From: Akkermansiaceae bacterium
GTDB taxonomy: Bacteria > Verrucomicrobiota > Verrucomicrobiia > Verrucomicrobiales > Akkermansiaceae
Length of the DNA stretch: 64,000 bases
Reading direction: 5' to 3'
Assembly (NCBI GenBank): GCA_947462535.1
Contig: CANHPN010000007.1
Location: 1 to 64,000 of the forward strand
This document shows positions 1-64,000 of this stretch, in pieces; position 1 is the stretch's first letter; every line of letters starts with the position of its first letter. The translations under genes were made by a program, and so were the position numbers. Below the pieces are notes generated by a model, which made no database searches, was not told where the DNA came from, and saw only the letters and a list, made by a program, of their open reading frames with translations.

Positions 1-1534
1 TGTGCCGGCGGGCAAGCGCGAGGACGCGCAGCCCGCGGGCGGCCATTTCCTCCGCCGCACGGTGGACAGCGGCCTTGTCGAGCGGGACCAGGGAATTCTC
101 CTCACCAAGCGCGTCGGCACATCGTTCTAGCAGGCGTTCGAGCGCGCCCACCTTGTAGATGACGCGGCCCGTGCGCGTATCGTGAAGCGTGGCGCGGAAC
201 ATGTGCTCGGACTCGAAGGGGATGCTGTCCAGCACGGGCGAGTCCCGATGCGTATTGGCGTGGATCAAGCCACCCTTCTCCGCCGCGACCAGCAGTGCGG
301 CCTCGGTAGGATCCCCCTGCACCTTGCGCTGGCCGTCCTCGCGGGTGAGTTGTGAATCATTGCAAAGCACACCGGCGCGCAGACATTCGGTGAGCGCGGG
401 ATGATCAGGGAGATTCACGGCCTCGCCGCCGAGCCGGAGTTCTCCCGCGGGTTCATAGCCCGTGCCGGTGACTTGATAGGTTTTTCCGCCCACGAGGATT
501 TCCGTCACGGTCATCTGGTTCTCCGTGAGGGTGCCGGTCTTGTCAGAGCAAATCATGGTGGTGCTGCCGAGCGTCTCGACTGCGGGAAGCTTGCGGATGA
601 TCGCCCGGCGCTTCGCCATCCGCGCCACGCCGATGGCAAGCACGATGGTGACGGCGGCGGGCAGCCCCTCGGGAATCGCGCCGACCGCGAGCGCCACCGC
701 CGCCATGAACATGTCCTCCGCCTTTTCTCCGCGCGCGATGCCGAGGACAAAGGTGGCGGCCGCCAGCGCGAGAATGACCCGGAGCATCAGCTTACTGAAC
801 TGTGCGATCTTCTTCGTCAGCGGCGTGGACAACTCGACCGCGCTGGAAATGAGGTGGGCGATGCGGCCGGTCTCCGTTTGATCGCCGATGCCCCAGACGA
901 CGCTTTCCGCCTGGCCGCTGGTGATCAAGGTGCCGGCGTAGGCGATGTTTTTTCGCTCTGCTAGAATGGTGTCCAGCGCGAGCGGATTGGGATGTTTGGG
1001 GACGGGCAGCGACTCACCGGTGAGCGCGGACTCGTCCACGTGCAGGTTCCGAACGAGGAAAAGCCGCAGGTCGGCGGGCACGCGGTCGCCGGATTGGAGC
1101 AGCACGACATCGCCCGGGACGAGGTCCTCGGAGTGGATTCGCAGCTTGCGACCGTCGCGCCGGACGGTGGCTTCCGTGGTCACCATCCGGCTGAGTGCCT
1201 CGATGGATTTCTCGGCCTTGGTCTCCTGGAGAAATCCGACGACCGCATTGATGAACACGACGCCGAAGATGACCGAGGAATCCACCCACTCGCCCAGCAC
1301 CGCGGTGACGCCCACGGCAAGCAGGAGGATGTAAACGAGCGGCTGGTTGAACTGTTGGAGAAATTTCATCCATCCCGGGGTGCCGCGGCGGGCGGTGACG
1401 CGGTTCAGGCCGAACTCTCCCTGCCGTCGCCGGGCCTCCTCGGCGGACAGGCCCGTGGCTAGATTCACGTCAAGAAACTGGACAGCTTCCTCGACCGGCA
1501 ACTGATGCCAGACTCTGTCGGATAGTTCTTCCAT
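1..1534 (-). CDS. P-type cation-transporting ATPase (partial, C-terminus outside window)
   Basis: ATP-driven inner-membrane cation pump of the P2 (PacL/MgtA/CtpF-like) class. About 511 residues are visible and the C-terminal half lies beyond position 1. From the ATG at 1534 one sees a cation-ATPase N-terminal segment (about 1-70), the first membrane pair, the actuator motif DESALTGESLPVPK with TGES at about residue 172, the membrane motif PEGLPA, and the phosphorylation motif DKTGTLTE with Asp331. There is no N-terminal Cys-rich metal-binding domain and no CPC motif, so a heavy-metal P1B pump is excluded. The ion (Ca, Na, K or Mg) cannot be told without the missing membrane helices. It starts 37 bp after the universal stress gene stop and probably ends the formate/stress operon. 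Confidence 0.93.
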   Translation of the reverse strand, partial: MEELSDRVWHQLPVEEAVQFLDVNLATGLSAEEARRRQGEFGLNRVTARRGTPGWMKFLQQFNQPLVYILLLAVGVTAVLGEWVDSSVIFGVVFINAVVGFLQETKAEKSIEALSRMVTTEATVRRDGRKLRIHSEDLVPGDVVLLQSGDRVPADLRLFLVRNLHVDESALTGESLPVPKHPNPLALDTILAERKNIAYAGTLITSGQAESVVWGIGDQTETGRIAHLISSAVELSTPLTKKIAQFSKLMLRVILALAAATFVLGIARGEKAEDMFMAAVALAVGAIPEGLPAAVTIVLAIGVARMAKRRAIIRKLPAVETLGSTTMICSDKTGTLTENQMTVTEILVGGKTYQVTGTGYEPAGELRLGGEAVNLPDHPALTECLRAGVLCNDSQLTREDGQRKVQGDPTEAALLVAAEKGGLIHANTHRDSPVLDSIPFESEHMFRATLHDTRTGRVIYKVGALERLLERCADALGEENSLVPLDKAAVHRAAEEMAARGLRVLALARRH

Positions 1535-1571
1535 GGGTTGGGTATTCTCACGGTGCCTGGCGGGCGGGCGT

Positions 1572-2936
1572 TCACGTCTCCATGCGCGGGTGGACGAGCA
1601 GCAATGGCCGCGAGCTTTCCGCGAGCACCTTCTGCGCGACCGAGCCCATCAACGCCTTCGACAGTCCTGATAGTCCGTGCGTGGCGCAGCAGATCGCATC
1701 CGCGCCGAACCGCTCTGCCGCCTGGTAGATGCCCGTCGCGGGGTTCTCGTGCTCGGCCACCTCGACCTCGGTGGAAATGCCCATGGCGACTGCCTCGGAT
1801 GGGATCAACAGGCGCAGCTTGTTAGCGCAGGATTGGAGGTGTTTGGCGTGCGCTGCCTTGAAGCTCCTGTTGGTGGGTCCTTGGAGAAACTCGCCGTCAG
1901 GCATTTCATGCGGGTGGGCCACATGGACGAGGTGCAGCGTGCCCCCGCCGCGCAACAGCGAGTAGGCGTGCGGGATCGCGCGGTTGGCGAGGGCGGAGAA
2001 ATCCGTGGTCACCATCACCCGCCGCAGCGGCGGCGCGATGGCCGCGACTCTCGGTCCTGCGGTCTTCATCGGCACCACGGCCACGCTCATGGCTGCATCG
2101 CGCAGAATGCCGCTGGAAACGGACCCGTTCCAGAACCGCTCGAAACCATGGTATTGATGGGAGCCGACGACGATCAAGTCCGCGCCCAGCTGCCTGGCCA
2201 TGGCCGCCAGCGGCGCGTTGGGCTGGCCCCAGTTTGCATCCACGCGGACGCGGAATTTATCCGTCTCTAGCAACTCGGTCACCCGGACCTTCAGGTCGCG
2301 CTCCAGCACGGTCTGGACTTCTGGCAGATTTCCCACCAACGGAACGGGACCGGTGCCACCGAGGCGAGCCCTTTCCTCCAGCGGGAAATCCACGTAACCG
2401 ACCACCACGTCACAGGGGCCCATGCCGAGCAACGTCTTCACCCAGTGCATCGCGGCTTCCGCCGTGGCGGTGAAGTTGAACGCGACGAAGACCTTCAACG
2501 GGCGTTCACCCCGTGCCCATGCCTCAAATGGAGCAGCATCACGCACCACGAGAGTGGGCACGGGTGCCCGCTCCGCCGTCCGCTCCGAGACGCCGCCTAG
2601 CAGCCAGCGGCCGGGGCCCCGCCTGCCAAGCGACGAGACGACCACCATCCGGCAGGATTTCGGCGTCGCCCGCTTGACGATCTCCTCGTCGGGAATTCCC
2701 GCAAGAATGGATGCGCGGACCTCGGCGCCTTGTCCACGAAGGCGGGCCGCCTCCGCAGCCAATTCCTGTTCCAAGGGCGGATGAGCGGGAATCTCGCTGA
2801 CGTGGACGAGCTCCAGCGGCGCGTGCAGGAGCTTCGCCAACGCGCAGGCCGCGTCTGCGGCTTGCGCGGAGTTTGTGGTAAAGTCGGTGCCGCAGAGCAC
2901 AGTCGGCGGGTTTGTTTTCGATGGCTTGTTTTTCAT
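1572..2936 (-). CDS. Universal stress protein with three tandem Usp domains
   Basis: Cytoplasmic stress protein of 454 residues, about three times the size of a single-domain UspA. Three alpha/beta Usp units follow each other (about 10-150, 160-300, 305-454). Each opens with a hydrophobic strand followed by a D/N-F-T/S motif (TVLCGTDFT, VFVAFNFTA, VMVTTDFSA). The third keeps the ATP-binding style G-x2-G-x9-G-S signature in THGLSGLSKALMGSV; the first two are less canonical. The start at 2936 was chosen because it begins MKNKPSK and overlaps the focA stop by 4 bp (ATGA), which indicates translational coupling. The reading frame stays open upstream but that extension is antisense-like shadow over focA. 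Likely co-expressed with formate metabolism under energy or oxygen stress (inference). Confidence 0.92.
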   Translation of the reverse strand: MKNKPSKTNPPTVLCGTDFTTNSAQAADAACALAKLLHAPLELVHVSEIPAHPPLEQELAAEAARLRGQGAEVRASILAGIPDEEIVKRATPKSCRMVVVSSLGRRGPGRWLLGGVSERTAERAPVPTLVVRDAAPFEAWARGERPLKVFVAFNFTATAEAAMHWVKTLLGMGPCDVVVGYVDFPLEERARLGGTGPVPLVGNLPEVQTVLERDLKVRVTELLETDKFRVRVDANWGQPNAPLAAMARQLGADLIVVGSHQYHGFERFWNGSVSSGILRDAAMSVAVVPMKTAGPRVAAIAPPLRRVMVTTDFSALANRAIPHAYSLLRGGGTLHLVHVAHPHEMPDGEFLQGPTNRSFKAAHAKHLQSCANKLRLLIPSEAVAMGISTEVEVAEHENPATGIYQAAERFGADAICCATHGLSGLSKALMGSVAQKVLAESSRPLLLVHPRMET

Positions 2937-3757
2937 GGCTTTTCGGGGGTTGATGATGGAGCGGAAGAGGTTTTCCCGCGGCGGTAGATAGTGTGATAGA
3001 CGAGACCGACCATGCCCGCGCCGCCGACGAGATTGCCGAGGGTGACGGGCACGAGATTCCGCAGCACGTCCGCAGTGCCGATGTCGCCATGCAGGAAAAT
3101 GCCGAGCGGGATGAAATACATGTTCGCCACACTGTGCTCGAAGCCGGCGGCGACGAACGCGCTGATCGGGAAGATGATCGCGAGAATCTTGTCGGCGACG
3201 CTGCGCCCGGCAATCGCCAGCCAGACGGCGAGGCAAACGAGCAAGTTGCAGAGCACACCGCGGAAGAACGCCTCGCCGAAGGGCAGCGCGACCTTCGCGG
3301 TGGCGATGGCCACCGCAGTCCGACCCACCGCGCCATCGCTCATACCGGCGTGGCCGGAGAGTGCGACCATGGCTGCGAGGCCCGCCGCGCCGATGAAGTT
3401 CGCGACATAGACGACGGCTAGATTCGCAAACAGTTTTCCAACGCTGATCCGCCGCGCGACGCACGCCATGACGAGCAGATTGTTTCCCGTGAAAAGCTCG
3501 GCCCCCGCGATGACGACGAGAATCAGCCCGAGCGAAAACACTAGGCCGGCCAGCACACGGGCGACGGCGAAACCCAGCGCGCCATCGCTCAGCACGATTG
3601 TAGAAAAAAGCGCGCCAAGGCCGATGAAACCACCCGCGAGCACGCCGAGCGCCACCATCGGGACCAACGGCAGATTGGCCTTCGTCACGCCGACGTTCTC
3701 CACCCGCTCGGCGATCTCGCGCGGAGAATAACATTCGAAACCGAAGAGCTCAGCCAC
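2933..3757 (-). CDS. focA: FocA/NirC family formate channel
   Basis: Inner-membrane pentameric channel of the formate/nitrite transporter family, 274 residues, the normal size. Six hydrophobic segments are visible. Family signatures include GAELFTGNN in the third membrane region, ANFIGA, GFEHSVANMYFIPLG, and PVTLGNLVGGAG near the end. It overlaps the end of the formate dehydrogenase alpha gene by 8 bp and the following universal stress gene by 4 bp, so translation is probably coupled. Its position straight after a formate dehydrogenase makes formate, rather than nitrite, the likely substrate. Import to feed the dehydrogenase or export of excess formate are both possible. Confidence 0.95.
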   Translation of the reverse strand: MAELFGFECYSPREIAERVENVGVTKANLPLVPMVALGVLAGGFIGLGALFSTIVLSDGALGFAVARVLAGLVFSLGLILVVIAGAELFTGNNLLVMACVARRISVGKLFANLAVVYVANFIGAAGLAAMVALSGHAGMSDGAVGRTAVAIATAKVALPFGEAFFRGVLCNLLVCLAVWLAIAGRSVADKILAIIFPISAFVAAGFEHSVANMYFIPLGIFLHGDIGTADVLRNLVPVTLGNLVGGAGMVGLVYHTIYRRGKTSSAPSSTPEKP

Positions 3758-6425
3758 AGTCGCCTCCCTTCCGTTCGATACGCACCGCCACGACCTTGTA
3801 TTCCGGCGTCATCACCTGCTTGTCGCGACCCTGTCCGGTGAGCCGGTTCAGCCCGGTTTCCCTGGCGTGAAATGTGGCGAAGAGCTCGCCCGCCTTGACG
3901 CGCGGATCGACGTGCAGCGGCATTTCCACCACGCCGTGACGACTCAAAACCCGCACGCATTCGCCCTCTTCGAGTCCGAGCCGCGCGGCGTCGGCAGGGG
4001 AAATGTCGAGCGTGTCGGTGGGGTGCAGTTCGCGGTTCGGCGTGCGCATGGTCATGGTGCCGGCGTTGAATTGATAGAGCGTGCGGCCGCTCGTGAGCAG
4101 TAGCGGATAGTCCGGCGTCGTCGCCTCGCTGGATTCCCGGAAATCGACACATTGCAACGGCGCGATCCTGCTGCCAGCGAAGGATTCCACGTGCAGGATC
4201 GCCGTGCCGGGATGCGACTCGTCAGGACACGGCCACTGCAACCCGCCGTGTTCCAGGCGCGCGTAACTGATGCCCGCGCCCGCCTTCCAGACGCTGCGGA
4301 TTTCATTCCAAATCTCCTCAGCGGAGTGAAACGCGAACGCCGCGCCGGAACCCATCTCCCGCGCCACGTCGCACACGATTTCCCAGTCCGCCCGCGCCTG
4401 GCCCGGAGCCGCCACCGCACGCCGCACGCGCTGGATGCGCCGCTCGGAGTTCATGAAAGTGCCGTCCTTCTCGAACGGCGAAGCCGCGGGCAGAAACACG
4501 TGCCCGAACTCGCGCGCGAGTTCGTTGAAAAACAAATCCTGCACGATGACGAGCTGAACGGAGCTGAGCGCGTCATGCGTCCGGAGCGTGTCGGGATTGG
4601 TGAAAGCCACGTCATAGCCGATCGCCCACAGCGCCTTGAGCTCGCGGCGTCCTGCGGCGTCGATCATTTCCATCAGATTCAAGCCGCGGGCCTTCGGCAG
4701 CTTCGTGTCCCACGCGGCGGCGAACACATCGCGCCCCTGCTCGATGGGAACATAGCCCGTCAGATGCCCCGGCTCGCAGCCCATGTGCGCGGAGCCTTGC
4801 ACGTTGTTCTGGCCGCGCAACGGATTCACTCCGCTGCCGGCCTTGCCGAAATTTCCCGTTAGCAGCGCGAGGTTCACCAGCGCCATCACGCCCTCCGTGC
4901 CCTGCACCTGCTCGGTCATACCGAGTCCGTGGAAGGCCATCGCCGGCACGCTCGAGGCGTAAATCCTCGCCGCCGCGCGGATGTCGTTCGCGCTCACGCC
5001 GCAGATTTCCGCCGCCCGCTCCGGCGTCCAGCCGCGGATGAATTCGCGGAAATCCTCGCCGCCGCTCACCCGCTCGCGCAGCGCCGTTTCATCGGCGAGC
5101 GACTCGTCGAGAATGACGTGCGCGAGGGCGTTGAGCAGCGGAATGTTAGTTCCGGGTCGCAGCGCGAGATGGACGTCGGCTTGAAGCGTCAACTCGGTGG
5201 CGCGCGGATCGATGACAATCAACCTGGCCCCGCGCAGCACCGCCTGTTTGATGCGCGCACCGACGATCGGATGCCCCTCGGTCGGGTTGCAGCCGCAGAT
5301 GAGAAACGACGAGGCGTGCTCGATGTCGTCGAAGGAATTGGTGGCCGCGCCGGTGCCGAGCATCCGCCTCATCGCCGCGGCAGTGGGCGCGTGGCAGACG
5401 CGCGCGCAGCAATCCACGTTGTTGGTGCCGAGCACGACGCGGGCGAATTTCTGCGCGACGTAATTCTCCTCATTCGTCCCCCGCGCCGAGCCCAGCATGC
5501 CGACGCTCTGCGGCCCGTGCGCGTCGAGGGTTTCCTGCAACCGCGTCGCGACGAACCGGGTCGCCTCTTCCCACGTCACCGGCCGCCATTCCGATCCTTC
5601 GCGGATCATCGGCTCGCGCACGCGGTCCGGCGAGTGCGTGAAGCCGAAAGCATAGCGGCCTTTGACGCAGAGATGACCCTTGCTAACGGGCGCGTCGGCC
5701 ACCGGTTTCACCTGCACGATGCGATCATCCCGCGTGCCGACAAGCATCTCGCAGCCAGTGCCGCAATACGGACAAACCGTCCGCGTCCACGCGTCCGGCC
5801 TACCGTGTTCGAGCACCGAGCGGTCCTCGATCGCGCCGGTCGGGCAGGTGTCCGCGCAGGCACCGCAGCTCACGCAATCGCTTTCTAGCAAACTGCCACC
5901 GCGGTTCGGCAGGATGCGCGTGGCGTCGCCGCGCCCCCACGCGCGCCACGCGAACTGGCCCTGCACTTCATCGCAAATCCGGATGCAGCGCGAACAGGTG
6001 ATGCACCGCTCCATGTCCACGTGCAGATAGGGATGCGTGGTGTCGGTGAAATGCTCGCCCGCACCGTCCCCGGCAGCGACGCCGTAATGCCGCAGCCAGT
6101 AGTGAAAAGGTTTGTCGGGCGCTTGCATGACGGCTGCAGCCGGGTAGTCCGCCGCCTGCAGGCGCAGCAAAGTCCGCCGCGCGTCTTCCACTGCGGGCGA
6201 GTGCGTCTCGATTTTCATGCCTTCTAGCAGAAGCGTATTGCAGGCGGTCGCGTGACGGTTCCAACCTTTCACCGCGACCACGCAGAGGCGGCACGCGCCG
6301 CTCGGATGCAGCCGCTCATCGTGACAAAGCGCCGGCACATCCGTGCCGTGGGCGCGCAGGGCGTCGAGGATCGTCGCCCCCTCGGGCGCCTCGCACGGCC
6401 GGCCGTTGATCGTTACGCGAAGCAT
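3750..6425 (-). CDS. fdhA: NAD-dependent formate dehydrogenase, molybdopterin alpha subunit
   Basis: Catalytic subunit of a soluble-type formate dehydrogenase (formate to CO2), 891 residues from the ATG at 6425. Domains in order: NuoG-like [2Fe-2S] ferredoxin (Cys34, 45, 48, 62), a His/Cys segment, two 4Fe-4S clusters (CITCSRCIRIC at about 141-151 and CVSCGACADTC at about 184-194), the molybdopterin-domain 4Fe-4S motif CPYCGTGC at about 218-225, and the active site CCARVCHAP, where Cys344 takes the place of selenocysteine and is followed by His345. The C-terminal molybdopterin-dinucleotide-binding domain is complete. The start was chosen by homology; it overlaps the upstream NuoF-like gene by 13 bp. 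No fdhD or fdsC maturation gene is in the window. Confidence 0.96.
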   Translation of the reverse strand: MLRVTINGRPCEAPEGATILDALRAHGTDVPALCHDERLHPSGACRLCVVAVKGWNRHATACNTLLLEGMKIETHSPAVEDARRTLLRLQAADYPAAAVMQAPDKPFHYWLRHYGVAAGDGAGEHFTDTTHPYLHVDMERCITCSRCIRICDEVQGQFAWRAWGRGDATRILPNRGGSLLESDCVSCGACADTCPTGAIEDRSVLEHGRPDAWTRTVCPYCGTGCEMLVGTRDDRIVQVKPVADAPVSKGHLCVKGRYAFGFTHSPDRVREPMIREGSEWRPVTWEEATRFVATRLQETLDAHGPQSVGMLGSARGTNEENYVAQKFARVVLGTNNVDCCARVCHAPTAAAMRRMLGTGAATNSFDDIEHASSFLICGCNPTEGHPIVGARIKQAVLRGARLIVIDPRATELTLQADVHLALRPGTNIPLLNALAHVILDESLADETALRERVSGGEDFREFIRGWTPERAAEICGVSANDIRAAARIYASSVPAMAFHGLGMTEQVQGTEGVMALVNLALLTGNFGKAGSGVNPLRGQNNVQGSAHMGCEPGHLTGYVPIEQGRDVFAAAWDTKLPKARGLNLMEMIDAAGRRELKALWAIGYDVAFTNPDTLRTHDALSSVQLVIVQDLFFNELAREFGHVFLPAASPFEKDGTFMNSERRIQRVRRAVAAPGQARADWEIVCDVAREMGSGAAFAFHSAEEIWNEIRSVWKAGAGISYARLEHGGLQWPCPDESHPGTAILHVESFAGSRIAPLQCVDFRESSEATTPDYPLLLTSGRTLYQFNAGTMTMRTPNRELHPTDTLDISPADAARLGLEEGECVRVLSRHGVVEMPLHVDPRVKAGELFATFHARETGLNRLTGQGRDKQVMTPEYKVVAVRIERKGGDCG

Positions 6426-7834
6426 GACGCGACCTCCTCTCCGTAGTATCGCATCACGGATTCCGCGAACGCGGCGAGTCCCGTGCCGTGGCCGCAAAGG
6501 CTCGTCCATTTCAAGGCGCTCACGATTTCGCGCCACTCGCCGTCGTCCGCTTTCGCGAAAATTTCCTCGATGCGCCGGGTGCCAAGGCGGCAGGGCGTGC
6601 ATTTGCCGCACGATTCGTAAGCTCCGAACGAAAACACATGCCGCACCAGCGCCGCGATGGACGTGCGCTCGTCGAACGCGATGACCCCACCATGACCGGC
6701 ACTCGCGCCGATGGCCGCGAGCTCCTCGAAACCGAACGGCGTATCCAGCAACCGCGGCGGGATGATACCCGCTAACGGGCCGCCGATGATCACGCCCTTG
6801 AGCGCGCCCACACGCAAACCACCGCCGATTTCCTCCACGATCCGCCGCACTGGAATGCCGAACTCGACTTCATACAAACCGGGCCGCGCGAAGAGCGAGT
6901 TGAGCGACACCAGCTTGGTGCCGCGGCTCTTGGAAAATCCGAATGCCTGATAGGCATCGCCGCCATGCTCGATGATCCACGGCACGTTGGCGAAGGTCTC
7001 GACGTTGTTCGCCACCGTCGGCTGGCCGAAAATTCCGTGTTCCGTCAAATAAGGCGGGCGGGCCACGACCTCGGGACGCCGGCCCTCGATCGACAGCAGC
7101 AGCGCGCTTTCCTCACCGCAAATATAGCTGCCGTGGCCGACGAAAACCTCGATGTCTAAACCACGCCCGAGAATTCCCGCATCGCGTGCCTCCGCCAGCG
7201 CGAGCTCCAGCGACGAACGCGCGGCGGGGTACTCGTGGCGCAGATAGATCCAGCCGCGCGCCGCGCCGATGGCGTGGGCGGCGATCGCCATGCCTTCGAT
7301 CAGCGCGTGCGGATCGTCTTCCATCAGAAAGCGGTCGCTGAACGCGCCCGCGTCGCCTTCGTCCGCATTGGCGACAATATACTTCGGCGCGGACATCTGA
7401 GCCGCCGCAGTTCGCCATTTCCGCCCGGTCGGAAATCCCGCGCCGCCGCGACCGCGCAGGCCTGATTTTTCGACCGCGTCGAGCACCGCAGCGGGCGGAG
7501 CGGCGCGAGCGGTTTCCAAGGCGTGATAGCCGCCGCCGCGCCAATACGTTTCGAGGGAGCGCGCCCCGCCTTCCACCAGCCGCTTGAGCACGACGGCTTC
7601 GCGCGAGTGGACTTCGATGCGGGGACGCAGCTCGGAGAGACCCGTCGCCGGGGATTCGAAGCAACGCCCGAGACAGTAAACCCGCGGGTCTTCACATGGC
7701 TGCGTCTCGCTGCTAGAATTGCGAGCCACGAAGCAAGCCGTGCCTTGGCAAGCCCGCCCCGCGAGATCGCAGCCGCGCAGATGGTAGAACGATTCCACCT
7801 CCGGTCCCGGCTCGTAGCGGCGGCGCGCTTGCAT
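6413..7834 (-). CDS. fdsB: Formate dehydrogenase NADH-binding subunit (short NuoE fused to NuoF)
   Basis: Flavin subunit that passes electrons from the alpha subunit to NAD, 473 residues from the ATG at 7834. The first about 65 residues look like a shortened NuoE [2Fe-2S] thioredoxin fold with Cys29, Cys34, Cys54 and Cys58 (CQGTAC then CLGRC spacing). NuoF follows with the FMN/NAD loop GLRGRGGAGFPTGRKW, the acidic loop ADEGDAGAFSDR, GSYICGEESALL and the C-terminal 4Fe-4S motif SCGKCTPCRLGT. It begins 2 bp after the ppsA stop and runs 13 bp into fdhA. The lack of a separate fdsG/nuoE gene agrees with the fusion. Confidence 0.94.
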   Translation of the reverse strand: MQARRRYEPGPEVESFYHLRGCDLAGRACQGTACFVARNSSSETQPCEDPRVYCLGRCFESPATGLSELRPRIEVHSREAVVLKRLVEGGARSLETYWRGGGYHALETARAAPPAAVLDAVEKSGLRGRGGAGFPTGRKWRTAAAQMSAPKYIVANADEGDAGAFSDRFLMEDDPHALIEGMAIAAHAIGAARGWIYLRHEYPAARSSLELALAEARDAGILGRGLDIEVFVGHGSYICGEESALLLSIEGRRPEVVARPPYLTEHGIFGQPTVANNVETFANVPWIIEHGGDAYQAFGFSKSRGTKLVSLNSLFARPGLYEVEFGIPVRRIVEEIGGGLRVGALKGVIIGGPLAGIIPPRLLDTPFGFEELAAIGASAGHGGVIAFDERTSIAALVRHVFSFGAYESCGKCTPCRLGTRRIEEIFAKADDGEWREIVSALKWTSLCGHGTGLAAFAESVMRYYGEEVASCFA

Positions 7835-7836
7835 GG

Positions 7837-10239
7837 TTAGAAATTCCCTCCGAGTTTCCGCTCCGTTTCCAGGATCGCGAGCGTGGTCTTGAGCACCGTG
7901 TCGGGATTGAGGGAAATGCTGTCGATCCCCTGCTCGACGAGAAATTGCGCGAACTCCGGATAATCGCTCGGGGCCTGCCCGCAGATGCCTATCTTGCGGC
8001 CTTTGGCGCGGCAAACGGCGATGACCTGCGCGATCATCTTCTTCACTGCGGCGTTCCGCTCGTCGAAAATCGGCGCGACGATCTCGCTGTCACGGTCCAC
8101 GCCGAGGATGAGCTGGGTGAGATCGTTCGAGCCGATACTGAAGCCGTCAAAGATGTCGCAGAACTCCTCGGCGAGGACCACGTTGCTGGGGATCTCGCAC
8201 ATGACGTAGATTTCCAGCCCGTCGCGCCCGCGCTTGAGGCCATGTTTTTCCATCTCCGCCTGCACCTTGAGGCCCTCGTCGATGGTGCGGCAAAACGGGA
8301 TCATCAGCTTGAGGTTGGTGAGTCCCATCTCGTCGCGGACTTTTCTCACCGCCCTGCATTCCAGTGCGAAGCCTTCCTGATAGGCCGGGTGGTAGTAACG
8401 ACTCGCGCCGCGGAAGCCCATCATCGGGTTCTCCTCGGCCGGCTCGTAGGCGCGGCCGCCGATCAGGTTGGCATACTCGTTGGTCTTGAAATCGCTGAGG
8501 CGAAGGATCACGTCTTTTGGATAGAAAGCGGCGGCGAGCATCGAGACGCCTTGCGCGAGCTTGTCCACGAAGAACTGCGGCTTGTCAGTGTAGCCCGCAG
8601 TGAGCCTCTCGATTTCCGCCTTGGCCACGGGGTCGGCGAGCTGCGCGAAGTTTACCAGCGCGAGCGGGTGGATCTTGATGTAGGTGCTGATAATGAACTC
8701 CATCCGCGCGAGGCCGACACCGTCGTTAGGGATGAACGAGAGCAAGAACGCCTGCTCGGGATTGGCGAGGTTCATCATGACGTTGGTGCGCGGCTTGGCG
8801 AGATCCTTGAGATTCGTGGACTCCACCTTGAAGGGCAACTCGCCCTCATAGACAAAACCGGTGTCACCCTCCGCGCAACTCACGGTGACCATCTGGCCGT
8901 CCTTGAGCGACTCCGTGCCGTTGACCGTGCCGACGATGGCGGGCACGCCGATTTCCCGGCTGACAATGGCGGCGTGGCAGGTGCGCCCACCGCGGTTAGT
9001 GATGATGCTCGCGGCCTTCTTCATGATCGGCTGCCAATCGGGGTCGGTCTTGTCAGTGACGAGCACCTCGCCCTCCTGGAACTGGCCGATGAATTCCGGG
9101 CGGGTGATGACGCGCACCCGCCCCGTGGCGATCTTGGTGCCGACGCTCCGCCCACGCGCAAGGACGGTGCCGCGCTGTTGCAGTTGATAGGATTCGAGCA
9201 CGTCGGGATTCTTGCGCGACTGCACCGTTTCAGGCCGCGCCTGCAGGATGAACAGCTCGCCGGTGAGTCCGTCCTTGGCCCATTCCAGATCCATCGGCAT
9301 GTAGTGCCCGCGCTTGGCGGAGTAGTGGTCCTCGACGATGCAGGCCCAGCGCGCGAGTTGCAGCACGTCGTCATCCGTCAGTGCGAGTCGGGCGCGGTCT
9401 TCTAGCGGAACAGGAATGTTTTTGACCGGTTTCCCGCTGTCCACGTCATAGACGAGTTTGAACTCCTTGCTGCCCACGATCTTTTGCAGCAGGGGCCGGT
9501 GGCCGGTTTTCAAGGTGGGTTTGAAGACCGTGTATTCATCCGGCGTGACCATGCCTTTCACGATGTTCTCACCCAGCCCATAAGCCGCGCTAACCATCAC
9601 CGCGTCGCGGAAGCCGGTCTCGGTGTCGATGGTGAAAATCACACCCGAGCAGGCGAGATCCGAGCGGACCATCCGCTGCACGCCGATGCTCAGTGCGACT
9701 TTGAAATGGTCGATCCCGCGGTCCGCCCGATAGCTGATGGCACGGTCGGTGAACAGCGAGGCGAAGCAAAGCCTGCACGCCTCCAACAGCGCCGGGGCAC
9801 CACGGATATTCAGATAGGTTTCCTGCTGTCCGGCGAAACTCGCGGAAGGTAGATCCTCGGCGGTGGCCGACGAGCGCACCGCGACATCACCTTCTAATTG
9901 GAGATAGGCGGCGGTGATTTGATCCTGCAAATCCGTCGGCAAGGTGGTGCCAACAATCGCCTGCCGCACCGCCTGCCCGCGCTCGCTCAGATTCGCCACT
10001 TCACGCGTGTCGAGGTCCGCGAGCGTCGCCCGGATCTTTTCGCCAATCCCGGCCTCCCGGATAAAATGGCGGAACGCGTCGGCCGTGATCGCGAAGCCGT
10101 CGGGCACTTTCACGCCGCGGCCGGTGAGCTCGCGGACCATCTCGCCGAGCGACGCGGTCTTCCCGCCGACCTGCGGGACGTCGTCGATCGAGATCTCGGC
10201 GAACCATTTGATAAAACCATCGGGGGAGGACGAGTTCAT
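7837..10239 (-). CDS. ppsA: Phosphoenolpyruvate synthase
   Basis: Pyruvate, water dikinase (pyruvate + ATP to PEP + AMP + phosphate), the gluconeogenic entry from pyruvate. 800 residues, normal length. An N-terminal ATP-grasp-like nucleotide domain (VGGKTASLGEM, then AVRSSATAEDLPSASFAGQQ) is followed by the phosphohistidine swivelling domain with GGRTCHAAIVSREIGVPA (His near residue 420) and a PEP/pyruvate-binding barrel ending in GICGQAPSDYPEF, which carries the conserved catalytic Cys. It is first in the six-gene minus-strand run. A purine-rich AAAGGAA lies about 8 bp before the ATG, one of the clearer ribosome-binding sites in the window. Linkage with formate dehydrogenase suggests a role in redox or low-oxygen physiology (inference). 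Confidence 0.97.
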   Translation of the reverse strand: MNSSSPDGFIKWFAEISIDDVPQVGGKTASLGEMVRELTGRGVKVPDGFAITADAFRHFIREAGIGEKIRATLADLDTREVANLSERGQAVRQAIVGTTLPTDLQDQITAAYLQLEGDVAVRSSATAEDLPSASFAGQQETYLNIRGAPALLEACRLCFASLFTDRAISYRADRGIDHFKVALSIGVQRMVRSDLACSGVIFTIDTETGFRDAVMVSAAYGLGENIVKGMVTPDEYTVFKPTLKTGHRPLLQKIVGSKEFKLVYDVDSGKPVKNIPVPLEDRARLALTDDDVLQLARWACIVEDHYSAKRGHYMPMDLEWAKDGLTGELFILQARPETVQSRKNPDVLESYQLQQRGTVLARGRSVGTKIATGRVRVITRPEFIGQFQEGEVLVTDKTDPDWQPIMKKAASIITNRGGRTCHAAIVSREIGVPAIVGTVNGTESLKDGQMVTVSCAEGDTGFVYEGELPFKVESTNLKDLAKPRTNVMMNLANPEQAFLLSFIPNDGVGLARMEFIISTYIKIHPLALVNFAQLADPVAKAEIERLTAGYTDKPQFFVDKLAQGVSMLAAAFYPKDVILRLSDFKTNEYANLIGGRAYEPAEENPMMGFRGASRYYHPAYQEGFALECRAVRKVRDEMGLTNLKLMIPFCRTIDEGLKVQAEMEKHGLKRGRDGLEIYVMCEIPSNVVLAEEFCDIFDGFSIGSNDLTQLILGVDRDSEIVAPIFDERNAAVKKMIAQVIAVCRAKGRKIGICGQAPSDYPEFAQFLVEQGIDSISLNPDTVLKTTLAILETERKLGGNF

Positions 10240-10261
10240 GGTGTGTTCCTTTCATCGTGAG

Positions 10262-10278
10262 TTTGGCGGAAAGCCAAA
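10262..10278. promoter_or_regulatory. Small dyad upstream of ppsA (candidate operator or leader hairpin)
   Basis: The sequence TTTGGC-GGAAA-GCCAAA is a perfect 6-bp inverted repeat centred about 30 bp before the ppsA ATG in the 189-bp divergent gap between ppsA and the coiled-coil gene. It could be an operator or a leader hairpin. I looked for an FNR-type TTGAT-N4-ATCAA box in the gap and saw none. Confidence 0.25.
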
Positions 10279-10428
10279 TTCAGGACATGGCGCGTTTATT
10301 ACCATATCCGACAGTTCCGCAGTTCCAAGAAACTTTTGCATCCAGTTCACGGTCTCATGGAAAACCGCACACGCTGGCAGGGAATCCCGCTTGCCCCGTG
10401 GCCATCCCTTCTCTAGGTTGCGGCCTCA

Positions 10429-12921
10429 ATGTTCGCCCGGATTGCAACCCACTTGCGCCTTCCCGCAGCCCGACTCGCAAGTTCGGTTTTGCTGCTGGCA
10501 GCCGCGCCGTCGTTTGCCCAAGCCCCGCCGCCGATCCAACCCGCGCAATTTGATCCGTCAGACGTCTATTTCCAAGGCTACCTCGCGATCCGCGCCGCGG
10601 AACAACTCGAAGCCAGCGGAGATTTCGTGGGTGCGGCCGACAAACTTGAAAAGGCCCGGACCTTGATCGAAACGGTCCGCCGCTATTACCCGGCGTGGAA
10701 GCCGGAAATGGTGAACGGCCGCAGTTCGCAAAATGCCGAGGCCATCGCTAAAATCCGCGCGAAAGCCGACGAGCAACGCCGCAAAAACCAAAACGTCGTG
10801 GCCGAGCTCGAAGGCGGCGTGAAAAAATCCGGCACCATGATCGAACCCGCGCCCGGCGTGATGCCGCTCACCCCGGGCGTCCTCGAAGTGGACCGGCTCG
10901 CGACCCGCCGACTTGCCGAGGCCGAGGCCGAAGTGAAACGGCTCCGCGAGATCGCCAAAGCCGCTAAAACCGCTGACGCCGAGTCATCTCGCGACGCCTC
11001 CCGCATCCGTGACATCACCCGCCAACGCGATGCCGTCCAAGCTCAGCTCAAAGCGGCGGAAACCAACGTCCAGTCGCTCCGGGCCCAACTCGCGACGCGG
11101 CCCGTCGAAAGCGAAGTGAAGGCGCTCAACCAGCGCATCGCCGAACTTGAGCAAGAAAACCGCGTGATCCAGCCCACCCCCGGCATCCTCGAAGTGGACC
11201 CGCTCGCCGCCCGTCGGCTTGCCGAGGCGGAGGCCGAGCTGAAGCGTCTCCGCGAGATTGCGAAAATGAATCAGTCCGCGATCTTGGAATCATCTCGCGA
11301 CGCCTCCCGTATCCGCGACATCACCCGCCAGCGCGATGCTGTCCAAGCCCAGCTCAACGCGGCGGAAACCAACGTCCAGTCGCTCCGGGCCCAACTCGCG
11401 TCGCGGCCCGTCGAAAACGAAATGAAGTCGCTCAACCAGCGCATCGCCGGACTTGAGCAGGAACGCGAAGCCATGGGAATGGCGCTCAGCCAAAGCCGTA
11501 GCGCCCACACCGAGGCCCTCGCACGCAACGCAATTCTCGAGGCGGATCTCAAGGTGGTGCGCCAAAAACACGCCGATCTCGACCGCGACCTCAAGTCCGA
11601 GCGCGACGTCGCCAACTCCGTCGTCATTGGCCAACGCTCGCAACTCCAGGCGCTCGAAAAGGAACTCGCCCAAAAAAGCACCGAACTCGGCAAGGCCAAT
11701 GAGCGCATCAGCGACCTGATCAGCGAGCTGCAGGAAAGCCGTGACGCGTTTGCCCAACTGCGGACGGAACGTGATTCCCTCCTTCAGGAACGTGACCAAA
11801 TGAGCGCGCTACTCAAGCTCAACGAAGACGGCCGCATCCAGGACCTCGTCCAACAGAACATGGGCCTCGCCAAAAATCTCCGCGAGGCCAATGAAAAAGT
11901 CGAACGCCTCAACCTCGACAATAACAGCGCCAAGGACGACATCACCGACGCCCTCCGCGATCTCGCGATCGCGAAATCCCAGATCAACAAACTCCATCAG
12001 GAAAAGCGCGACCAAGACACCCGCCTCGCGGATTTGGAAAACCGTCTGAAAGGCGAGGAAGCCGCGCTTTCGAAAGGCCAAGTCGCCGCCAACCCCGAGG
12101 AAGTCAACGTCCTGCGAGAGATCATCCAACGCCAGCTCCGGGTCCAGGAACGCCGCCGCCAAGCGCGCGACCTCCTCATCGAGGCGGTCAAGGAAATGGG
12201 CTCCAAGGACGAACGCATCGCCCAGGCCGTCAAACTTTTCGACGGCTTGGAAATCGAGCTTTCCCCCGACGAGCAACGCCTCATCGCCGACAAGCAGGTG
12301 GATGGCGAATTCATTTCACCCTTCGCCCAGGACCGCGCCACCGTCGGCCGCAACACCGCCGAGCTGAACCGCGACATCTCGGTCTTCGAGCGCACCGCCG
12401 AGAAATCCTTCGCTGCCGGACGCTACCTGCCCACCCGCGAACTCTTCCAAATGATCGTCGAGCAACACCCCGGCCACATCCCCGCGCTTTGCAAACTCGG
12501 AGTGGTCAATCTGCGCCTGAAAGATCCCGCTGCCGCCGTCGACACCTTCCGCCGCGCCGTCGAGCTCGATGCGAACAACCCCTACGCGCACCGAATGCTA
12601 GGCTTCTCGTTCATGTCGCTCGGCAACCTTGCCGCCGCCGAACAAAACGTCAGACAAGCCGTGGAACTCGCGCCGGCCGACGCCAAAAGCCAGTTGCTCC
12701 TCGGCATCATCCACAACCGACTGGGTCGCAAAAACGAGGCGGAGTCGCACTACAAAGCCGCCATTTCCGCCGACCCGATCCTCAGCGAACCCTACTACAA
12801 CCTCGCGCTCCTGTGCTCCCGGGGCAAACGTCTCGACGAAGCGAGAAATTACTATCAACAAGCCCTCGAGCGCGGAGCCGTCCCCGACCCGGCACTCGAA
12901 AAACGCCTCGCCCAACCGTGA
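10429..12921 (+). CDS. Exported coiled-coil protein with C-terminal TPR repeats
   Basis: 830-residue protein of unknown function. Residues about 1-31 form a signal peptide (hydrophobic LASSVLLLAAAPSFA ending in AQA). Residues about 35-100 are a helical region with a YYPAWK motif. From about 130 to 600 the chain is heptad-rich, charged coiled coil. Within it a 102-residue unit containing EVDxLAxRRLAEAEAE and DASRIRDITRQRDAVQAQL occurs twice. The last about 180 residues carry at least three TPR units (for example ALCKLGVVNLRLKDPAAAVDTF). It probably acts as a periplasmic or outer-membrane scaffold. The next lipoprotein gene overlaps its stop by 4 bp, so the two are likely co-translated and may work together. 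Confidence 0.88.
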   Translation: MFARIATHLRLPAARLASSVLLLAAAPSFAQAPPPIQPAQFDPSDVYFQGYLAIRAAEQLEASGDFVGAADKLEKARTLIETVRRYYPAWKPEMVNGRSSQNAEAIAKIRAKADEQRRKNQNVVAELEGGVKKSGTMIEPAPGVMPLTPGVLEVDRLATRRLAEAEAEVKRLREIAKAAKTADAESSRDASRIRDITRQRDAVQAQLKAAETNVQSLRAQLATRPVESEVKALNQRIAELEQENRVIQPTPGILEVDPLAARRLAEAEAELKRLREIAKMNQSAILESSRDASRIRDITRQRDAVQAQLNAAETNVQSLRAQLASRPVENEMKSLNQRIAGLEQEREAMGMALSQSRSAHTEALARNAILEADLKVVRQKHADLDRDLKSERDVANSVVIGQRSQLQALEKELAQKSTELGKANERISDLISELQESRDAFAQLRTERDSLLQERDQMSALLKLNEDGRIQDLVQQNMGLAKNLREANEKVERLNLDNNSAKDDITDALRDLAIAKSQINKLHQEKRDQDTRLADLENRLKGEEAALSKGQVAANPEEVNVLREIIQRQLRVQERRRQARDLLIEAVKEMGSKDERIAQAVKLFDGLEIELSPDEQRLIADKQVDGEFISPFAQDRATVGRNTAELNRDISVFERTAEKSFAAGRYLPTRELFQMIVEQHPGHIPALCKLGVVNLRLKDPAAAVDTFRRAVELDANNPYAHRMLGFSFMSLGNLAAAEQNVRQAVELAPADAKSQLLLGIIHNRLGRKNEAESHYKAAISADPILSEPYYNLALLCSRGKRLDEARNYYQQALERGAVPDPALEKRLAQP
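10873..11466 (+). repeat. Tandem intragenic duplication, 306-bp period
   Basis: Two near-identical copies (about 10873-11160 and 11179-11466) lie inside the coiled-coil gene. GAAGTGGAC of the first starts at 10885 and of the second at 11191, giving a period of 306 bp or 102 codons, so the frame is kept. Stretches such as the one encoding RIRDITRQRDAVQAQL are almost unchanged at the DNA level. This points to a fairly recent duplication or ongoing gene conversion. Confidence 0.85.
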
Positions 12922-13487
12922 AATCCCTTCTCCTGCCACTGCTTCTGCTGGCGTCCTGCACTTCGGATTCCGGCCCGGATAAATCCAGCACGCCCGCCCG
13001 CAAGGGGCTCAGCGAACGGATGAATGAAAGCAACGGCTACAAGCAGGACTCCGAAGGCAACTGGAAGCCCCAAAACGACCGCCGCAGCCCTTACGAGAGC
13101 CAGGGCGAAACTCACGACGCCAAAAAAGATTTCAAAAAACAGGCCTACAAAACCGGCGACTACACCAAGAAATCCTGGTGGGGAAACAAGGACTACGGCC
13201 GCCAGACCTACCAGGGAAACACCGACGGCAGCCGCTTCCAGAAATCCTCCTCTCTCCAGGGAAAGGGTGCCCTCGAGGGCGGCACCAACGCCAACATTCC
13301 GGACAACTATCAAACCAACGCCTATGTCACCGGTACCGCCCGCGAGGCCGGCGGCAAGCAGATCAAGAAAGGCTCCAACACGGAAACCGACAACCGCCGC
13401 CGCGGCTACGAACAACCCGAAATCATCGACTGGCGTGAGCAACGCTCGCTCAGCATGGACCAGTCGAAGGGGATTCTGGGGCGCTGA
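12918..13487 (+). CDS. Small basic lipoprotein
   Basis: 189 residues from a GTG start at 12918 that overlaps the stop of the coiled-coil/TPR gene (GTGA). The N-terminus MKSLLLPLLLLASCTSDSGP is a signal peptide with lipobox LASC, so Cys14 should be lipidated. The mature part is hydrophilic and rich in Lys, Asn, Gln, Gly and Tyr (KKSWWGNKDYGRQTY and similar) and is probably largely disordered. No known domain is recognised. The end overlaps the convergent downstream gene by 38 bp. Function is unknown; the coupling suggests it partners the TPR protein at the envelope. Confidence 0.8.
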   Translation: MKSLLLPLLLLASCTSDSGPDKSSTPARKGLSERMNESNGYKQDSEGNWKPQNDRRSPYESQGETHDAKKDFKKQAYKTGDYTKKSWWGNKDYGRQTYQGNTDGSRFQKSSSLQGKGALEGGTNANIPDNYQTNAYVTGTAREAGGKQIKKGSNTETDNRRRGYEQPEIIDWREQRSLSMDQSKGILGR

Positions 13488-14157
13488 CCACCACCTCACT
13501 CCCGACCAAAACGAGCGAGTCCAACAGAAGTTTTTTCAAGGTCTCCCAGCGCCACGGCCGCCCTTCCAGGAAAAACGTCTGCGAGACCGAGAGCCGGACC
13601 TGCGCGTAGCGGTCCGCCGGAAAAGCCCCGGCCAGAGTCGCCGCCAGCGGGCTCGACTCCACCCCGCTCACATGGCGGACATCGACGTCCGCCGCCGCCA
13701 ACCGCGAGCGCCACGCCGCCGCGAACCGATCCGCCAGCTTCGCGCCGACCGGCGTTTCCAACATCACCATCCCGTCCGTCTCCGGATCCGTGTGGATCAT
13801 CACATGCAACAGAGCCGAGTGACGCCGCAGATCCTCAGCGATCCGCTGGTTCAGCGCCATCCGATAGGGCCGCTCATGGCGGTCCGCCAACTTCACCCGC
13901 GTCGCCTCGGGCAGCTTGATCGAAAACCGGCTCCAGCGCGCGTCGCCGTCCTTTCCGAAATCAATCAGCAGCCGCGTCACGTCGCCGTGAACCAGCGGCG
14001 TCCGGAATTTCATCGCGAAACCCTGCGATAGATTCAGCGAACCCGGCTCCCACCCCTCGGGCGAAGTCAGAACATCCTCAGACCCGCGGAAAATCTCCCG
14101 ATAAGCCTCCGGCACCGCGCAGGTCGCGTGATCACAACTGAAAAGAAAGGCCGTCAT
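13450..14157 (-). CDS. N-formylglutamate amidohydrolase-like protein
   Basis: 235-residue cytoplasmic protein resembling the N-formylglutamate amidohydrolase (FGase/HutG-like) family. It opens with LFSCDHATCAVPEAY, which matches the family pattern (C/S)EHAxxxVP. It continues with HGDVTRLLIDFGKDG, corresponding to the family TRL(L/V)(V/I)D segment, and has a His-rich strand LLHVMIHTDPETDG. Family members hydrolyse N-formyl amino acids using a metal. Here the first motif has Asp for Glu, so activity is uncertain. There is no hut operon nearby. Its 3' end overlaps the lipoprotein gene tail to tail. Confidence 0.65.
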   Translation of the reverse strand: MTAFLFSCDHATCAVPEAYREIFRGSEDVLTSPEGWEPGSLNLSQGFAMKFRTPLVHGDVTRLLIDFGKDGDARWSRFSIKLPEATRVKLADRHERPYRMALNQRIAEDLRRHSALLHVMIHTDPETDGMVMLETPVGAKLADRFAAAWRSRLAAADVDVRHVSGVESSPLAATLAGAFPADRYAQVRLSVSQTFFLEGRPWRWETLKKLLLDSLVLVGSEVVVSAPESPSTGPC

Positions 14158-14602
14158 TCACTTGAAATTCCACAAAGCGAAAAAGAATTGCCAGAAAACC
14201 CCGGCAACGCAACCCCTTGATTGAACAATCCCCTCCGGCCCGACGCTCAGCCGGGCGCGCCGAGGCATTTGAGTGCATCCAACATGCCGAGATCCTAATG
14301 GGATGCCTCACCCGGGGATACTGGCGGCAAACCCTCAACGCCCTGGACCCGACAGGCGAGGGAATCATGGACGAACGGGGCGCTCGGCCTCTTCTTGCAT
14401 GCCTCCGCAGGGCTCGCTAGATCGACACCAGTGCCTCGTGGATCGACTTCCTGCCAACATGCAGCAAGCGTCCGCGTGACTATCCAGCATCTCCTGTCTT
14501 CTATCAAAAATACAAAATGATCAACCTCCTTTTCCCCGCCCTCCGGTCCGGCCAGCGGCTTTTCCATCGGGCTTCACCGGAAAGGCTAATTTCTAGCAGG
14601 AC
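14158..14602. other. 445-bp gap with no recognised gene
   Basis: Several short open frames occur on both strands, but none has a recognisable motif or initiation context. The stretch separates the FGase-like gene from the degenerate PATR locus and may hold decayed upstream parts of that locus. Confidence 0.5.
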
Positions 14603-16016
14603 CATGAAACGGCAAAAGTTACCTATGTCAGTGGCGATATTTCCCTTGATTGCCGGCCTGGCGTCGACGTTTGCCAGCGTGGCGGCGCGGGTTATGGATT
14701 GAGACTTCTCGCGGATAACACCTACAGCGGCGGCACCACCATCAATGCCGGTTCCGTCGCCTTGGGCAGCATGGCAAACACGGTGCTCGGAACCGGTGCC
14801 GTGACCGTGAACTCGCCTGCCACCCTCGGCTTGAATGGTAACGGCAATCTAACGAACGCATTCACGCTCAACGGAGCGGCCGTGGGCAATGGCAACAGCT
14901 TCCCGGCAAACCTGAACGGACCGATCACCCTGGTGGCCACTTCGACCTTCGATCTAGGGACCACCGGGAACATGAGTATCGGCGGCAACGTGAGCGGACC
15001 AGGGGGGCTGACGAAAAATGGGACCGGGCAGGGCTCCTTGATACTCAGCGGTGCCAACACCTACACCGGCCCCACGACCGTGAACGCCGGGTCGTTGCGG
15101 GTGGCCTCGCTCAACAGTGTCAGCGGAGGCACGCCCGCCAGCAACCTGGGCACACCAGGCACCGCGGCCGTCGGCACCATCGATTTGAGATCTAACATAA
15201 CTGCCGGCACTTTGATCTACAGCTGCCGGGGCCAAGATGCAATTGGATTTCATCGGCAACCAACAAAGTGCTGCGCTGACTTTCAACGGAGGGGCTGCCC
15301 AAGCGAACGGCACTTACGGGTCCACGCTTTCTCCGGCAACTCACAAGGATGACGTGCATTTCGCCGGGCCGGGCACGCTGACAGTCAGTGCCACTGCGTC
15401 CCCCACAGCAGAGATGGCCGGCGTCATCACAGCACCAACCACCACCACGCTGGTACGAACCGGCGGCAACAGCTCCAGCAAGGCGGGCGAAGCCGTAACC
15501 TTCACCGCCACTGTGACCGGTAAGGCCCCCACTGGATCGGTCACCTTCTATGACGGCACGACCGCCCTGGGCAGCTCCACCCTGAAGGGCACCAAGGCTG
15601 CTTTCACCACCAGGAAACTCGCGGCCGGCTGGCGGCACATCAGTGCCCGTTATGCGGGCAATGCGGCCAACCAGCCCAGCACCTCGACTCAAGTGTTTTC
15701 TCAAACCGTGAATCCGCCTGCGGGCAACGGCAAACCCAAGGTTTTCATCCTGGCCGGCCAGTCGAACATGGTAGGTTATGGCAGCGTTGAGCACGGCAGG
15801 GATCCGAACAATCTCACCGGTGCAAGTATCCCCGGCGGATTGGGAAGTCTGCGACACATGCTCAACGCCAATTCTAACAAATACGCGTATCTCGCCGACC
15901 CGGACCATCCCATCGCCGGAGGCAGTCCGGGCCGGATCACCCGTCCTGACGTGTGGATCACCTACTACGGCGGATCCAGCTGGGACCTATCCCCTAATTT
16001 ATGGGAGATGGTATGA
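14603..16016 (+). pseudogene. Degenerate PATR-repeat / Ig-like / SASA-domain surface protein
   Basis: Remnant of a large exported protein. From 14605 the homologous frame reads through GGAGYGLRLLADNTYSGGTT and NGTGQGSLILSGANTYTG, which are typical PATR (autotransporter-associated beta-strand) units. Near 15225-15240 the frame shifts: the coding sequence continues in another frame with QLDFIGNQQSAALTFNGGAA. An Ig-like bacterial domain (about 15445-15715, VTFTATVTGKAPTGSVTFYDG) and the start of a sialate O-acetylesterase-like SASA domain (KVFILAGQSNMVGYG) follow, stopping at 16016 long before a full esterase. A signal-peptide-like stretch at 14603-14700 lies in yet another frame. Two frame breaks plus truncation make it a pseudogene unless the assembly is wrong here. 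Confidence 0.82.
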
Positions 16017-16077
16017 TCAAAAACCGGCCGGACCCAACACAAACCTAACACAATTTGCCAGAGCCAGACCTCAGGCT

Positions 16078-16127
16078 GGCCGACATGTCGGCCGGTGGAA
16101 AGCCAGTGGAAAGCCCCGAAATTTCGG
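16078..16127. repeat. Two perfect palindromes flanking a short direct repeat
   Basis: GGCCGACATGTCGGCC (16078-16093) is a perfect 16-bp palindrome and CCGAAATTTCGG (16116-16127) a perfect 12-bp one. Between and beside them the decamer GTGGAAAGCC occurs twice. The block sits between the SASA pseudogene and the 3' end of enolase and is followed by no T-tract, so it does not look like a plain terminator. Confidence 0.5.
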
Positions 16128-16204
16128 AACAGTCCATACCGGCCGTCCCGACTCAACAACCCATCGTCCCGGCTTTGCGGCCCTTGGCGGCCTTTGCTCT
16201 GCGG

Positions 16205-19380
<3,176 letters not shown>

Positions 19381-19451
19381 GGGAAAGAAGATGGGAAGCC
19401 GACTTGTAAAACGCAAGGCATTCCAATGATAAAACTACCTAAAGCCAAATT

Positions 19452-20195
19452 TCACGGCTTTTCAGGCACTGGCGGGACCACCCGCGGGCGGGGTTGGCGC
19501 TGGGAAACCATGCCTCCGTCCAGTGCCCGGTCCAATGTTCGGCAAAGGACCTGAACTCTCCGTCGCCAGGTCTCCGGAGCATTGGCAAGATCCTCGTCCT
19601 TGGACAAATCGCCCTCGAAAATCACCTCCCCTTTGAGTCCGTCGATTCTCACTTTGAAAATCTCCCCCTCGCGGCGGACGACTGCCCGGCCCTCGTCGTT
19701 TGAAAAGCTCGCGCTTTTTTCGGCGACATTGACGACCCGCATCGGGCCGTCACAGCTGCCTGGAAGGACGGCTGATTCGACCATTTCACCGGAAAACGGC
19801 TTGGTCAAAACCGGTGCTTGTCCCAGCTTCAAGGCGACGGAAAGCGGCTTACCGCCGCGGAATCCGGAGATCACGACCTCCTCGCCGGGCTTGGCGAGGC
19901 GCAGCAAGGTGGCGAGTTGCGCCTCATTCACCAGCATCTGGTCGCCGAACTTCCAGAGCAGGTCCAATTCGAGTAACCCGGCGGCTTGCGCGGGTCCGCC
20001 TTCATCGATGGATTTCACCACGAAGCCAACTCCCGGCGGGATCGTGGGCACATGGACCGTGACCGCCGCGTCCGGCTTGGCCACGCGCAATCCGAGCCAA
20101 GCCTGGGGCGCTTGAAGCACCTGCGGTTCTGCGGTTTGCCCGCCGGACAGTAAGTTCTGCGCGAACAGGATTGCGGCGATAAGACTGCTTTTCAT
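19452..20195 (-). CDS. Exported PDZ-domain protein
   Basis: 247 residues from the ATG at 20195, beginning 1 bp after the stop of the membrane protein gene. Residues 1-22 look like a signal peptide (MKSSLIAAILFAQNLLSGG). A single PDZ domain (about 50-115) shows GVGFVVKSIDEGGPAQAAGLLELDLLWKFGD in shortened form, with the typical AGL and D-x-L features. There is no protease triad and no HtrA domain. The C-terminal half is a basic/acidic beta-rich segment ending in a Pro/Arg tail. Its place directly after a sigma factor and a membrane protein suggests a periplasmic sensor for that regulatory module (inference). Confidence 0.82.
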   Translation of the reverse strand: MKSSLIAAILFAQNLLSGGQTAEPQVLQAPQAWLGLRVAKPDAAVTVHVPTIPPGVGFVVKSIDEGGPAQAAGLLELDLLWKFGDQMLVNEAQLATLLRLAKPGEEVVISGFRGGKPLSVALKLGQAPVLTKPFSGEMVESAVLPGSCDGPMRVVNVAEKSASFSNDEGRAVVRREGEIFKVRIDGLKGEVIFEGDLSKDEDLANAPETWRRRVQVLCRTLDRALDGGMVSQRQPRPRVVPPVPEKP

Positions 20196-20196
20196 C

Positions 20197-20667
20197 TTAA
20201 AACGCGCTGATCGGCACCAGCAGGACTTCTTCACGATTCTCGGAAATTTGAACCACCATTCCGCTTTCCTCATCCAGCACGCTGTTTTCCTCCACGGCGT
20301 TGAGACGGATGGCACGCATCGCCAGGCCGTTAAAATCTTCCTGCCAGCCCTCGTCCGTCATCGACTCGATCCGGTCGGATTCGCTGAGAAGCAGCAGCCC
20401 CGAAGCTGCAGGCACCGGCACAACCGCCGCCACCCGCGAGGCTGGATCCAGCGGCAAAACCGCGATGAGCGCGCCAATCGCAGCCGCGATGCCGCCACCG
20501 ATGAGCGCACGGACCTGCCACCGCCCCGAAGAAATTCCGACGACGTTTTCAGGCTCCGGACCGGCCAGTTCATCGATCATCTCCTCGATTTCAAACTGCC
20601 CGTCCTGGCTAAAAGCAGGCGGCATCAAGCGGGCGAGGATGGTTTCGACGGGATCAGGCGCTTGCAT
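20197..20667 (-). CDS. Single-pass membrane protein, putative anti-sigma factor
   Basis: 156 residues. The N-terminal about 50 residues are acidic and would be cytoplasmic (EIEEMIDELAGPEPE). One membrane helix follows (ALIGGGIAAAIGALIAVLPL), then an about 80-residue outer part with no known domain. The gene overlaps the upstream sigma factor by 14 bp and is followed within 1 bp by the PDZ gene. This topology and position fit an anti-sigma factor, but no zinc-binding HxxxCxxC motif is present, so the assignment rests on context. Confidence 0.72.
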   Translation of the reverse strand: MQAPDPVETILARLMPPAFSQDGQFEIEEMIDELAGPEPENVVGISSGRWQVRALIGGGIAAAIGALIAVLPLDPASRVAAVVPVPAASGLLLLSESDRIESMTDEGWQEDFNGLAMRAIRLNAVEENSVLDEESGMVVQISENREEVLLVPISAF

Positions 20668-21181
20668 GGCGGTCCTCTTTCACGCGGCGCAGCTCGTGCG
20701 CCAGTTGTTCCAATGCGTAGCGATAGCGCGAAGCCGCCGTGTTGGGCGAAATCGCCAGCGCTTCCGAAATCTGCAGAAACGTCAGTCCGCCCCAGAATTT
20801 CATCACCACCACTTCCCGCAGTTTCTGGCTGAGATTCTGGACGGCTTCGCGTAAAATCAACGCCTCCTCGTCCTCTTCGAGCACCGGATCGAGCCAGACA
20901 TCCTGGAAATCACTGAGATAAATCACCGATTCCTCGCGCTTCCGGCGGCGCGACTCGCTGCGGTGGAGGTTGAGTCCGCAAAAGCGGATCGTCGAGAAAA
21001 CCAGTGGCAGATCGGGCGTCCCGCCGCCTTTGTCGGCTTGGTGGTGCCACATTTTGAGGATCGCCTCCTGGACGAGATCCTCGGCGTCATGGCGGGAATT
21101 GCTCCAGCCGCGGGCGAAAAGAAGCAGCCGCGGACCGTTTTCGGCCAGCCACTGTTTCCATTCGCTTGCGGGAGAATTCAT
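20654..21181 (-). CDS. ECF-type RNA polymerase sigma factor
   Basis: 175 residues. The region 2 signature DAEDLVQEAILKMW is near residues 32-45, and region 4 has a helix-turn-helix in FLQISEALAISPNTAASRYRYALEQL. Region 3 is absent, as in ECF (group 4) sigma factors. The basic SRRRKRE linker and acidic EEDEEAL segment between the regions are as in other ECF factors of this clade. It is first in a three-gene unit with a membrane protein and a PDZ protein, consistent with envelope-stress control and autoregulation (inference). Confidence 0.92.
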   Translation of the reverse strand: MNSPASEWKQWLAENGPRLLLFARGWSNSRHDAEDLVQEAILKMWHHQADKGGGTPDLPLVFSTIRFCGLNLHRSESRRRKREESVIYLSDFQDVWLDPVLEEDEEALILREAVQNLSQKLREVVVMKFWGGLTFLQISEALAISPNTAASRYRYALEQLAHELRRVKEDRHASA

Positions 21182-21233
21182 CGTTCAAGAGTGGAAATGC
21201 CCCACGCGGGGGCTTTTGTCTGCAAAATCGACT

Positions 21234-21611
21234 TCAGTCGAGAAACCGGATCTTGCCGGGGACCGGCGTGCGGCCGAGCGCCATTTCCGCGTGCTGCTCG
21301 TCGGTGCAGGACGAATTGATCGGCGCGTCCGGGGTAGCGTCATTCGCCTCGAAATAGCCGTTCTCCAGCATCCATTTCTCGACTTCCTCGCCGGAAATAT
21401 CGGGCAGCATGTGGCCGTCGATTTCCACGCACGGCGACAGCGACTGACCGCTACGTTGCTCCATTTCCCAGCGGAAAGCGGGATTCTTGATGATATCCTT
21501 CTCTTCGTAGGGAAGGTCGTATTTGCGCATGATGGCGCGGATGCCTTCGCTCCAGCCGCAGAAGGTTTTGAGATAGGCGGTGATTTTCGGGGATGATTTG
21601 GTTTCGGACAT
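21234..21611 (-). CDS. Glutaredoxin-like protein (CGWS active site)
   Basis: 125 residues from the ATG at 21611. The glutaredoxin fold begins ITAYLKTFCGWSEGIRAIMRKY, giving a Cys-Gly-Trp-Ser site with a single redox Cys. The cis-Pro region SLSPCVEIDGHMLPDISGEEV fits a glutathione-binding glutaredoxin. About 35 extra residues at the C-terminus contain DAPINSSCTDEQHAEMALGR. CxxS glutaredoxins act in glutathione disulfide exchange or iron-sulfur cluster transfer, but the CGFS motif of the Grx5 class is not present. Confidence 0.85.
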   Translation of the reverse strand: MSETKSSPKITAYLKTFCGWSEGIRAIMRKYDLPYEEKDIIKNPAFRWEMEQRSGQSLSPCVEIDGHMLPDISGEEVEKWMLENGYFEANDATPDAPINSSCTDEQHAEMALGRTPVPGKIRFLD

Positions 21612-21688
21612 GTGGGTGATTGGTTCGCGGTAGAATAGTGCCCGGTCAGGAAATCGCAAGCACCGTGGAAGAATGTGTCCCACATCGA

Positions 21689-23083
21689 CTAACCGGCGTC
21701 GCCGCTCATCCTCGCCGCATCGAGCAATCCGGCGAGTTCCTCCGCCTTGAGTCCGAGCTCGTCGAACCGGCTCGCGCAAATCTCCCTGACAGTCCGGCCG
21801 CTGGAAACGGATTCCTTCGCGATGTCGGCGGCCCGGTCATAACCGATCTGCGGGGCCAGCGCGGTGACCATCGAGAGCGATAGCTCGATGAGCTCGTCAC
21901 AGCGCTCCTCGTCGGCTTGAATCCCGGCGACGCAGCGCTCGCCGAACGCAGCGGCCGCATTTCCCAACAGACTGATAGACTCCAACAGGCAGGCCGCAAG
22001 CAAGGGCATCGAGACGTTGAGTTCGAGAAATCCGCCGACGCCGCACCAGGCGACGGTCGTCTGGTTGCCCGCGACGCGCGCGGCCACCATCGTGACGGAT
22101 TCGGCCATCACCGGATTGACCTTGCCGGGCATGATCGACGAGCCCGGCTGGGTGGCGGGCAGCCGGATTTCCCCCAGCCCGCAGCGCGGACCGGATGCTA
22201 ACAGCCGGACGTCGCAAGCGATCTTGTGCAGCGAGACGGCGATGGTCGCGAGCTGGCCGTGCGCCTCGACACAAGCATCCTTGGACGACTGCGCTTCGAA
22301 GTGGTTCTCCGCCTCGCGGAAGGGAATCCCGGTGAGCTCTCCCAGCCGGACGATCGCCTTGCCGGCGAAATCCGGATGCGTGTTGAGCCCGGTGCCGACC
22401 GCCGTGCCGCCGAGCGGAAGCTCTATCAGCGCGTCCACCGCCTTCCACGCGCGGGTGACTCCCAGCCGGACCTGGCGCGCCCAGCCGCCGAACTCCTGTC
22501 CAAGCCGGACCGGCGTGGCGTCCATCAGATGGGTCCGGCCGATTTTCAAAACCCCATGAAAGGCCCGCGACTTGATTTCCAGCGCGGAGGCCAGGCTTTC
22601 GAGCGCGGGCACCAGCCGGTTGCGGATTTCCTGCGCGGCCGCCACATGGATCGCGGTGGGAAACGTGTCGTTCGACGATTGCCCGAGATTGACGTGATCG
22701 TTCGGGTGGACGGCCACCGAGAGCTGGTCGCAGCGGCTCGCGATCACCTCGTTGACGTTCATGTTGGTGGAGGTGCCCGAGCCGGTTTGATAGATGTCCA
22801 CCGGGAACTGGTCGTCATAAAGACCTGCGGCGATTTCCTCCGCCGCCCCGGCGATGGCTGCGGCCAGCGCGGGTTCTAGCAGGCCGAGCTCCGCATTGGT
22901 CTCGGCGGCGGCTTTCTTGATTAAGCCGAGGGCTTGGATCAGGCGCGGTGGCAGACGGGTTCCGGAAATCGGGAAGTTCAACACCGCGCGCTGGGTGGAC
23001 GCGCCATAAAGCGCGTCTGCGGGGACTTCCATTTCGCCCATCGAATCGTGGGCGGTCCGGCGCTCGTCTGATCGAGGGTTCAT
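21689..23083 (-). CDS. fumC: Fumarate hydratase, class II
   Basis: TCA-cycle enzyme (fumarate to malate), 464 residues, oxygen-stable and iron-free type. Signatures include YQTGSGTSTNMNVNEVIASR, HPNDHVNLGQSSNDTFPTA, KIGRTHLMDATPVRLGQEF (catalytic His of TH) and the fumarase/aspartase loop GSSIMPGKVNP. TGLNTHPDF favours fumarase over aspartase. It overlaps the upstream lipoprotein peptidase gene by 4 bp (ATGA). The C-terminal part reads SVSSGRTVREI, as in FumC. Confidence 0.96.
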   Translation of the reverse strand: MNPRSDERRTAHDSMGEMEVPADALYGASTQRAVLNFPISGTRLPPRLIQALGLIKKAAAETNAELGLLEPALAAAIAGAAEEIAAGLYDDQFPVDIYQTGSGTSTNMNVNEVIASRCDQLSVAVHPNDHVNLGQSSNDTFPTAIHVAAAQEIRNRLVPALESLASALEIKSRAFHGVLKIGRTHLMDATPVRLGQEFGGWARQVRLGVTRAWKAVDALIELPLGGTAVGTGLNTHPDFAGKAIVRLGELTGIPFREAENHFEAQSSKDACVEAHGQLATIAVSLHKIACDVRLLASGPRCGLGEIRLPATQPGSSIMPGKVNPVMAESVTMVAARVAGNQTTVAWCGVGGFLELNVSMPLLAACLLESISLLGNAAAAFGERCVAGIQADEERCDELIELSLSMVTALAPQIGYDRAADIAKESVSSGRTVREICASRFDELGLKAEELAGLLDAARMSGDAG

Positions 23084-24093
23084 TTTTTGGGGAGTTTGAG
23101 GTGATCGGCTTTTTTGAAAAAAAGATCGAGGTTTCCATCACACTGCTTGAGCAGGTTTTCGAAGGCCGGCATGTGCGCGGCGTAGATTTTGAGCGAGACG
23201 ATGTGACCGTTATTGATGTCCTCGACGAGCCAGGGCACGAGCCAGCGCCCACCCCAGCGGCGTTGAAGTTTGCGGAACTGATCGCGCAGGTTTGCGAGGA
23301 TCGCCACTTTTTTCTGTCGCATGGCGGTCGCGGCTTGGCCGGAAGCGTAGAGTTTTTCGAGGTTCGAGCGGGAGCGGTCGATTTCCTGATAGAACTCGCG
23401 CCGCCGGACCAGGCGTTGTTCGTAATTCCTCAAATCCGCGTGGCGGCCCTGATGACGCAACCAGCGCTTCACACCCTCCTCGGCGACGACGTTGGCGAGC
23501 GATTCATTGAAGACCGTGTCGCCCCGGTGGAAGACCTTGCGATGGGTGAGCTCGTGGAAAATCGTTTCCGCCAGATCAATGTCCGGGTAGCCGACGAAGG
23601 TGTTGAGCACCGGATCGTGAAACCAGCCGAGCGTCGAATAGGCGTCCACGCCGCCGACGAAGACATCGTAGCCTTGCGTCTTGAGCTGCCCGGAAAGCGC
23701 GACGGTATCCTTCTCGCGGAAATAGCCGCGGTAGTCCATTTTCCCGACGGCCGGGTAACGCCAGGTTTTCGCTTTCAGAGAGAATTCGGGAGCGGCGTAA
23801 AGCACCCATACGACGTGCTGGCGTCCGAGATCGGCGTATTTGCCGTAGCTTTCATCGCCCGGGAGCGAGAGGTGGTCTCTGGCGAAGCGGCGGATTTGCT
23901 CCACCGCCGCAAGCTGGTTGCGCAGGGCGGGCCGGCTTGCGGGGTCGGCGCGGACCTCATCGTTGGGCCGGCTTTTCCTGGAAATTTCCAGCTGCCCGCT
24001 GATGGCCTGGCTGTAGAAATGGAGCGTCTGACAGGACGGGAGAAGCGCCAGCGCCGCGAGCACGGGAAAAAGGAGGACGAGAATTCGTAACAT
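23080..24093 (-). CDS. Putative aminopeptidase lipoprotein (HELTH zinc site)
   Basis: 337 residues with an N-terminal lipoprotein signal (LALLPSCQTL, lipobox LPSC). The zinc-binding helix ETIFHELTHRKVF is followed 14 residues later by NESLAN, whose Glu can be the third ligand, giving a gluzincin-like HExxH...E layout. It resembles the predicted aminopeptidase family of about 340 residues found in many Gram-negative bacteria. The C-terminal half has long basic helices. It is the first gene of the minus-strand run that overlaps fumC, although no functional link to fumarase is evident. Confidence 0.82.
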   Translation of the reverse strand: MLRILVLLFPVLAALALLPSCQTLHFYSQAISGQLEISRKSRPNDEVRADPASRPALRNQLAAVEQIRRFARDHLSLPGDESYGKYADLGRQHVVWVLYAAPEFSLKAKTWRYPAVGKMDYRGYFREKDTVALSGQLKTQGYDVFVGGVDAYSTLGWFHDPVLNTFVGYPDIDLAETIFHELTHRKVFHRGDTVFNESLANVVAEEGVKRWLRHQGRHADLRNYEQRLVRRREFYQEIDRSRSNLEKLYASGQAATAMRQKKVAILANLRDQFRKLQRRWGGRWLVPWLVEDINNGHIVSLKIYAAHMPAFENLLKQCDGNLDLFFKKADHLKLPKK

Positions 24094-24208
24094 GGCAAGA
24101 ACGCGCCATGATCCACCGGATCGCAGAAGTCCACAAGTTGAGATGCCGAGCAGCTCACGGGTATTTCCCCTTTCCTCGTGGCTTGGATTTCACTAAACCT
24201 CGCCCGAC

Positions 24209-25135
24209 ATGAGCCAAATCGTTCTATTATTCTCCGGACAAGGCGCGCAGAAAACGGGCATGGGCAGGGACTGGGTGGAAACCTCCGCCACCGCCCGCAG
24301 CATGGCCGTGCAGGCCGACAAAGCCCTCGGGTTTTCCCTCTCGGACATCATGTTCGACGGCCCCGATGAAGAGCTGACCCGAACCTCACGCTGCCAGCCC
24401 GCTTTATACCTCCATGGCCTGATGGCGCTCGCCTTGATCCGCGAGCGGCTGCCGAATCTCGTACCGGTCGCCGCTGCGGGGCTTTCGCTCGGAGAATTCA
24501 CCGCCCACGCCGCCGCCGGGACGTTCTCGTTCGAAGACGGTCTGCGCCTCGTCGCCCGCCGTGGGGAATTCATGGAAGCCGCCTGCCTGGCGACCGAAGG
24601 AGCGATGGCCGCGCTCATCGGCGGTGAGGAAGCCCAGGTCCGCGCGCTCGCCGCTGCGGCCGATGTGGATGTCGCCAATCTCAACGCGCCCGGCCAGATC
24701 GTGCTTTCCGGCACCGCGTCCGGGATCGACGCCGCCATCGCCCAAGCCAAGGATTTCGGCATCCGCCGGGCGATCAAGCTCAACGTCGCCGGAGCCTATC
24801 ACTCGCGGCTGATGCAAAGCGCACAGGACAAACTCGCCGCCGAGCTCGCCACGGTGTCCTTCGAGTCCCCCGCCCTGCCGGTGGTTTGCAATTTCGGGGG
24901 CTCGCTCGTATCCGACGTCGCGGAGATCCGCAGCACGCTGGAAAGGCAAGTCACCGGCTCCGTGCGCTGGACGGAATCCATCCAACTGCTCATCGCCTGT
25001 GGCCACCGCACCTTCCTAGAACTGGGCCCCGGCAAGGTGATCGCCGGACTCGTCTCGAAGATCGACAAGGAAGTCACCGTCCATTCCGTCGAGGATCTCG
25101 CCTCGCTGGAAGCCGCGGTGGAGTCGCTTTCCTGA
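24209..25135 (+). CDS. fabD: Malonyl-CoA:ACP transacylase
   Basis: Transfers malonyl groups from malonyl-CoA to acyl carrier protein in fatty-acid synthesis, 308 residues, normal size. It starts LLFSGQGAQKTGMG, as in the family. The nucleophile elbow reads AAGLSLGEFTAH with Ser93. The usual His of GHSxGE is replaced by Leu here. AYHSRLM supplies the catalytic His (family GAFHS), and the NVTG-like element reads VVCNFGGSLVSD. The gene stands alone on the plus strand between two minus-strand blocks. Confidence 0.95.
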   Translation: MSQIVLLFSGQGAQKTGMGRDWVETSATARSMAVQADKALGFSLSDIMFDGPDEELTRTSRCQPALYLHGLMALALIRERLPNLVPVAAAGLSLGEFTAHAAAGTFSFEDGLRLVARRGEFMEAACLATEGAMAALIGGEEAQVRALAAAADVDVANLNAPGQIVLSGTASGIDAAIAQAKDFGIRRAIKLNVAGAYHSRLMQSAQDKLAAELATVSFESPALPVVCNFGGSLVSDVAEIRSTLERQVTGSVRWTESIQLLIACGHRTFLELGPGKVIAGLVSKIDKEVTVHSVEDLASLEAAVESLS

Positions 25136-25210
25136 GCATTCGAAAGGCTTCCTGAGAAAAATCAGAAAAGCTTAAAAAAGAGATTGCGCAGTCCGGGTCG
25201 GCTAAATAGC

Positions 25211-25230
25211 GTCCCGCACCCGAGCGGGAC
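25211..25230 (+). promoter_or_regulatory. Leader hairpin immediately upstream of tRNA-Asp
   Basis: GTCCCGC-ACCCGA-GCGGGAC is a perfect 7-bp stem with a 6-nt loop ending 2 nt before the tRNA. It could be a leader or processing element. An AT-rich tract (about 25160-25185) upstream could hold the promoter, but I could not place -35/-10 boxes with confidence. Confidence 0.4.
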
Positions 25231-25232
25231 AT

Positions 25233-25309
25233 GGAGCGGTAGCTCAGTTGGTTAGAGCGCCAGCCTGTCACGTTGGAGGTCGCGGGTTCGAGTCCCGTCC
25301 GCTCCGCCA
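25233..25309 (+). tRNA. tRNA-Asp (anticodon GTC)
   Basis: A 77-nt cloverleaf with the acceptor stem GGAGCGG/CCGCTCC, D arm GCTC-AGTTGGTTA-GAGC, anticodon stem CCAGC/GTTGG with loop CTGTCAC (anticodon GTC), the T loop TTCGAGT, discriminator G and an encoded CCA end. A Rho-independent terminator follows about 20 nt later. Confidence 0.98.
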
Positions 25310-25330
25310 TCTCCCGTTCGGTAAAATCAG

Positions 25331-25357
25331 CCCCGCCTGCAAAGGCGGGGTTTTTGT
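25331..25357 (+). terminator. Rho-independent terminator of tRNA-Asp
   Basis: CCCCGCCT-GCAA-AGGCGGGG forms an 8-bp GC-rich stem followed by TTTTTGTTTG, a classical intrinsic terminator for the tRNA transcript. Confidence 0.93.
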
Positions 25358-25850
25358 TTGCCCGCGAGCCGCGCCCTTGCTGGAAATCCATCTTGCCGCC
25401 AAATGGGAACTGCCGCGCATGGTTCGTCGCGGTTGATGGTTTTTTGCACTTCCACTTCCCTGCCGCCCTTCGCCCACGGGAGCTACCCCGCCTCAACACT
25501 ACTATGACGGCTCTGACTTCTGCCCGGCTCCGCTTTCGCGGATTTCTGCCCGGAAAAATCTCGACGCTTCCACATCACATCTCCCCTGCGTTCACCCCCA
25601 GCCATCCACAACAACCCGCCTCTCCCCCGTGAACGAGGGATCTGGGAGGAAACGCTTGCCGCTCATGCGGCAGGCTTCGCCAAGAATCATCGAATCCCTC
25701 GACAACCTACGCACCGGCCCGGAGCAGGAAATCTTTCGCTAGGTGGAAGAGGACGAGTCGGTGATCGAGCGGATCATCGAAGAACTCGGCTCATAAAGCC
25801 CGATCAAATCGGGCGACACCACGCAGCGTCGCTGGACACGCAGGTACGTG
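25358..25850. other. About 490 bp without a recognised gene; possible decayed ORF
   Basis: No intact gene is visible. At about 25664-25795 a plus-strand frame reads SLDNLRTGPEQEIFR, then a stop, then VEEDESVIERIIEELGS and another stop, which looks like the end of an acidic protein broken by a nonsense codon. The family is not recognised. Confidence 0.4.
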
Positions 25851-27044
25851 CTATCGGACGCTCTTCGGCATGGCGACCCACGCACCGTCTTTCTCACTGC
25901 TCTTGATGCATGTCTCGATGAAGGCGAGGCCCATCCAACCGTCGTCAACGGTGGCGTATTTGCTTCCATCGGTGCTGAACTTCTCACCCGCTTTCCATTT
26001 CCTGACGTCTATTTCGAAGCAACGGTGGAGACGGGCGAAGGCGTCATGAAACGCCTCGGAATGGCCGGCGGGAATCGTTGGTTCCGCCATTAGATCTGCA
26101 GGGACGTCGTCCGGCAGGAAGCCGTCGCCCGGGGTGACCGCGCCGCGCCAATAGACCCGGTCGGGTTGGTTAGGCAGATGGATGGTCAGGCGTTCCGGAT
26201 CCTCCTGGCACCAACGCAGGGTGCCCTTGCTGCCGGCGATGTCGATACCGAGGTCGTTCTTGTGACCGATGCAGATCTGTGAGGCGCGGACCAATGCCTT
26301 GCCGCCATTGCTGAGCTTGCAGTAAATGGTGAAGTGGTCGTCGAGCATGCGCCCTTCGACGAAGGTCTCCATTTGTGCGGAAAGCTCGGTGATTTCGAGG
26401 CCGGTGACGTAGCGCAACTGCATGAGCGCGTGGGTGCCGATATCGCCGCCGCAGCCGGAGCCGCCCGCACGCTTGGGATCGACGCGCCAGCTGGCCTGCT
26501 GTTGGCCGGTGGCCTCCACCTTGGAGGCGAGCCAGCCCTGGATGTAGTAGCTGTCCACCCAGCGGACGTCTCCCAACAAACCGCTCTCGACAATGTAGCG
26601 GCTGAAGCGGGTGGTCCAGTGGCCGAGGTAGGTGTGAGCCACTGCGAAGGGCACGCCGAGCTCGCGGGAGGTTTTCACCAGTTCATTAGCTTCCTCGAGA
26701 TTGAGGCAAAGCGGCTTCTCACAGAATACCGCGATGCCGGCCTTCATCGCCTTCATCGCCGGATCGAAGTGCACGAAGTTGGGCGTGACGATGAGGATGT
26801 AGTCGAGCTTCTCGTCATCGGGCAGGGTCGCGTTGGCGGCGATCATCTCGTCATAGGACGCATAACCCTTGATTGGATAGGCCCAGTTGGCGGCTTCCTC
26901 GAGCGCGATCGCGGCATCAGGGGAAAGCGCCCCGGCGACAACCCGGCGAGTGCCGTCCATGTGAATTGCTTTCTGATGGGGGTTCACGATGAAGGCGCCC
27001 TTGCCTCCTCCGACCAGACCGATATTGAGTGGTTTGTTAGACAT
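25851..27044 (-). CDS. Gfo/Idh/MocA family NAD(P)-dependent oxidoreductase
   Basis: 397 residues, a common enzyme class in sugar and cyclitol metabolism. The Rossmann start is IGLVGGGKGAFIVNPH, followed by the substrate/cofactor element AVFCEKPLCLNLEEANEL with the catalytic EKP Lys. The C-terminal domain has CGGDIGTHALMQLRYVTG (GGDIGTH, conserved Asp and His). There is no twin-arginine signal, so it is cytoplasmic. The substrate cannot be assigned; many verrucomicrobial genomes carry dozens of paralogues. accA lies 48 bp upstream on the same strand. Confidence 0.93.
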   Translation of the reverse strand: MSNKPLNIGLVGGGKGAFIVNPHQKAIHMDGTRRVVAGALSPDAAIALEEAANWAYPIKGYASYDEMIAANATLPDDEKLDYILIVTPNFVHFDPAMKAMKAGIAVFCEKPLCLNLEEANELVKTSRELGVPFAVAHTYLGHWTTRFSRYIVESGLLGDVRWVDSYYIQGWLASKVEATGQQQASWRVDPKRAGGSGCGGDIGTHALMQLRYVTGLEITELSAQMETFVEGRMLDDHFTIYCKLSNGGKALVRASQICIGHKNDLGIDIAGSKGTLRWCQEDPERLTIHLPNQPDRVYWRGAVTPGDGFLPDDVPADLMAEPTIPAGHSEAFHDAFARLHRCFEIDVRKWKAGEKFSTDGSKYATVDDGWMGLAFIETCIKSSEKDGAWVAMPKSVR

Positions 27045-27092
27045 AGTATTTGATTATCTTGGCTGATATTCTGTTAACACGGATGGCAACGA

Positions 27093-28046
27093 TCATCTCC
27101 CCTGCCACTCGCCGAAGTTACGGAATTTCGCGTAACGCTCGTTGAGGAGTTGCTCGGTGGAGAGAGCGGACAATTGCTCGATGTGGGAAATCACCTTGTC
27201 GCGGAAGGCATCCGCAGTGGCTTGATGATCGTGGTGCGCGCCGCCGGTGGGCTCGTCAATCACGTCGTCGATGAGGCCGAGTTTCATGAGATCGGGCGCG
27301 ACGAGTTTCATCGCCTCGGCGGCCTCGGGCGCGTGTTTGCGGTGTTTCCAGAGAATGGCGGCGCAACCTTCCGGACTGATGACCGAGTAATAGGCGTTTT
27401 CCATCATGATCACCCGGTCGGCGACGCCGATGCCGAGTGCCCCGCCCGAGCCGCCCTCGCCGAGAACGATGGCGATGACCGGCACCTTGAGCAGCATCAT
27501 TTCGCGGAGATTGAAGGCAATGGCTTCGGCGATGTTGCGCTCTTCCGCGCCGATTCCGGGAAACGCGCCGGGAGTGTCGATCAGGGTGATGACCGGCAGA
27601 CCGAATTTCTCGGCGGTTTTCATCAGGCGCATCGCTTTGCGGTAGCCTTCCGGATGCGCGCTGCCGAAATTGCGCTTGAGGTTTTCCTTGGTGTCGCGGC
27701 CCTTCTGATGGCCGATAATCACCACCCGGTGCCCGCCGATGCGCGCGAAACCACCGGGCATCGACGCATCGTCGCCGATGTGGCGATCCCCGTGGAGTTC
27801 GCAGAAATCCGTGAAAGCCAGGGAAACGTAGTCGAGCATGAACGGACGGTTCGTGTGACGGGCGATTTGGACGCGCTGCCACGGGGTTAGGTTTTTGTAA
27901 ATCCCGGCCCGCGTTTCAGCAAGTTTCGTCTCCATGATGGAGATTTCGTCCGACAGGTCGATGTTTTGGGACGCGGACTTGGTGCGAAGTTTTTCGAGTT
28001 CGCGTTCGAGTTCGGCGGCGGGTTTTTCGAATTCAAGGAGCTGCAT
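27093..28046 (-). CDS. accA: Acetyl-CoA carboxylase carboxyltransferase subunit alpha
   Basis: Carboxyltransferase subunit that makes malonyl-CoA with AccD, 317 residues, normal length. It starts LLEFEKPAAELERELEKL and carries WQRVQIARHTNRPFMLDYV, the oxyanion-hole region DTPGAFPGIGAEERNIAEAI and GEGGSGGALGIGVADRV. accD, accB and accC are not in the window. The upstream neighbour aat ends 59 bp away on the same strand. Confidence 0.97.
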   Translation of the reverse strand: MQLLEFEKPAAELERELEKLRTKSASQNIDLSDEISIMETKLAETRAGIYKNLTPWQRVQIARHTNRPFMLDYVSLAFTDFCELHGDRHIGDDASMPGGFARIGGHRVVIIGHQKGRDTKENLKRNFGSAHPEGYRKAMRLMKTAEKFGLPVITLIDTPGAFPGIGAEERNIAEAIAFNLREMMLLKVPVIAIVLGEGGSGGALGIGVADRVIMMENAYYSVISPEGCAAILWKHRKHAPEAAEAMKLVAPDLMKLGLIDDVIDEPTGGAHHDHQATADAFRDKVISHIEQLSALSTEQLLNERYAKFRNFGEWQGR

Positions 28047-28105
28047 GGTTGAGGTCGGGAGATTCAGGATTCAGGGAGCAAGATGCAAGACCAGAGATGG
28101 ATCGG

Positions 28106-28687
28106 TCAAACGAGGGGCTGGCCTGTGGTGCCGAGGGCGTTTTGAAGAGCCGCGTAATAGGCACGCCGGGAGAGCTCGTAGCCACCGAACTGGCGGAGGT
28201 GCGTCGTCATCCATTGGGTGTCCAACAAGCTGAATTCCTTCTCCCTAAGGCGCTCGACGAGAGCGACCAGCGCGATCTTGGACGCGTCCGTTTTGAGGGA
28301 AAACATGCTTTCGCCGCAAAACACGCCGGGCAGCGCGACGCCGTAAAGCCCGCCTTGCAAGCCTTCCACATCCCAGCACTCGACGGAGTGCGCGTGGCCG
28401 GTGGCGTGGAGCGCGCAGTAGCTATCGAGGATGATCTCGTCGATCCACGTTTCCTCGCGCACCGCGCAGCCGAGCATGACCTCGCGGAATGCGGTGTTCC
28501 AACGGATTTCGAAAGGCTTGCGCCTCAGGCTTTTGGCTAAGCCGTGCGGGATGTGGAAACGCCCGTCGAGCGGGATCAGACCGCGCCGCTCGGGGGAAAA
28601 CCACAGGATCTCGCCATCCTTCGCCATCGGGAACACCCCTTCCGCGTAGGCTTCCAACAGGATTTCCGGCGGGATGATCTTCGGCAT
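28106..28687 (-). CDS. aat: Leucyl/phenylalanyl-tRNA-protein transferase
   Basis: Adds Leu or Phe to the N-terminus of proteins with basic N-terminal residues, feeding them to ClpAP through the N-end rule. 193 residues. Family motifs include EILLEAYAEGVFPM, LWFSPERRGLIPL, the conserved TWIDEIILDSYCALHATGHA with HxxGxAHS-like HATGHAHSVE, LPGVFCGESMFS, and the C-terminal LLDTQWMTTHLRQFGG. It begins 14 bp after the folE2 stop, so it may ride on the queuosine operon. Confidence 0.96.
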   Translation of the reverse strand: MPKIIPPEILLEAYAEGVFPMAKDGEILWFSPERRGLIPLDGRFHIPHGLAKSLRRKPFEIRWNTAFREVMLGCAVREETWIDEIILDSYCALHATGHAHSVECWDVEGLQGGLYGVALPGVFCGESMFSLKTDASKIALVALVERLREKEFSLLDTQWMTTHLRQFGGYELSRRAYYAALQNALGTTGQPLV

Positions 28688-28701
28688 GCGAAGCAGTTCT
28701 G

Positions 28702-29517
28702 TTAGTCGGTGGCCTGGCCGATAATCGTGGCGAAAGCGTTGTGGTCGTGAATGCTCTCGTGATTCACCGCCTTGACGGTGAAGGAGGAAACCCGCTTGTC
28801 GGCACGCAGCAGAGCGGCGGCGTTCCTAACGACGTCTTCGACGAAGACCGGATTGTCATAAGCCTGCATCGTGACGAAGCGCTCGTCGGTGCGCTTGAGC
28901 AGGGCGTAAACCGGAGCCGAGCCGGACTTCTCGGCGATGGCGATCAGGTCCTCGATGAGGATCAGCTCCCAGCCGCTTTTCTTCGACTTCGGGCGGACTT
29001 CCAGGGTGACGTAACCGCGCTGGTTGTGGGCGCCGTATTCGCTGATTTCCTTGCTACACGGGCACAGCGTGGTGACCGGAACGGTGACGCAGAGGACGAA
29101 GTCATCGACGGTCCCATTAGAAGTTCCCTTGAAAACACAATCGCAGCCGACCTTGGCGGACGCGCCTGAGACCGGTGCCTTTTTCGTGACGAAATAAGTG
29201 AACGCCACCTCGATGTGCGCTTCCTCGGCATCAAGGCGCTTTTTCAAATCGTGGAGAATGTCCGGCAGCGTGCGCATGGTCACCTCGCCCTCGTGCTTGC
29301 TCAGCACTTCGAGGAATCTACTCATGTGCGTTCCCTTGAAATGATGCGGCAGATGCACCGACATCGAAATTTTCGCGACGGTGGGGAAAGCTTTCCCCTC
29401 ATGATCCAGCACCTGGATCGGATAGCGCAGATCAGAGACGCCGACCTGGTCGATCGCGATGCCGCGGGTGTCCGGGGTCGCTTGGATGTCGGGCAATGAG
29501 GAGGTCTTTTTGGCCAT
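28702..29517 (-). CDS. folE2: GTP cyclohydrolase FolE2 (type IB)
   Basis: Converts GTP to dihydroneopterin triphosphate, the first step shared by folate and queuosine synthesis. 271 residues. The type IB family is shown by VGVSDLRYPIQV, the catalytic Cys in VTTLCPCSKEISEYGAHNQRG and the C-terminal VKAVNHESIHDHNAFA. Type IB enzymes use Mn or Fe rather than obligatory Zn and often replace FolE in zinc-limited or Que-dedicated settings. It starts 2 bp after queD, which supports a role in queuosine synthesis. Confidence 0.96.
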   Translation of the reverse strand: MAKKTSSLPDIQATPDTRGIAIDQVGVSDLRYPIQVLDHEGKAFPTVAKISMSVHLPHHFKGTHMSRFLEVLSKHEGEVTMRTLPDILHDLKKRLDAEEAHIEVAFTYFVTKKAPVSGASAKVGCDCVFKGTSNGTVDDFVLCVTVPVTTLCPCSKEISEYGAHNQRGYVTLEVRPKSKKSGWELILIEDLIAIAEKSGSAPVYALLKRTDERFVTMQAYDNPVFVEDVVRNAAALLRADKRVSSFTVKAVNHESIHDHNAFATIIGQATD

Positions 29518-29519
29518 GA

Positions 29520-29978
29520 TTAGAGAGTTCTTTCATACTCCGCCCACGAGGAGGAGGTTTCCCAGACGCGGACGCGGACAAGCCGCACACCGGGCTGGAG
29601 TGGATAGCGGGTATCGGTCCGCGCGGCATACGCGGCAAGGGCTTTTTCGGTGTGGTCGAAAATCGTGCGGGCCATCAGCTCGGTGGTCGGATCTTGGTTA
29701 TCGAAACCAATCACGCGCTCGCCGTAGCGAGCCTTAAAATCCTCGTAAGCCGGGTCTGAGGTGTTCATGCACATCGCGTGGTCGAAGCTGTCGAGCCACT
29801 CGCCGACGGCGTCCTTGATGATTTTGAAATCGCAAACCATCTCGTGGCCATCCAGTTCGTCCGCCTCGATCACGAACTCGACCTTGCGGGTGTGGCCATG
29901 CGGAAACCGACACTTGTCCGGATGCTTGGTGAGCATGTGGCCGTTCTCCACTTCGAGGGATTTGCAGATTCTATACAT
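29520..29978 (-). CDS. queD: 6-carboxy-5,6,7,8-tetrahydropterin synthase
   Basis: Second enzyme of 7-cyano-7-deazaguanine synthesis, 152 residues. Zinc ligands are seen as the His in LEVENGHML and the HGH in CRFPHGHTRKVEF. The catalytic Cys is in DKCRFPHGH. The acidic VCDFKIIKDAVGEWLDSFDHAMCMN supplies the second catalytic His region. Immediately upstream is the palindromic repeat that separates it from queC; downstream it is 2 bp from folE2. Confidence 0.95.
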   Translation of the reverse strand: MYRICKSLEVENGHMLTKHPDKCRFPHGHTRKVEFVIEADELDGHEMVCDFKIIKDAVGEWLDSFDHAMCMNTSDPAYEDFKARYGERVIGFDNQDPTTELMARTIFDHTEKALAAYAARTDTRYPLQPGVRLVRVRVWETSSSWAEYERTL

Positions 29979-29995
29979 GGTAGAGAAGATTTTTA

Positions 29996-30094
29996 ACCGC
30001 GAATGGAAGCTAATTCACGCGAATTGGAAAATGGTGCTGAACTGAAAACATGCAGAAAATTCCTCATTCGCGTGAATTGGCGTTCATTCGCGGT
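29996..30094. repeat. Long nested inverted repeat (REP-like) between queD and queC
   Basis: Outer arms ACCGCGAATG (29996-30005) and CATTCGCGGT (30085-30094) pair over 10 bp. Inner arms AATTCACGCGAAT (30012-30024) and ATTCGCGTGAATT (30066-30078) pair over 13 bp. The repeated core CGCGAAT gives the look of a mobile palindromic element. The right arm contains the queC stop, so the last codons of QueC (Tyr-Arg-Glu-stop) are made by the repeat. It may also form a processing hairpin inside the operon. Confidence 0.8.
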
Positions 30095-30773
30095 AAGGAA
30101 GATCGGGCAGTTCCGGAGTCTGCTCATAGAGGGTGGGATCCGGCAAGCCCGCGAGGATAAACGCCTCGCGCCGCTCGACGCAAGTGCCGCAGACGCCGCA
30201 GTGGATTTCGCCGCCTTTGTAACACGACCAGGTTTCGGAGAAATCGATGCCGAGCTGCACGCCGCGCCGCGCGATCGCGGCCTTGTCCATGGCGATGAAC
30301 GGACGCAGCAGCTGGATTTTCGCGTAAGTCCCCTCGCCCATCGCGGCGGCCATCGCCTGCATGAACGGCTCGCGGCAGTCCGGATAGATCGCGTGGTCGC
30401 CCGAGTGCGCGGCGATCACCAGGCCCTCCGCGCCGATGCTTTCCGCGTAGCCAGTGGCGATGGCGAGCATGATTCCGTTGCGGAAAGGGACGACGGTTTG
30501 CTTCATTGACTCCTCCGCGTAGTGGCCGTCCGGGATGTCGCCGCCGGACTGTAGCAGGTCGGATTTGAACAGGCGGTTCATGAAATCCAGCGGGATGATC
30601 TGATGGAGAACGCCGTTTCTATCCGCATGCAGTTTCGCAAACGGAATCTCGCGCGCGTTGTGCTTCGCGCCGTAGTCGAAGGACAAGCACGCCGCCACCT
30701 CGTAGGTGGCGAGCACCTCGTAAAATGCGGCGACCGAGTCCATCCCGCCGCTCAGCAACACGCAGACTTTCAT
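30084..30773 (-). CDS. queC: 7-cyano-7-deazaguanine synthase
   Basis: ATP-dependent conversion of 7-carboxy-7-deazaguanine to preQ0, 229 residues from the ATG at 30773. The PP-loop VCVLLSGGMDSVAAFYEVL is N-terminal. The C-terminal zinc site is CYKGGEIHCGVCGTCVERREAF. The open frame continues upstream, but the ATG overlaps the queF stop by 4 bp (ATGA) and the PP-loop must sit near the N-terminus. The very end (YRE) lies inside the inverted repeat, suggesting that an insertion replaced the original C-terminus. Confidence 0.96.
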   Translation of the reverse strand: MKVCVLLSGGMDSVAAFYEVLATYEVAACLSFDYGAKHNAREIPFAKLHADRNGVLHQIIPLDFMNRLFKSDLLQSGGDIPDGHYAEESMKQTVVPFRNGIMLAIATGYAESIGAEGLVIAAHSGDHAIYPDCREPFMQAMAAAMGEGTYAKIQLLRPFIAMDKAAIARRGVQLGIDFSETWSCYKGGEIHCGVCGTCVERREAFILAGLPDPTLYEQTPELPDLPYRE

Positions 30774-31192
30774 CTCGGAGCGTCCGGGTAAGTCGCCTCC
30801 GTCGTCAGCTGGATCCCGCCGCGCGGGGCGAACTCGCCGCGGACGATGATTTCCTGCGGCTTCATGGCGGCCACCAGATCGTCGAGGACGCGGTTGACGA
30901 TTTCCTCGTTGAAGGCCGGCTGGTTGCGGAAGGAAGCCAGATAGAATTTCAAGCTCTTCGTCTCCACGCAGAGATCGCCGGGAACGTAGCGGATGACGAT
31001 TTTCGCGCTGTCGGGCTGGCCGGTCACCGGGCACAGCGAGGAGAATTCCGGGCAATTCAGCGTGATCCAGTAGCGCCGGCCGGGCCGCAGATTCGCGAAA
31101 ACATCGAGTTCCGCCTCATCCGGGCTGGCAGGCAGGCGGTTCTCGGATTTTCCGAGCAGGGACAAATTCTTGAGATCTTCGCGACCGGGCAT
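30770..31192 (-). CDS. queF: NADPH-dependent 7-cyano-7-deazaguanine reductase (short type)
   Basis: Reduces preQ0 to preQ1, 140 residues from the ATG at 31192, the size of the single-domain YkvM-type enzyme. It carries the substrate-binding catalytic Cys in CPEFSSLCPVTGQPD, the NADPH/QueF motif CVETKSLKFYLASFRNQPAF, and the acidic EEIVNRVLDDL. It is the first of the que genes in the transcription direction and overlaps queC by 4 bp. QueE is not present in the window. Confidence 0.95.
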   Translation of the reverse strand: MPGREDLKNLSLLGKSENRLPASPDEAELDVFANLRPGRRYWITLNCPEFSSLCPVTGQPDSAKIVIRYVPGDLCVETKSLKFYLASFRNQPAFNEEIVNRVLDDLVAAMKPQEIIVRGEFAPRGGIQLTTEATYPDAPR

Positions 31193-31252
31193 GGCCGGAT
31201 TCTGAGACTCCCCGCCCAAAGGTCGATTCCTTTTTCCCCTGTAAATTTCCCT

Positions 31253-31620
31253 GTAGCCTGCGAGATGGTGCGCAGCGGCCGCATCGGCAAGGTCCACACC
31301 GTGAGGATCGGCCTACCCAGCGATCCCTCCGGCGGCAGCATCGAAGTCATTCCGGTGCCCTCCAATCTCAACTACGACATGTGGCTCGGCAGCACTCCGC
31401 TCGCGCCCTATACCGTGGACCGCGTCCACTCTCAGGGGGCCACTGTAAAGGAGCGCTACGCCCAGCGTCCCGGCTGGTTGCGCATGGAGGAATACTACCT
31501 CGGCATGATCACCGTTTGGGGATCCCACCACGTCGATATCGCCCACTGGGGCATCGGCACCGAGCACACCGGCCCCACCTCCATCGAGGCCAAGGCCGCC
31601 AGCGCCCTGCAAGCCATTAC
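31253..31620 (+). pseudogene. Fragment of a Gfo/Idh/MocA oxidoreductase
   Basis: An internal piece of a Gfo/Idh/MocA protein. It begins without a start codon context at ACEMVRSGRIGKVHTVRIGL, continues with SNLNYDMWLGSTPLAPYT and GMITVWGSHHVDIAHWGIG, and loses similarity near 31600. The N-terminal Rossmann domain and the end of the C-terminal domain are both missing. The frame is open further 5' only as antisense over queF. It is a relic, not a functional gene. Confidence 0.8.
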
Positions 31621-31947
31621 CCGGACATTTTCAAAACCCCGCTTGGCAAGGACGACGTGCGTCTGCACGAAAGGCTCCCTGCCCTTGGCTCCCGACCCGA
31701 CGGCGGCGCGAAACGAGGCTTGCCTATGTGCCGTAACCGCTACCGCCGGATCCCCCCTTGATCTTACTGGAAACCGTCGACGTCTCTTGGAGCGAGCCAC
31801 CCTTGCCCTCGGTCGGCTCGACAGCGTGAGCACCCTTCTCTCCCCGATCCCCGCTCTTAGAATAGACCATCCAGATTGAAGAGTCAGCCTTGGGTGGCAT
31901 CTCCCGATTTTTCTTCCGGGATCGGCTTATTCTGTTTCACTCCGCCC
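31621..31947. other. Gap of about 330 bp, mostly decayed sequence
   Basis: Follows the oxidoreductase fragment. No motif is recognised in any frame. The final part before 31948 should contain the promoter of the secreted protein gene, but I could not identify boxes. Confidence 0.4.
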
Positions 31948-32433
31948 ATGAAATCGTGCGCAGCAGTACTCCTGATGGTGGCCGTCCTGGCCCTCGCACC
32001 GCCGCTTTTCGGGGGCGGGAAGAATGAAAACAAGGCGTCCGTCACTTTCCACCTGGAGACAGAGGCCACCGACAACCCGAAGATGATTTTCCCGCAGATG
32101 ATCGGAGAGCAGACCCGATATTTCCGCCGCATGCCGGAAATTGGCATGAAGGATTTCGTGTCGTTCATACCTTTTCCCTCGGATACGAGCGAGGATTTCG
32201 GGATCGTTTTCAAGCTCAAGACCAACGCGATGAACCGTTTCGCGGCCGTCACCGCCGCAAACCAGGGCCGCTGGCTGATCGCGCAGGTCAACGGTCGCGC
32301 CGTGGATGCCGTGATCATCGACAAGCAGGTCAATGACGGCTTCATCGTGATCTGGAAGGGCGTGACGCCTGCGGACGTCAAGCTTCTCGACGAGGAGTTG
32401 CCGCGCGCCGATGAAGTAAACAAAAAGAAGTAG
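31948..32433 (+). CDS. Small secreted protein of unknown function
   Basis: 161 residues from the ATG at 31948. A signal peptide is clear (MKSCAAVLLMVAVLALAPPL). The mature domain is about 135 residues with alternating beta strands and helices (VTFHLETEATDNPKMIF and DFGIVFKLKTNAMNRFAAVT), a run GRWLIAQVNGRAVDAVIID, and a Lys-rich end. No family was recognised. The next gene (M23 peptidase) begins 9 bp after its stop, suggesting a common transcript and an envelope role. Confidence 0.75.
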   Translation: MKSCAAVLLMVAVLALAPPLFGGGKNENKASVTFHLETEATDNPKMIFPQMIGEQTRYFRRMPEIGMKDFVSFIPFPSDTSEDFGIVFKLKTNAMNRFAAVTAANQGRWLIAQVNGRAVDAVIIDKQVNDGFIVIWKGVTPADVKLLDEELPRADEVNKKK

Positions 32434-32442
32434 CCGCTTGAA

Positions 32443-33468
32443 ATGATCCGTTTTCCCGCCCTCCTTCTTTTCCTGGCCAGCAGCCTCGCCGCCGCGCCGA
32501 TCGATCTTCGCCTGCCGACGGAAAACCACCACCTCTTCACCGGCGCCCTGGACCGATTCTACATGTATGTGGACCGGACTTTCGAGGGCCAGACCAGCAA
32601 GCCTTGGGAAGCGGGTTCCTACGGATTCGTCCGCACCGCCATCCGCGTCAATGACCAGGTCCTGCTGACGAAGTTCCACGAAGGCATCGATATTTCCCCG
32701 GTGAGACGCGACAAGGCGGGCAATCCGCTCGACCTGGTTTCCAGCATCGCTGCGGGCCGCGTCGCCCACGTCAGCCCCGTCGCCGGACGCAGCAACTACG
32801 GCAAATACGTCGTTGTCGAACACCTTTGGGAAAACTCGTCGGTCTTCTCGCTCTACGCCCACCTCGCGGAAATCACCTGCCAGCCGGGAGATCCGGTCAG
32901 CGCGGGTTCCGTGCTCGGGCGGATGGGCTACACCGGCGCAGGCATCGACCGGACCCGCGCCCATTGCCACCTCGAACTCGGCATGCTGCTCAGCGCCCAC
33001 TATGAAGACTGGCACCAGAAAAGCGGCGGTGGGACCAATTTCCACGGCATCTTCAACGGCATGAACCTCAGCGGCACGGAAGTCTCGCGCTTCTTCCTCG
33101 AACATCGCGCCAATCCCGCGATCAAGTTCAGCGAGTTCATCGCCAACACCCCGGTTTATTTCAAAGTCACCGTCCCGTCCTGCGGCACGCCGGACTTCGT
33201 CGCGCGCTACCCGTGGATCAAGCGCGGGTCCGCCGCCACTGCCATCTCGTGGGAAATCAGCTTCAGCGCCACCGGCCTGCCCGTGGCCTTCAATCCCAGC
33301 CAGCGCGAGGTCGCCGCACCGCTCGTCACCTCCGTCCGCCCGTCTAGCCTCCCGCATCGCTACCTCACCCGCGGACTCATCACCGGGGAAGGCAACCAAG
33401 CGACGCTCACCCGCTCCGGCGAGCAGCTGGTCGCCCTCATCACCGACGATTTCCCCATCAACCAATAA
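32443..33468 (+). CDS. Exported M23-type (LytM) peptidase
   Basis: 341 residues with a signal peptide (RFPALLLFLASSLAAA). The M23 core lies at about 80-185: KFHEGIDISPV supplies the first zinc His and Asp, SIAAGRVAHVSP and GKYVVVEHLW form the strands, and SLYAHLAEI and RAHCHLELGMLL supply the other His residues, including HxH. The C-terminal about 130 residues are a beta-rich domain I do not recognise. Such enzymes cleave peptidoglycan cross-links or act as scaffolds; the ligands here are intact, so activity is likely. Confidence 0.88.
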   Translation: MIRFPALLLFLASSLAAAPIDLRLPTENHHLFTGALDRFYMYVDRTFEGQTSKPWEAGSYGFVRTAIRVNDQVLLTKFHEGIDISPVRRDKAGNPLDLVSSIAAGRVAHVSPVAGRSNYGKYVVVEHLWENSSVFSLYAHLAEITCQPGDPVSAGSVLGRMGYTGAGIDRTRAHCHLELGMLLSAHYEDWHQKSGGGTNFHGIFNGMNLSGTEVSRFFLEHRANPAIKFSEFIANTPVYFKVTVPSCGTPDFVARYPWIKRGSAATAISWEISFSATGLPVAFNPSQREVAAPLVTSVRPSSLPHRYLTRGLITGEGNQATLTRSGEQLVALITDDFPINQ

Positions 33469-33480
33469 CCACGCCTACCC

Positions 33481-33939
33481 ATGTCCATCCTCGAAAAAAT
33501 CAGCGCGCTCGGCCTCACCCTGCCCGCCGTCCCCACCCCCATCGCCGCCTACGTCAACTGCGTCCGCACCGGAAACCTGCTTTTCCTCTCCGGCGGCCTA
33601 CCCATCGACGGCGACAAGAAAGTCATCGGCAAAGTCCCGAGCCAGGTCTCTATCGAAGAGGCCAAGGAAGCCGCCCGCATGTGCATTCTCAACCGCCTCG
33701 CCGTGATCCGCGATGAAATCGGCTCGCTCGATAAGGTCAGGCAGATCGTCACCCTCAACGGCTTCGTCAACTCCGAGCCCGACTTCCACGGCCACCCGCA
33801 AGTCATCAACGGCGCGTCCGAACTGCTCGTCGAGATCTTCGGCGACAAGGGCAAGCACTCCCGCACCGCCCTCGGCGTCGCTGCCCTCCCGCTCGATGTC
33901 GCGGTCGAGATCAATCTGATTGTCGAAATCGAATCCTGA
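33481..33939 (+). CDS. RidA/YjgF-like protein, YjgH/TdcF subgroup
   Basis: 152 residues. Family features are LTLPAVPTPIAAYVNCVRTGNLLFLSGG in shortened form, VSIEEAKEAARMCILNRLAVI, and the C-terminal hallmark RTALGVAALPLDVAVEINLIVEIE. RidA members deaminate reactive enamine/imine intermediates. The RTALGVAALP form is typical of the longer RidA subgroup with about 150 residues, for which imine deaminase activity is less certain than in RidA itself. It is 12 bp after the M23 gene and 17 bp before the NagB-like gene. Confidence 0.93.
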   Translation: MSILEKISALGLTLPAVPTPIAAYVNCVRTGNLLFLSGGLPIDGDKKVIGKVPSQVSIEEAKEAARMCILNRLAVIRDEIGSLDKVRQIVTLNGFVNSEPDFHGHPQVINGASELLVEIFGDKGKHSRTALGVAALPLDVAVEINLIVEIES

Positions 33940-33956
33940 GCCCAGCATCCACAGCG

Positions 33957-34721
33957 ATGCCAAGCACCCCCCGCCACCGCATTTTTTCCATTCGTGATTC
34001 CGCCTGCGCCCAAATCGCGGCGGAAATCGCGCAACTGATCCGCGACCGCGCCGCACTCGGGAGCACCGCCGTCCTCGGACTCGTCGCCGGGAAAACCCCG
34101 CTGCCGCTCTATCAGGAACTCATCTACCTCCACCGTGAGGAGCGACTGTCGTTCCGCAACGTCGTCACCTTCAATCTCGACGAATACCAAGGACTCGAAA
34201 ACGGACACCCCGCCGGTTTCCGCTCCTTCATGCAGCGGAATCTGTTCGACCACATCGACATCCCGCCCCGCAACATCCACTTCCTCTCGACGACCATCTC
34301 CGACGCCAGAACGTTCAGACATTGCGCCCACTACGAGGCGAAAATCGCCCACGCCGGCGGTATCGACTATCAAATTCTCGACATCGGACGCTTCGGTGAG
34401 ATCGGATTCATCGAGCCGGGCACCCCGCTCGATTGCCGCACCCACCGGGTCCTGCTCAGCCATCGGCTCCGGCACGCCGCCGCCGACGCCTTCGGTGGCC
34501 TCAAGCAAGTCCCCACCCACGCCATCACCATGGGTTACGGCACGATTCTGGAGGCCCGCCAGATCGTGGTGCTCGCCTGGGGAACCCTGAAATCGCGCGG
34601 CGTCCGCAGAGCGATCGAAGGCCCCGTCTCCACCAGGATCGGCGCCTCCTGCCTCAAAACACACCCGGCAACCCAATTCTTCCTCGACGGGCCGGCAGCC
34701 TCGCGGCTCAAGCACCAATAA
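33957..34721 (+). CDS. NagB-like sugar-phosphate isomerase/deaminase lacking catalytic residues
   Basis: 254 residues with the glucosamine-6-phosphate deaminase fold. Present are the phosphate loop LGLVAGKTPLPLYQELI, the catalytic Asp in FNLDEYQGL (Asp75), EPG with Glu153, GYGTILEARQIVVLAWG and AIEGPVSTRIGASCLKTHP. The active-site segment reads LDIGRFGEIGFIEPG, while active NagB has G-x-D-G-H-I-x-F-N-E-P-G. The Asp and the ring-opening His are therefore Phe146 and Glu148, and Asn is Ile. The protein may have another substrate or a regulatory role. It ends at a strong terminator and is probably last in the operon with M23 and RidA genes. Confidence 0.88.
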   Translation: MPSTPRHRIFSIRDSACAQIAAEIAQLIRDRAALGSTAVLGLVAGKTPLPLYQELIYLHREERLSFRNVVTFNLDEYQGLENGHPAGFRSFMQRNLFDHIDIPPRNIHFLSTTISDARTFRHCAHYEAKIAHAGGIDYQILDIGRFGEIGFIEPGTPLDCRTHRVLLSHRLRHAAADAFGGLKQVPTHAITMGYGTILEARQIVVLAWGTLKSRGVRRAIEGPVSTRIGASCLKTHPATQFFLDGPAASRLKHQ

Positions 34722-34755
34722 AAAGGCCCGCCATCGGAGAATGGCGGGCCTTTTT
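34720..34755. terminator. Bidirectional Rho-independent terminator
   Basis: AAAAAGGCCCGCCAT (34720-34734) pairs perfectly over 15 bp with ATGGCGGGCCTTTTT (34741-34755), loop CGGAGA. A T-run follows the stem on either strand, so it can end the NagB-like gene and the convergent YlbF gene. Confidence 0.97.
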
Positions 34756-34773
34756 CGTGAAATTCAAAACGCT

Positions 34774-35205
34774 TCAGCCGCAGCATCCGCCGCCGCCACC
34801 ACCACCGCCGCAGCAACCGCCGCCTTTGTCAGCGAGCTCCTCCGCAGTCGGCACCCGGCCGAGCTCGATCGTGCTGCCGATGTATTTGCCGATCTCCTTC
34901 TGCAACGTCTCCAGTTCGCGCTGGGCGGAGAGGAAATCGCGGGCGATCTCGTTTTCGAAAAGCGCGTCACGGGCACTTTCAAACTCGCGGATTTCCGACG
35001 CGCCGAGCTCGACGCCGGCGTGTTGTTTGTGGTGGAGCTCCTCGCCGCGCTCGTGGACGCTTTGATATTGGAGCCGGGCCGAATCGTCGCCCAAGAAGCG
35101 CTCGACGTCAGCTTGAAGCTTGAGGAATGAAGGATCACTGGCGATCTGGGCGCACAGTTCCTTGGTTTTTACGATCACGGCGGAGTCTTCGGCAACAATG
35201 GACAT
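34774..35205 (-). CDS. YlbF-family protein with a Gly-Cys tail
   Basis: 143 residues from the ATG at 35205. The helical body has the YlbF/YmcA layout: a first helix with VIVKTKELCAQIASDPSFLKLQADVERF and a later helix pair (ENEIARDFLSAQRELETLQKEIGKYI). In Bacillus such proteins act in RNA decay/competence control. The C-terminus ends GGGCCGGGGGGGGCCG, a run of Gly with two Cys pairs, which is not part of the Bacillus proteins and could bind metal or an Fe-S cluster. An in-frame ATG at 35292 would add about 29 residues. Confidence 0.85.
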   Translation of the reverse strand: MSIVAEDSAVIVKTKELCAQIASDPSFLKLQADVERFLGDDSARLQYQSVHERGEELHHKQHAGVELGASEIREFESARDALFENEIARDFLSAQRELETLQKEIGKYIGSTIELGRVPTAEELADKGGGCCGGGGGGGGCCG

Positions 35206-35337
35206 GTCGCTGCATAACCTTGCGGAATCCGGCTGGCAACGGACATTTACAGGAATTTTTCCCGAGCTGGATTCCTGCGAAAACCACAACAAATGCGTGA
35301 CAGACCCCGCCGCCGGGGCTTCCTTAAAAGCACGCCC

Positions 35338-35751
35338 ATGGCCCTCGAACCTCTCAAAGACGGCATCCGCTCAAACGTGCGGATCGACTTTTACGGCAAC
35401 GTCCACAAACGCTTGCGAGGCACCGACGCGGACAAGCGCTACGCCACCGAGGTCGCCGTGCTCAAAGTGCTCGAAGAGCGTGGCTGCCCTTACGTCCCCC
35501 GCCTGCTGGAGGAACACCCGGAGGAACTCTACTTCGTTTCCACCAACTGCGGGAAACTGGCGGACCAGATTTCGAAAACCAGATCCGACCAGCTCTTCGC
35601 CAAGCTGGAGCGCGAATACGGCATCCGCCACCTCGACGCCGAGCCGCGCAATATCACCTACTCGGACAAACTCGGCTGTTTCTGCATCATCGACTTCGAG
35701 CTCGCGGAAATCCTGCCGCCGCCGCCCGGCCTCGTCTCGCCCGCTATCTGA
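35338..35751 (+). CDS. Minimal protein-kinase-like protein (137 residues)
   Basis: Only 137 residues, about half a normal kinase domain. Visible kinase-like elements: a beta strand ending in VHKRLRG (Lys24 as possible ATP lysine), a helix with Glu38 (ATEVAVLKVLEERGCPYVP), the catalytic loop RHLDAEPRNI (His98, Asp100, Asn105) and a DFE (Asp119) in place of DFG (CFCIIDFELAEI). The activation segment and the C-lobe helices beyond are missing, as in very small Bud32-like or RIO/KdoK-like kinases. It lies 12 bp before a PP2C phosphatase gene, supporting a kinase/phosphatase pair. Start at 35338 chosen by alignment logic; the frame is open further 5'. Confidence 0.75.
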   Translation: MALEPLKDGIRSNVRIDFYGNVHKRLRGTDADKRYATEVAVLKVLEERGCPYVPRLLEEHPEELYFVSTNCGKLADQISKTRSDQLFAKLEREYGIRHLDAEPRNITYSDKLGCFCIIDFELAEILPPPPGLVSPAI

Positions 35752-35763
35752 CCCCACCCATCC

Positions 35764-36603
35764 GTGACCGAAGCCGCAATCCTTCACTGGGCCGCCCTCA
35801 CCCACAGCGGGTCTCGCAAACCCCGCAACGACGACTCGCTGATCGCCTTCGCCTCGGGGCCAAAAGGTGCCGAAACCCTCCCGGAAACAGGCAGCCACGC
35901 GCTCGCCACCCACGACCTCGTCTTCGCCGTTTCCGACGGCATGGGCGGCAGCAACGCCGGCCACATCGCCTCCTCGATCATCCTCCAACAGATGACTGAA
36001 ATCATCCCGGAAACCTTCAAGGCCGCCGCCTCCGGCCTGTTTCCAGACTCGCTCAGCCACCTCGCCGACGCCCTCCGCTCCATTCACGACGAGATCAACG
36101 CCACCGGCAACGGCAGCGCGGACAAAAACGGCATGGCCGCCACCCTCGCCCTCGCCTGGTTCACCCCGGAAAATCTCTACATCGCCAACGCCGGCGACTC
36201 CCGCATCTACCGCTCCCGCGGCGGCAAGCTCGAACAACTCAGCCGCGACCATACCTACGCCTGGAGCCAATGGAAACGCGGCGAAATCAGCGAAATCCAA
36301 TACCGCTCCCACCCGCGCCGCGCTGCCCTTTACGAAGTGGTCGGCGGCGGCCACGACAAGGTGAACCCACATTTCGCCGCCATCACCTACGAGGTCGGCG
36401 ACTGCTTCCTCGTCTGCTCGGACGGACTCGTGGACGGACTCTGGGAACGCCACATTTCCGACGCCCTCACCAGCTGCTGCGGCACCCCGGCCGCCACCGC
36501 GCAAACACTTCTAAAACGAGCGATCGACAACTCCGGAATCGACGATACAAGCCTCATCGTCATCGCGGTTGCAGCCCCTCCCGGGGGCGAGAATCCCGGC
36601 TGA
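35764..36603 (+). CDS. PP2C-family Ser/Thr protein phosphatase
   Basis: 279 residues from a GTG start. Metal-dependent phosphatase motifs are in order: SGSRKPRNDDSL (first Asp pair), DLVFAVSDGMGGSNAG, MAATLALAWFTPENLYIANAGDSRIYRSRGG, and DCFLVCSDGLVDGLW, with the late IDDTSLIVIAVA motif. The protein is soluble with no sensor domain. It is paired with the upstream minimal kinase-like gene 12 bp away and is therefore likely to reverse its phosphorylations. The C-terminus is short. Confidence 0.95.
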   Translation: MTEAAILHWAALTHSGSRKPRNDDSLIAFASGPKGAETLPETGSHALATHDLVFAVSDGMGGSNAGHIASSIILQQMTEIIPETFKAAASGLFPDSLSHLADALRSIHDEINATGNGSADKNGMAATLALAWFTPENLYIANAGDSRIYRSRGGKLEQLSRDHTYAWSQWKRGEISEIQYRSHPRRAALYEVVGGGHDKVNPHFAAITYEVGDCFLVCSDGLVDGLWERHISDALTSCCGTPAATAQTLLKRAIDNSGIDDTSLIVIAVAAPPGGENPG

Positions 36604-36621
36604 CAAAATCGGCTTGAAGCT

Positions 36622-36637
36622 TGGCACGCATGATGCT
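36622..36637 (+). promoter_or_regulatory. Sigma-54-like promoter upstream of glnA
   Basis: TGGCAC-GCATG-ATGCT matches the sigma-54 consensus TGGCAC-N5-TTGCW at all but one core base, with the GG (36623-36624) and GC (36635-36636) separated by exactly 10 nt. It lies about 100 bp before the glnA ATG. The -12 part overlaps a 7-bp hairpin CGCATGA/TCATGCG (36628-36648). No activator (NtrC-like) gene is seen in the window. Confidence 0.6.
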
Positions 36638-36737
36638 TTCTCATGCGCGTCAGCCGTCTCCGGCGGGTGAAGGCATACCTTCATTTCCGGGGATTTCTGA
36701 AACTAATTACCGTTAATCACTGAAAATCAACAATATC

Positions 36738-37754
36738 ATGGCCAAATACAAATTGGAATACATCTGGCTCGACGGCTACACCCCCGTGCCGAATCTCCGC
36801 AGCAAAACCCAAGTCAAAGAATTCGCCAGCTTTCCAAGCCTCGAACAACTCCCGATGTGGGGCTTCGACGGCAGCTCGACCCAACAAGCTGAAGGCCGTA
36901 GCTCAGACTGCATGCTCAAGCCGGTCGCCATTTACCCGGACAGCACCCGCAAGAACGGTGCACTCGTGATGTGCGAGGTCATGATGCCCGACGGCGTCAC
37001 CCCGCACCCGACCAACGGCCGCGCCACCATCCTCGACGATCCCGGCGCATGGTTCGGCTTCGAGCAGGAATACTTCCTCTATCAAGACGGTCGCCCGCTC
37101 GGCTTCCCCGCCGATGGCTACCCCGCGCCGCAAGGCCCTTATTACTGCGGTGCCGGCTACAAAGCCGTCGGTGACATCGCCCGCCAGATCGTCGAGGAGC
37201 ACCTCGACCTCTGCCTCGACGCCGGTATCAACCACGAAGGCATCAACGCCGAGGTCGCCAAAGGCCAGTGGGAATTCCAAATCTTCGGCAAGGGCTCAAA
37301 GCGCGCCGCCGACGAGATCTGGACCGCCCGCTACATCCTCAACCGCCTCTGCGAAAAATACGGCATCGACGTGGAATACCACTGCAAGCCGATCAAGGGC
37401 GACTGGAACGGCTCCGGCATGCACGCGAATTTCTCCACCACCTACCTCCGCGAAAAGGGCGGCAAGGCTTACTTCGAAGCTCTCATGGCAGCCTTCGGCG
37501 AACATTGCGAAGAGCACATCGCCGTCTATGGCCCGGACAACCACCTCCGCCTGACCGGTCTCCACGAGACTCAGTCGATCGACAAGTTCACCTACGGCCT
37601 CGCCGACCGCGGCGCGTCCGTCCGGATTCCTCACAGCTTCATGCAGAACGACTACAAGGGCTACCTCGAAGACCGTCGTCCGAACTCGCAAGGCGATCCC
37701 TATCAAATCGCCTCGCGGATTCTCAAGACCATCTCGCTGGTGCCGACTCCTTGA
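36738..37754 (+). CDS. glnII: Glutamine synthetase, type II (eukaryote-like)
   Basis: Ammonia assimilation: glutamate + NH3 + ATP to glutamine. 338 residues, the length of GSII rather than of the about 470-residue GSI. Signatures are the N-terminal LEYIWLDGYTPVPNLRSKT, the DGSST motif in WGFDGSSTQQAEG, GFEQEYFLYQDGRPLGFP, the catalytic metal ligand region NAEVAKGQWEFQIF, GDWNGSGMHANFSTTYLR and the final ADRGASVRIPHSF. GSII lacks the adenylylation Tyr, so control is likely by transcription. A sigma-54-like promoter lies upstream and a terminator follows, suggesting a monocistronic unit. Confidence 0.97.
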   Translation: MAKYKLEYIWLDGYTPVPNLRSKTQVKEFASFPSLEQLPMWGFDGSSTQQAEGRSSDCMLKPVAIYPDSTRKNGALVMCEVMMPDGVTPHPTNGRATILDDPGAWFGFEQEYFLYQDGRPLGFPADGYPAPQGPYYCGAGYKAVGDIARQIVEEHLDLCLDAGINHEGINAEVAKGQWEFQIFGKGSKRAADEIWTARYILNRLCEKYGIDVEYHCKPIKGDWNGSGMHANFSTTYLREKGGKAYFEALMAAFGEHCEEHIAVYGPDNHLRLTGLHETQSIDKFTYGLADRGASVRIPHSFMQNDYKGYLEDRRPNSQGDPYQIASRILKTISLVPTP

Positions 37755-37777
37755 GTTAGACCCCGCACGACTCATTC

Positions 37778-37814
37778 AAAAAGCCGTCTTCCCCACCGGG
37801 AAGGCGGCTTTTCC
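37778..37814 (+). terminator. Rho-independent terminator after glnII
   Basis: AAGCCGTCTTCC (37781-37792) pairs with GGAAGGCGGCTT (37799-37810) through 12 bp with one G-T pair and a 6-nt loop, followed by TTCCTTTT. It separates glnII from copA. Confidence 0.88.
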
Positions 37815-37859
37815 TTTTCCCTGCTTGAAGAGCTTGCGACACACGAAGTAAAAGCAGCC

Positions 37860-40211
37860 ATGGCGAAAAACCCGATTTGCGGATTGGACGTGGACCCAAG
37901 CACCGCCCCCAAGACCGCTCACTCTTGCTGCGGCGGGAATCACGCCCCGGTCGCACCCACGGCGGAAGCGAAATTCTTCTGCCCGATGTGCCCCGGCATG
38001 GAATCCGACAAACCCGGCGAATGCGCCAAGTGCGGCATGGCGCTGGAGCGGAACCCGACGTCCACCGGCAAGACGATTTACACCTGCCCGATGCACCCGG
38101 AGATCCGTCAGGAAACCCCCGGCGACTGCCCGAAATGCGGGATGGCGTTAGAGCCGGTCACAGAAACTCCGGACGAGGAGGAAAACCCCGAACTGGTGGA
38201 CATAACCTGCCGCCTCCGCATCGGCGCGGCGCTCGCCCTGCCGGTTTTCCTGCTGGCGATGTCCCACATGATCCCCTCGCTCGCCCACGACCCACGCCTC
38301 AGCGGCGACGCCTCACGCTGGACCCAGTTCATCCTCTCGACGCCTACAGTGCTTTGGGCGGGCTGGCCGTTTTTCAAACGCGGCTGGCGTTCGCTTTTCA
38401 GCCGGAATTTCAACATGTTCACGCTCATCGCCATCGGCGTCGGCACCGCCTACACATTCAGCGCGGCGGTGATGTTGGCGCCCGGCGTGTTTCCCGAATC
38501 ACTCGCCACCCACGGCCGGGTCGCCATCTACTTCGAGGCCGCCGCGGTGATCGTCGTGCTTGTCCTGCTAGGCCAGGTTCTCGAACTCCGCGCTCGCGGC
38601 AAAACCGGCAGCGCCATCCGCGCGCTGCTTGATCTCACGCCCAAGACCGCCCGCCTCGTCGAGAACGGCAACGAACGCGACGTGCCGCTCGAATCCGTCC
38701 GCCCCGGCGCGAAACTCCGCGTCCGCCCCGGCGAGAAAGTCCCTGTCGATGGCGACATCCTCGAAGGCCAGTCCTCGCTGGACGAATCCATGATCACCGG
38801 CGAACCAATGCCTGTTCCTAAAACCGTTGGCGATCCGGTGACGAGCGGCACGCTCAACACGACCGGCAGTTTCATCATGACCGCCAGCCGCGTCGGCAGC
38901 GACACCGTGCTCGCCCGCATCGTGAAAATGGTTGCCGAAGCCCAGCGCAGCCGCGCGCCGATCCAGGCGCTGGCGGACAAGGTCGCCGGCTATTTCGTCC
39001 CGGCGGTGCTCGCCGTCTCGCTGGTCACTTTTCTGTTATGGTCGGCGTTTGGTCCCGAGCCCCGCCTCGCCTTCGCCATCGTCAACGCGGTCGCAGTCCT
39101 CATCATCGCCTGCCCCTGCGCCCTCGGCCTCGCCACGCCGATGTCCGTCATGGTCGGCATCGGCCGCGGCGCCCAGGCCGGCATCCTCATCCGTAGCGCC
39201 GAAGCCATCGAAGTGATGGAAAAAGTCACCACCGTCATCGTGGACAAAACCGGCACGCTCACCGAAGGCAAACCCCGCCTCACCGAAGTCATCACCGCAG
39301 GCGGCACGAGTGAAAACGACCTCCTCCTCGCCGCCGCTTCGATCGAGCAAAACAGCGAGCATCCCCTCGCAGCCGCCATCGTCAACGGTGCCAAACAACA
39401 CGGGATCACGCCGCAGGCGGTCACCGGTTTCAATTCAGTCACCGGCGGCGGAGTGATTGGCAATCTCGCCGCTCGCCAGATCATCATCGGTAAACCCGCG
39501 TTCCTCCAACAGAAATCCGTCACCGGATTGGAAGCGCTGGAAAGCAAGGCTGCGGAACTGCAATCCCAAGGCCGCACGGTGATTTTCGCCGCCATCGATG
39601 GCAAAGCCGCGGGTATCCTCGCCATCGCAGACCCGATCAAAACCTCCACCCCGCAAGCGATCGCCCGGCTGCACGCGCTCGGCTTGAAAATCATCATGCT
39701 CACTGGCGACAACGAGCGCACCGCCCAAGCCGTCGCCAAATCCCTCGGCCTCGACCACGTGGAAGCCGGCGTCGAGCCGCAGCACAAACACGAGCGCATC
39801 CGCCAACTCCGCGACCAAGGCCACATCGTCGCCATGGCAGGCGACGGCATCAACGACGCGCCCGCCCTCGCCGCCGCCCACGTCGGAATCGCCATGGGCA
39901 CCGGCACCGATGTCGCGATGGAAAGCGCAGGCATCACCCTGGTGAAAGGCGATCTCCGCGGCATCGCCCAAGCCATCACCCTCAGCCGCGCGATGATGCG
40001 TAACATCCGCCAAAACCTGTTCTTCGCATTCATCTACAACACCCTCGGCGTGCCCGTGGCCGCCGGAATCCTGTATCCGTTTTTTGGCATCCTGCTCAGC
40101 CCCATCCTCGCGGGTGCCGCCATGAGCCTGAGCTCTGTCTCCGTCATCAGCAACGCGCTGCGCCTGCGGAAGATAAAGTTGCTAGACTGCCAAGTGAAAC
40201 ACTCGAAGTAG
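37860..40211 (+). CDS. copA: Copper-exporting P1B-type ATPase with two heavy-metal-binding zinc-ribbon-like domains
   Basis: 783 residues. The N-terminus has a short Cys-rich element (NPICGLDVD and SCCGG) and then two HMBD repeats, [20 protein letters not shown] and [20 protein letters not shown], instead of the usual HMA domain. Eight membrane helices follow. Motifs: MITGEPMPV (actuator), [10 protein letters not shown] (metal path), [11 protein letters not shown] (phosphorylation), SEHPL (nucleotide), TGDN and [11 protein letters not shown]. Cu(I) export from the cytoplasm is the likely role, and no regulator or chaperone gene is adjacent. The 40200 end abuts small broken genes. Confidence 0.96.
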
Positions 40212-40267
40212 TCCCAGCGAGTCAAAACATCGGTCACCTCGCACGTCGGGCAGGCGGTTTCGCTCAT
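40190..40267 (-). pseudogene. 5' fragment of a zinc-ribbon protein
   Basis: From an ATG at 40267 about 26 residues read [19 protein letters not shown] followed by YFECFTW, which resembles small zinc-ribbon proteins with CPxC...C-x2-C, but the last Cys is Trp and the frame then runs antisense into copA. It overlaps the 3' end of copA and has no credible C-terminus, so it is a truncated remnant. Low confidence because the fragment is very short. Confidence 0.35.
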
Positions 40268-40305
40268 AGGCCGTCACGGAAGACCGCCCCCCCTTACTCA
40301 AGCAC

Positions 40306-40575
40306 TTACTCTGCGGGGATATTCCAAACGCGGGGAAGCATGTCAGTCCCGCTGAAGTTTCCGGCGTCGCAGGACTTTTGCGAGGAACGCGCCTCAATGA
40401 AAGCCTGCCATTCCGCATCGTAATGGTTGATCCATGTTTCATCGCAACCGCGCATCCAATTCTTGCTCGATCCGGAGGAATCCACGGACGAATTTTTGGA
40501 TTTTTGCGATCCGGATTTGGGGGATTTCGAAGTCACAGGCCCCGCGCCCGTGTTTGGATATTGAGTAGCATTCAT
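40306..40575 (-). CDS. Hypothetical small protein
   Basis: 89 residues of unknown function. It is Ser-, Lys- and Gly-rich for the first 40 residues (SKSPKSGSQKSKNSSVDSSG) and then has WMRGCDETWINHYDAEWQAF and a Cys at CDAGNFSG. No signal peptide, membrane helix or known domain is seen. The gene is in an island of lower GC than its neighbours, and the zinc-ribbon remnant lies immediately downstream. It may be a real gene or a chance frame; composition suggests transfer or decay. Confidence 0.45.
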   Translation of the reverse strand: MNATQYPNTGAGPVTSKSPKSGSQKSKNSSVDSSGSSKNWMRGCDETWINHYDAEWQAFIEARSSQKSCDAGNFSGTDMLPRVWNIPAE

Positions 40576-40935
40576 AGATTTCCAGATGATGGCTTTTTAG
40601 GATTTACCAATCACATGACTACACCACGGATTTTAGATCCAAAAGGAATTTCTGGTAAATAATCATGACTCCGGCAAAACGGCGGCCTTTGGAAAAAACA
40701 TAGTTCGATGAACCGGATCAAACCCGCGTTTTTCGAGTCAAATCCAGTGAGTTGCGCGCGGGAGGACGGCTCGGAATTTCACGGGCAACGGAGTTTCCAT
40801 GGCGATTTGGCGATCCCACATCCGAGTCGCTCAGCCGGAAATTTTGCTAAAACGCAGCCTCTTGGACTCCAGTCCTTATTCTCTTCCACGCAAGAACGGA
40901 CTGAAGTCCTCGACTACATTTCAAAACACCACCTC
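40576..40935. other. AT-richer gap with two GGACT-AGTCC dyads
   Basis: About 360 bp without a recognised gene, notably AT-rich from 40576 to 40720. Two copies of GGACTNNAGTCC occur (40864-40875 with CC, 40898-40909 with GA), 34 bp apart, at the 3' end of the ABC permease gene. They look like a small repeat element or a transcription-end hairpin. Confidence 0.5.
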
Positions 40936-42642
40936 TCAGACCTTGAACAAACCGCCGCGTTTTCCGCCGAGGACGGCGGCTCCCATGATGGCGACGGAGA
41001 GGAAAATCATCGCCCACACGCCGAGCGCGGCGGCGAGTTCGGTGCCGTTTCCGAGCGTGCTGAGCAGCGTGTAAATCGCCTTGGTGATCGGGTAATGCTG
41101 CGCTTGCTGGGCGAGGATCAAGCTGTCGCTCACCTCCAGCATGGCGAAGGCGAACGCGAGAATGGCCCCGGCGGCCAGGTTCGCGCCGATGAGCGGGATG
41201 GAAATCCGGCGCAGCGTCCGCAGCGGCGTGGCACCGAGAGATTTCGCGGCTTCTTCCAGCGCGGGATTACTCTGCTGGAGACCTGCGACGGCCGACCTAA
41301 CGACATAGGGCAGCCTGCGGAATGCATAGGCCACGACGATTAACAGAAACGGGCTGCCACCGGCTCCGACGAGGAAATGGAACGCCTTTCCCTCCTGCGA
41401 AAGCGCGAGGTAGCCGAAGGCCATCACCAACCCCGGAACGGCGAGCGGCAACATCACCACGGCATCCAGAAATCCGCGGGATTTCAAATCCGAGCGCACG
41501 ACCACCCAGGCGACCGACAGCCCAATGACCAGCGCCACCAGCGTCGCGCAACCGGCGTAAAGCAGGCTGTTCCGGATGGACGGGACGACCAGCCCGTTGC
41601 CGAGCGCCTCGATGTAATGGCGCAGCGTCAGCTCGTCGGGAATCACCGTGCCATACCAGCGGCCCGCGATGGAAAGCAGCAACACGCCGAGATGCGGAAT
41701 CGCCGCGATGACGAACACGCCGAGAAAGAACAAGCAGCAGGCTGCCGATTTCCAGCCACCGACGCGCAATGACGACGAGCGCCCCTTCGGCCGCGGCGCG
41801 GTGCCGAGCGGCGAGCGACCCATGACCAACTTCGACACCGCGAAAACCCCGGCGGCGACGATGAGCAGCACGGCGGTCAGCGCGTAGGGAATCGGGTTTC
41901 TATCCAGTCCCTTGAGCCCGTCGAAGATCTGCACCGGCGCGACCCGTGCGTAATCGAAAACGAGCGGCACGCCCAGCTCGGTGAAGGACCAGATGAAGAC
42001 AATGGACGCCCCCGCGAAAACGCCGGGCATCGCGAGCGGCAGGGTGATCCGGAAGAAACGCTTCCAAGGCGGGCAGCCGAGATTTTCGGCGGCCTGCTCC
42101 AACGCCGGATCGAGGTTCGCCAGCGCGGCGGCGATGTTCATGTAAAGGATCGGATAGAGATGCAGCGCGTTCATCAGCACGATCCCGGCGAAGCGACCGT
42201 GAGCCAGCCAGTCGTGCGGAAGCGCCGCGTCCATCAGGCCCATGTCGATGAGCAGCGCGTTGAAAGCGCCGTTCACCCCGAGCATCTGCTTCACCCCGAC
42301 CGCGCCGACGAAGGGCGGCAAAATCAGCGGCGCGAGGACTAGAACTCCTAACACCGGCTTACCGAAAAAATCATAACGGTGGCCGATCCACGCGAGCGGG
42401 AAGGCGATGGCCAACGTGGCGAGCGTGCTCGTAATTCCCAGCGCGAAGGCATTCCAAAGCCCCTCGCGATAGATCGGATTCCGGAAAACCGAGGCGAGGA
42501 AATCCAGGGTGAAAAAGTGTGAGCCATCCGCCCGCGTGCCTTCGAAGGCCTGCTTCACGATCATCCCCGCAGGGTAGATGAAAAACACTGTGAACAGCAC
42601 GCTGACAACGATCGAGATGGTGATGGCGGTGCCGTGTTTCAT
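40936..42642 (-). CDS. ABC-transporter permease, two fused membrane domains (Fe3+/FbpB-like)
   Basis: 568 residues with about twelve membrane helices, arranged as two tandem binding-protein-dependent permease domains (about 1-270 and 300-568). EAA-like loops are seen in both halves: EQAAENLGCPPWKRFFRITLPLAMPG and EEAAKSLGATPLRTLRRISIPLIGAN. The two-domain layout and similarity suggest the ferric-iron/phosphonate/spermidine-like FbpB/ThiP group. No ATPase or solute-binding protein gene is adjacent in the window, so its partners must lie elsewhere. The upstream gene is hpt, about 110 bp away. Confidence 0.9.
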   Translation of the reverse strand: MKHGTAITISIVVSVLFTVFFIYPAGMIVKQAFEGTRADGSHFFTLDFLASVFRNPIYREGLWNAFALGITSTLATLAIAFPLAWIGHRYDFFGKPVLGVLVLAPLILPPFVGAVGVKQMLGVNGAFNALLIDMGLMDAALPHDWLAHGRFAGIVLMNALHLYPILYMNIAAALANLDPALEQAAENLGCPPWKRFFRITLPLAMPGVFAGASIVFIWSFTELGVPLVFDYARVAPVQIFDGLKGLDRNPIPYALTAVLLIVAAGVFAVSKLVMGRSPLGTAPRPKGRSSSLRVGGWKSAACCLFFLGVFVIAAIPHLGVLLLSIAGRWYGTVIPDELTLRHYIEALGNGLVVPSIRNSLLYAGCATLVALVIGLSVAWVVVRSDLKSRGFLDAVVMLPLAVPGLVMAFGYLALSQEGKAFHFLVGAGGSPFLLIVVAYAFRRLPYVVRSAVAGLQQSNPALEEAAKSLGATPLRTLRRISIPLIGANLAAGAILAFAFAMLEVSDSLILAQQAQHYPITKAIYTLLSTLGNGTELAAALGVWAMIFLSVAIMGAAVLGGKRGGLFKV

Positions 42643-42750
42643 GATGCGCTTCTGTAGCTGAGATCATTGACCGCCGCCTCACCTTCCTGCAATTCATTAC
42701 AGCAAAAGCTCTGGACCAGAATCTTGAGTAAACGAAACCGCCGCCACGAT

Positions 42751-43287
42751 TCAAACGACCGCAGACCTCTTGAGCACGCCGACGTAAGGCAGGTTGCGGT
42801 ATTTGCCGTTGTAGTCCAGCCCGTAGCCGACGACGAACTCGTCGCCGATTTCAAAGCCCACATAATCCGCGTTGACCTCCTCGGCGCGGTGCTTGTCCTT
42901 GGCTAGTAGGACGGCGGTGTGGACAGCCACCGCTCCTTCCTCCATGAGCCTTCCCGAGACCGCATGCAGGGTCCTGCCGGTGTCGAGGATGTCGTCTAGC
43001 AAAAGAACATGGCGGCCCCTCACCTCCGGGAAATGGCGGTCGAGGAAATCCACCTTTCCCGAGCTTTCCAGGCCGCCGTGATAGCTGGCCACGTTAAGGC
43101 ACTCTATTTCGAGAATCCGCGGCACCCGCCGGAGCAGATCCGCGGCGAAGACGAGCGCGCCTTTCAACAGGATGATCACCACCAAGGTCCCGCTCGGGAA
43201 ATCCCGCTCGATTTCAAGAGCCATCGAGTCGAGGCGCTTCTCGATCACCGCCTCATCGATCAGGACCCGTTCGATATCGTTGCGCAT
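42751..43287 (-). CDS. hpt: Hypoxanthine phosphoribosyltransferase
   Basis: Purine salvage enzyme (hypoxanthine/guanine + PRPP), 178 residues from the ATG at 43287. The PRPP loop is VLLLDDILDTGRTLHAV. The N-terminal LKGALVFAADLLRRV and the C-terminal VGFEIGDEFVVGYGLDYNGKYRNLPYVGVL complete the family features. An upstream in-frame ATG at 43329 would add 14 residues of no family match. In many bacteria hpt is near tilS/ftsH; here an FtsB-like gene precedes it by 51 bp. Confidence 0.95.
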   Translation of the reverse strand: MRNDIERVLIDEAVIEKRLDSMALEIERDFPSGTLVVIILLKGALVFAADLLRRVPRILEIECLNVASYHGGLESSGKVDFLDRHFPEVRGRHVLLLDDILDTGRTLHAVSGRLMEEGAVAVHTAVLLAKDKHRAEEVNADYVGFEIGDEFVVGYGLDYNGKYRNLPYVGVLKRSAVV

Positions 43288-43338
43288 GGGCACGGAATAG
43301 ATCGTGCGGAGCTCCCCGCCAAGCGGCAAAAATCCAAC

Positions 43339-43680
43339 TCAACGGCCGTTGTGAAACCTCAAGATCCGCTCACCCGTGCGGTAGTAATCCAAACGGTCGC
43401 GGGCGTAGATTTCCAAAAACGCGGGGTCTTCCCGCAAGGCCCGGTGCTCAACCTGATGGTATTCACGATCCGCTAGAACCGTCGCCTCACGGACCTGGGC
43501 CTGTTTCAGCTTGGCTTCCAGCTTCTCTAGCTCGCGACGCTGCGGGAAAGCCGTCGCCACCACCACGAAGCCGACGGCCATGCAAAACACCACGAACACG
43601 ATGCTGCCGGCCCCCCGGATCACTCGTGTCCGGGCCTCCAGTCGCGTCAAATTGACACATGCCATCGGTCGTCTCGCCAT
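43339..43680 (-). CDS. Septum-formation initiator family protein (FtsB/DivIC-like)
   Basis: 113 residues. One N-terminal membrane helix (IVFVVFCMAVGFVVVATAF) follows a basic cytoplasmic start. The helix is followed by a coiled coil (RRELEKLEAKLKQAQVREATVLADREYHQVEH) and a C-terminal segment with ALREDPAFLEIYARDRLDYYRTGE, matching the E-x(3)AR-x-LG(M/Y) pattern of FtsB/DivIC. It would stabilise the FtsQ/L complex at the septum. Overlap or coupling with hpt is not seen, but both are on the minus strand 51 bp apart. Confidence 0.88.
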   Translation of the reverse strand: MARRPMACVNLTRLEARTRVIRGAGSIVFVVFCMAVGFVVVATAFPQRRELEKLEAKLKQAQVREATVLADREYHQVEHRALREDPAFLEIYARDRLDYYRTGERILRFHNGR

Positions 43681-43757
43681 CGTCTGCTCCGAGAAACCCT
43701 TAATTTACCCGGACTGTCAAGCCAACGCTACACCAGCGGAAATGGATCCCGGCAGTG

Positions 43758-43976
43758 TCAGCCGAAGAACTCCATCTGCTGGGATTCCCGCAGGTCTTCG
43801 AAACGGACGCCGACACCTAGCAGTCGGACAGCCCGGTTGTTGCCGCGCCACCAGGCTTCGGTGAGGAGTTCCTCGAAGATGGCGGGTTCGACGAGGTGGC
43901 CGGGGCGCTCGGCGGTGGTGCGGTGGAAGTCGGCGAACTTCATTTTCACGACGAGCGAGCGGATGACGCGGGAAAA
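43758..43976 (-). pseudogene. dinB: C-terminal remnant of DNA polymerase IV
   Basis: The open frame runs from a stop at 43977 and reads RVIRSLVVKMKFADF, then TTAERPGH, and finally AVRLLGVGVRFEDLRESQQM, then a stop. This matches the last about 70 residues (little-finger domain and tail) of DinB. No start codon belongs to it beyond an internal GTG, and the polymerase domains are absent. The break lies close to the start of the convergent M32 gene, pointing to a rearrangement. Confidence 0.82.
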
Positions 43977-44025
43977 TTAGCGCCACGCTTGCAAGGTCGC
44001 GCGAATCCGGATTGTTTCATCCGTC

Positions 44026-45489
44026 ATGCCGATTTTCGAAAAAGCCCGCGAACTCGCGGTGATCAACTCCGCCGCCGCCGTCATCGGCTGGGATCAGGAA
44101 ACCTATCTGCCGCCCGCCGCCGCGAAATTCCGGGCGGATCAACTCGCCTGGCTCTCTTCCCGCGCGCACGAACTCGCGACTTCCGATGCTTGGAAAAAGG
44201 ATCTCGAAGCCGCTGAGTCCGCGAATTCCGGCACTGATTTCAAACTCACCGCGAACCTCCACGAACTGCGCCGCAAGTTCGACCGGGCGACGAAATTGCC
44301 GGTCGAGCTGGTCGCCCGCGACTCGGTGGCAAGCTCGCTCGCCAAGCACGTGTGGGCAGATGCCCGCGAACGCTCGGACTTTTCCAGCTTCGCGCCGCAT
44401 CTGGAAACCTTGCTCGGAATCGCCCGCGAAAAGGCGGAACTCTGGGGCTACGCGAACGAACCTTACGACGCGCTGCTAGAGGGCTTCGAGCGCGGCACCA
44501 GCTCCGCCGCCGTAGCTAACTTGTTCGACGCGATGCGCCCCGCCGTACGCGAGATCGCCGCCCGCGCGGTGGCAAACTCCGACGCCCATGCGCCAAGTTT
44601 GCCTGCGGGCCCCTACCCTATCGCCGCCCAACAGAATTTCAACTCACGCGTCGCGGAAGCCATCGGCTTTGATTTCCGAGCGGGCCGGATCGACACCACG
44701 ACGCATCCGTTCTGCACCACGCTCGGCCCGCGCGACGTGCGACTGACGACGCGCTACATGGAGTCGGATTTCACCTCGTCTCTCTTCGGCGTGCTCCATG
44801 AAGCGGGTCACGGGCTCTACGAACAAGGCCTGCCCGCCGAGGATTTCGGCCTTCCTTCCGGCAGCGCTGTTTCGTTAGGCATCCACGAATCGCAATCCCG
44901 GCTGTGGGAAAACCACGTCGGCCGCTCGCGGACATTCTGGGAGAAATGGTATTCCACCGCGCAGGAAAGCTTCCCGCAGCTGGCGAGATTTCCGTTGGAG
45001 AAATTCTTGCGTTACCTGTGGCGCGCCGAGTTCTCGCCGATCCGCGTGGAAGCGGACGAGGCGACCTACGACTTGCACATTCTCCTCCGCTTCGAGCTGG
45101 AGCGGCGGATGGTCAGCGGCAGCTTGAAAGTCGCTGATGTGCCCGCCGCGTGGAACGAACTTTTCCGCGACTTGTTCGGGCTTGCGCCCAAAGATGACAA
45201 GCACGGGTGCCTGCAAGACATCCATTGGTCGATGGGTGGGCTCGGTTATTTCGCCACCTACACGCTCGGCAATATCAACTCCGCCCAGCTTTTTGCCGCC
45301 GCGCGGAGAGACCCAAGCGTCGCCGCCGCGATTGACCGCGCCGACTACCTACCGCTGCTCGGCTGGCTGAGGAAATCCGTCCACGCCCATGGTGCCATGC
45401 TGGACCCCGCAGAACTCATCCGGCAAGCCACCGGCAGCGCGCCAACGACCGACGCCTACCTCGCCCATCTCGAATCCCGCTACCTCTGA
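44026..45489 (+). CDS. M32-family metallocarboxypeptidase
   Basis: 487 residues, the usual size of Taq-type carboxypeptidases. The zinc motif HEAGHGLYEQGLP has the HExxH site and GLPSGSAVSLGIHESQSRLWEN supplies the third ligand, with the family motifs DVRLTTRYME and GALGYFATYTLG-like MGGLGYFATYTLGN. The protein is cytoplasmic and releases C-terminal residues from peptides. It starts 50 bp beyond the dinB relic and is alone on the plus strand. Confidence 0.96.
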   Translation: MPIFEKARELAVINSAAAVIGWDQETYLPPAAAKFRADQLAWLSSRAHELATSDAWKKDLEAAESANSGTDFKLTANLHELRRKFDRATKLPVELVARDSVASSLAKHVWADARERSDFSSFAPHLETLLGIAREKAELWGYANEPYDALLEGFERGTSSAAVANLFDAMRPAVREIAARAVANSDAHAPSLPAGPYPIAAQQNFNSRVAEAIGFDFRAGRIDTTTHPFCTTLGPRDVRLTTRYMESDFTSSLFGVLHEAGHGLYEQGLPAEDFGLPSGSAVSLGIHESQSRLWENHVGRSRTFWEKWYSTAQESFPQLARFPLEKFLRYLWRAEFSPIRVEADEATYDLHILLRFELERRMVSGSLKVADVPAAWNELFRDLFGLAPKDDKHGCLQDIHWSMGGLGYFATYTLGNINSAQLFAAARRDPSVAAAIDRADYLPLLGWLRKSVHAHGAMLDPAELIRQATGSAPTTDAYLAHLESRYL

Positions 45490-45568
45490 GATCGCAGCGG
45501 ACTAAATAGATTCCCCTTCGGGACCGGTTCCCGACCATGGATTGACCGGCCCCCTGGGAGACCGTAAA

Positions 45569-47866
45569 TCAGCGACTGACACGCAGGCGTATGAATTTCC
45601 CCGGGTCCGTGCCGCGGGGGACCGAAGCACTGCGGACGTCGCCGTTCGGAACAATGGTGATGCCGCTTGTCTGCCATTCCGCCAGGTTTGTGGACCACTC
45701 TGGCTGATAGATCAGGTCAGTCCGGGGTGCCTGATAGTTCAATACCAGCTCGCCGCCCGGGAGGTGCAACGCGGGCAGCCCGGCTTGCGGATTCGCCGCC
45801 TGGGGTTCGATCCCGAGACCGTAGGCCAGCAGATTGGAAATGCCGACGCCGTAGGGATCGGCGCTTGGCTGGGCATCCGCTCCGGTCAATCCATGTTCCG
45901 TGAGCCAGAACTCAAAGGTCTGGTTCACGGTGACCGGGAGGTTTCCCGTGACCGTCGCCGCGCCGGAGTTGGTGATAGTAACGGATAGCTGGTAGGCTCC
46001 GGATTTACTGAAGCTCGCAGTGGTGTTTTTTGCCGCGTTGGTTCCGTTCACGCTGAAGATTACCGGTGCGGGAGGAGTTCCGATCCAGCCCCAAGTATAG
46101 ATCAGGTCCGCCTCCCCGACTGCGGTAGTCGCCGTCACGGCGAGGCCGGTGCTTCCATGAGTGACGGGGTTCGGAGATGCCGCAGGTCCGGTTAGGATGG
46201 TGATCGCCGCGAATTCATTGGCCCCGATGTCATAGGCCCCGCCCTGCGGCAAGGTGCCGCCATGAAAATCCCGGGATCCAGGCGACTCGCCATAGAGCGC
46301 GAAGAGATCCAGGCCCGAGTTGATCATCGGCGAGGTGGAATTCAAGCGGTAGGCGCTCAGTTGGTTGAGCAGCGCGGGATTGGCAATCGTACTGCCGTTC
46401 CCGGGACTGCCGAGCAGCGGGTCCAGCGCGAAACCGGTGTCGAAGCCGCCGCTTTTCTCCTGTTGGGTCGCGCTTCGCCATGCCGCGAGCGTGGAGTAGG
46501 TGGTTGCGCCCCATTTGACGGAAAATGCCGAGCCACCGGGCCAGTAGTTGTTTCCTTGTAACAACAGACTGTCAATCATGGCACCCGATGAGTTGATGAG
46601 CAGGGCCCCGCCGCTGGTCTGAAAGATGTTATTGCATGCGGAATTGCCCGAGCCAACCCCGAGGTTCGTGAAGATCGTCGGCATGCCGCCAGGCGCAGGA
46701 GATAGATAGATGGTGTTGTTATAAATCCGGTTCGCTTGCACCGCCGCTCCGCCGCCGATCCAAATCCCGCCATGGTGGCCCCCGCGCCCGTCATTTTCGC
46801 TGATGTTATAGCGCACGGTATTTCCAGCCATGAGCGGCCTCGCGCCACTGTATTGAAAGATCAGGTAGCCCGGCCCGGAGTTTCCGTGGGAATAGTTATA
46901 CTGCATCGTCGAGTTGGTGACACCGCCGTCAAGATCGAATCCACCGCCGTCCACGATGGAATTGCCACTTTTATTCGAGTAGGATTCATTGAACTGAATC
47001 GACACATCGTTGGAGTCGTAGGTCCAGATGCCCACGGGCCCTTCGAAGTTGGAGTTGTTCAGGTCGCCGTTGTCATAGGCGAGACAGCGCTCGATGATTG
47101 CACCGTTGACATCACCGAGGACGATGCCGTTTCCCGAGTTGCCGGCGGTGTCCCGGAGCCCGCGGTTCGAATAGGCCTTGCAGTCGCGCACGACGATGTT
47201 CTCGTGGGCGTAAGTCGTGGCGCTGATGGAGAAGTAGCCGAAGGAGGAGATGCCCGCGCCGCCGTTATTGTAGGCCTCACTGTTGCGGATCAGGACATTT
47301 TTCCAACCGCTCTTGCTGCCGTCCGCCGGATAGCCACCGATGATGATCCCATTCAACTTGAAGCCGAGAACCGCGACGTTATTGATGGAAATCGAGTCCA
47401 GTTTGATACCACCGGGGATGTCCGTAAACAGTTCGATGCCATTCCCCGTATTGCCGCTTTGTGTCGCGGCATTCCAAGCACCGACCACATACAAGTCGCT
47501 GACTGAAATGCCTGCGGTATTGTAGATGACGATGCCCTTGCCGGCACCTCCATTGATCGTCGCGCGCCCGCCCCCGTATGAGGTGACGATAATCGGGTTG
47601 GCCGCGCTGCCGGTGTCGTCACTGCCAAAACCGAGGCTGCCGCCGAAAGTCTGGCCGCCCTCGAAGAGGATCCGGTCGCCGGCAGCGAAGCTATGCACGT
47701 TGACCTTGGAAGTCGTCTGCCATGCGCCAGTGCCAACGCTTGTTCCGGGATTTGAATCATTTCCCGAAGGGCTCACGTAATAGTCCGTGGCCCATGATGA
47801 CCCGGCTGCGGCTAGCCAAACTGTGACGATTGGCAACAACATTGATGATCGCGATGAATGATTCAT
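45569..47866 (-). CDS. Secreted right-handed parallel beta-helix protein
   Basis: 765 residues with an N-terminal signal peptide (MLLPIVTVWLAAAGSSWA). It starts DYYVSPSGNDSNPGTSVGTG, typical of pectate-lyase-like right-handed beta-helix proteins, followed by repeated N-rich turns to about residue 480. Next is an Ig-like region (VTVNQTFEFWLTEHG border). The final 100 residues contain DPYGVGISNLLAYGLGIEP, a calcium-loop-like unit common in verrucomicrobial exoproteins, and a beta-sandwich-like tail. Polysaccharide binding or cleavage is likely, but no catalytic residues are assigned. Confidence 0.9.
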   Translation of the reverse strand: MNHSSRSSMLLPIVTVWLAAAGSSWATDYYVSPSGNDSNPGTSVGTGAWQTTSKVNVHSFAAGDRILFEGGQTFGGSLGFGSDDTGSAANPIIVTSYGGGRATINGGAGKGIVIYNTAGISVSDLYVVGAWNAATQSGNTGNGIELFTDIPGGIKLDSISINNVAVLGFKLNGIIIGGYPADGSKSGWKNVLIRNSEAYNNGGAGISSFGYFSISATTYAHENIVVRDCKAYSNRGLRDTAGNSGNGIVLGDVNGAIIERCLAYDNGDLNNSNFEGPVGIWTYDSNDVSIQFNESYSNKSGNSIVDGGGFDLDGGVTNSTMQYNYSHGNSGPGYLIFQYSGARPLMAGNTVRYNISENDGRGGHHGGIWIGGGAAVQANRIYNNTIYLSPAPGGMPTIFTNLGVGSGNSACNNIFQTSGGALLINSSGAMIDSLLLQGNNYWPGGSAFSVKWGATTYSTLAAWRSATQQEKSGGFDTGFALDPLLGSPGNGSTIANPALLNQLSAYRLNSTSPMINSGLDLFALYGESPGSRDFHGGTLPQGGAYDIGANEFAAITILTGPAASPNPVTHGSTGLAVTATTAVGEADLIYTWGWIGTPPAPVIFSVNGTNAAKNTTASFSKSGAYQLSVTITNSGAATVTGNLPVTVNQTFEFWLTEHGLTGADAQPSADPYGVGISNLLAYGLGIEPQAANPQAGLPALHLPGGELVLNYQAPRTDLIYQPEWSTNLAEWQTSGITIVPNGDVRSASVPRGTDPGKFIRLRVSR

Positions 47867-48177
47867 AGCCTTGCACTATTCACTAAATGCCGAGAGAATG
47901 CAACCTATCATTTATTGATTTTTCATTTATGGGTTTCCCCGGGCTATCCGCAAACAATTAGAAAGCCTCGAGCATTCACGTTGATGGATGAATTTGTGAT
48001 ACCGCGAGGCATGATGCCATTCATGTGGCGCCGCTTGGGCGGGAGGAGAAATCAGGCGGCGAGACACCACCTCGCCGGTCTGGCGCGAGATGCGCCAGCC
48101 ACATTTGCTTGGAGCGGATCCTGCGGGCGGATTCAGATTCACAAGTCGGCCTCACCGTGCTTCTCTCTCCGCCGTCC
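47867..48177. other. Gap of about 310 bp with two tandem hairpins
   Basis: No gene is recognised. Two adjacent small hairpins are visible: GGCGAG/CTCGCC (48058-48076) and CTGGCGC/GCGCCAG (48080-48098). They form a repeat-like block, about 80 bp before the tmk ATG. The plus-strand frame is open from 48025 into tmk, but this extension has no tmk-like features. Confidence 0.5.
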
Positions 48178-48828
48178 ATGGGCCCATCATTTCCGCCAAA
48201 CACCCCGCAATTTGCCTCCGCATCCATCGCCACAGGGCGCGGGCTCTTCATCGTCATAGAGGGCATCGACGGCACCGGCAAATCCACCCAGGCGCAGCGA
48301 CTCGGCGAGTGGCTCGCCTCGCAAGGCCACGAGGTGGTTCTCAGCCGCGAACCCACCGCCGGACCGTGGGGGAAAAAAGTCCGCGAGTCCGCCGCCACCG
48401 GCCGGCTCTCACCGGAGAACGAGCTGCAATATTTCCTCAACGACCGCCGCCAGCACGTCGAAGAGCTCATCGCACCATCGCTCGCCGCCGGCAAGGTCGT
48501 GATCCTCGACCGCTATTATTTCTCGACGATGGCATACCAAGGTGCCCGCGGTTTCGACCCGACGGAAATCCGGCGGAAAAACGAGGAATTCGCGCCGGTC
48601 CCGGATTTACTGCTGATCATGGACCTCGACGTGGACGCCGCGCTCGAACGCATCGGCGCGCGCGGCGACACGGCCAACGAGTTCGAAAAGCGCGAGAACC
48701 TGGAGCGCTGCCGGGAAATTTTCCTCTCGCTCAAGGACGAGAGCTTCGTCCGGGTGATCGACACCCGCGGCACGCTCGACGAGGTTGCCGCGCGGGTCCG
48801 CGAGGTGGTCGTCAGGCACTTGGTTTAA
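48178..48828 (+). CDS. tmk: Thymidylate kinase
   Basis: Phosphorylates dTMP to dTDP, 216 residues from the ATG at 48178. The P-loop FIVIEGIDGTGKSTQAQRL, the DR(Y/H) motif VILDRYYFSTMAYQG and a C-terminal LID region (RIGARGDTANEFEKRENL) are all as in the family. The frame stays open to 48025, but the extra N-terminus is not homologous. The 118-residue gene downstream begins 77 bp later. Confidence 0.95.
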   Translation: MGPSFPPNTPQFASASIATGRGLFIVIEGIDGTGKSTQAQRLGEWLASQGHEVVLSREPTAGPWGKKVRESAATGRLSPENELQYFLNDRRQHVEELIAPSLAAGKVVILDRYYFSTMAYQGARGFDPTEIRRKNEEFAPVPDLLLIMDLDVDAALERIGARGDTANEFEKRENLERCREIFLSLKDESFVRVIDTRGTLDEVAARVREVVVRHLV

Positions 48829-48905
48829 GCGGAATCTTGCAATGGCCGGGGAAGCGTGCTAATTTCCCACCGCTCGATTTCCCTCAACCATTAATCACCG
48901 AAGCC

Positions 48906-49262
48906 ATGAACGCCTCCCTATTTAAAGACAGCCGCACAACCGGACTCATGAATCGCGTCCGCGAGGACGTTTCCACATTGCGCGACGACATCCGCCACCT
49001 GTTATCCCACACCACACGCCAGACATTGCCGAACGGCGCGCGGGAAATCGCCGGCCAGGCGAAGCAGCAAATCGCCAGCCGTGGCGCGCACGCCGCAACT
49101 CTCATCCGTGACCTCGGCGGCCGCCATCCCGTTGGACTGATCGGCGGTGCCGTCGTCATCGGCCTGCTCGCCGCCGGGGCGTATGCGCTGACTCACAAAC
49201 ACAACGGCCACCAGCCAGCCATGCTGAAAGGAACCGAGCCGGAAACCGATATCCCCTGCTGA
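48906..49262 (+). CDS. Small membrane-anchored DUF883/ElaB-like protein
   Basis: 118 residues. A helical N-terminal region (MNRVREDVSTLRDDIRHLL, then ARE-IAGQAKQQIASRGAH) precedes one C-terminal membrane helix (PVGLIGGAVVIGLLAAGAYAL) and a short basic tail. This is the arrangement of ElaB/YgaM/YqjD inner-membrane proteins that dock inactive ribosomes in E. coli. The tail ends in Cys and the usual GxxxxG membrane helix is kept, but family assignment is by topology only. Confidence 0.72.
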   Translation: MNASLFKDSRTTGLMNRVREDVSTLRDDIRHLLSHTTRQTLPNGAREIAGQAKQQIASRGAHAATLIRDLGGRHPVGLIGGAVVIGLLAAGAYALTHKHNGHQPAMLKGTEPETDIPC

Positions 49263-49264
49263 AC

Positions 49265-51061
49265 TTAAGCCGTCGGGCGTGACCAGTCCGGACGTTCGGT
49301 CTCGAAATTCATGACCGCGCCGCTCCGCGGGTGCTGGAACGAGAGTTTCCAGGCGTGAAGCTGGAGCGGCGGAGCCTCGGGATCGAGCGTCTGCGTGTGG
49401 CCGATGCGGTGGTCTGGCAGATAGGCAGGATCGCCCGCGACGGGGAAACCGAGCTGCCAGAGATGGATGCGGATTTGATTCGTCCGGCCGGTTCCCAGCT
49501 TCGCCTCGATCATGGAGGTGCCGTCCTCGCGGCGCTCAATGACTTGAAAATCCGTGCGCGAGGGCAAGCCGTCTAACTCATCGATCACGCGGGTTCCCAT
49601 CACGTCGGGCTCGGAGGAGATCGGAGCTTCGGAAAAGAACACGTCCTGTGCCGGATGACCGAGCGCGCGGACGAGATAGCGCTTGTCCACCGCGCCTTCG
49701 AGGAACTGGCGCTGCAGCAGGCGGCAGAAATGGCGGGTGCGGGCGAAGACAACGAGGCCGGTGGTGTTAGCGTCCAGACGGTGCACCGGGCGCGGGTATT
49801 TCGGCGCGTAAACCTCATTCAAAATGTGTTGGAGCGTGTTGCGGTGGAAGCGGCCGCACGCGTGCATCGGCAGCGGCGCGGGCTTGCGGACGACGAGGAT
49901 CGCCTCATCCTCATGCAGCACCTCGATGTCCGCAGACACCGGCGGCTCGACCTCCGGCGGGAAGATTTGGACGACGCGCTCACCGCCACGCACGACGTGG
50001 TCTTTTCCACGGGCGCTGCCGCCGTAGTTCCCGAAGCGCCCGGCATCGCAGCGCGCCTCCCATTCTGTTGGAGAAACCTGCGGGAAAAGTTCGATCAGCG
50101 CTTCGAGCAAGGTCCGCCCGTCGAGAGCCGCCGGGATGTTCACCGGGCGGCGGTTTTCCTGAGCGAGCGAGCCGGGCAAGGGATTTGAAACCCGCGCGAT
50201 CTCCGCGTGAAGTCGGGTGATTCGTTCCGCCATGCGTTCAGGCTCGCTGACGAAACAATGCGGGCAACTCACACCCTCGACGTGCCGCGGGTCCTCCTGG
50301 TCCGCCGCGTCGAGCGGGGCCTGGCAGGCGAAACAAACCGCGTAGCCGGACTCGCGCAGGCCGGGGTCCACGCCTACCCGCTGGTCGAAGACGAAGCACT
50401 CGCCGTCGTAATGGTCGCCGCCGCATTCCTCGAAATACTTGAGGATGCCGCCGTCGAGCTGGTAGATATTCACGAAGCCTTCGCTCTCCATGAACGGCCC
50501 GGCTTTTTCGCAGCGGATGCCGCCGGTGCAGAACATCACCACTGGCTGGTCCTTGAGCGCTTCCGGCAGCTTCCGCACCGCATCCGGGAACTCGCGGAAG
50601 GTGTTGATGTGAGGAATGATCGCGCCCTTGAAGGTGCCGAGCTTCACCTCGTAATCGTTGCGGGTGTCAAGCAAGGTCACCGGACGGCCTTCGTCGAGCC
50701 AGCGCTTCAATTCGGCCGCCGCGATCTTCGGCGAGGTGTAATTCGCCGGACGAATGCTCTCCATGCCGAAGGAGATGATCTCCTTTTTTAAACGCACCAG
50801 CATCCGGTTGAAAGGCTGGTCGTCGCTGAGACTGATCTTGGGCTCCAGACCTTCGAGGCCGGGAATTTCACGGAGTTTCGCGAGCAGCAAGTCGATGGAC
50901 TCCGCAGCTCCGGCGACGAACAGGTTGATGCCCTCCGTGCTGAGCAGAATCGTCCCTTTCAGCCCCCAAGCCTTGCAGTCAGTGCTGAGATTTTCGCGCA
51001 ATTCCTTCAGACCCGACAGCTCGGCGAAGCGGTAAGTGGAAATATTCGTGACAGCGGACAC
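49265..51061 (-). CDS. TrhO-type tRNA uridine hydroxylase fused to an RluA-family pseudouridine synthase
   Basis: 598 residues from a GTG at 51061 (ATG at 51127 would add 22 residues with no match). Residues about 1-270 are TrhO/YceA: TRYRF-like [30 protein letters not shown] and the rhodanese Cys loop [14 protein letters not shown], then a Cys4 zinc-like segment [13 protein letters not shown] and SCPHCFVSE. Residues about 330-600 are Rlu[17 protein letters not shown] with the catalytic Asp, followed by [19 protein letters not shown]. TrhO puts a hydroxyl at tRNA U34 in bacteria and RluA makes pseudouridine in tRNA or rRNA. The fusion puts two RNA modifiers in one chain. Confidence 0.92.
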
Positions 51062-51178
51062 GCCGGAAAAACAACACGAAGCCCGCACCCTTGCCAGTGA
51101 AGAAAGCGGATTTTTTCCCGCCACCATCTGTATGCGCCGCCGGGCCTCACCCGTTCCCCGGCGCGCAGCTCGCCAGAT

Positions 51179-51211
51179 TCAATTTTAAGGGGCAGGCCCT
51201 CAATTTTAAGG
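51179..51211. promoter_or_regulatory. 12-bp direct repeat upstream of mgtE
   Basis: TCAATTTTAAGG occurs at 51179-51190 and again at 51200-51211. The two copies are 21 bp apart, two turns of DNA, in the 300-bp divergent gap between the TrhO-RluA and mgtE genes. This is the spacing of a dimeric regulator site. No Mg-sensing M-box was recognised. Confidence 0.4.
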
Positions 51212-51360
51212 AGTCGCTGGGGGATCTCCCGCAGCTGCCCGCCGAGTTCCAGCTGGCCGTCGCCACCATGACAACCGGATGGACACGATCGGGTGGAATT
51301 GATCCACATTAGCACGTCCTTTTCCTTGCCCGCCTCCAGCCCGCCGCGCACTCTCCGCGC

Positions 51361-52758
51361 GTGGCGGACGAGCTGGAAGAAAATCCCATGAGTGAGCTGC
51401 TTCGGGCGCTGGACGCGTCCGACTGCTCGGCCTTGCTTGCCGCCGCCGAAGATATCCACTACGCCGACCTTGCGCATCTTTACGAGAATCTCGACGACGA
51501 GAAACGCGACCTCCTCCTCAAAACCATAGGCCCGGAACTCGCCACCGACCTCGTCGCCGAGCTCCCCTACCCGCTCATCGAGGGCGCGCTGGATTACTTC
51601 AAGCCCGCCCAGCTGCGGGTGCTGCTGGGAAACCTTTCGGACGACGACCGCGTGGACGTCTTCCAAGTCGTCAGCAAGGAAGCACAGGTCCGTTTTTTCA
51701 GCCTGCTAGGCCCGCGCGACAAAGAGCTCACCCGCAACCTCCTCAAATACGAGGAGGACACCGCCGGCGGTCGGATGACCACCCACGTCGGCCGGATCAC
51801 CGCCGACATGACGGTGAAACAAGCCATCACCGTGCTCCGCCGCGACCGCGACGACGCGGAGACGCTGGCACGGATTTTCGTGGTGGACGAGCAAGGCCGG
51901 CTCGTCGGAAAAGTCCGCCTCCGCGACCTCGCCTTCAGCACCTGGGACACGCCGGTCCACGACATCATGGAGGCGGCCGACGAGTATGTCCTCGCCTCCG
52001 CCGACCAGGAAGAAGCCGCCCGGACCTTGTCCAAATACGACCTCATCGTGCTGCCCGTGGTCGATGAGTTCCACCATCTGCTAGGAGTCATCACCTACGA
52101 TGACGCGCTCGAAATTCTCCAGGAAGAGTCCACCGAGGACATCGAAAAACTCTCCGGTATCGGCGGCGAGCAATCCGACGTTTCCTATCTGAACACCAGC
52201 GTCGCCCTCCAGTTCCGCCGCCGCGTCTCATGGCTCGTGGGGCTGGCTTTCGTCTCCATCGGCTCGGGCTACGTGATGTATCGGTTCAGCGAGGTCCTGG
52301 AAAAAGCCTTCGTCCTCGCGCTGTTCCTGCCGATGGTCGTCGCCGCCGGCGGAAACTCCGGCGGACAAGCGGCCACCATGGTCATCCGGGCGATGGCGCT
52401 CGGCGAAATCAGCACCGGCAACGCGCTGCGGATCGCCTGGAAGGAAGCCCGCACCGGAGTGCTGCTAGGACTTACCCTCGGCATCACGATGGCGGCGTTC
52501 ATCAGCTTTATCCTCCCGCACATGCAGCAGGGCACCGGCGCGGATTTTGATTTCCTCCATCTCGCGTTCGCCGTTTCCGCCGCGCTCACGGTCCAGGTCC
52601 TGTCGGCCACCGTGCTCGGCGCGTTGCTGCCCATCGCCGCCCGCGCGATCCATCTCGACCCCGCCGTGGTCTCCGCGCCATCGCTCGCATCCACCGTCGA
52701 TGTCTCGGGAATGATGATTTATTTCACCATCGTCGGCGCGGTCCTGCACCTGCATTAA
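51361..52758 (+). CDS. mgtE: MgtE magnesium transporter
   Basis: Inner-membrane Mg2+ channel, 465 residues from the GTG at 51361. An N-terminal acidic superhelical domain (about 1-125) precedes two CBS domains (about 130-250, with THVGRITADMTVKQAITVL) and five membrane helices. The pore helix region carries GGNSGGQAATMVIRAMALGEI, and the final helix has VDVSGMMIYFTIVGAVL. Mg binding at the N/CBS interface closes the channel, so control is largely by the protein itself. The gene is alone on the plus strand. Confidence 0.96.
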   Translation: MADELEENPMSELLRALDASDCSALLAAAEDIHYADLAHLYENLDDEKRDLLLKTIGPELATDLVAELPYPLIEGALDYFKPAQLRVLLGNLSDDDRVDVFQVVSKEAQVRFFSLLGPRDKELTRNLLKYEEDTAGGRMTTHVGRITADMTVKQAITVLRRDRDDAETLARIFVVDEQGRLVGKVRLRDLAFSTWDTPVHDIMEAADEYVLASADQEEAARTLSKYDLIVLPVVDEFHHLLGVITYDDALEILQEESTEDIEKLSGIGGEQSDVSYLNTSVALQFRRRVSWLVGLAFVSIGSGYVMYRFSEVLEKAFVLALFLPMVVAAGGNSGGQAATMVIRAMALGEISTGNALRIAWKEARTGVLLGLTLGITMAAFISFILPHMQQGTGADFDFLHLAFAVSAALTVQVLSATVLGALLPIAARAIHLDPAVVSAPSLASTVDVSGMMIYFTIVGAVLHLH

Positions 52759-53147
52759 GTGAGGCCGCGCGGAAACAACAGGTCACTTCGAGTCGCCCAG
52801 CGGCTGGCGGTCGCCAGTCAAGCGCATCGAATCCCGCCGCCACCTCGATCATCGGCGGCCCTCATAAGCTACAAATCCCTCAGCGCCAACATCAACTCCA
52901 ACGACGGCAAACAGCTCGTCGCGGAAGCACACCCCGCCAAACCACTCTCCCGGCTCGCACAACTCCGGCAGCGCGTGAAACAGACCCAACGGGCCTGCGG
53001 CTGGCAATTCCCTGGATTCCGGCAGTCATTTGATTCGACACCATCCGGAAATCCCAAATTCATCAAGATTCTGCTTGGCAAGCCATGGCGGATCTTGCAA
53101 TTTCCCCGCCCGCCCGTTTCCTGGGCACTCCAAAGAGCTTTAATACC
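52759..53147. other. Gap of about 390 bp between mgtE and rpsP
   Basis: No gene is recognised. A plus-strand frame at about 52860-53040 has ordinary composition (SYKSLSANINSNDGKQLVA and following) but ends without a recognised domain. The promoter of rpsP should lie near 53080-53130; no boxes could be placed. Confidence 0.4.
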
Positions 53148-53405
53148 ATGGCCGTTTCCATCCGACTCAACCGCAAGGGCACCAAAGACCGCCCTTACTA
53201 TAAAATCGTTGCCGTTGACAGCCGCAAGCGTCGCGACGGCCGTTTCATCGAGCAACTCGGCACCTACGATCCACTTCTTGAAGGTGTGAATTACACCATC
53301 GACCTCGCGATCGCCGACAAATGGCTCGCCGTCGGTGCCAAGCCATCCGAAACCGTGAACAGCATGATCCGCAAGGCTCGCACGGCTGCCGCCGCGCAGG
53401 CTTGA
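53148..53405 (+). CDS. rpsP: 30S ribosomal protein S16
   Basis: 85 residues from the ATG at 53148. It begins [20 protein letters not shown] and contains [22 protein letters not shown], both diagnostic for bacterial S16. The rest ([19 protein letters not shown]) fits. The usual partners rimM, trmD and rplS are not beside it here. A strong hairpin follows 26 bp after the stop, so the gene appears to be transcribed alone. Confidence 0.98.
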
Positions 53406-53431
53406 TTGGTTCCCGATTTCCCTGAATTTCC

Positions 53432-53467
53432 AAACAACCGCGATCCGAGAGGAATCGCGGTTGTTTT
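53432..53467 (+). terminator. Rho-independent terminator of rpsP
   Basis: AAACAACCGCGAT (53432-53444) pairs perfectly with ATCGCGGTTGTTT (53454-53466), 13 bp with a 9-nt loop, followed by a further T and GTTTG. It lies just before the methyltransferase gene. Confidence 0.93.
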
Positions 53468-53485
53468 GTTTGAAGATCACGCGCC

Positions 53486-54415
53486 ATGCACTCCGAGCCG
53501 CCCATTTCCTTCGAGCAGTTCATGGCGAAAGCCCTGCACGACCCCGAAACCGGCTATTACGCGAGGCGGATTTCCGGTGTCGGCCGGACCGGGGATTTCA
53601 CGACCGCGCCGATGCTTTCGGAAGCCCCGGCGCGGGCCATCGCCGCGTGGGTGGCGCGGGCTCTGCGCGAAAGCGGCTGCCGGGCTTTGATCGAAATCGG
53701 CCCCGGCGAAGGAAAACTCGCCGCCGGAGTCCTCAAAAACCTGCCGTGGCATCTGCGTTGGAAGACCCGGTTGCATCTGGTAGAAACCTCTGCCCCACTC
53801 GCCGAACGCCAGCGGAAACTGCTCGAAAATCGCGCCGCCTGGCATCGCGACATGAACGACGCCCTCGCCGCCTGCGGAGGAAACGCCGTCATCTTTTCCA
53901 ACGAACTGGTGGACGCTTTCCCGGTCCGTAGATTTCAAAAAACCGGCGATGGCTGGCAGGAGCTCGCCGTCAGTTTCGACGAGCAACGCCGGGCGCATGA
54001 AACGCTGCTTCCGCCCGCCCCGCTGCCGGACTCATCGGGATTTCTCGAAAGCCACCCGCCTGGCCAATGCATCGAAGTTCACGATTCCTACCGCCGCTAT
54101 CTCACGGAATGGCTGCCGTCGTGGAAATCCGGGCGAATGCTCACCATCGACTACGGCGCGGCAGCGGAAACCCTCTATCATCGCCGGCCCTGCGGAACCG
54201 TCCGCAGCTATCTTCTCCAGCAACGCCTCGAAGGCCCCGCGATCTATCAGAACCCCGGCTGCCAGGACCTCACGGCGGATGTCAATTTCACCGATCTCCA
54301 GAACTGGAGCCGCCCGTGGGTCAGCAAGCAGCAAGTCATAAGCTTCGGCGAATTTCTCGGAGGCGCGCTGGATGAGTGCGGCACAGCGTTCCTGGTGTTG
54401 GACCAAACCCGCTGA
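53486..54415 (+). CDS. SAM-dependent methyltransferase of the MidA/NDUFAF7 type
   Basis: 309 residues. It opens with ISFEQFMAKALHDPETGYYA, a hallmark of the COG1565 family, and has TGDFTTAPMLSEAPARAIA, the SAM-binding motif ALIEIGPGEGKLAAGVL, and VIFSNELVDAFPVRRF (the acceptor-side NELLDA-type motif). NDUFAF7/MidA methylates an arginine in the mitochondrial complex I subunit NDUFS2. Whether the bacterial protein has this target is unknown. It is 19 bp after the rpsP terminator. Confidence 0.92.
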   Translation: MHSEPPISFEQFMAKALHDPETGYYARRISGVGRTGDFTTAPMLSEAPARAIAAWVARALRESGCRALIEIGPGEGKLAAGVLKNLPWHLRWKTRLHLVETSAPLAERQRKLLENRAAWHRDMNDALAACGGNAVIFSNELVDAFPVRRFQKTGDGWQELAVSFDEQRRAHETLLPPAPLPDSSGFLESHPPGQCIEVHDSYRRYLTEWLPSWKSGRMLTIDYGAAAETLYHRRPCGTVRSYLLQQRLEGPAIYQNPGCQDLTADVNFTDLQNWSRPWVSKQQVISFGEFLGGALDECGTAFLVLDQTR

Positions 54416-54526
54416 ATCCGGCTGAAACAACCGGGACACATTCTTTGCCTCATTTCCACGCGTCATCCCTGGCGGAAGTGGCGATTGACGGATCGGTTTG
54501 CGGGTGAATCTTTGCGGGTGCAACTG

Positions 54527-55393
54527 ATGGACGCCCCAACCGAAACCGACCCGAGCCCTGAGACAGATGAAAACTGGGTCCAGGTCGGGCACTATCCGAC
54601 GCGGGAGCAGGCGTATGACCACGGACTGGTGATTCTGGCGATGGGCGAGGCCTGCCGGGTGGAGCCGGCAGAACGTTCCGGCGAGTTCGAGCTGCATGCG
54701 GAGTCGCCGCCCGCTGATAGAATCTCCAAGGAGCTCGATGCCTACGGTCGGGAAATCGCGCTGCCGGTCGAGAAGCCGGCAGTGCTGGGTGACTGGGCGA
54801 GGCATCCGGCAGGCGGGTGGCTTTGCGGGATCTGGATTGCTGCGCTGATCGCGGTTTTTTACTGGCAGGGAGAAGACGCGTCGCTCGTCGGGCGGGCGGC
54901 GTCTTCGAGCGTGGGGCTGATCGAACGGGGAGAATGGTGGCGGCCGTTCACCGGGCTTTTCCTCCATGCCGACGTCCCGCATCTGGCGGGAAATTTGGTG
55001 ATCGGGACGGTTTTCGCCACGCTGGTGGCGAGGTCGGTGGGTGCGCTGAAGGGCTGGGCGATGATCCTCGCCTGCGGCACGCTCGGTAACGCGCTGACCT
55101 CGCGGCTCACCTATTCGGAGTCGTTCGTCTCGCTCGGCGCGTCCACCGCGGTCTTCGCGGCGCTGGGGATTCTATCGGGTCTCGGGATTCTTGAAACCCT
55201 GCGTTCCCGCGCGCGGCTGCCGTGGGCGAAGATCGCCGCCCCAGTGCTGGGCGGTGTTATCCTGCTAGGCATGCTGGGCGGCGGCCATGACCCGCGCACC
55301 GACGTGCTGGGCCACGTCTTTGGCTTCGGCTCCGGCCTGATGGCGGGAATGGCGGCGGGAGCGCTTGCAGGGAAAATTCCCGCTAGATCCTGA
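54527..55393 (+). CDS. Rhomboid-family intramembrane serine protease
   Basis: 288 residues from the ATG at 54527 (a TTG at 54485 is in frame). A soluble N-terminal about 95 residues carries WVQVGHYPTREQAYDHGL, a domain often found before bacterial rhomboids. The membrane part has GEWWRPFTGLFLHADVPHLAGNL, the nucleophile in SLGASTAVFAALG (rhomboid GxSx) and the catalytic His in DVLGHVFGFGSG. Both catalytic residues are kept. It overlaps the convergent methyltransferase gene by 11 bp at its 3' end. Confidence 0.92.
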   Translation: MDAPTETDPSPETDENWVQVGHYPTREQAYDHGLVILAMGEACRVEPAERSGEFELHAESPPADRISKELDAYGREIALPVEKPAVLGDWARHPAGGWLCGIWIAALIAVFYWQGEDASLVGRAASSSVGLIERGEWWRPFTGLFLHADVPHLAGNLVIGTVFATLVARSVGALKGWAMILACGTLGNALTSRLTYSESFVSLGASTAVFAALGILSGLGILETLRSRARLPWAKIAAPVLGGVILLGMLGGGHDPRTDVLGHVFGFGSGLMAGMAAGALAGKIPARS

Positions 55394-56225
55394 GCGCCTT
55401 GAGTGCGATGAACATCGGGAATTCCTCCGCCGCAGCGTGCTCGGCCTTGCTGAACGGACCGGACGCCTGCGAACGCCGGTGGCTGTAGAGCTCCTCGCAG
55501 GCGACCACCGCGAGGCCGCCTTTTCCCATGGCAGTTAGCAAATCCGCCAGCGGGCGGTGATGGAATGTCGTCTGCTCTCCCGTCCCCTTCCCCGGATGGG
55601 TGGTGATGGGGATTTCCAGCGGCGTGCCGTAGCTGTCGAGCCGGCGATATTGGATTTTCTGATCGGCGTCCCAGCCCCAGTGGGATTTTCGGGGAATCCG
55701 GAAACACGGGTGCATGAAAACCATCACCGCGCGGCCGCCTGGCTTGAGGGCGCGGGCGACGTTAGAGAACATGCCTATCAGGTCCGGCACATCGTGGACG
55801 GCCATGATGCAGGTGGCGGCGTCGTGGCTGCCATCGGCCCACGGTCCGGGCTGGCAGGCGTCGGCGACGATCAGCGAGACCCGCGGGTCCGCGCCGTGGC
55901 GGGATTTCGCGGATTCGATCAGGCGCGGGCTGGCATCGACTCCGGTGAATTTCCCGACCTTCGAATCTAGCAGCTTCCGGATCAGCACGCCTTGGCCGCA
56001 GCAGACGTCGATGACCGACTCGCCGGGCTGCGGCGCGAGAATCCGCAGGGCGGCGGGAAGGATGACGTTCTGGTGATAGTCCGAGCCGGATTCGCCGACG
56101 AGCTTGTCATACCACGCGGCCACGGGATCCCAGCCGCGGTCTTTGGAAAGCGGCTTGTTTCCGGGTGGTGGCGCGGGTTTCCGGCCTTGTTGGGCGCGGA
56201 ACGGTCGGCGGGGTGGCTGCGGCAT
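55383..56225 (-). CDS. Class I SAM-dependent methyltransferase
   Basis: 280 residues. A basic, Pro-rich N-terminal about 30 residues (RPFRAQQGRKPAPPPGNKPL) precedes WYDKLVGESGSDYHQNVILPA and the SAM motif VIDVCCGQGVLIRKLLDSKVG with VDASPRLI and VADACQPGPW. Motif IV-like DAATCIMAVHDVPD and the conserved end GGRAVMVFMHPCFRIPRKS follow. The substrate is unknown. It is divergent from the next plus-strand methyltransferase, with 26 bp between their starts, and convergent with the rhomboid gene. Confidence 0.92.
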   Translation of the reverse strand: MPQPPRRPFRAQQGRKPAPPPGNKPLSKDRGWDPVAAWYDKLVGESGSDYHQNVILPAALRILAPQPGESVIDVCCGQGVLIRKLLDSKVGKFTGVDASPRLIESAKSRHGADPRVSLIVADACQPGPWADGSHDAATCIMAVHDVPDLIGMFSNVARALKPGGRAVMVFMHPCFRIPRKSHWGWDADQKIQYRRLDSYGTPLEIPITTHPGKGTGEQTTFHHRPLADLLTAMGKGGLAVVACEELYSHRRSQASGPFSKAEHAAAEEFPMFIALKALRI

Positions 56226-56251
56226 GGCGCGAGATTAGGCGGAGATCGATC

Positions 56252-56965
56252 ATGCCAGCAAGTCATCACGGGAAATCTTATGCGTTGTGGGAAACCGCGC
56301 GGCAACTAGCCTGCACGCCAGTGACAAAACGCGTCGTCATCCCGGAACTGCTTGATCATCTGCCTCACGATGATCCGGAGGCCCAGCGCAGCCGACGGGA
56401 CCTGCGACGGATCAATCTGCTGATGGGCAACGAGCACTGGGTGTGCCGGACGGTCCGCCGGTTTCCGGAGGCGGCGGGACGCGGGATCGTCGAGATCGGC
56501 GCTGGCGACGGAATGCTCTGCGGCAAACTGACCCGATTGTTTCCTCATGCGACCGTGACCGCCTATGATCTGGCTCCGGCACCCGGCGATCTGGATTTGC
56601 GGGTCGAGTGGCGGCGCGGGGATGTTTTCGTCGCGCCTGTTCCGGAACCGGGCGGCGTGCTGGTGGCGAATTTGTTCCTGCACCACTTCGAGAAAGATTC
56701 GCTGGCGGCGCTGGGCCGCTGGTTTGAAAAATTCGAATTACTGGTTTTCAACGAACCGGACCGTACCCGACTGCCGCATTTCCTGGGCGGATTGATGCAC
56801 CCGTGGATCAATCGCGTGACGCGGCACGACATGCACGTCAGCATCCGGGCGGGCTTCGCGGCGGGGGAAATCACCGGACTTCTCGGACTCGATCCAGGTC
56901 GCTGGCAAATCCGCGAAACTTCCACGTGGCGCGGGGCCAGACGCGTGTTAGCATCGCGGCATTGA
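56252..56965 (+). CDS. SAM-dependent methyltransferase of the type III PKS cluster
   Basis: 237 residues from the ATG at 56252 (a GTG at 56321 is also possible). Motif I is GIVEIGAGDGMLCGKL, followed by VTAYDLAPAP and VEWRRGDVFV, and the post-motif LVANLFLHHFEKDSLAALG. It ends with TTGA shared with the next gene, so translation is coupled. In type III PKS clusters such as srsABC a methyltransferase modifies the alkylresorcinol or quinone product; the same role is likely here. Confidence 0.88.
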   Translation: MPASHHGKSYALWETARQLACTPVTKRVVIPELLDHLPHDDPEAQRSRRDLRRINLLMGNEHWVCRTVRRFPEAAGRGIVEIGAGDGMLCGKLTRLFPHATVTAYDLAPAPGDLDLRVEWRRGDVFVAPVPEPGGVLVANLFLHHFEKDSLAALGRWFEKFELLVFNEPDRTRLPHFLGGLMHPWINRVTRHDMHVSIRAGFAAGEITGLLGLDPGRWQIRETSTWRGARRVLASRH

Positions 56966-57978
56966 AACAGGAAATCACCATCGCTGGCGGGGGCTTGGCC
57001 GGATTGTCGCTGGCCGCCGCCCTGCGCCTGCACGAGGTGCCGGTGGTAGTCCTGGAGGCGGGGATCTATCCGCGGCACCGGGTTTGCGGCGAGTTCATTT
57101 CCGGCGTCACCGGCGAGACGCTCGCCGCGCTTGGAATCGCCAATCTGTTCGAAGACGCGCTCCGCCACCGGTCGCTTGGCTGGTACGATGGCGGGCGCTT
57201 GATCCACCGCGATCATATCAAGAATCCGGCGCTCGGGGTTTCCAGGCATCGTTTGGACAAGCGTCTCCGCGATCATGTCACTTCCCTCGGCGGCGCTGTT
57301 AGGACAGGCGTCAGAGCCCGCCCCGAGCCGCAGGACGGGCTGGTCTGGACCGCAGGAAGACGACCCCGCAACGGCCAGTGGATCGGTCTCAAAGCCCACG
57401 TCCGGAACCTGCCGAAAACGGCGGATTTGGAAATGCACGCCGGGACTAACGGCTACGCCGGACTCGCGGACGTGGAAGAAGGCTGGACCAATGTTTGCGG
57501 GCTGTTCCGGATCGACCGGTCGATCCGCGCGACTGGCAAGGACCTGCTGCCAGCCTATCTGGAAGCGGGAGGAAACCGGGAGCTCGCCACCCACTTGAGG
57601 CACAGCGAGTGGCGCGCCGATTCATTTTCCTCCACGGCGGGCTTCGAGCTCGGCCGCCAGATTCCGGTGCCCGGCCTTCTTTGCCTGGGCGACGCGGAGA
57701 GCATGATTCCCCCGTTCACGGGAAACGGCATGTCGATGGCGTTCCAAGCGGCCGAATGCGCGGTCGGGCCGCTCGTCGCGTGGTCGCGGGGAGAACGCTC
57801 CTGGCAAAACACGATGAACACCGTGCGGGCGTCGGTGAGTCACAAGTTCAAGCGCAGGCTGGCTGTCTCGAGCGTGCTGCATGCGGTTCTATTAGACGCT
57901 GGCGGGCGATCCCTGCTCCAAAGCCTGGCCTCCGCCCGGCTGCTGCCATTCCAGCCGATGCTCGCCATGGTTCGTTAG
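56962..57978 (+). CDS. FAD-dependent oxidoreductase of the type III PKS cluster
   Basis: 338 residues from a TTG at 56962 that overlaps the methyltransferase stop (TTGA). The FAD site is ITIAGGGLAGLSLAAALRL, followed by EAGIYPRHRVCGEFISGVT (Cys-Gly-Glu region as in geranylgeranyl-reductase-like flavoproteins) and the second FAD motif LLCLGDAESMIPPFTGNGMS. It is about 18 bp before the PKS gene. In the srsABC model a flavoprotein hydroxylates the resorcinol ring before or after methylation; a reductase role is also possible. Confidence 0.9.
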   Translation: MKQEITIAGGGLAGLSLAAALRLHEVPVVVLEAGIYPRHRVCGEFISGVTGETLAALGIANLFEDALRHRSLGWYDGGRLIHRDHIKNPALGVSRHRLDKRLRDHVTSLGGAVRTGVRARPEPQDGLVWTAGRRPRNGQWIGLKAHVRNLPKTADLEMHAGTNGYAGLADVEEGWTNVCGLFRIDRSIRATGKDLLPAYLEAGGNRELATHLRHSEWRADSFSSTAGFELGRQIPVPGLLCLGDAESMIPPFTGNGMSMAFQAAECAVGPLVAWSRGERSWQNTMNTVRASVSHKFKRRLAVSSVLHAVLLDAGGRSLLQSLASARLLPFQPMLAMVR

Positions 57979-57996
57979 CAATTCCTTTTTTCTATT

Positions 57997-59022
57997 ATGT
58001 ATCTCCGCTCGATCGCCAGCGCCGTCCCGCCCCGCTCGTTCACCCAGAAATCCTGCTGGGACGCGATGGCCGGCAGCGATTTCCTGTCAGCCATCAAGCC
58101 GCGATCCGCCGCGCTGATGGAAAAAATCCTCACGAGCGGATCCTCGGGAATCGAACGGCGGAATCTGGCGCTGGATTCGATCGAGGGGTCGTTCGGCCAC
58201 TGCGCCGAGGAACTCAACAACAGCTTCGAGCGTGAGGCACCGCCGCTGGCAAGCGCCGCGCTACTGGATACCTTGCGGAAATCCGGCCGGGTGGCGACGG
58301 AGGTGGACGCGCTTTTTGTTTGTACCTGCACCGGCTACCTGTGCCCCGGCGTGAGCAGCCACGTGGCGGAACAAACGGGAATGCGGCATGACGTCTATCT
58401 GGCGGATCTCGTCGGCCTCGGTTGCGGCGCGGCGATCCCGATGATGCGCGCCGCCCAGGGATTTCTCGCGGCGAATCCGCAGGCGGTGGTCGCAACCGTG
58501 GCGGTGGAAATCTGTTCGTCGGCGTTTTTCGCCAATGACGACCCCGGCGTGTTGATCAGTCTCTGCCTGTTCGGCGACGGGGCTGCGGCAGCGATCTGGA
58601 CAAGCGACGGTGCCGACGGCGACTGGCAGGCCGGAAACTTCACCACCACCCATCGCCCGCAGGAACGTGAGAAAATCCGTTTTGTGAACTCGGCGGGAAA
58701 GTTGAAAAACCAACTGCACCGCGCGGTGCCCGGACTGGCAGCGGAAGCCGTGGCCGGGTTGTTCGCACAGCGCACGGCCGATCCGGACCAGGTCCTCGCC
58801 CACTCCGGCGGGCGCGATGTGATAGATGCCTTGGAAAGCGTGGTGCCGTTCCGCCTAACTGAGACACGCGAGGTCCTGCGGGATCACGGCAACATGAGCA
58901 GTCCCTCGGTGCTTTTCGCGCTGGAGCGGCGGCTGGCGGCGGCCCGGGCGGATGACAGGAAGCTCTGGCTCACCGCGTTCGGCGCGGGATTCGCGGCGCA
59001 TGCCTGCGAGCTGTGGCGGTGA
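57997..59022 (+). CDS. Type III polyketide synthase (chalcone-synthase-like)
   Basis: Iterative ketosynthase that extends an acyl starter with malonyl-CoA units without an ACP, 341 residues, slightly short for the family. The catalytic triad is present: Cys143 in [13 protein letters not shown], His269 in [14 protein letters not shown] and Asn299 in [11 protein letters not shown]. The thiolase fold N-terminus has [12 protein letters not shown]. The downstream motif GFGAGFAAH-like [13 protein letters not shown] ends the protein. It is the last gene of a coupled operon with a methyltransferase and a flavoprotein. The likely product is an alkylresorcinol, alkylpyrone or derived quinone; starter and length cannot be read from sequence. 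Confidence 0.95.
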
Positions 59023-59181
59023 ATCACTTCTTCCGGATCTGCCAGATCTTGTCTCACGGGTGGGATTCCGTTTGGGTGACACTCCCAGCTCCCCCAACGG
59101 TTGTCCCAGGTATCCAACGCCGGACTTTATAGAAAAACCGGGCTTTCCCTCCGGGATTCAGCTCGTCAGGTTCCCCCTCTC

Positions 59182-59634
59182 ATGACGTTACCTCCCCGGC
59201 GCACCAGCGGCTCGACCGCCATGGACGACTACCTCGAACAGATCCTCCATCTGATCGAGGCGAAAGGCTACGCCCGCGCCGTGGACATCTCGAGAAACCT
59301 CGGGATCTCCCAGGCCAGCGTGACTAACATGCTCCAGCGTCTCGACGCGGAAGGACTCGTGAATCACGAGAAATACCGCGGCACCGTCCTCACCGAGGAA
59401 GGTCACCGCATCGCCCTCGCCATCATCGAGCGCCACGAGACGCTCACCCGTTTCCTCCGCCTCTTCGGCATCGACGAGGAAACCATTTACAAAGACGTCG
59501 AGGGCATGGAGCACCACGTCTCGCGCCCCACGCTCGGGGTCATCCGCGCGGTGGCCGACGCGCTGGAGGCGGATCCGGCACTGTTGGAGCGAGTGAAAGT
59601 AGCGGCGATCACCGGTCGCCGCGAGTCACTCTGA
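59182..59634 (+). CDS. mntR: Manganese-responsive DtxR/MntR-family repressor
   Basis: 150 residues from the ATG at 59182 (59221, MDDYLEQ, is also possible). The helix-turn-helix segment VDISRNLGISQASVTNMLQRL is preceded by MDDYLEQILHLIEAKGYARA, whose Asp and Glu match the first MntR metal ligands. The downstream ERHETLTRF and VEGMEHHVS supply His and Glu/His ligands like those of Bacillus MntR (H77, E99, E102, H103). No C-terminal SH3-like domain is present, as in MntR. No mntH or mntABC gene is in the window, so its target is unknown. Confidence 0.92.
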   Translation: MTLPPRRTSGSTAMDDYLEQILHLIEAKGYARAVDISRNLGISQASVTNMLQRLDAEGLVNHEKYRGTVLTEEGHRIALAIIERHETLTRFLRLFGIDEETIYKDVEGMEHHVSRPTLGVIRAVADALEADPALLERVKVAAITGRRESL

Positions 59635-59699
59635 TCGCACCGACCGGCGACCGTGGTGAAGATGGATTCTCCGAACGAGTCCGAAGAAAGTGCCCCGGC

Positions 59700-59740
59700 T
59701 GTCTCAGTCGGGTTCCTGGATTCCGGTCCCGACTGAGACA
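59700..59740. repeat. 13-bp perfect inverted repeat between mntR and dnaB
   Basis: TGTCTCAGTCGGG (59700-59712) and CCCGACTGAGACA (59728-59740) are exact reverse complements with a 15-nt loop. It sits between two convergent genes but is not followed by a clear T-run, so it may be a poor terminator, a repeat relic or a protein-binding site. Confidence 0.6.
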
Positions 59741-59770
59741 ATCGGGACATATTGCGACCGGTGGCTGCCG

Positions 59771-61213
59771 TTACTCCGCCTCCCGCGCCGGCGGGCCGGT
59801 CTCGAAGCGCATCAGGTCGGCGATGAAGGTCAGCGGGATGCTGCCGGTCTCGCCGTTGCGGTTTTTCGCTAACACCAGCTCGGCTTTACCCGCTTCCGCT
59901 TCGCGCTCCTCGTCGTTTTCCGCGTAGTAGGCGGTCCGATAGAGCAGGCCCACCATGTCGGCGTCCTGCTCGATGGAGCCGGATTCCCGGAGGTCGGACA
60001 TCCGCGGCACGCCGAGGCTTTTGCCGGCGCGGCTTTCCGGGCCCCGGTTGAGCTGGGCGAGGATGCAGATCGGGATGCCGAGCTCTTTCGCCAGACCCTT
60101 GATGCCGGCGGAAATTTCGGCGATTTCCCGCTCGCGCGAGCTTTCCGCCTGCTTGGTCCGGGATTTCATCAGCTGGAGATAGTCGATGGCGATGAACTGA
60201 ATGTCCTCGTCGCGTTTCTTGCGGCGGGCTTTGGCGCGGAGCTCGTTGATGGAAATGCCCGGCGTGTCGTCGATGAAAAGCTTGGCGGCGGACGTTTCGA
60301 CTGCGGCGCGCTGGATCCGTTGGAGGTCGCCCTTGGTCGGCGTGTAGCCGCGAGAGAGCTGGCTCATCGCGAATTTCGAGCGCGAGAATACCAGTCGCTG
60401 CACCAGCTGGAAGGCGCTCATTTCGCAGGAAAACACCATCGATGACTTGCCCTGATCCATGCAGATGTGCTCGACCATGTTCATCATAAACGAGGTTTTT
60501 CCCATTGAGGGACGGGCGGCGACGACGAACATTTCCCCCGGCTTCAGGCCGCTGCACATCCGGTCGAGCTCCTCGAAGCCCGTGGAAATTCCCTGCGCGC
60601 CTTTCTCACCGGCGAGCAGAGCTTGGAACTGCTCGATGACCTGGTTGACCGACTGCTTGATCGTGGGTGCCTTGTTCGTTTCCGAGCCTTCGCGGATGGC
60701 GAGCACCTTGGCCTCCACCGAGTCTAGCAGCGCGGCGACCTCGTCCGGCGCGTCGTAGGCCTGGGCGATGGCCTCGTTGGAATTCTGGATGATCGAGCGC
60801 AGGACGAACTTGTCCTTCACGTGCTGGAGATGGTGGCGGAAATGCCCCGGGCTCGGCGCGTAGGTGTAGAGATCCGTCAGCGAGGACGGGCCGCCGACAC
60901 GGTCGAGGAGGCCGCGGTCGAGCAGCCGCTGCACCAGCGAGACGAGCTCGACTTCATTTCCCGCCTCGAACAGCTCGATGAGGAACCCGAACAAGGTCGA
61001 GTGCGACGGCAGATAGAAATGCTCCTGGGTGAGCTTCTCCTCGATCGCCACGCCGATGTATTCCTGCGGGTCCTGGAGCATCGAGGACAGCAGGCTTTTC
61101 TCCGGCCCGAGCGCGTGCGGCAGGGCGCGGGTGACGTCTTCCACCGCCGTCGCTCCCTGCTGGAGTTCTGCGGTCTTGCGGAAAGTGGGTGCGGGTTTCG
61201 TTTCGACTGCCAT
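59771..61213 (-). CDS. dnaB: Replicative DNA helicase
   Basis: Hexameric 5'-3' helicase of the replication fork, 480 residues, normal length. The N-terminal domain starts with LPHALGPEKSLLSSMLQDP. The RecA-like core has the Walker A AARPSMGKTSFMMN, Walker B FIAIDYLQLMKS, KELGIPICILAQLNRG and PRMSDLRESGSIEQDADMV (arginine finger region). No intein is present. It is divergent from metK across a 101-bp gap. Confidence 0.98.
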   Translation of the reverse strand: MAVETKPAPTFRKTAELQQGATAVEDVTRALPHALGPEKSLLSSMLQDPQEYIGVAIEEKLTQEHFYLPSHSTLFGFLIELFEAGNEVELVSLVQRLLDRGLLDRVGGPSSLTDLYTYAPSPGHFRHHLQHVKDKFVLRSIIQNSNEAIAQAYDAPDEVAALLDSVEAKVLAIREGSETNKAPTIKQSVNQVIEQFQALLAGEKGAQGISTGFEELDRMCSGLKPGEMFVVAARPSMGKTSFMMNMVEHICMDQGKSSMVFSCEMSAFQLVQRLVFSRSKFAMSQLSRGYTPTKGDLQRIQRAAVETSAAKLFIDDTPGISINELRAKARRKKRDEDIQFIAIDYLQLMKSRTKQAESSREREIAEISAGIKGLAKELGIPICILAQLNRGPESRAGKSLGVPRMSDLRESGSIEQDADMVGLLYRTAYYAENDEEREAEAGKAELVLAKNRNGETGSIPLTFIADLMRFETGPPAREAE

Positions 61214-61314
61214 GAGCGGGCGGGACGATGAAACGCCCGGACCCGGATGGCAATCTTCCAGCGTTTTTGTGAAACGATTGTCAACAACCCCGGGCGATTT
61301 CCCGGAATTGGATT

Positions 61315-62508
61315 ATGTTTACCACCATGTCGATGTATCCCGAGAACATGTTCTTCACCTCCGAATCCGTGACGGAAGGACATCCCGACAAGTTCTGCGA
61401 CCAGATCTCAGACGCGGTGCTCGACGAGTGCCTGCGCCATGACCCGTTGGCGCGCGTGGCCTGCGAGTGCTACGCGACCATGGGCATGTTGATCGTCGGC
61501 GGGGAGATCAGCAGCAGCGGGCTTTTCGACGTGAGCCGGCTGGTGCGCGAGGTGGGAAACGAGATCGGCTACACCTCGCCGGAATACGGCTTCGACGTGA
61601 ACACCGCAGCGATCTTGCGGTCGATCCACGGCCAGTCGCCGGACATCAGCTGCGGCGTCATACGGGAGAGCGGCGAGATTGGCGCGGGCGACCAAGGACT
61701 CATGTTCGGCTACGCCTGCACGCAGACTGAGGAACTCATGCCTGTGCCGGTCCAACTCGCCCACCGGTTGGCGCGGAAACTTGCGGAAGCCCGCAAACAA
61801 AAATTACTCCCCTATCTCGGTCCCGACGGTAAAACCCAGGTGACTGTGGAATACCGCGGCGGCAAGGCCGTGCGCGTGGACCACGTGGTGATCGCCGCAT
61901 CGCACACCGCCGCCGTGACGACGCGCGACGGGAAATTCACCAGCGAAGAGGCCAAGCAGGAAATCATCGCCCAAGTCGTGCGCCCGGCGGTCGGCCACCT
62001 GCTAGACGACAAGACCAAGATCACCATCAACGGCACCGGGAAATTCCAAGTCAGCGGACCGCAGTGCGACACCGGCCTGACCGGCCGCAAGATCGTCGCG
62101 GACACCTACGGCGGCTGGGCGACGCACGGCGGAGGCTCGTTCAGCGGCAAGGACGGCACCAAGGTCGATCGCTCGGCGGGCTACATGAGTCGTTATATCG
62201 CGAAGAACATCGTGGCCGCCGGACTGGCGGACGAGTGCCTGTTGCAGCTCGGCTATTGCATCGGCCTGGTGGATCCGGTGTCGGTGATGGTGAATACCTC
62301 GGGGACGGGAAAACTTCCGGACGTTTTACTAACGAAGTTGGTGCGGAAGGTCTTCCCGCTCACGCCGAAGGGGATGATCGACCACTTGAAACTGCGTGAG
62401 CCCGTGTTCAGGAGCACCGCGTGTTACGGGCACTTCGGCCGCCCGGAATTCACGTGGGAACGGGTGGACGCGACCGAGGAACTGCTGTCTCAGGCGAAGA
62501 AGCTTTGA
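61315..62508 (+). CDS. metK: S-adenosylmethionine synthetase
   Basis: Makes SAM from methionine and ATP, 397 residues from the ATG at 61315 (61324 and 61330 are close alternatives). It has TSESVTEGHPDKFCDQISDA with the catalytic His, GAGDQGLMFGYACTQT, GGGSFSGKDGTKVDRSAGYM and the C-terminal VDPVSVMVNTSGTG. No SAM-sensing riboswitch is recognised in the 101-bp leader. The next gene begins 70 bp later. Confidence 0.98.
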   Translation: MFTTMSMYPENMFFTSESVTEGHPDKFCDQISDAVLDECLRHDPLARVACECYATMGMLIVGGEISSSGLFDVSRLVREVGNEIGYTSPEYGFDVNTAAILRSIHGQSPDISCGVIRESGEIGAGDQGLMFGYACTQTEELMPVPVQLAHRLARKLAEARKQKLLPYLGPDGKTQVTVEYRGGKAVRVDHVVIAASHTAAVTTRDGKFTSEEAKQEIIAQVVRPAVGHLLDDKTKITINGTGKFQVSGPQCDTGLTGRKIVADTYGGWATHGGGSFSGKDGTKVDRSAGYMSRYIAKNIVAAGLADECLLQLGYCIGLVDPVSVMVNTSGTGKLPDVLLTKLVRKVFPLTPKGMIDHLKLREPVFRSTACYGHFGRPEFTWERVDATEELLSQAKKL

Positions 62509-62577
62509 GAAAAGCCGCGTGGTTTGTGAGAGGAGATGCTTGGCAGCGGCGGACGGTCCGCGAGAAACTCCGCGCAA

Positions 62578-64000
62578 ATGGCGAGCTGCGAACATTGTGG
62601 AACGGAATACCTGGCGAAGAGCGCGGCAATGCGCTTTTGCTGCAAGGGCTGTGAATTCGTGGCGGACTTGATTTCAGAAAACGGCTTCGAGCAGTTTTAC
62701 GATTTGAAGCAAGGGCTGGCGGTGGCTCCCGTGCGGAGCCGACCGTTCGAGGAACACGATTTTTTCTGGCTGGCGTCGAAGGTCGCGGAGGCGGAGGAAA
62801 AGGCGGCGGCCACCGGCGACGGCGCGCGGCTGGATCTTGCGTTAGAAGGGATTTCCTGTGTCGGCTGCGTGTGGCTGGTGGAGAAACTTTTCGCGCGGCA
62901 CGCGGGCAGCATCCGGGCGGCGGCGAGTCCGTCGAGCGGGCGGCTCTATCTGGAATGGATGCCGGGCAAATGCGAGCTGGAGCCGTTTTTGCGGGAGCTC
63001 TGCCAGTTCGGATACGTGGCGGCTCCGGCGGGTGCGGTGAGCGGCGACCACGAACGGCGGCGACTGGCTGCGCGGATGGGGCTTTGCGGGGCTTTCGCGC
63101 TCAACACGATGGGCTTCTCGGTGCCGGTCTATCTGGGAATGCCGGCGGATTTCGAGTTCGCAGAGCTGTTCAAGCTGATCGCGTTTTTGTCGGCGACGTT
63201 GTCGATGTTAGTGGGAGGCGGTTATTTCATGGACCGGGCTTGGCGGGCGCTGCGGGCGGGCTCGCTGCACATCGACCTGCCGATCGCACTGGGCCTGGCC
63301 GCGGCTTATGCGGGATCGATCGCGGGCTGGGCACTGGGCAAGGAGCAGCTGTTATATTTCGATTTCGTGTCGATCTTTGTGTTCCTGATGCTGGCCGGGC
63401 GGTATCTGCAAACGGCGGCGGTCGAGCGGAATCGGCGGCGACTGGTGCGCCAACAACCGGTGCCAGAAGCGGTGCCGCGGACGGATGGCGGGGGCGCGCC
63501 GGTAGGACGGGCGGAGATTTCGCCGGGGCTGAAATTCCTGCTAGGACCCGGGCAGGCGCTACCGGTGAGCGGGTTGCTGGCGGCGGGCGAGGCGGATTTC
63601 TCGCTGGAATGGATTCACGGCGAGGCGGACCCGGTGCGCTATTCGGCGGGGGCGAGATTGCCTGCGGGCGCGATTTTGCTGAGCCGGACTCCGGCCGCAG
63701 TGGAGGCGAGCGAGCGCTGGGAAGACTCGCTGATCGCGAAACTAACGGCACCTGGGGACGGTGAGCGCGGGACGCCGGGGTTGGAAAAACTGCTGCGGGT
63801 CTATCTGTGCATCGTGCTGGTGGCGGGCATGGCGGCGCTGGTTTTTTGGGGACAGCGCGGCGACTGGCTGACGGGCGTGCAGGCGATGATTTCGGTGTTT
63901 GTGGTTTCCTGCCCGTGCGCGCTGGGCGTGGCGATCCCGCTGGCGGACGATCTGGCGGCGGCGGCGATGGAGCGGCTTGGGGTTTTCACGAGGACGGCGA
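62578..64000 (+). CDS. CcoI/FixI-like copper P-type ATPase (partial, C-terminus outside window)
   Basis: About 474 residues are visible from the ATG at 62578 (ATG at 62536 is in frame, with a GAGAGGAG just before it). It opens with a zinc-ribbon-like MASCEHCGTEYLAKSAAMRF and CCKGCEFV, then an HMA domain with GISCVGCVWLVEKL, then membrane helices. The actuator segment reads SLEWIHGEADPVRYSAG, so the usual TGES is HGEA. The metal path VSCPCALGVAIPL is present, and the phosphorylation motif lies outside the window. Such pumps supply copper to cbb3 oxidase, but a ccoNOP cluster is not visible here. Confidence 0.92.
   Translation, partial: MASCEHCGTEYLAKSAAMRFCCKGCEFVADLISENGFEQFYDLKQGLAVAPVRSRPFEEHDFFWLASKVAEAEEKAAATGDGARLDLALEGISCVGCVWLVEKLFARHAGSIRAAASPSSGRLYLEWMPGKCELEPFLRELCQFGYVAAPAGAVSGDHERRRLAARMGLCGAFALNTMGFSVPVYLGMPADFEFAELFKLIAFLSATLSMLVGGGYFMDRAWRALRAGSLHIDLPIALGLAAAYAGSIAGWALGKEQLLYFDFVSIFVFLMLAGRYLQTAAVERNRRRLVRQQPVPEAVPRTDGGGAPVGRAEISPGLKFLLGPGQALPVSGLLAAGEADFSLEWIHGEADPVRYSAGARLPAGAILLSRTPAAVEASERWEDSLIAKLTAPGDGERGTPGLEKLLRVYLCIVLVAGMAALVFWGQRGDWLTGVQAMISVFVVSCPCALGVAIPLADDLAAAAMERLGVFTRTA

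Follow-up and report, generated by a model that had tools for sequence, protein, structure and literature searches.

The window, the whole 64,000-nucleotide stretch of Akkermansiaceae DNA that was analysed, holds on its forward strand genes for a very short kinase-like protein (the mini-kinase), a PP2C-type phosphatase and a eukaryote-type glutamine synthetase (GSII). The three genes and the principal mini-kinase residues are listed in Table 1. ORF calling places H98, D100, N105 and DFE of the 137-residue protein where the original prediction had them, and confirms its PP2C gene 12 bp further on. An alternative in-frame ATG at 35293, 45 bp upstream, would give 152 aa, but alignment of relatives puts the kinase start near 35338. 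On the opposite strand (34774-35292) lies a YlbF/YmcA-type gene (Pfam Com_YlbF, 2.7e-11) with a Cys/Gly-rich tail; within the genus it diverges from the kinase gene, it adjoins GSII in the loci L221 and L223 of genus g21, and is possibly a further member of the neighbourhood.

Table 1. Genes and mini-kinase residues of the locus (window coordinates; fractions refer to aligned relatives)
Feature	Position	Strand	Description	Basis
Mini-kinase gene	35338..35751	+	ATG start, 137 aa; kinase-like fold, chain ends just past DFE	ORF call, alignments, model
K24 codon	35407..35409	+	beta3 lysine, K72 in PKA numbering; 130/130	Alignment and order of model elements
E38 codon	35449..35451	+	alphaC glutamate, E91 of PKA; 130/130	
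Catalytic loop H98-L-D100-A-E-P-R104-N105	35629..35652	+	H98, D100, R104 and N105 each 130/130	
DFE motif D119-F120-E121	35692..35700	+	130, 129 and 130 out of 130	
PP2C-type phosphatase gene	35764..36603	+	GTG start, 279 aa; Pfam PP2C_2	
Glutamine synthetase, eukaryote type (GSII)	36738..37754	+	338 aa; proposed partner; Pfam Gln-synt_C and Gln-synt_N	

The mini-kinase and its PP2C partner

Relatives of the mini-kinase were found in 55/59 genomes of a set covering genus and order and in 139/286 genomes of the class sample, with identities of ~42-96%; this conservation is far beyond chance. Most are standalone proteins of 160 aa or less (111/130), whose median length is 137 aa. In addition to the invariant residues of Table 1, P54, T107 and Y108 are present in all 130 aligned sequences, and the one deviation at F120 is an F-to-L change. 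Three cysteines (C50, C71 and C116, in 129, 124 and 124 of the 130) were considered as a conserved site, and no such claim is made because several fused forms have lost C50. A separate set of 61 relatives includes L195 (5992-7206), a fused protein beside GSII in which the catalytic Asp is lost (D100N, giving HxN for HxD) along with R104 (R104E); the same MAG holds an intact copy (L167), and by its sequence the L195 protein is a candidate natural pseudokinase.

An AlphaFold2 model of the mini-kinase (pLDDT 91.3, pTM 0.84) begins with three strands and a long helix, continues with two more strands and another helix, and closes with the catalytic loop and DFE hairpin, after which the chain ends at residue 137; the alphaF region and the C-terminal substrate lobe are absent. 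Foldseek returned 365 PDB chains at E ≤ 0.001, the matches listed being kinases. The kinase fold of the original prediction is thus recovered (pLDDT 91), as is its mostly missing C-lobe, the model stopping just past DFE. Foldseek ranks the RNA kinase Ark1 first (8yv5, E 2.5e-7), which aligns with Z 11.4-11.5 over 112-113 residues; the top Z scores among the matches listed belong to CDKL1 (12.9), PRPK (12.3; 128 residues, rmsd 3.6) and RIO2 (12.2; 120 residues, rmsd 3.1), scores within 1 of each other being treated as tied. Kdo-type and WbdD-type kinases do not appear among the fold matches listed, an absence that carries no weight.

The protein-kinase-like (PKL) superfamily is described, in the part of PMC1821047 on its key residues, by ten positions that include K72, E91, P104, H164, D166, N171 and D184, nine of the ten being altered or lost in some family. 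Seven of these correspond, by our assignment, to K24, E38, P54, H98, D100, N105 and D119, each present in 130/130 sequences; the other three, G52, H158 and D220, have no conserved counterpart (G9 in only 51/130, residue 92 variable, alphaF region absent). Profile searches gave partial resemblances to several families. The Pfam APH model (PF01636) matches the window kinase at 22.4 bits, below its cut-off of 23.2, over residues 84-127, the catalytic-loop stretch only. At E ≤ 0.05 this model touches 47/47 diverse members (best 6.2e-9) and Kdo (PF06293) 36/47 (best 3e-8; the window protein is not among them); RIO families are absent from the Pfam matches of the 47 at this threshold. A class III lanthionine synthetase model touches 41/47 and Bud32 37/47. 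The best NCBIfam score is that of archaeal Bud32 (arch_bud32), at 13.2 bits against a cut-off of 125. From these profile scores, the mini-kinase is, as judged from its sequence, a separate small family within the PKL superfamily. Assignment to a Bud32, RIO or KdoK type, as originally suggested, is unsupported as stated, the profile scores lying far below the cut-offs or not being shown above them. The mini-kinase shares a minimal kinase fold with Bud32/PRPK and RIO; it is, however, shorter by the part past DFE, has different partner genes and scores far below the Bud32 cut-offs.

Two candidates for distant membership were set aside. G442, judged by its own sequence, has a receiver domain followed by a kinase domain of the ordinary type. 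G473 (L216, 1636-3003) has a different context: its mini-kinase domain (HRD..N, DFE; kinase-profile E 1.2e-11) forms the C-terminal part of a methyltransferase in a sugar/glycan locus, a second role for so short a kinase domain.

The window PP2C scores 54.5 bits with Pfam PP2C_2 (cut-off 24) and 145.1 bits with the Stp1/IreP equivalog NF033484, below the 230 required. Residues D24, D58, D220 and D260, which we take to be the positions aligned with PP2C metal-binding motifs, are kept in 180-181 of 181 sequences. In three overlapping sets of loci, a PP2C gene lies directly downstream of the kinase on the same strand, or is fused to it, in 27/30 loci of the genus, in 90/100 further loci of the order and class (15 fused), and in 60 of the best 80 of 540 confirmed relatives from a scan of named genomes (39 of the 80 fused). 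These best 80 comprise 78 Verrucomicrobiota by title, one entry titled 'Bacterium' only and one further locus (L210, see below), and they include the culturable genera Luteolibacter, Haloferula and Persicirhabdus. The kinase/PP2C pairing thus holds throughout the class, with fusion of the two in some lineages, and neither outcome named as refuting the original prediction (no kinase fold, or a pair that is not conserved) came about. A model of one fused protein (L169; pLDDT 90.5, pTM 0.87) suggests that its two domains have a fixed orientation; in structural comparison its PP2C half reaches Z ~31 with PP2Cs of bacteria, cyanobacterial tPphA being among the close folds.

The phosphatase is retained where the kinase has moved away from it. 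Ten genomes from the genera g19 and g21 have an isolated kinase gene, but a PP2C of the module kind is present in 10/10 (E 2.1e-50 or better), divergent from and adjoining GSII in nine of them (the exception is G279). The same arrangement, with the kinase apart and PP2C beside GSII, is found within the genus in G002, G012 and G023, and G010 has a PP2C fragment at a contig end, beside GSII. Across two sets of kinase-bearing genomes searched, PP2C was found in 15/15 and 14/14. The window PP2C is only ~36% identical to the GSII-divergent PP2C of G002, G012, G023, g19 and g21; given this low identity, an exchange of PP2C lineages inside the family is possible.

Association with eukaryote-type glutamine synthetase

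The nearest solved relative of the window synthetase in a PDB search is 4bax (E 5.4e-94), which, like the eukaryotic entries, we take to be a GSII enzyme. The window enzyme is the sole glutamine synthetase (GS) found in this genome with Pfam Gln-synt_C. Among the 286 genomes of the class sample, which are related so that counts are not independent, kinase and GSII (E ≤ 1e-60) occur together in 138 and are both missing from 144; a kinase alone was found in one and GSII alone in three, for totals of 139 with kinase and 141 with GSII. Joint absence of adjacent genes from a draft genome can reflect a single gap, as perhaps in G168 and G175. In the first set, G024, G025, G033 and G042 lack the kinase and also GSII (E ≤ 1e-30) and PP2C (E ≤ 1e-15), at completeness values of 96% for G042 and 57-86% for the other three.

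The genes are also physically linked. GSII lies within 2.5 kb of 112/140 kinase copies; in 101 of these cases it is upstream and divergent, on the other strand, and in 11 it is downstream with the same orientation as the kinase. For 27 of the 140 it is elsewhere in the genome, and for one there is none. G294 has two kinases and two GSIIs, and both pairs are linked. When the ORFs of 100 loci were clustered in an unbiased way, kinase/PP2C and GSII (with antisense shadows) made up the dominant groups. Kinase, PP2C and GSII are kept even where the genes have separated, which we count in favour of their forming one module. The 'self-contained' switch of the original prediction therefore needs amending, as it had left out GSII, the third gene with which the pair is associated.

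Presence of the module switches within genera. Both genes are present in G088 and neither in G119 (g47), both in G285 and neither in G114 (g61), and both in G151 and neither in G075 or G084 (g40; the latter two genomes are 0.9 Mb each, with no GS found). Two less safe switches are g30 (G168) and g94 (G175), in which GS of any kind was not found and one gap could explain the absence. Such concordant gain or loss within genera points to an association beyond shared descent.

The GSII-only genomes are G089, G185 and G273. G273 (g51) has GSII without kinase or PP2C, a pattern for which a gap is possible, and its congener G093 has all three genes. G089 and G185 are also without a module PP2C (best E 4.8e-14 and 2.4e-8). 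In G185 (L213, 1819-6561) GSII sits between two AmtB-like genes, followed by a PII gene. The reverse case is G181, where both kinase and PP2C are present; a search of the genome found no GS, nor is there a GSII in the 4 kb upstream of the kinase on its 6,076-base contig, and it is either a real exception or a misassembly. A planctomycete-titled contig (L210, 4831-7225; Pirellulaceae KatS3mg111) carries GSII and then kinase and PP2C, after Na+-NQR-like genes, with the kinase and PP2C reading frames broken; this suggests transfer of the whole unit, unless the contig is misassigned.

What genomes without the module use instead was surveyed by GS model search in 80 genomes, 59 drawn from a group of 124 non-module genomes and the remainder chosen. 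Non-module genomes mostly have frames of ~470-560 aa (E near 1e-130 to 1e-142) or ~720-790 aa, which on length and score we take to be GSI and GSIII, respectively. In the same search GSII was the only GS in 10/15 module genomes. Strong GlnE matches (E ≤ 1e-40) were found in 26/32 non-module vs. 6/38 module genomes; frames of ~900-1100 aa with weaker matches, near 1e-5, probably encode GlnD. Five of the six non-module genomes without GlnE (G060, G077, G099, G127 and G155) have GSIII-type frames, and GSI is present in G080 and G088, the two of the six GlnE-bearing module genomes in which it was sought. From these distributions, GlnE goes with GSI and the mini-kinase/PP2C pair with GSII.

Proposed switch and competing explanations

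We propose, with a probability of roughly 0.6, that the module is a dedicated reversible phosphorylation switch for GSII or for a protein that directly controls GSII. The mini-kinase would use ATP to phosphorylate GSII or such a protein, the PP2C would remove that phosphate, and in bacteria that assimilate ammonia through GSII the switch would fill the place that GlnE adenylylation holds for GSI. We infer kinase activity, an effect that is probably inactivation of GSII, and a sensed signal that is probably nitrogen status. As the usual substrate-binding lobe is missing from the kinase, GSII and/or PP2C probably supplies the substrate surface. That GSII itself is the direct target is held with moderate confidence. 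The full picture is of a GSII phospho-switch with a GlnE-like role in GSII bacteria of the class, built from a PP2C and a kinase that would be among the smallest active ones known, the two often joined in a two-headed protein, with the kinase borrowing its substrate lobe from target or partner; it falls just short of an even bet.

A search for the modified residue covered 131 GSIIs, of which 130 are module-side (some near-duplicates) and one is the full-length non-module GSII of G185; no Ser or Thr was both invariant in the module GSIIs and missing from G185. T234, C216, Y245, H299 and Y309 are enriched in module GSIIs and were rejected as marks, with module-bearing exceptions such as L229, where kinase, PP2C and GSII are together.

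The switch could instead act on Ser49 of the PII T-loop, as PphA does in some cyanobacteria. PII was present in 23/23 module genomes tested, Ser49 in 30/30 module PII sequences (30 loci were read per search, a subset of PII copies), some loci have PII and AmtB genes in the vicinity of the module, and the tPphA-like fold of the PP2C half would suit this substrate. A 2015 statement in PMC4285133 has phosphorylated PII dephosphorylated by PphA with the kinase unidentified; PMC11863333 further reports that loss of SpkB lowers Ser49 phosphorylation. Ser49 is equally present in non-module sequences (32/32), as is PII in 20/23 non-module genomes, so that PII does not track the module as GSII does, and Ser49 was rejected as a mark of it. 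With a PII group at just 11/100 loci in the ORF clustering as well, we regard action on PII as unlikely.

We give similarly little credence to a reading without phosphotransfer, in which the kinase would serve chiefly as a sensor or scaffold that binds nucleotide and regulates GSII or PP2C by binding. The absent C-lobe past DFE would fit such a role, as would L195, which despite D100N and R104E is still found beside GSII; against it, the catalytic residues are kept in 130/130 other relatives and the PP2C aspartates in 180-181 of 181 sequences.

An RNA kinase resembling archaeal ArkI, which phosphorylates tRNA, with the PP2C acting elsewhere, would leave the tie to GSII unexplained, and the known eraser for ArkI is KptA, not a PP2C. 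ArkI (Ark1, AQ578 family) is the top Foldseek match, is small (171-173 residues in the PDB chains) and, in the part of PMC9095486 on its motifs, likewise has DFE for DFG. The same source gives it HGQ for HRD, a specific alpha6 and a longer alpha7 with YKR, while the mini-kinase keeps HxD and its model, ending just past DFE, has no further helix and hence no alpha6, alpha7 or YKR; this reading is accordingly very improbable. Equally improbable is that the protein belongs to the APH/choline kinase group and phosphorylates a small molecule of nitrogen metabolism. Although APH is the Pfam model that touches all members and the window protein lies just under its cut-off, the match spans a short stretch around the catalytic loop, the model lacks a C-terminal substrate lobe, and a Ser/Thr-type PP2C partner, often fused, would point to a protein substrate.

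Relation to known regulatory systems

For GSI, regulation of the bacterial enzyme by covalent modification is textbook knowledge; to our knowledge no dedicated kinase/phosphatase pair is known for GSII. No description of a kinase/PP2C/GSII module was found in the open-access literature searched. The proposed switch would resemble GlnE in being a dedicated, reversible covalent control of GS, with GlnE found mostly alongside GSI and the module alongside GSII; the two differ in their enzymes, in the GS family and in chemistry (proposed phosphorylation vs. adenylylation).

In AceK, a single active site serves both reactions. AceK is comparable in that kinase and phosphatase reside on one regulatory protein for one central metabolic enzyme (in the account of AceK given in PMC6591243), while the fused forms described here join separate mini-kinase and PP2C domains and the proposed target is GS, not isocitrate dehydrogenase. 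In the cyanobacterial PII/PphA system, too, the PP2C gene involved in nitrogen control has a kinase gene (spkI) as its neighbour, and the PP2C fold is the same; the link here, however, is to GSII, and SpkI is an ABC1-type kinase described as dispensable for PII phosphorylation in the passages of PMC11863333 that concern it. The nearest working parallels are AceK acting on isocitrate dehydrogenase (PMC6591243) and PphA acting on PII (PMC4285133).

The GSII of G185, which occurs without kinase or module PP2C, offers a natural control for the role of the module. If the proposed switch is real, it would account for the control of ammonia assimilation across a bacterial class, and the mini-kinase would represent a kinase cut down to its catalytic core, with fused and split forms provided by nature.
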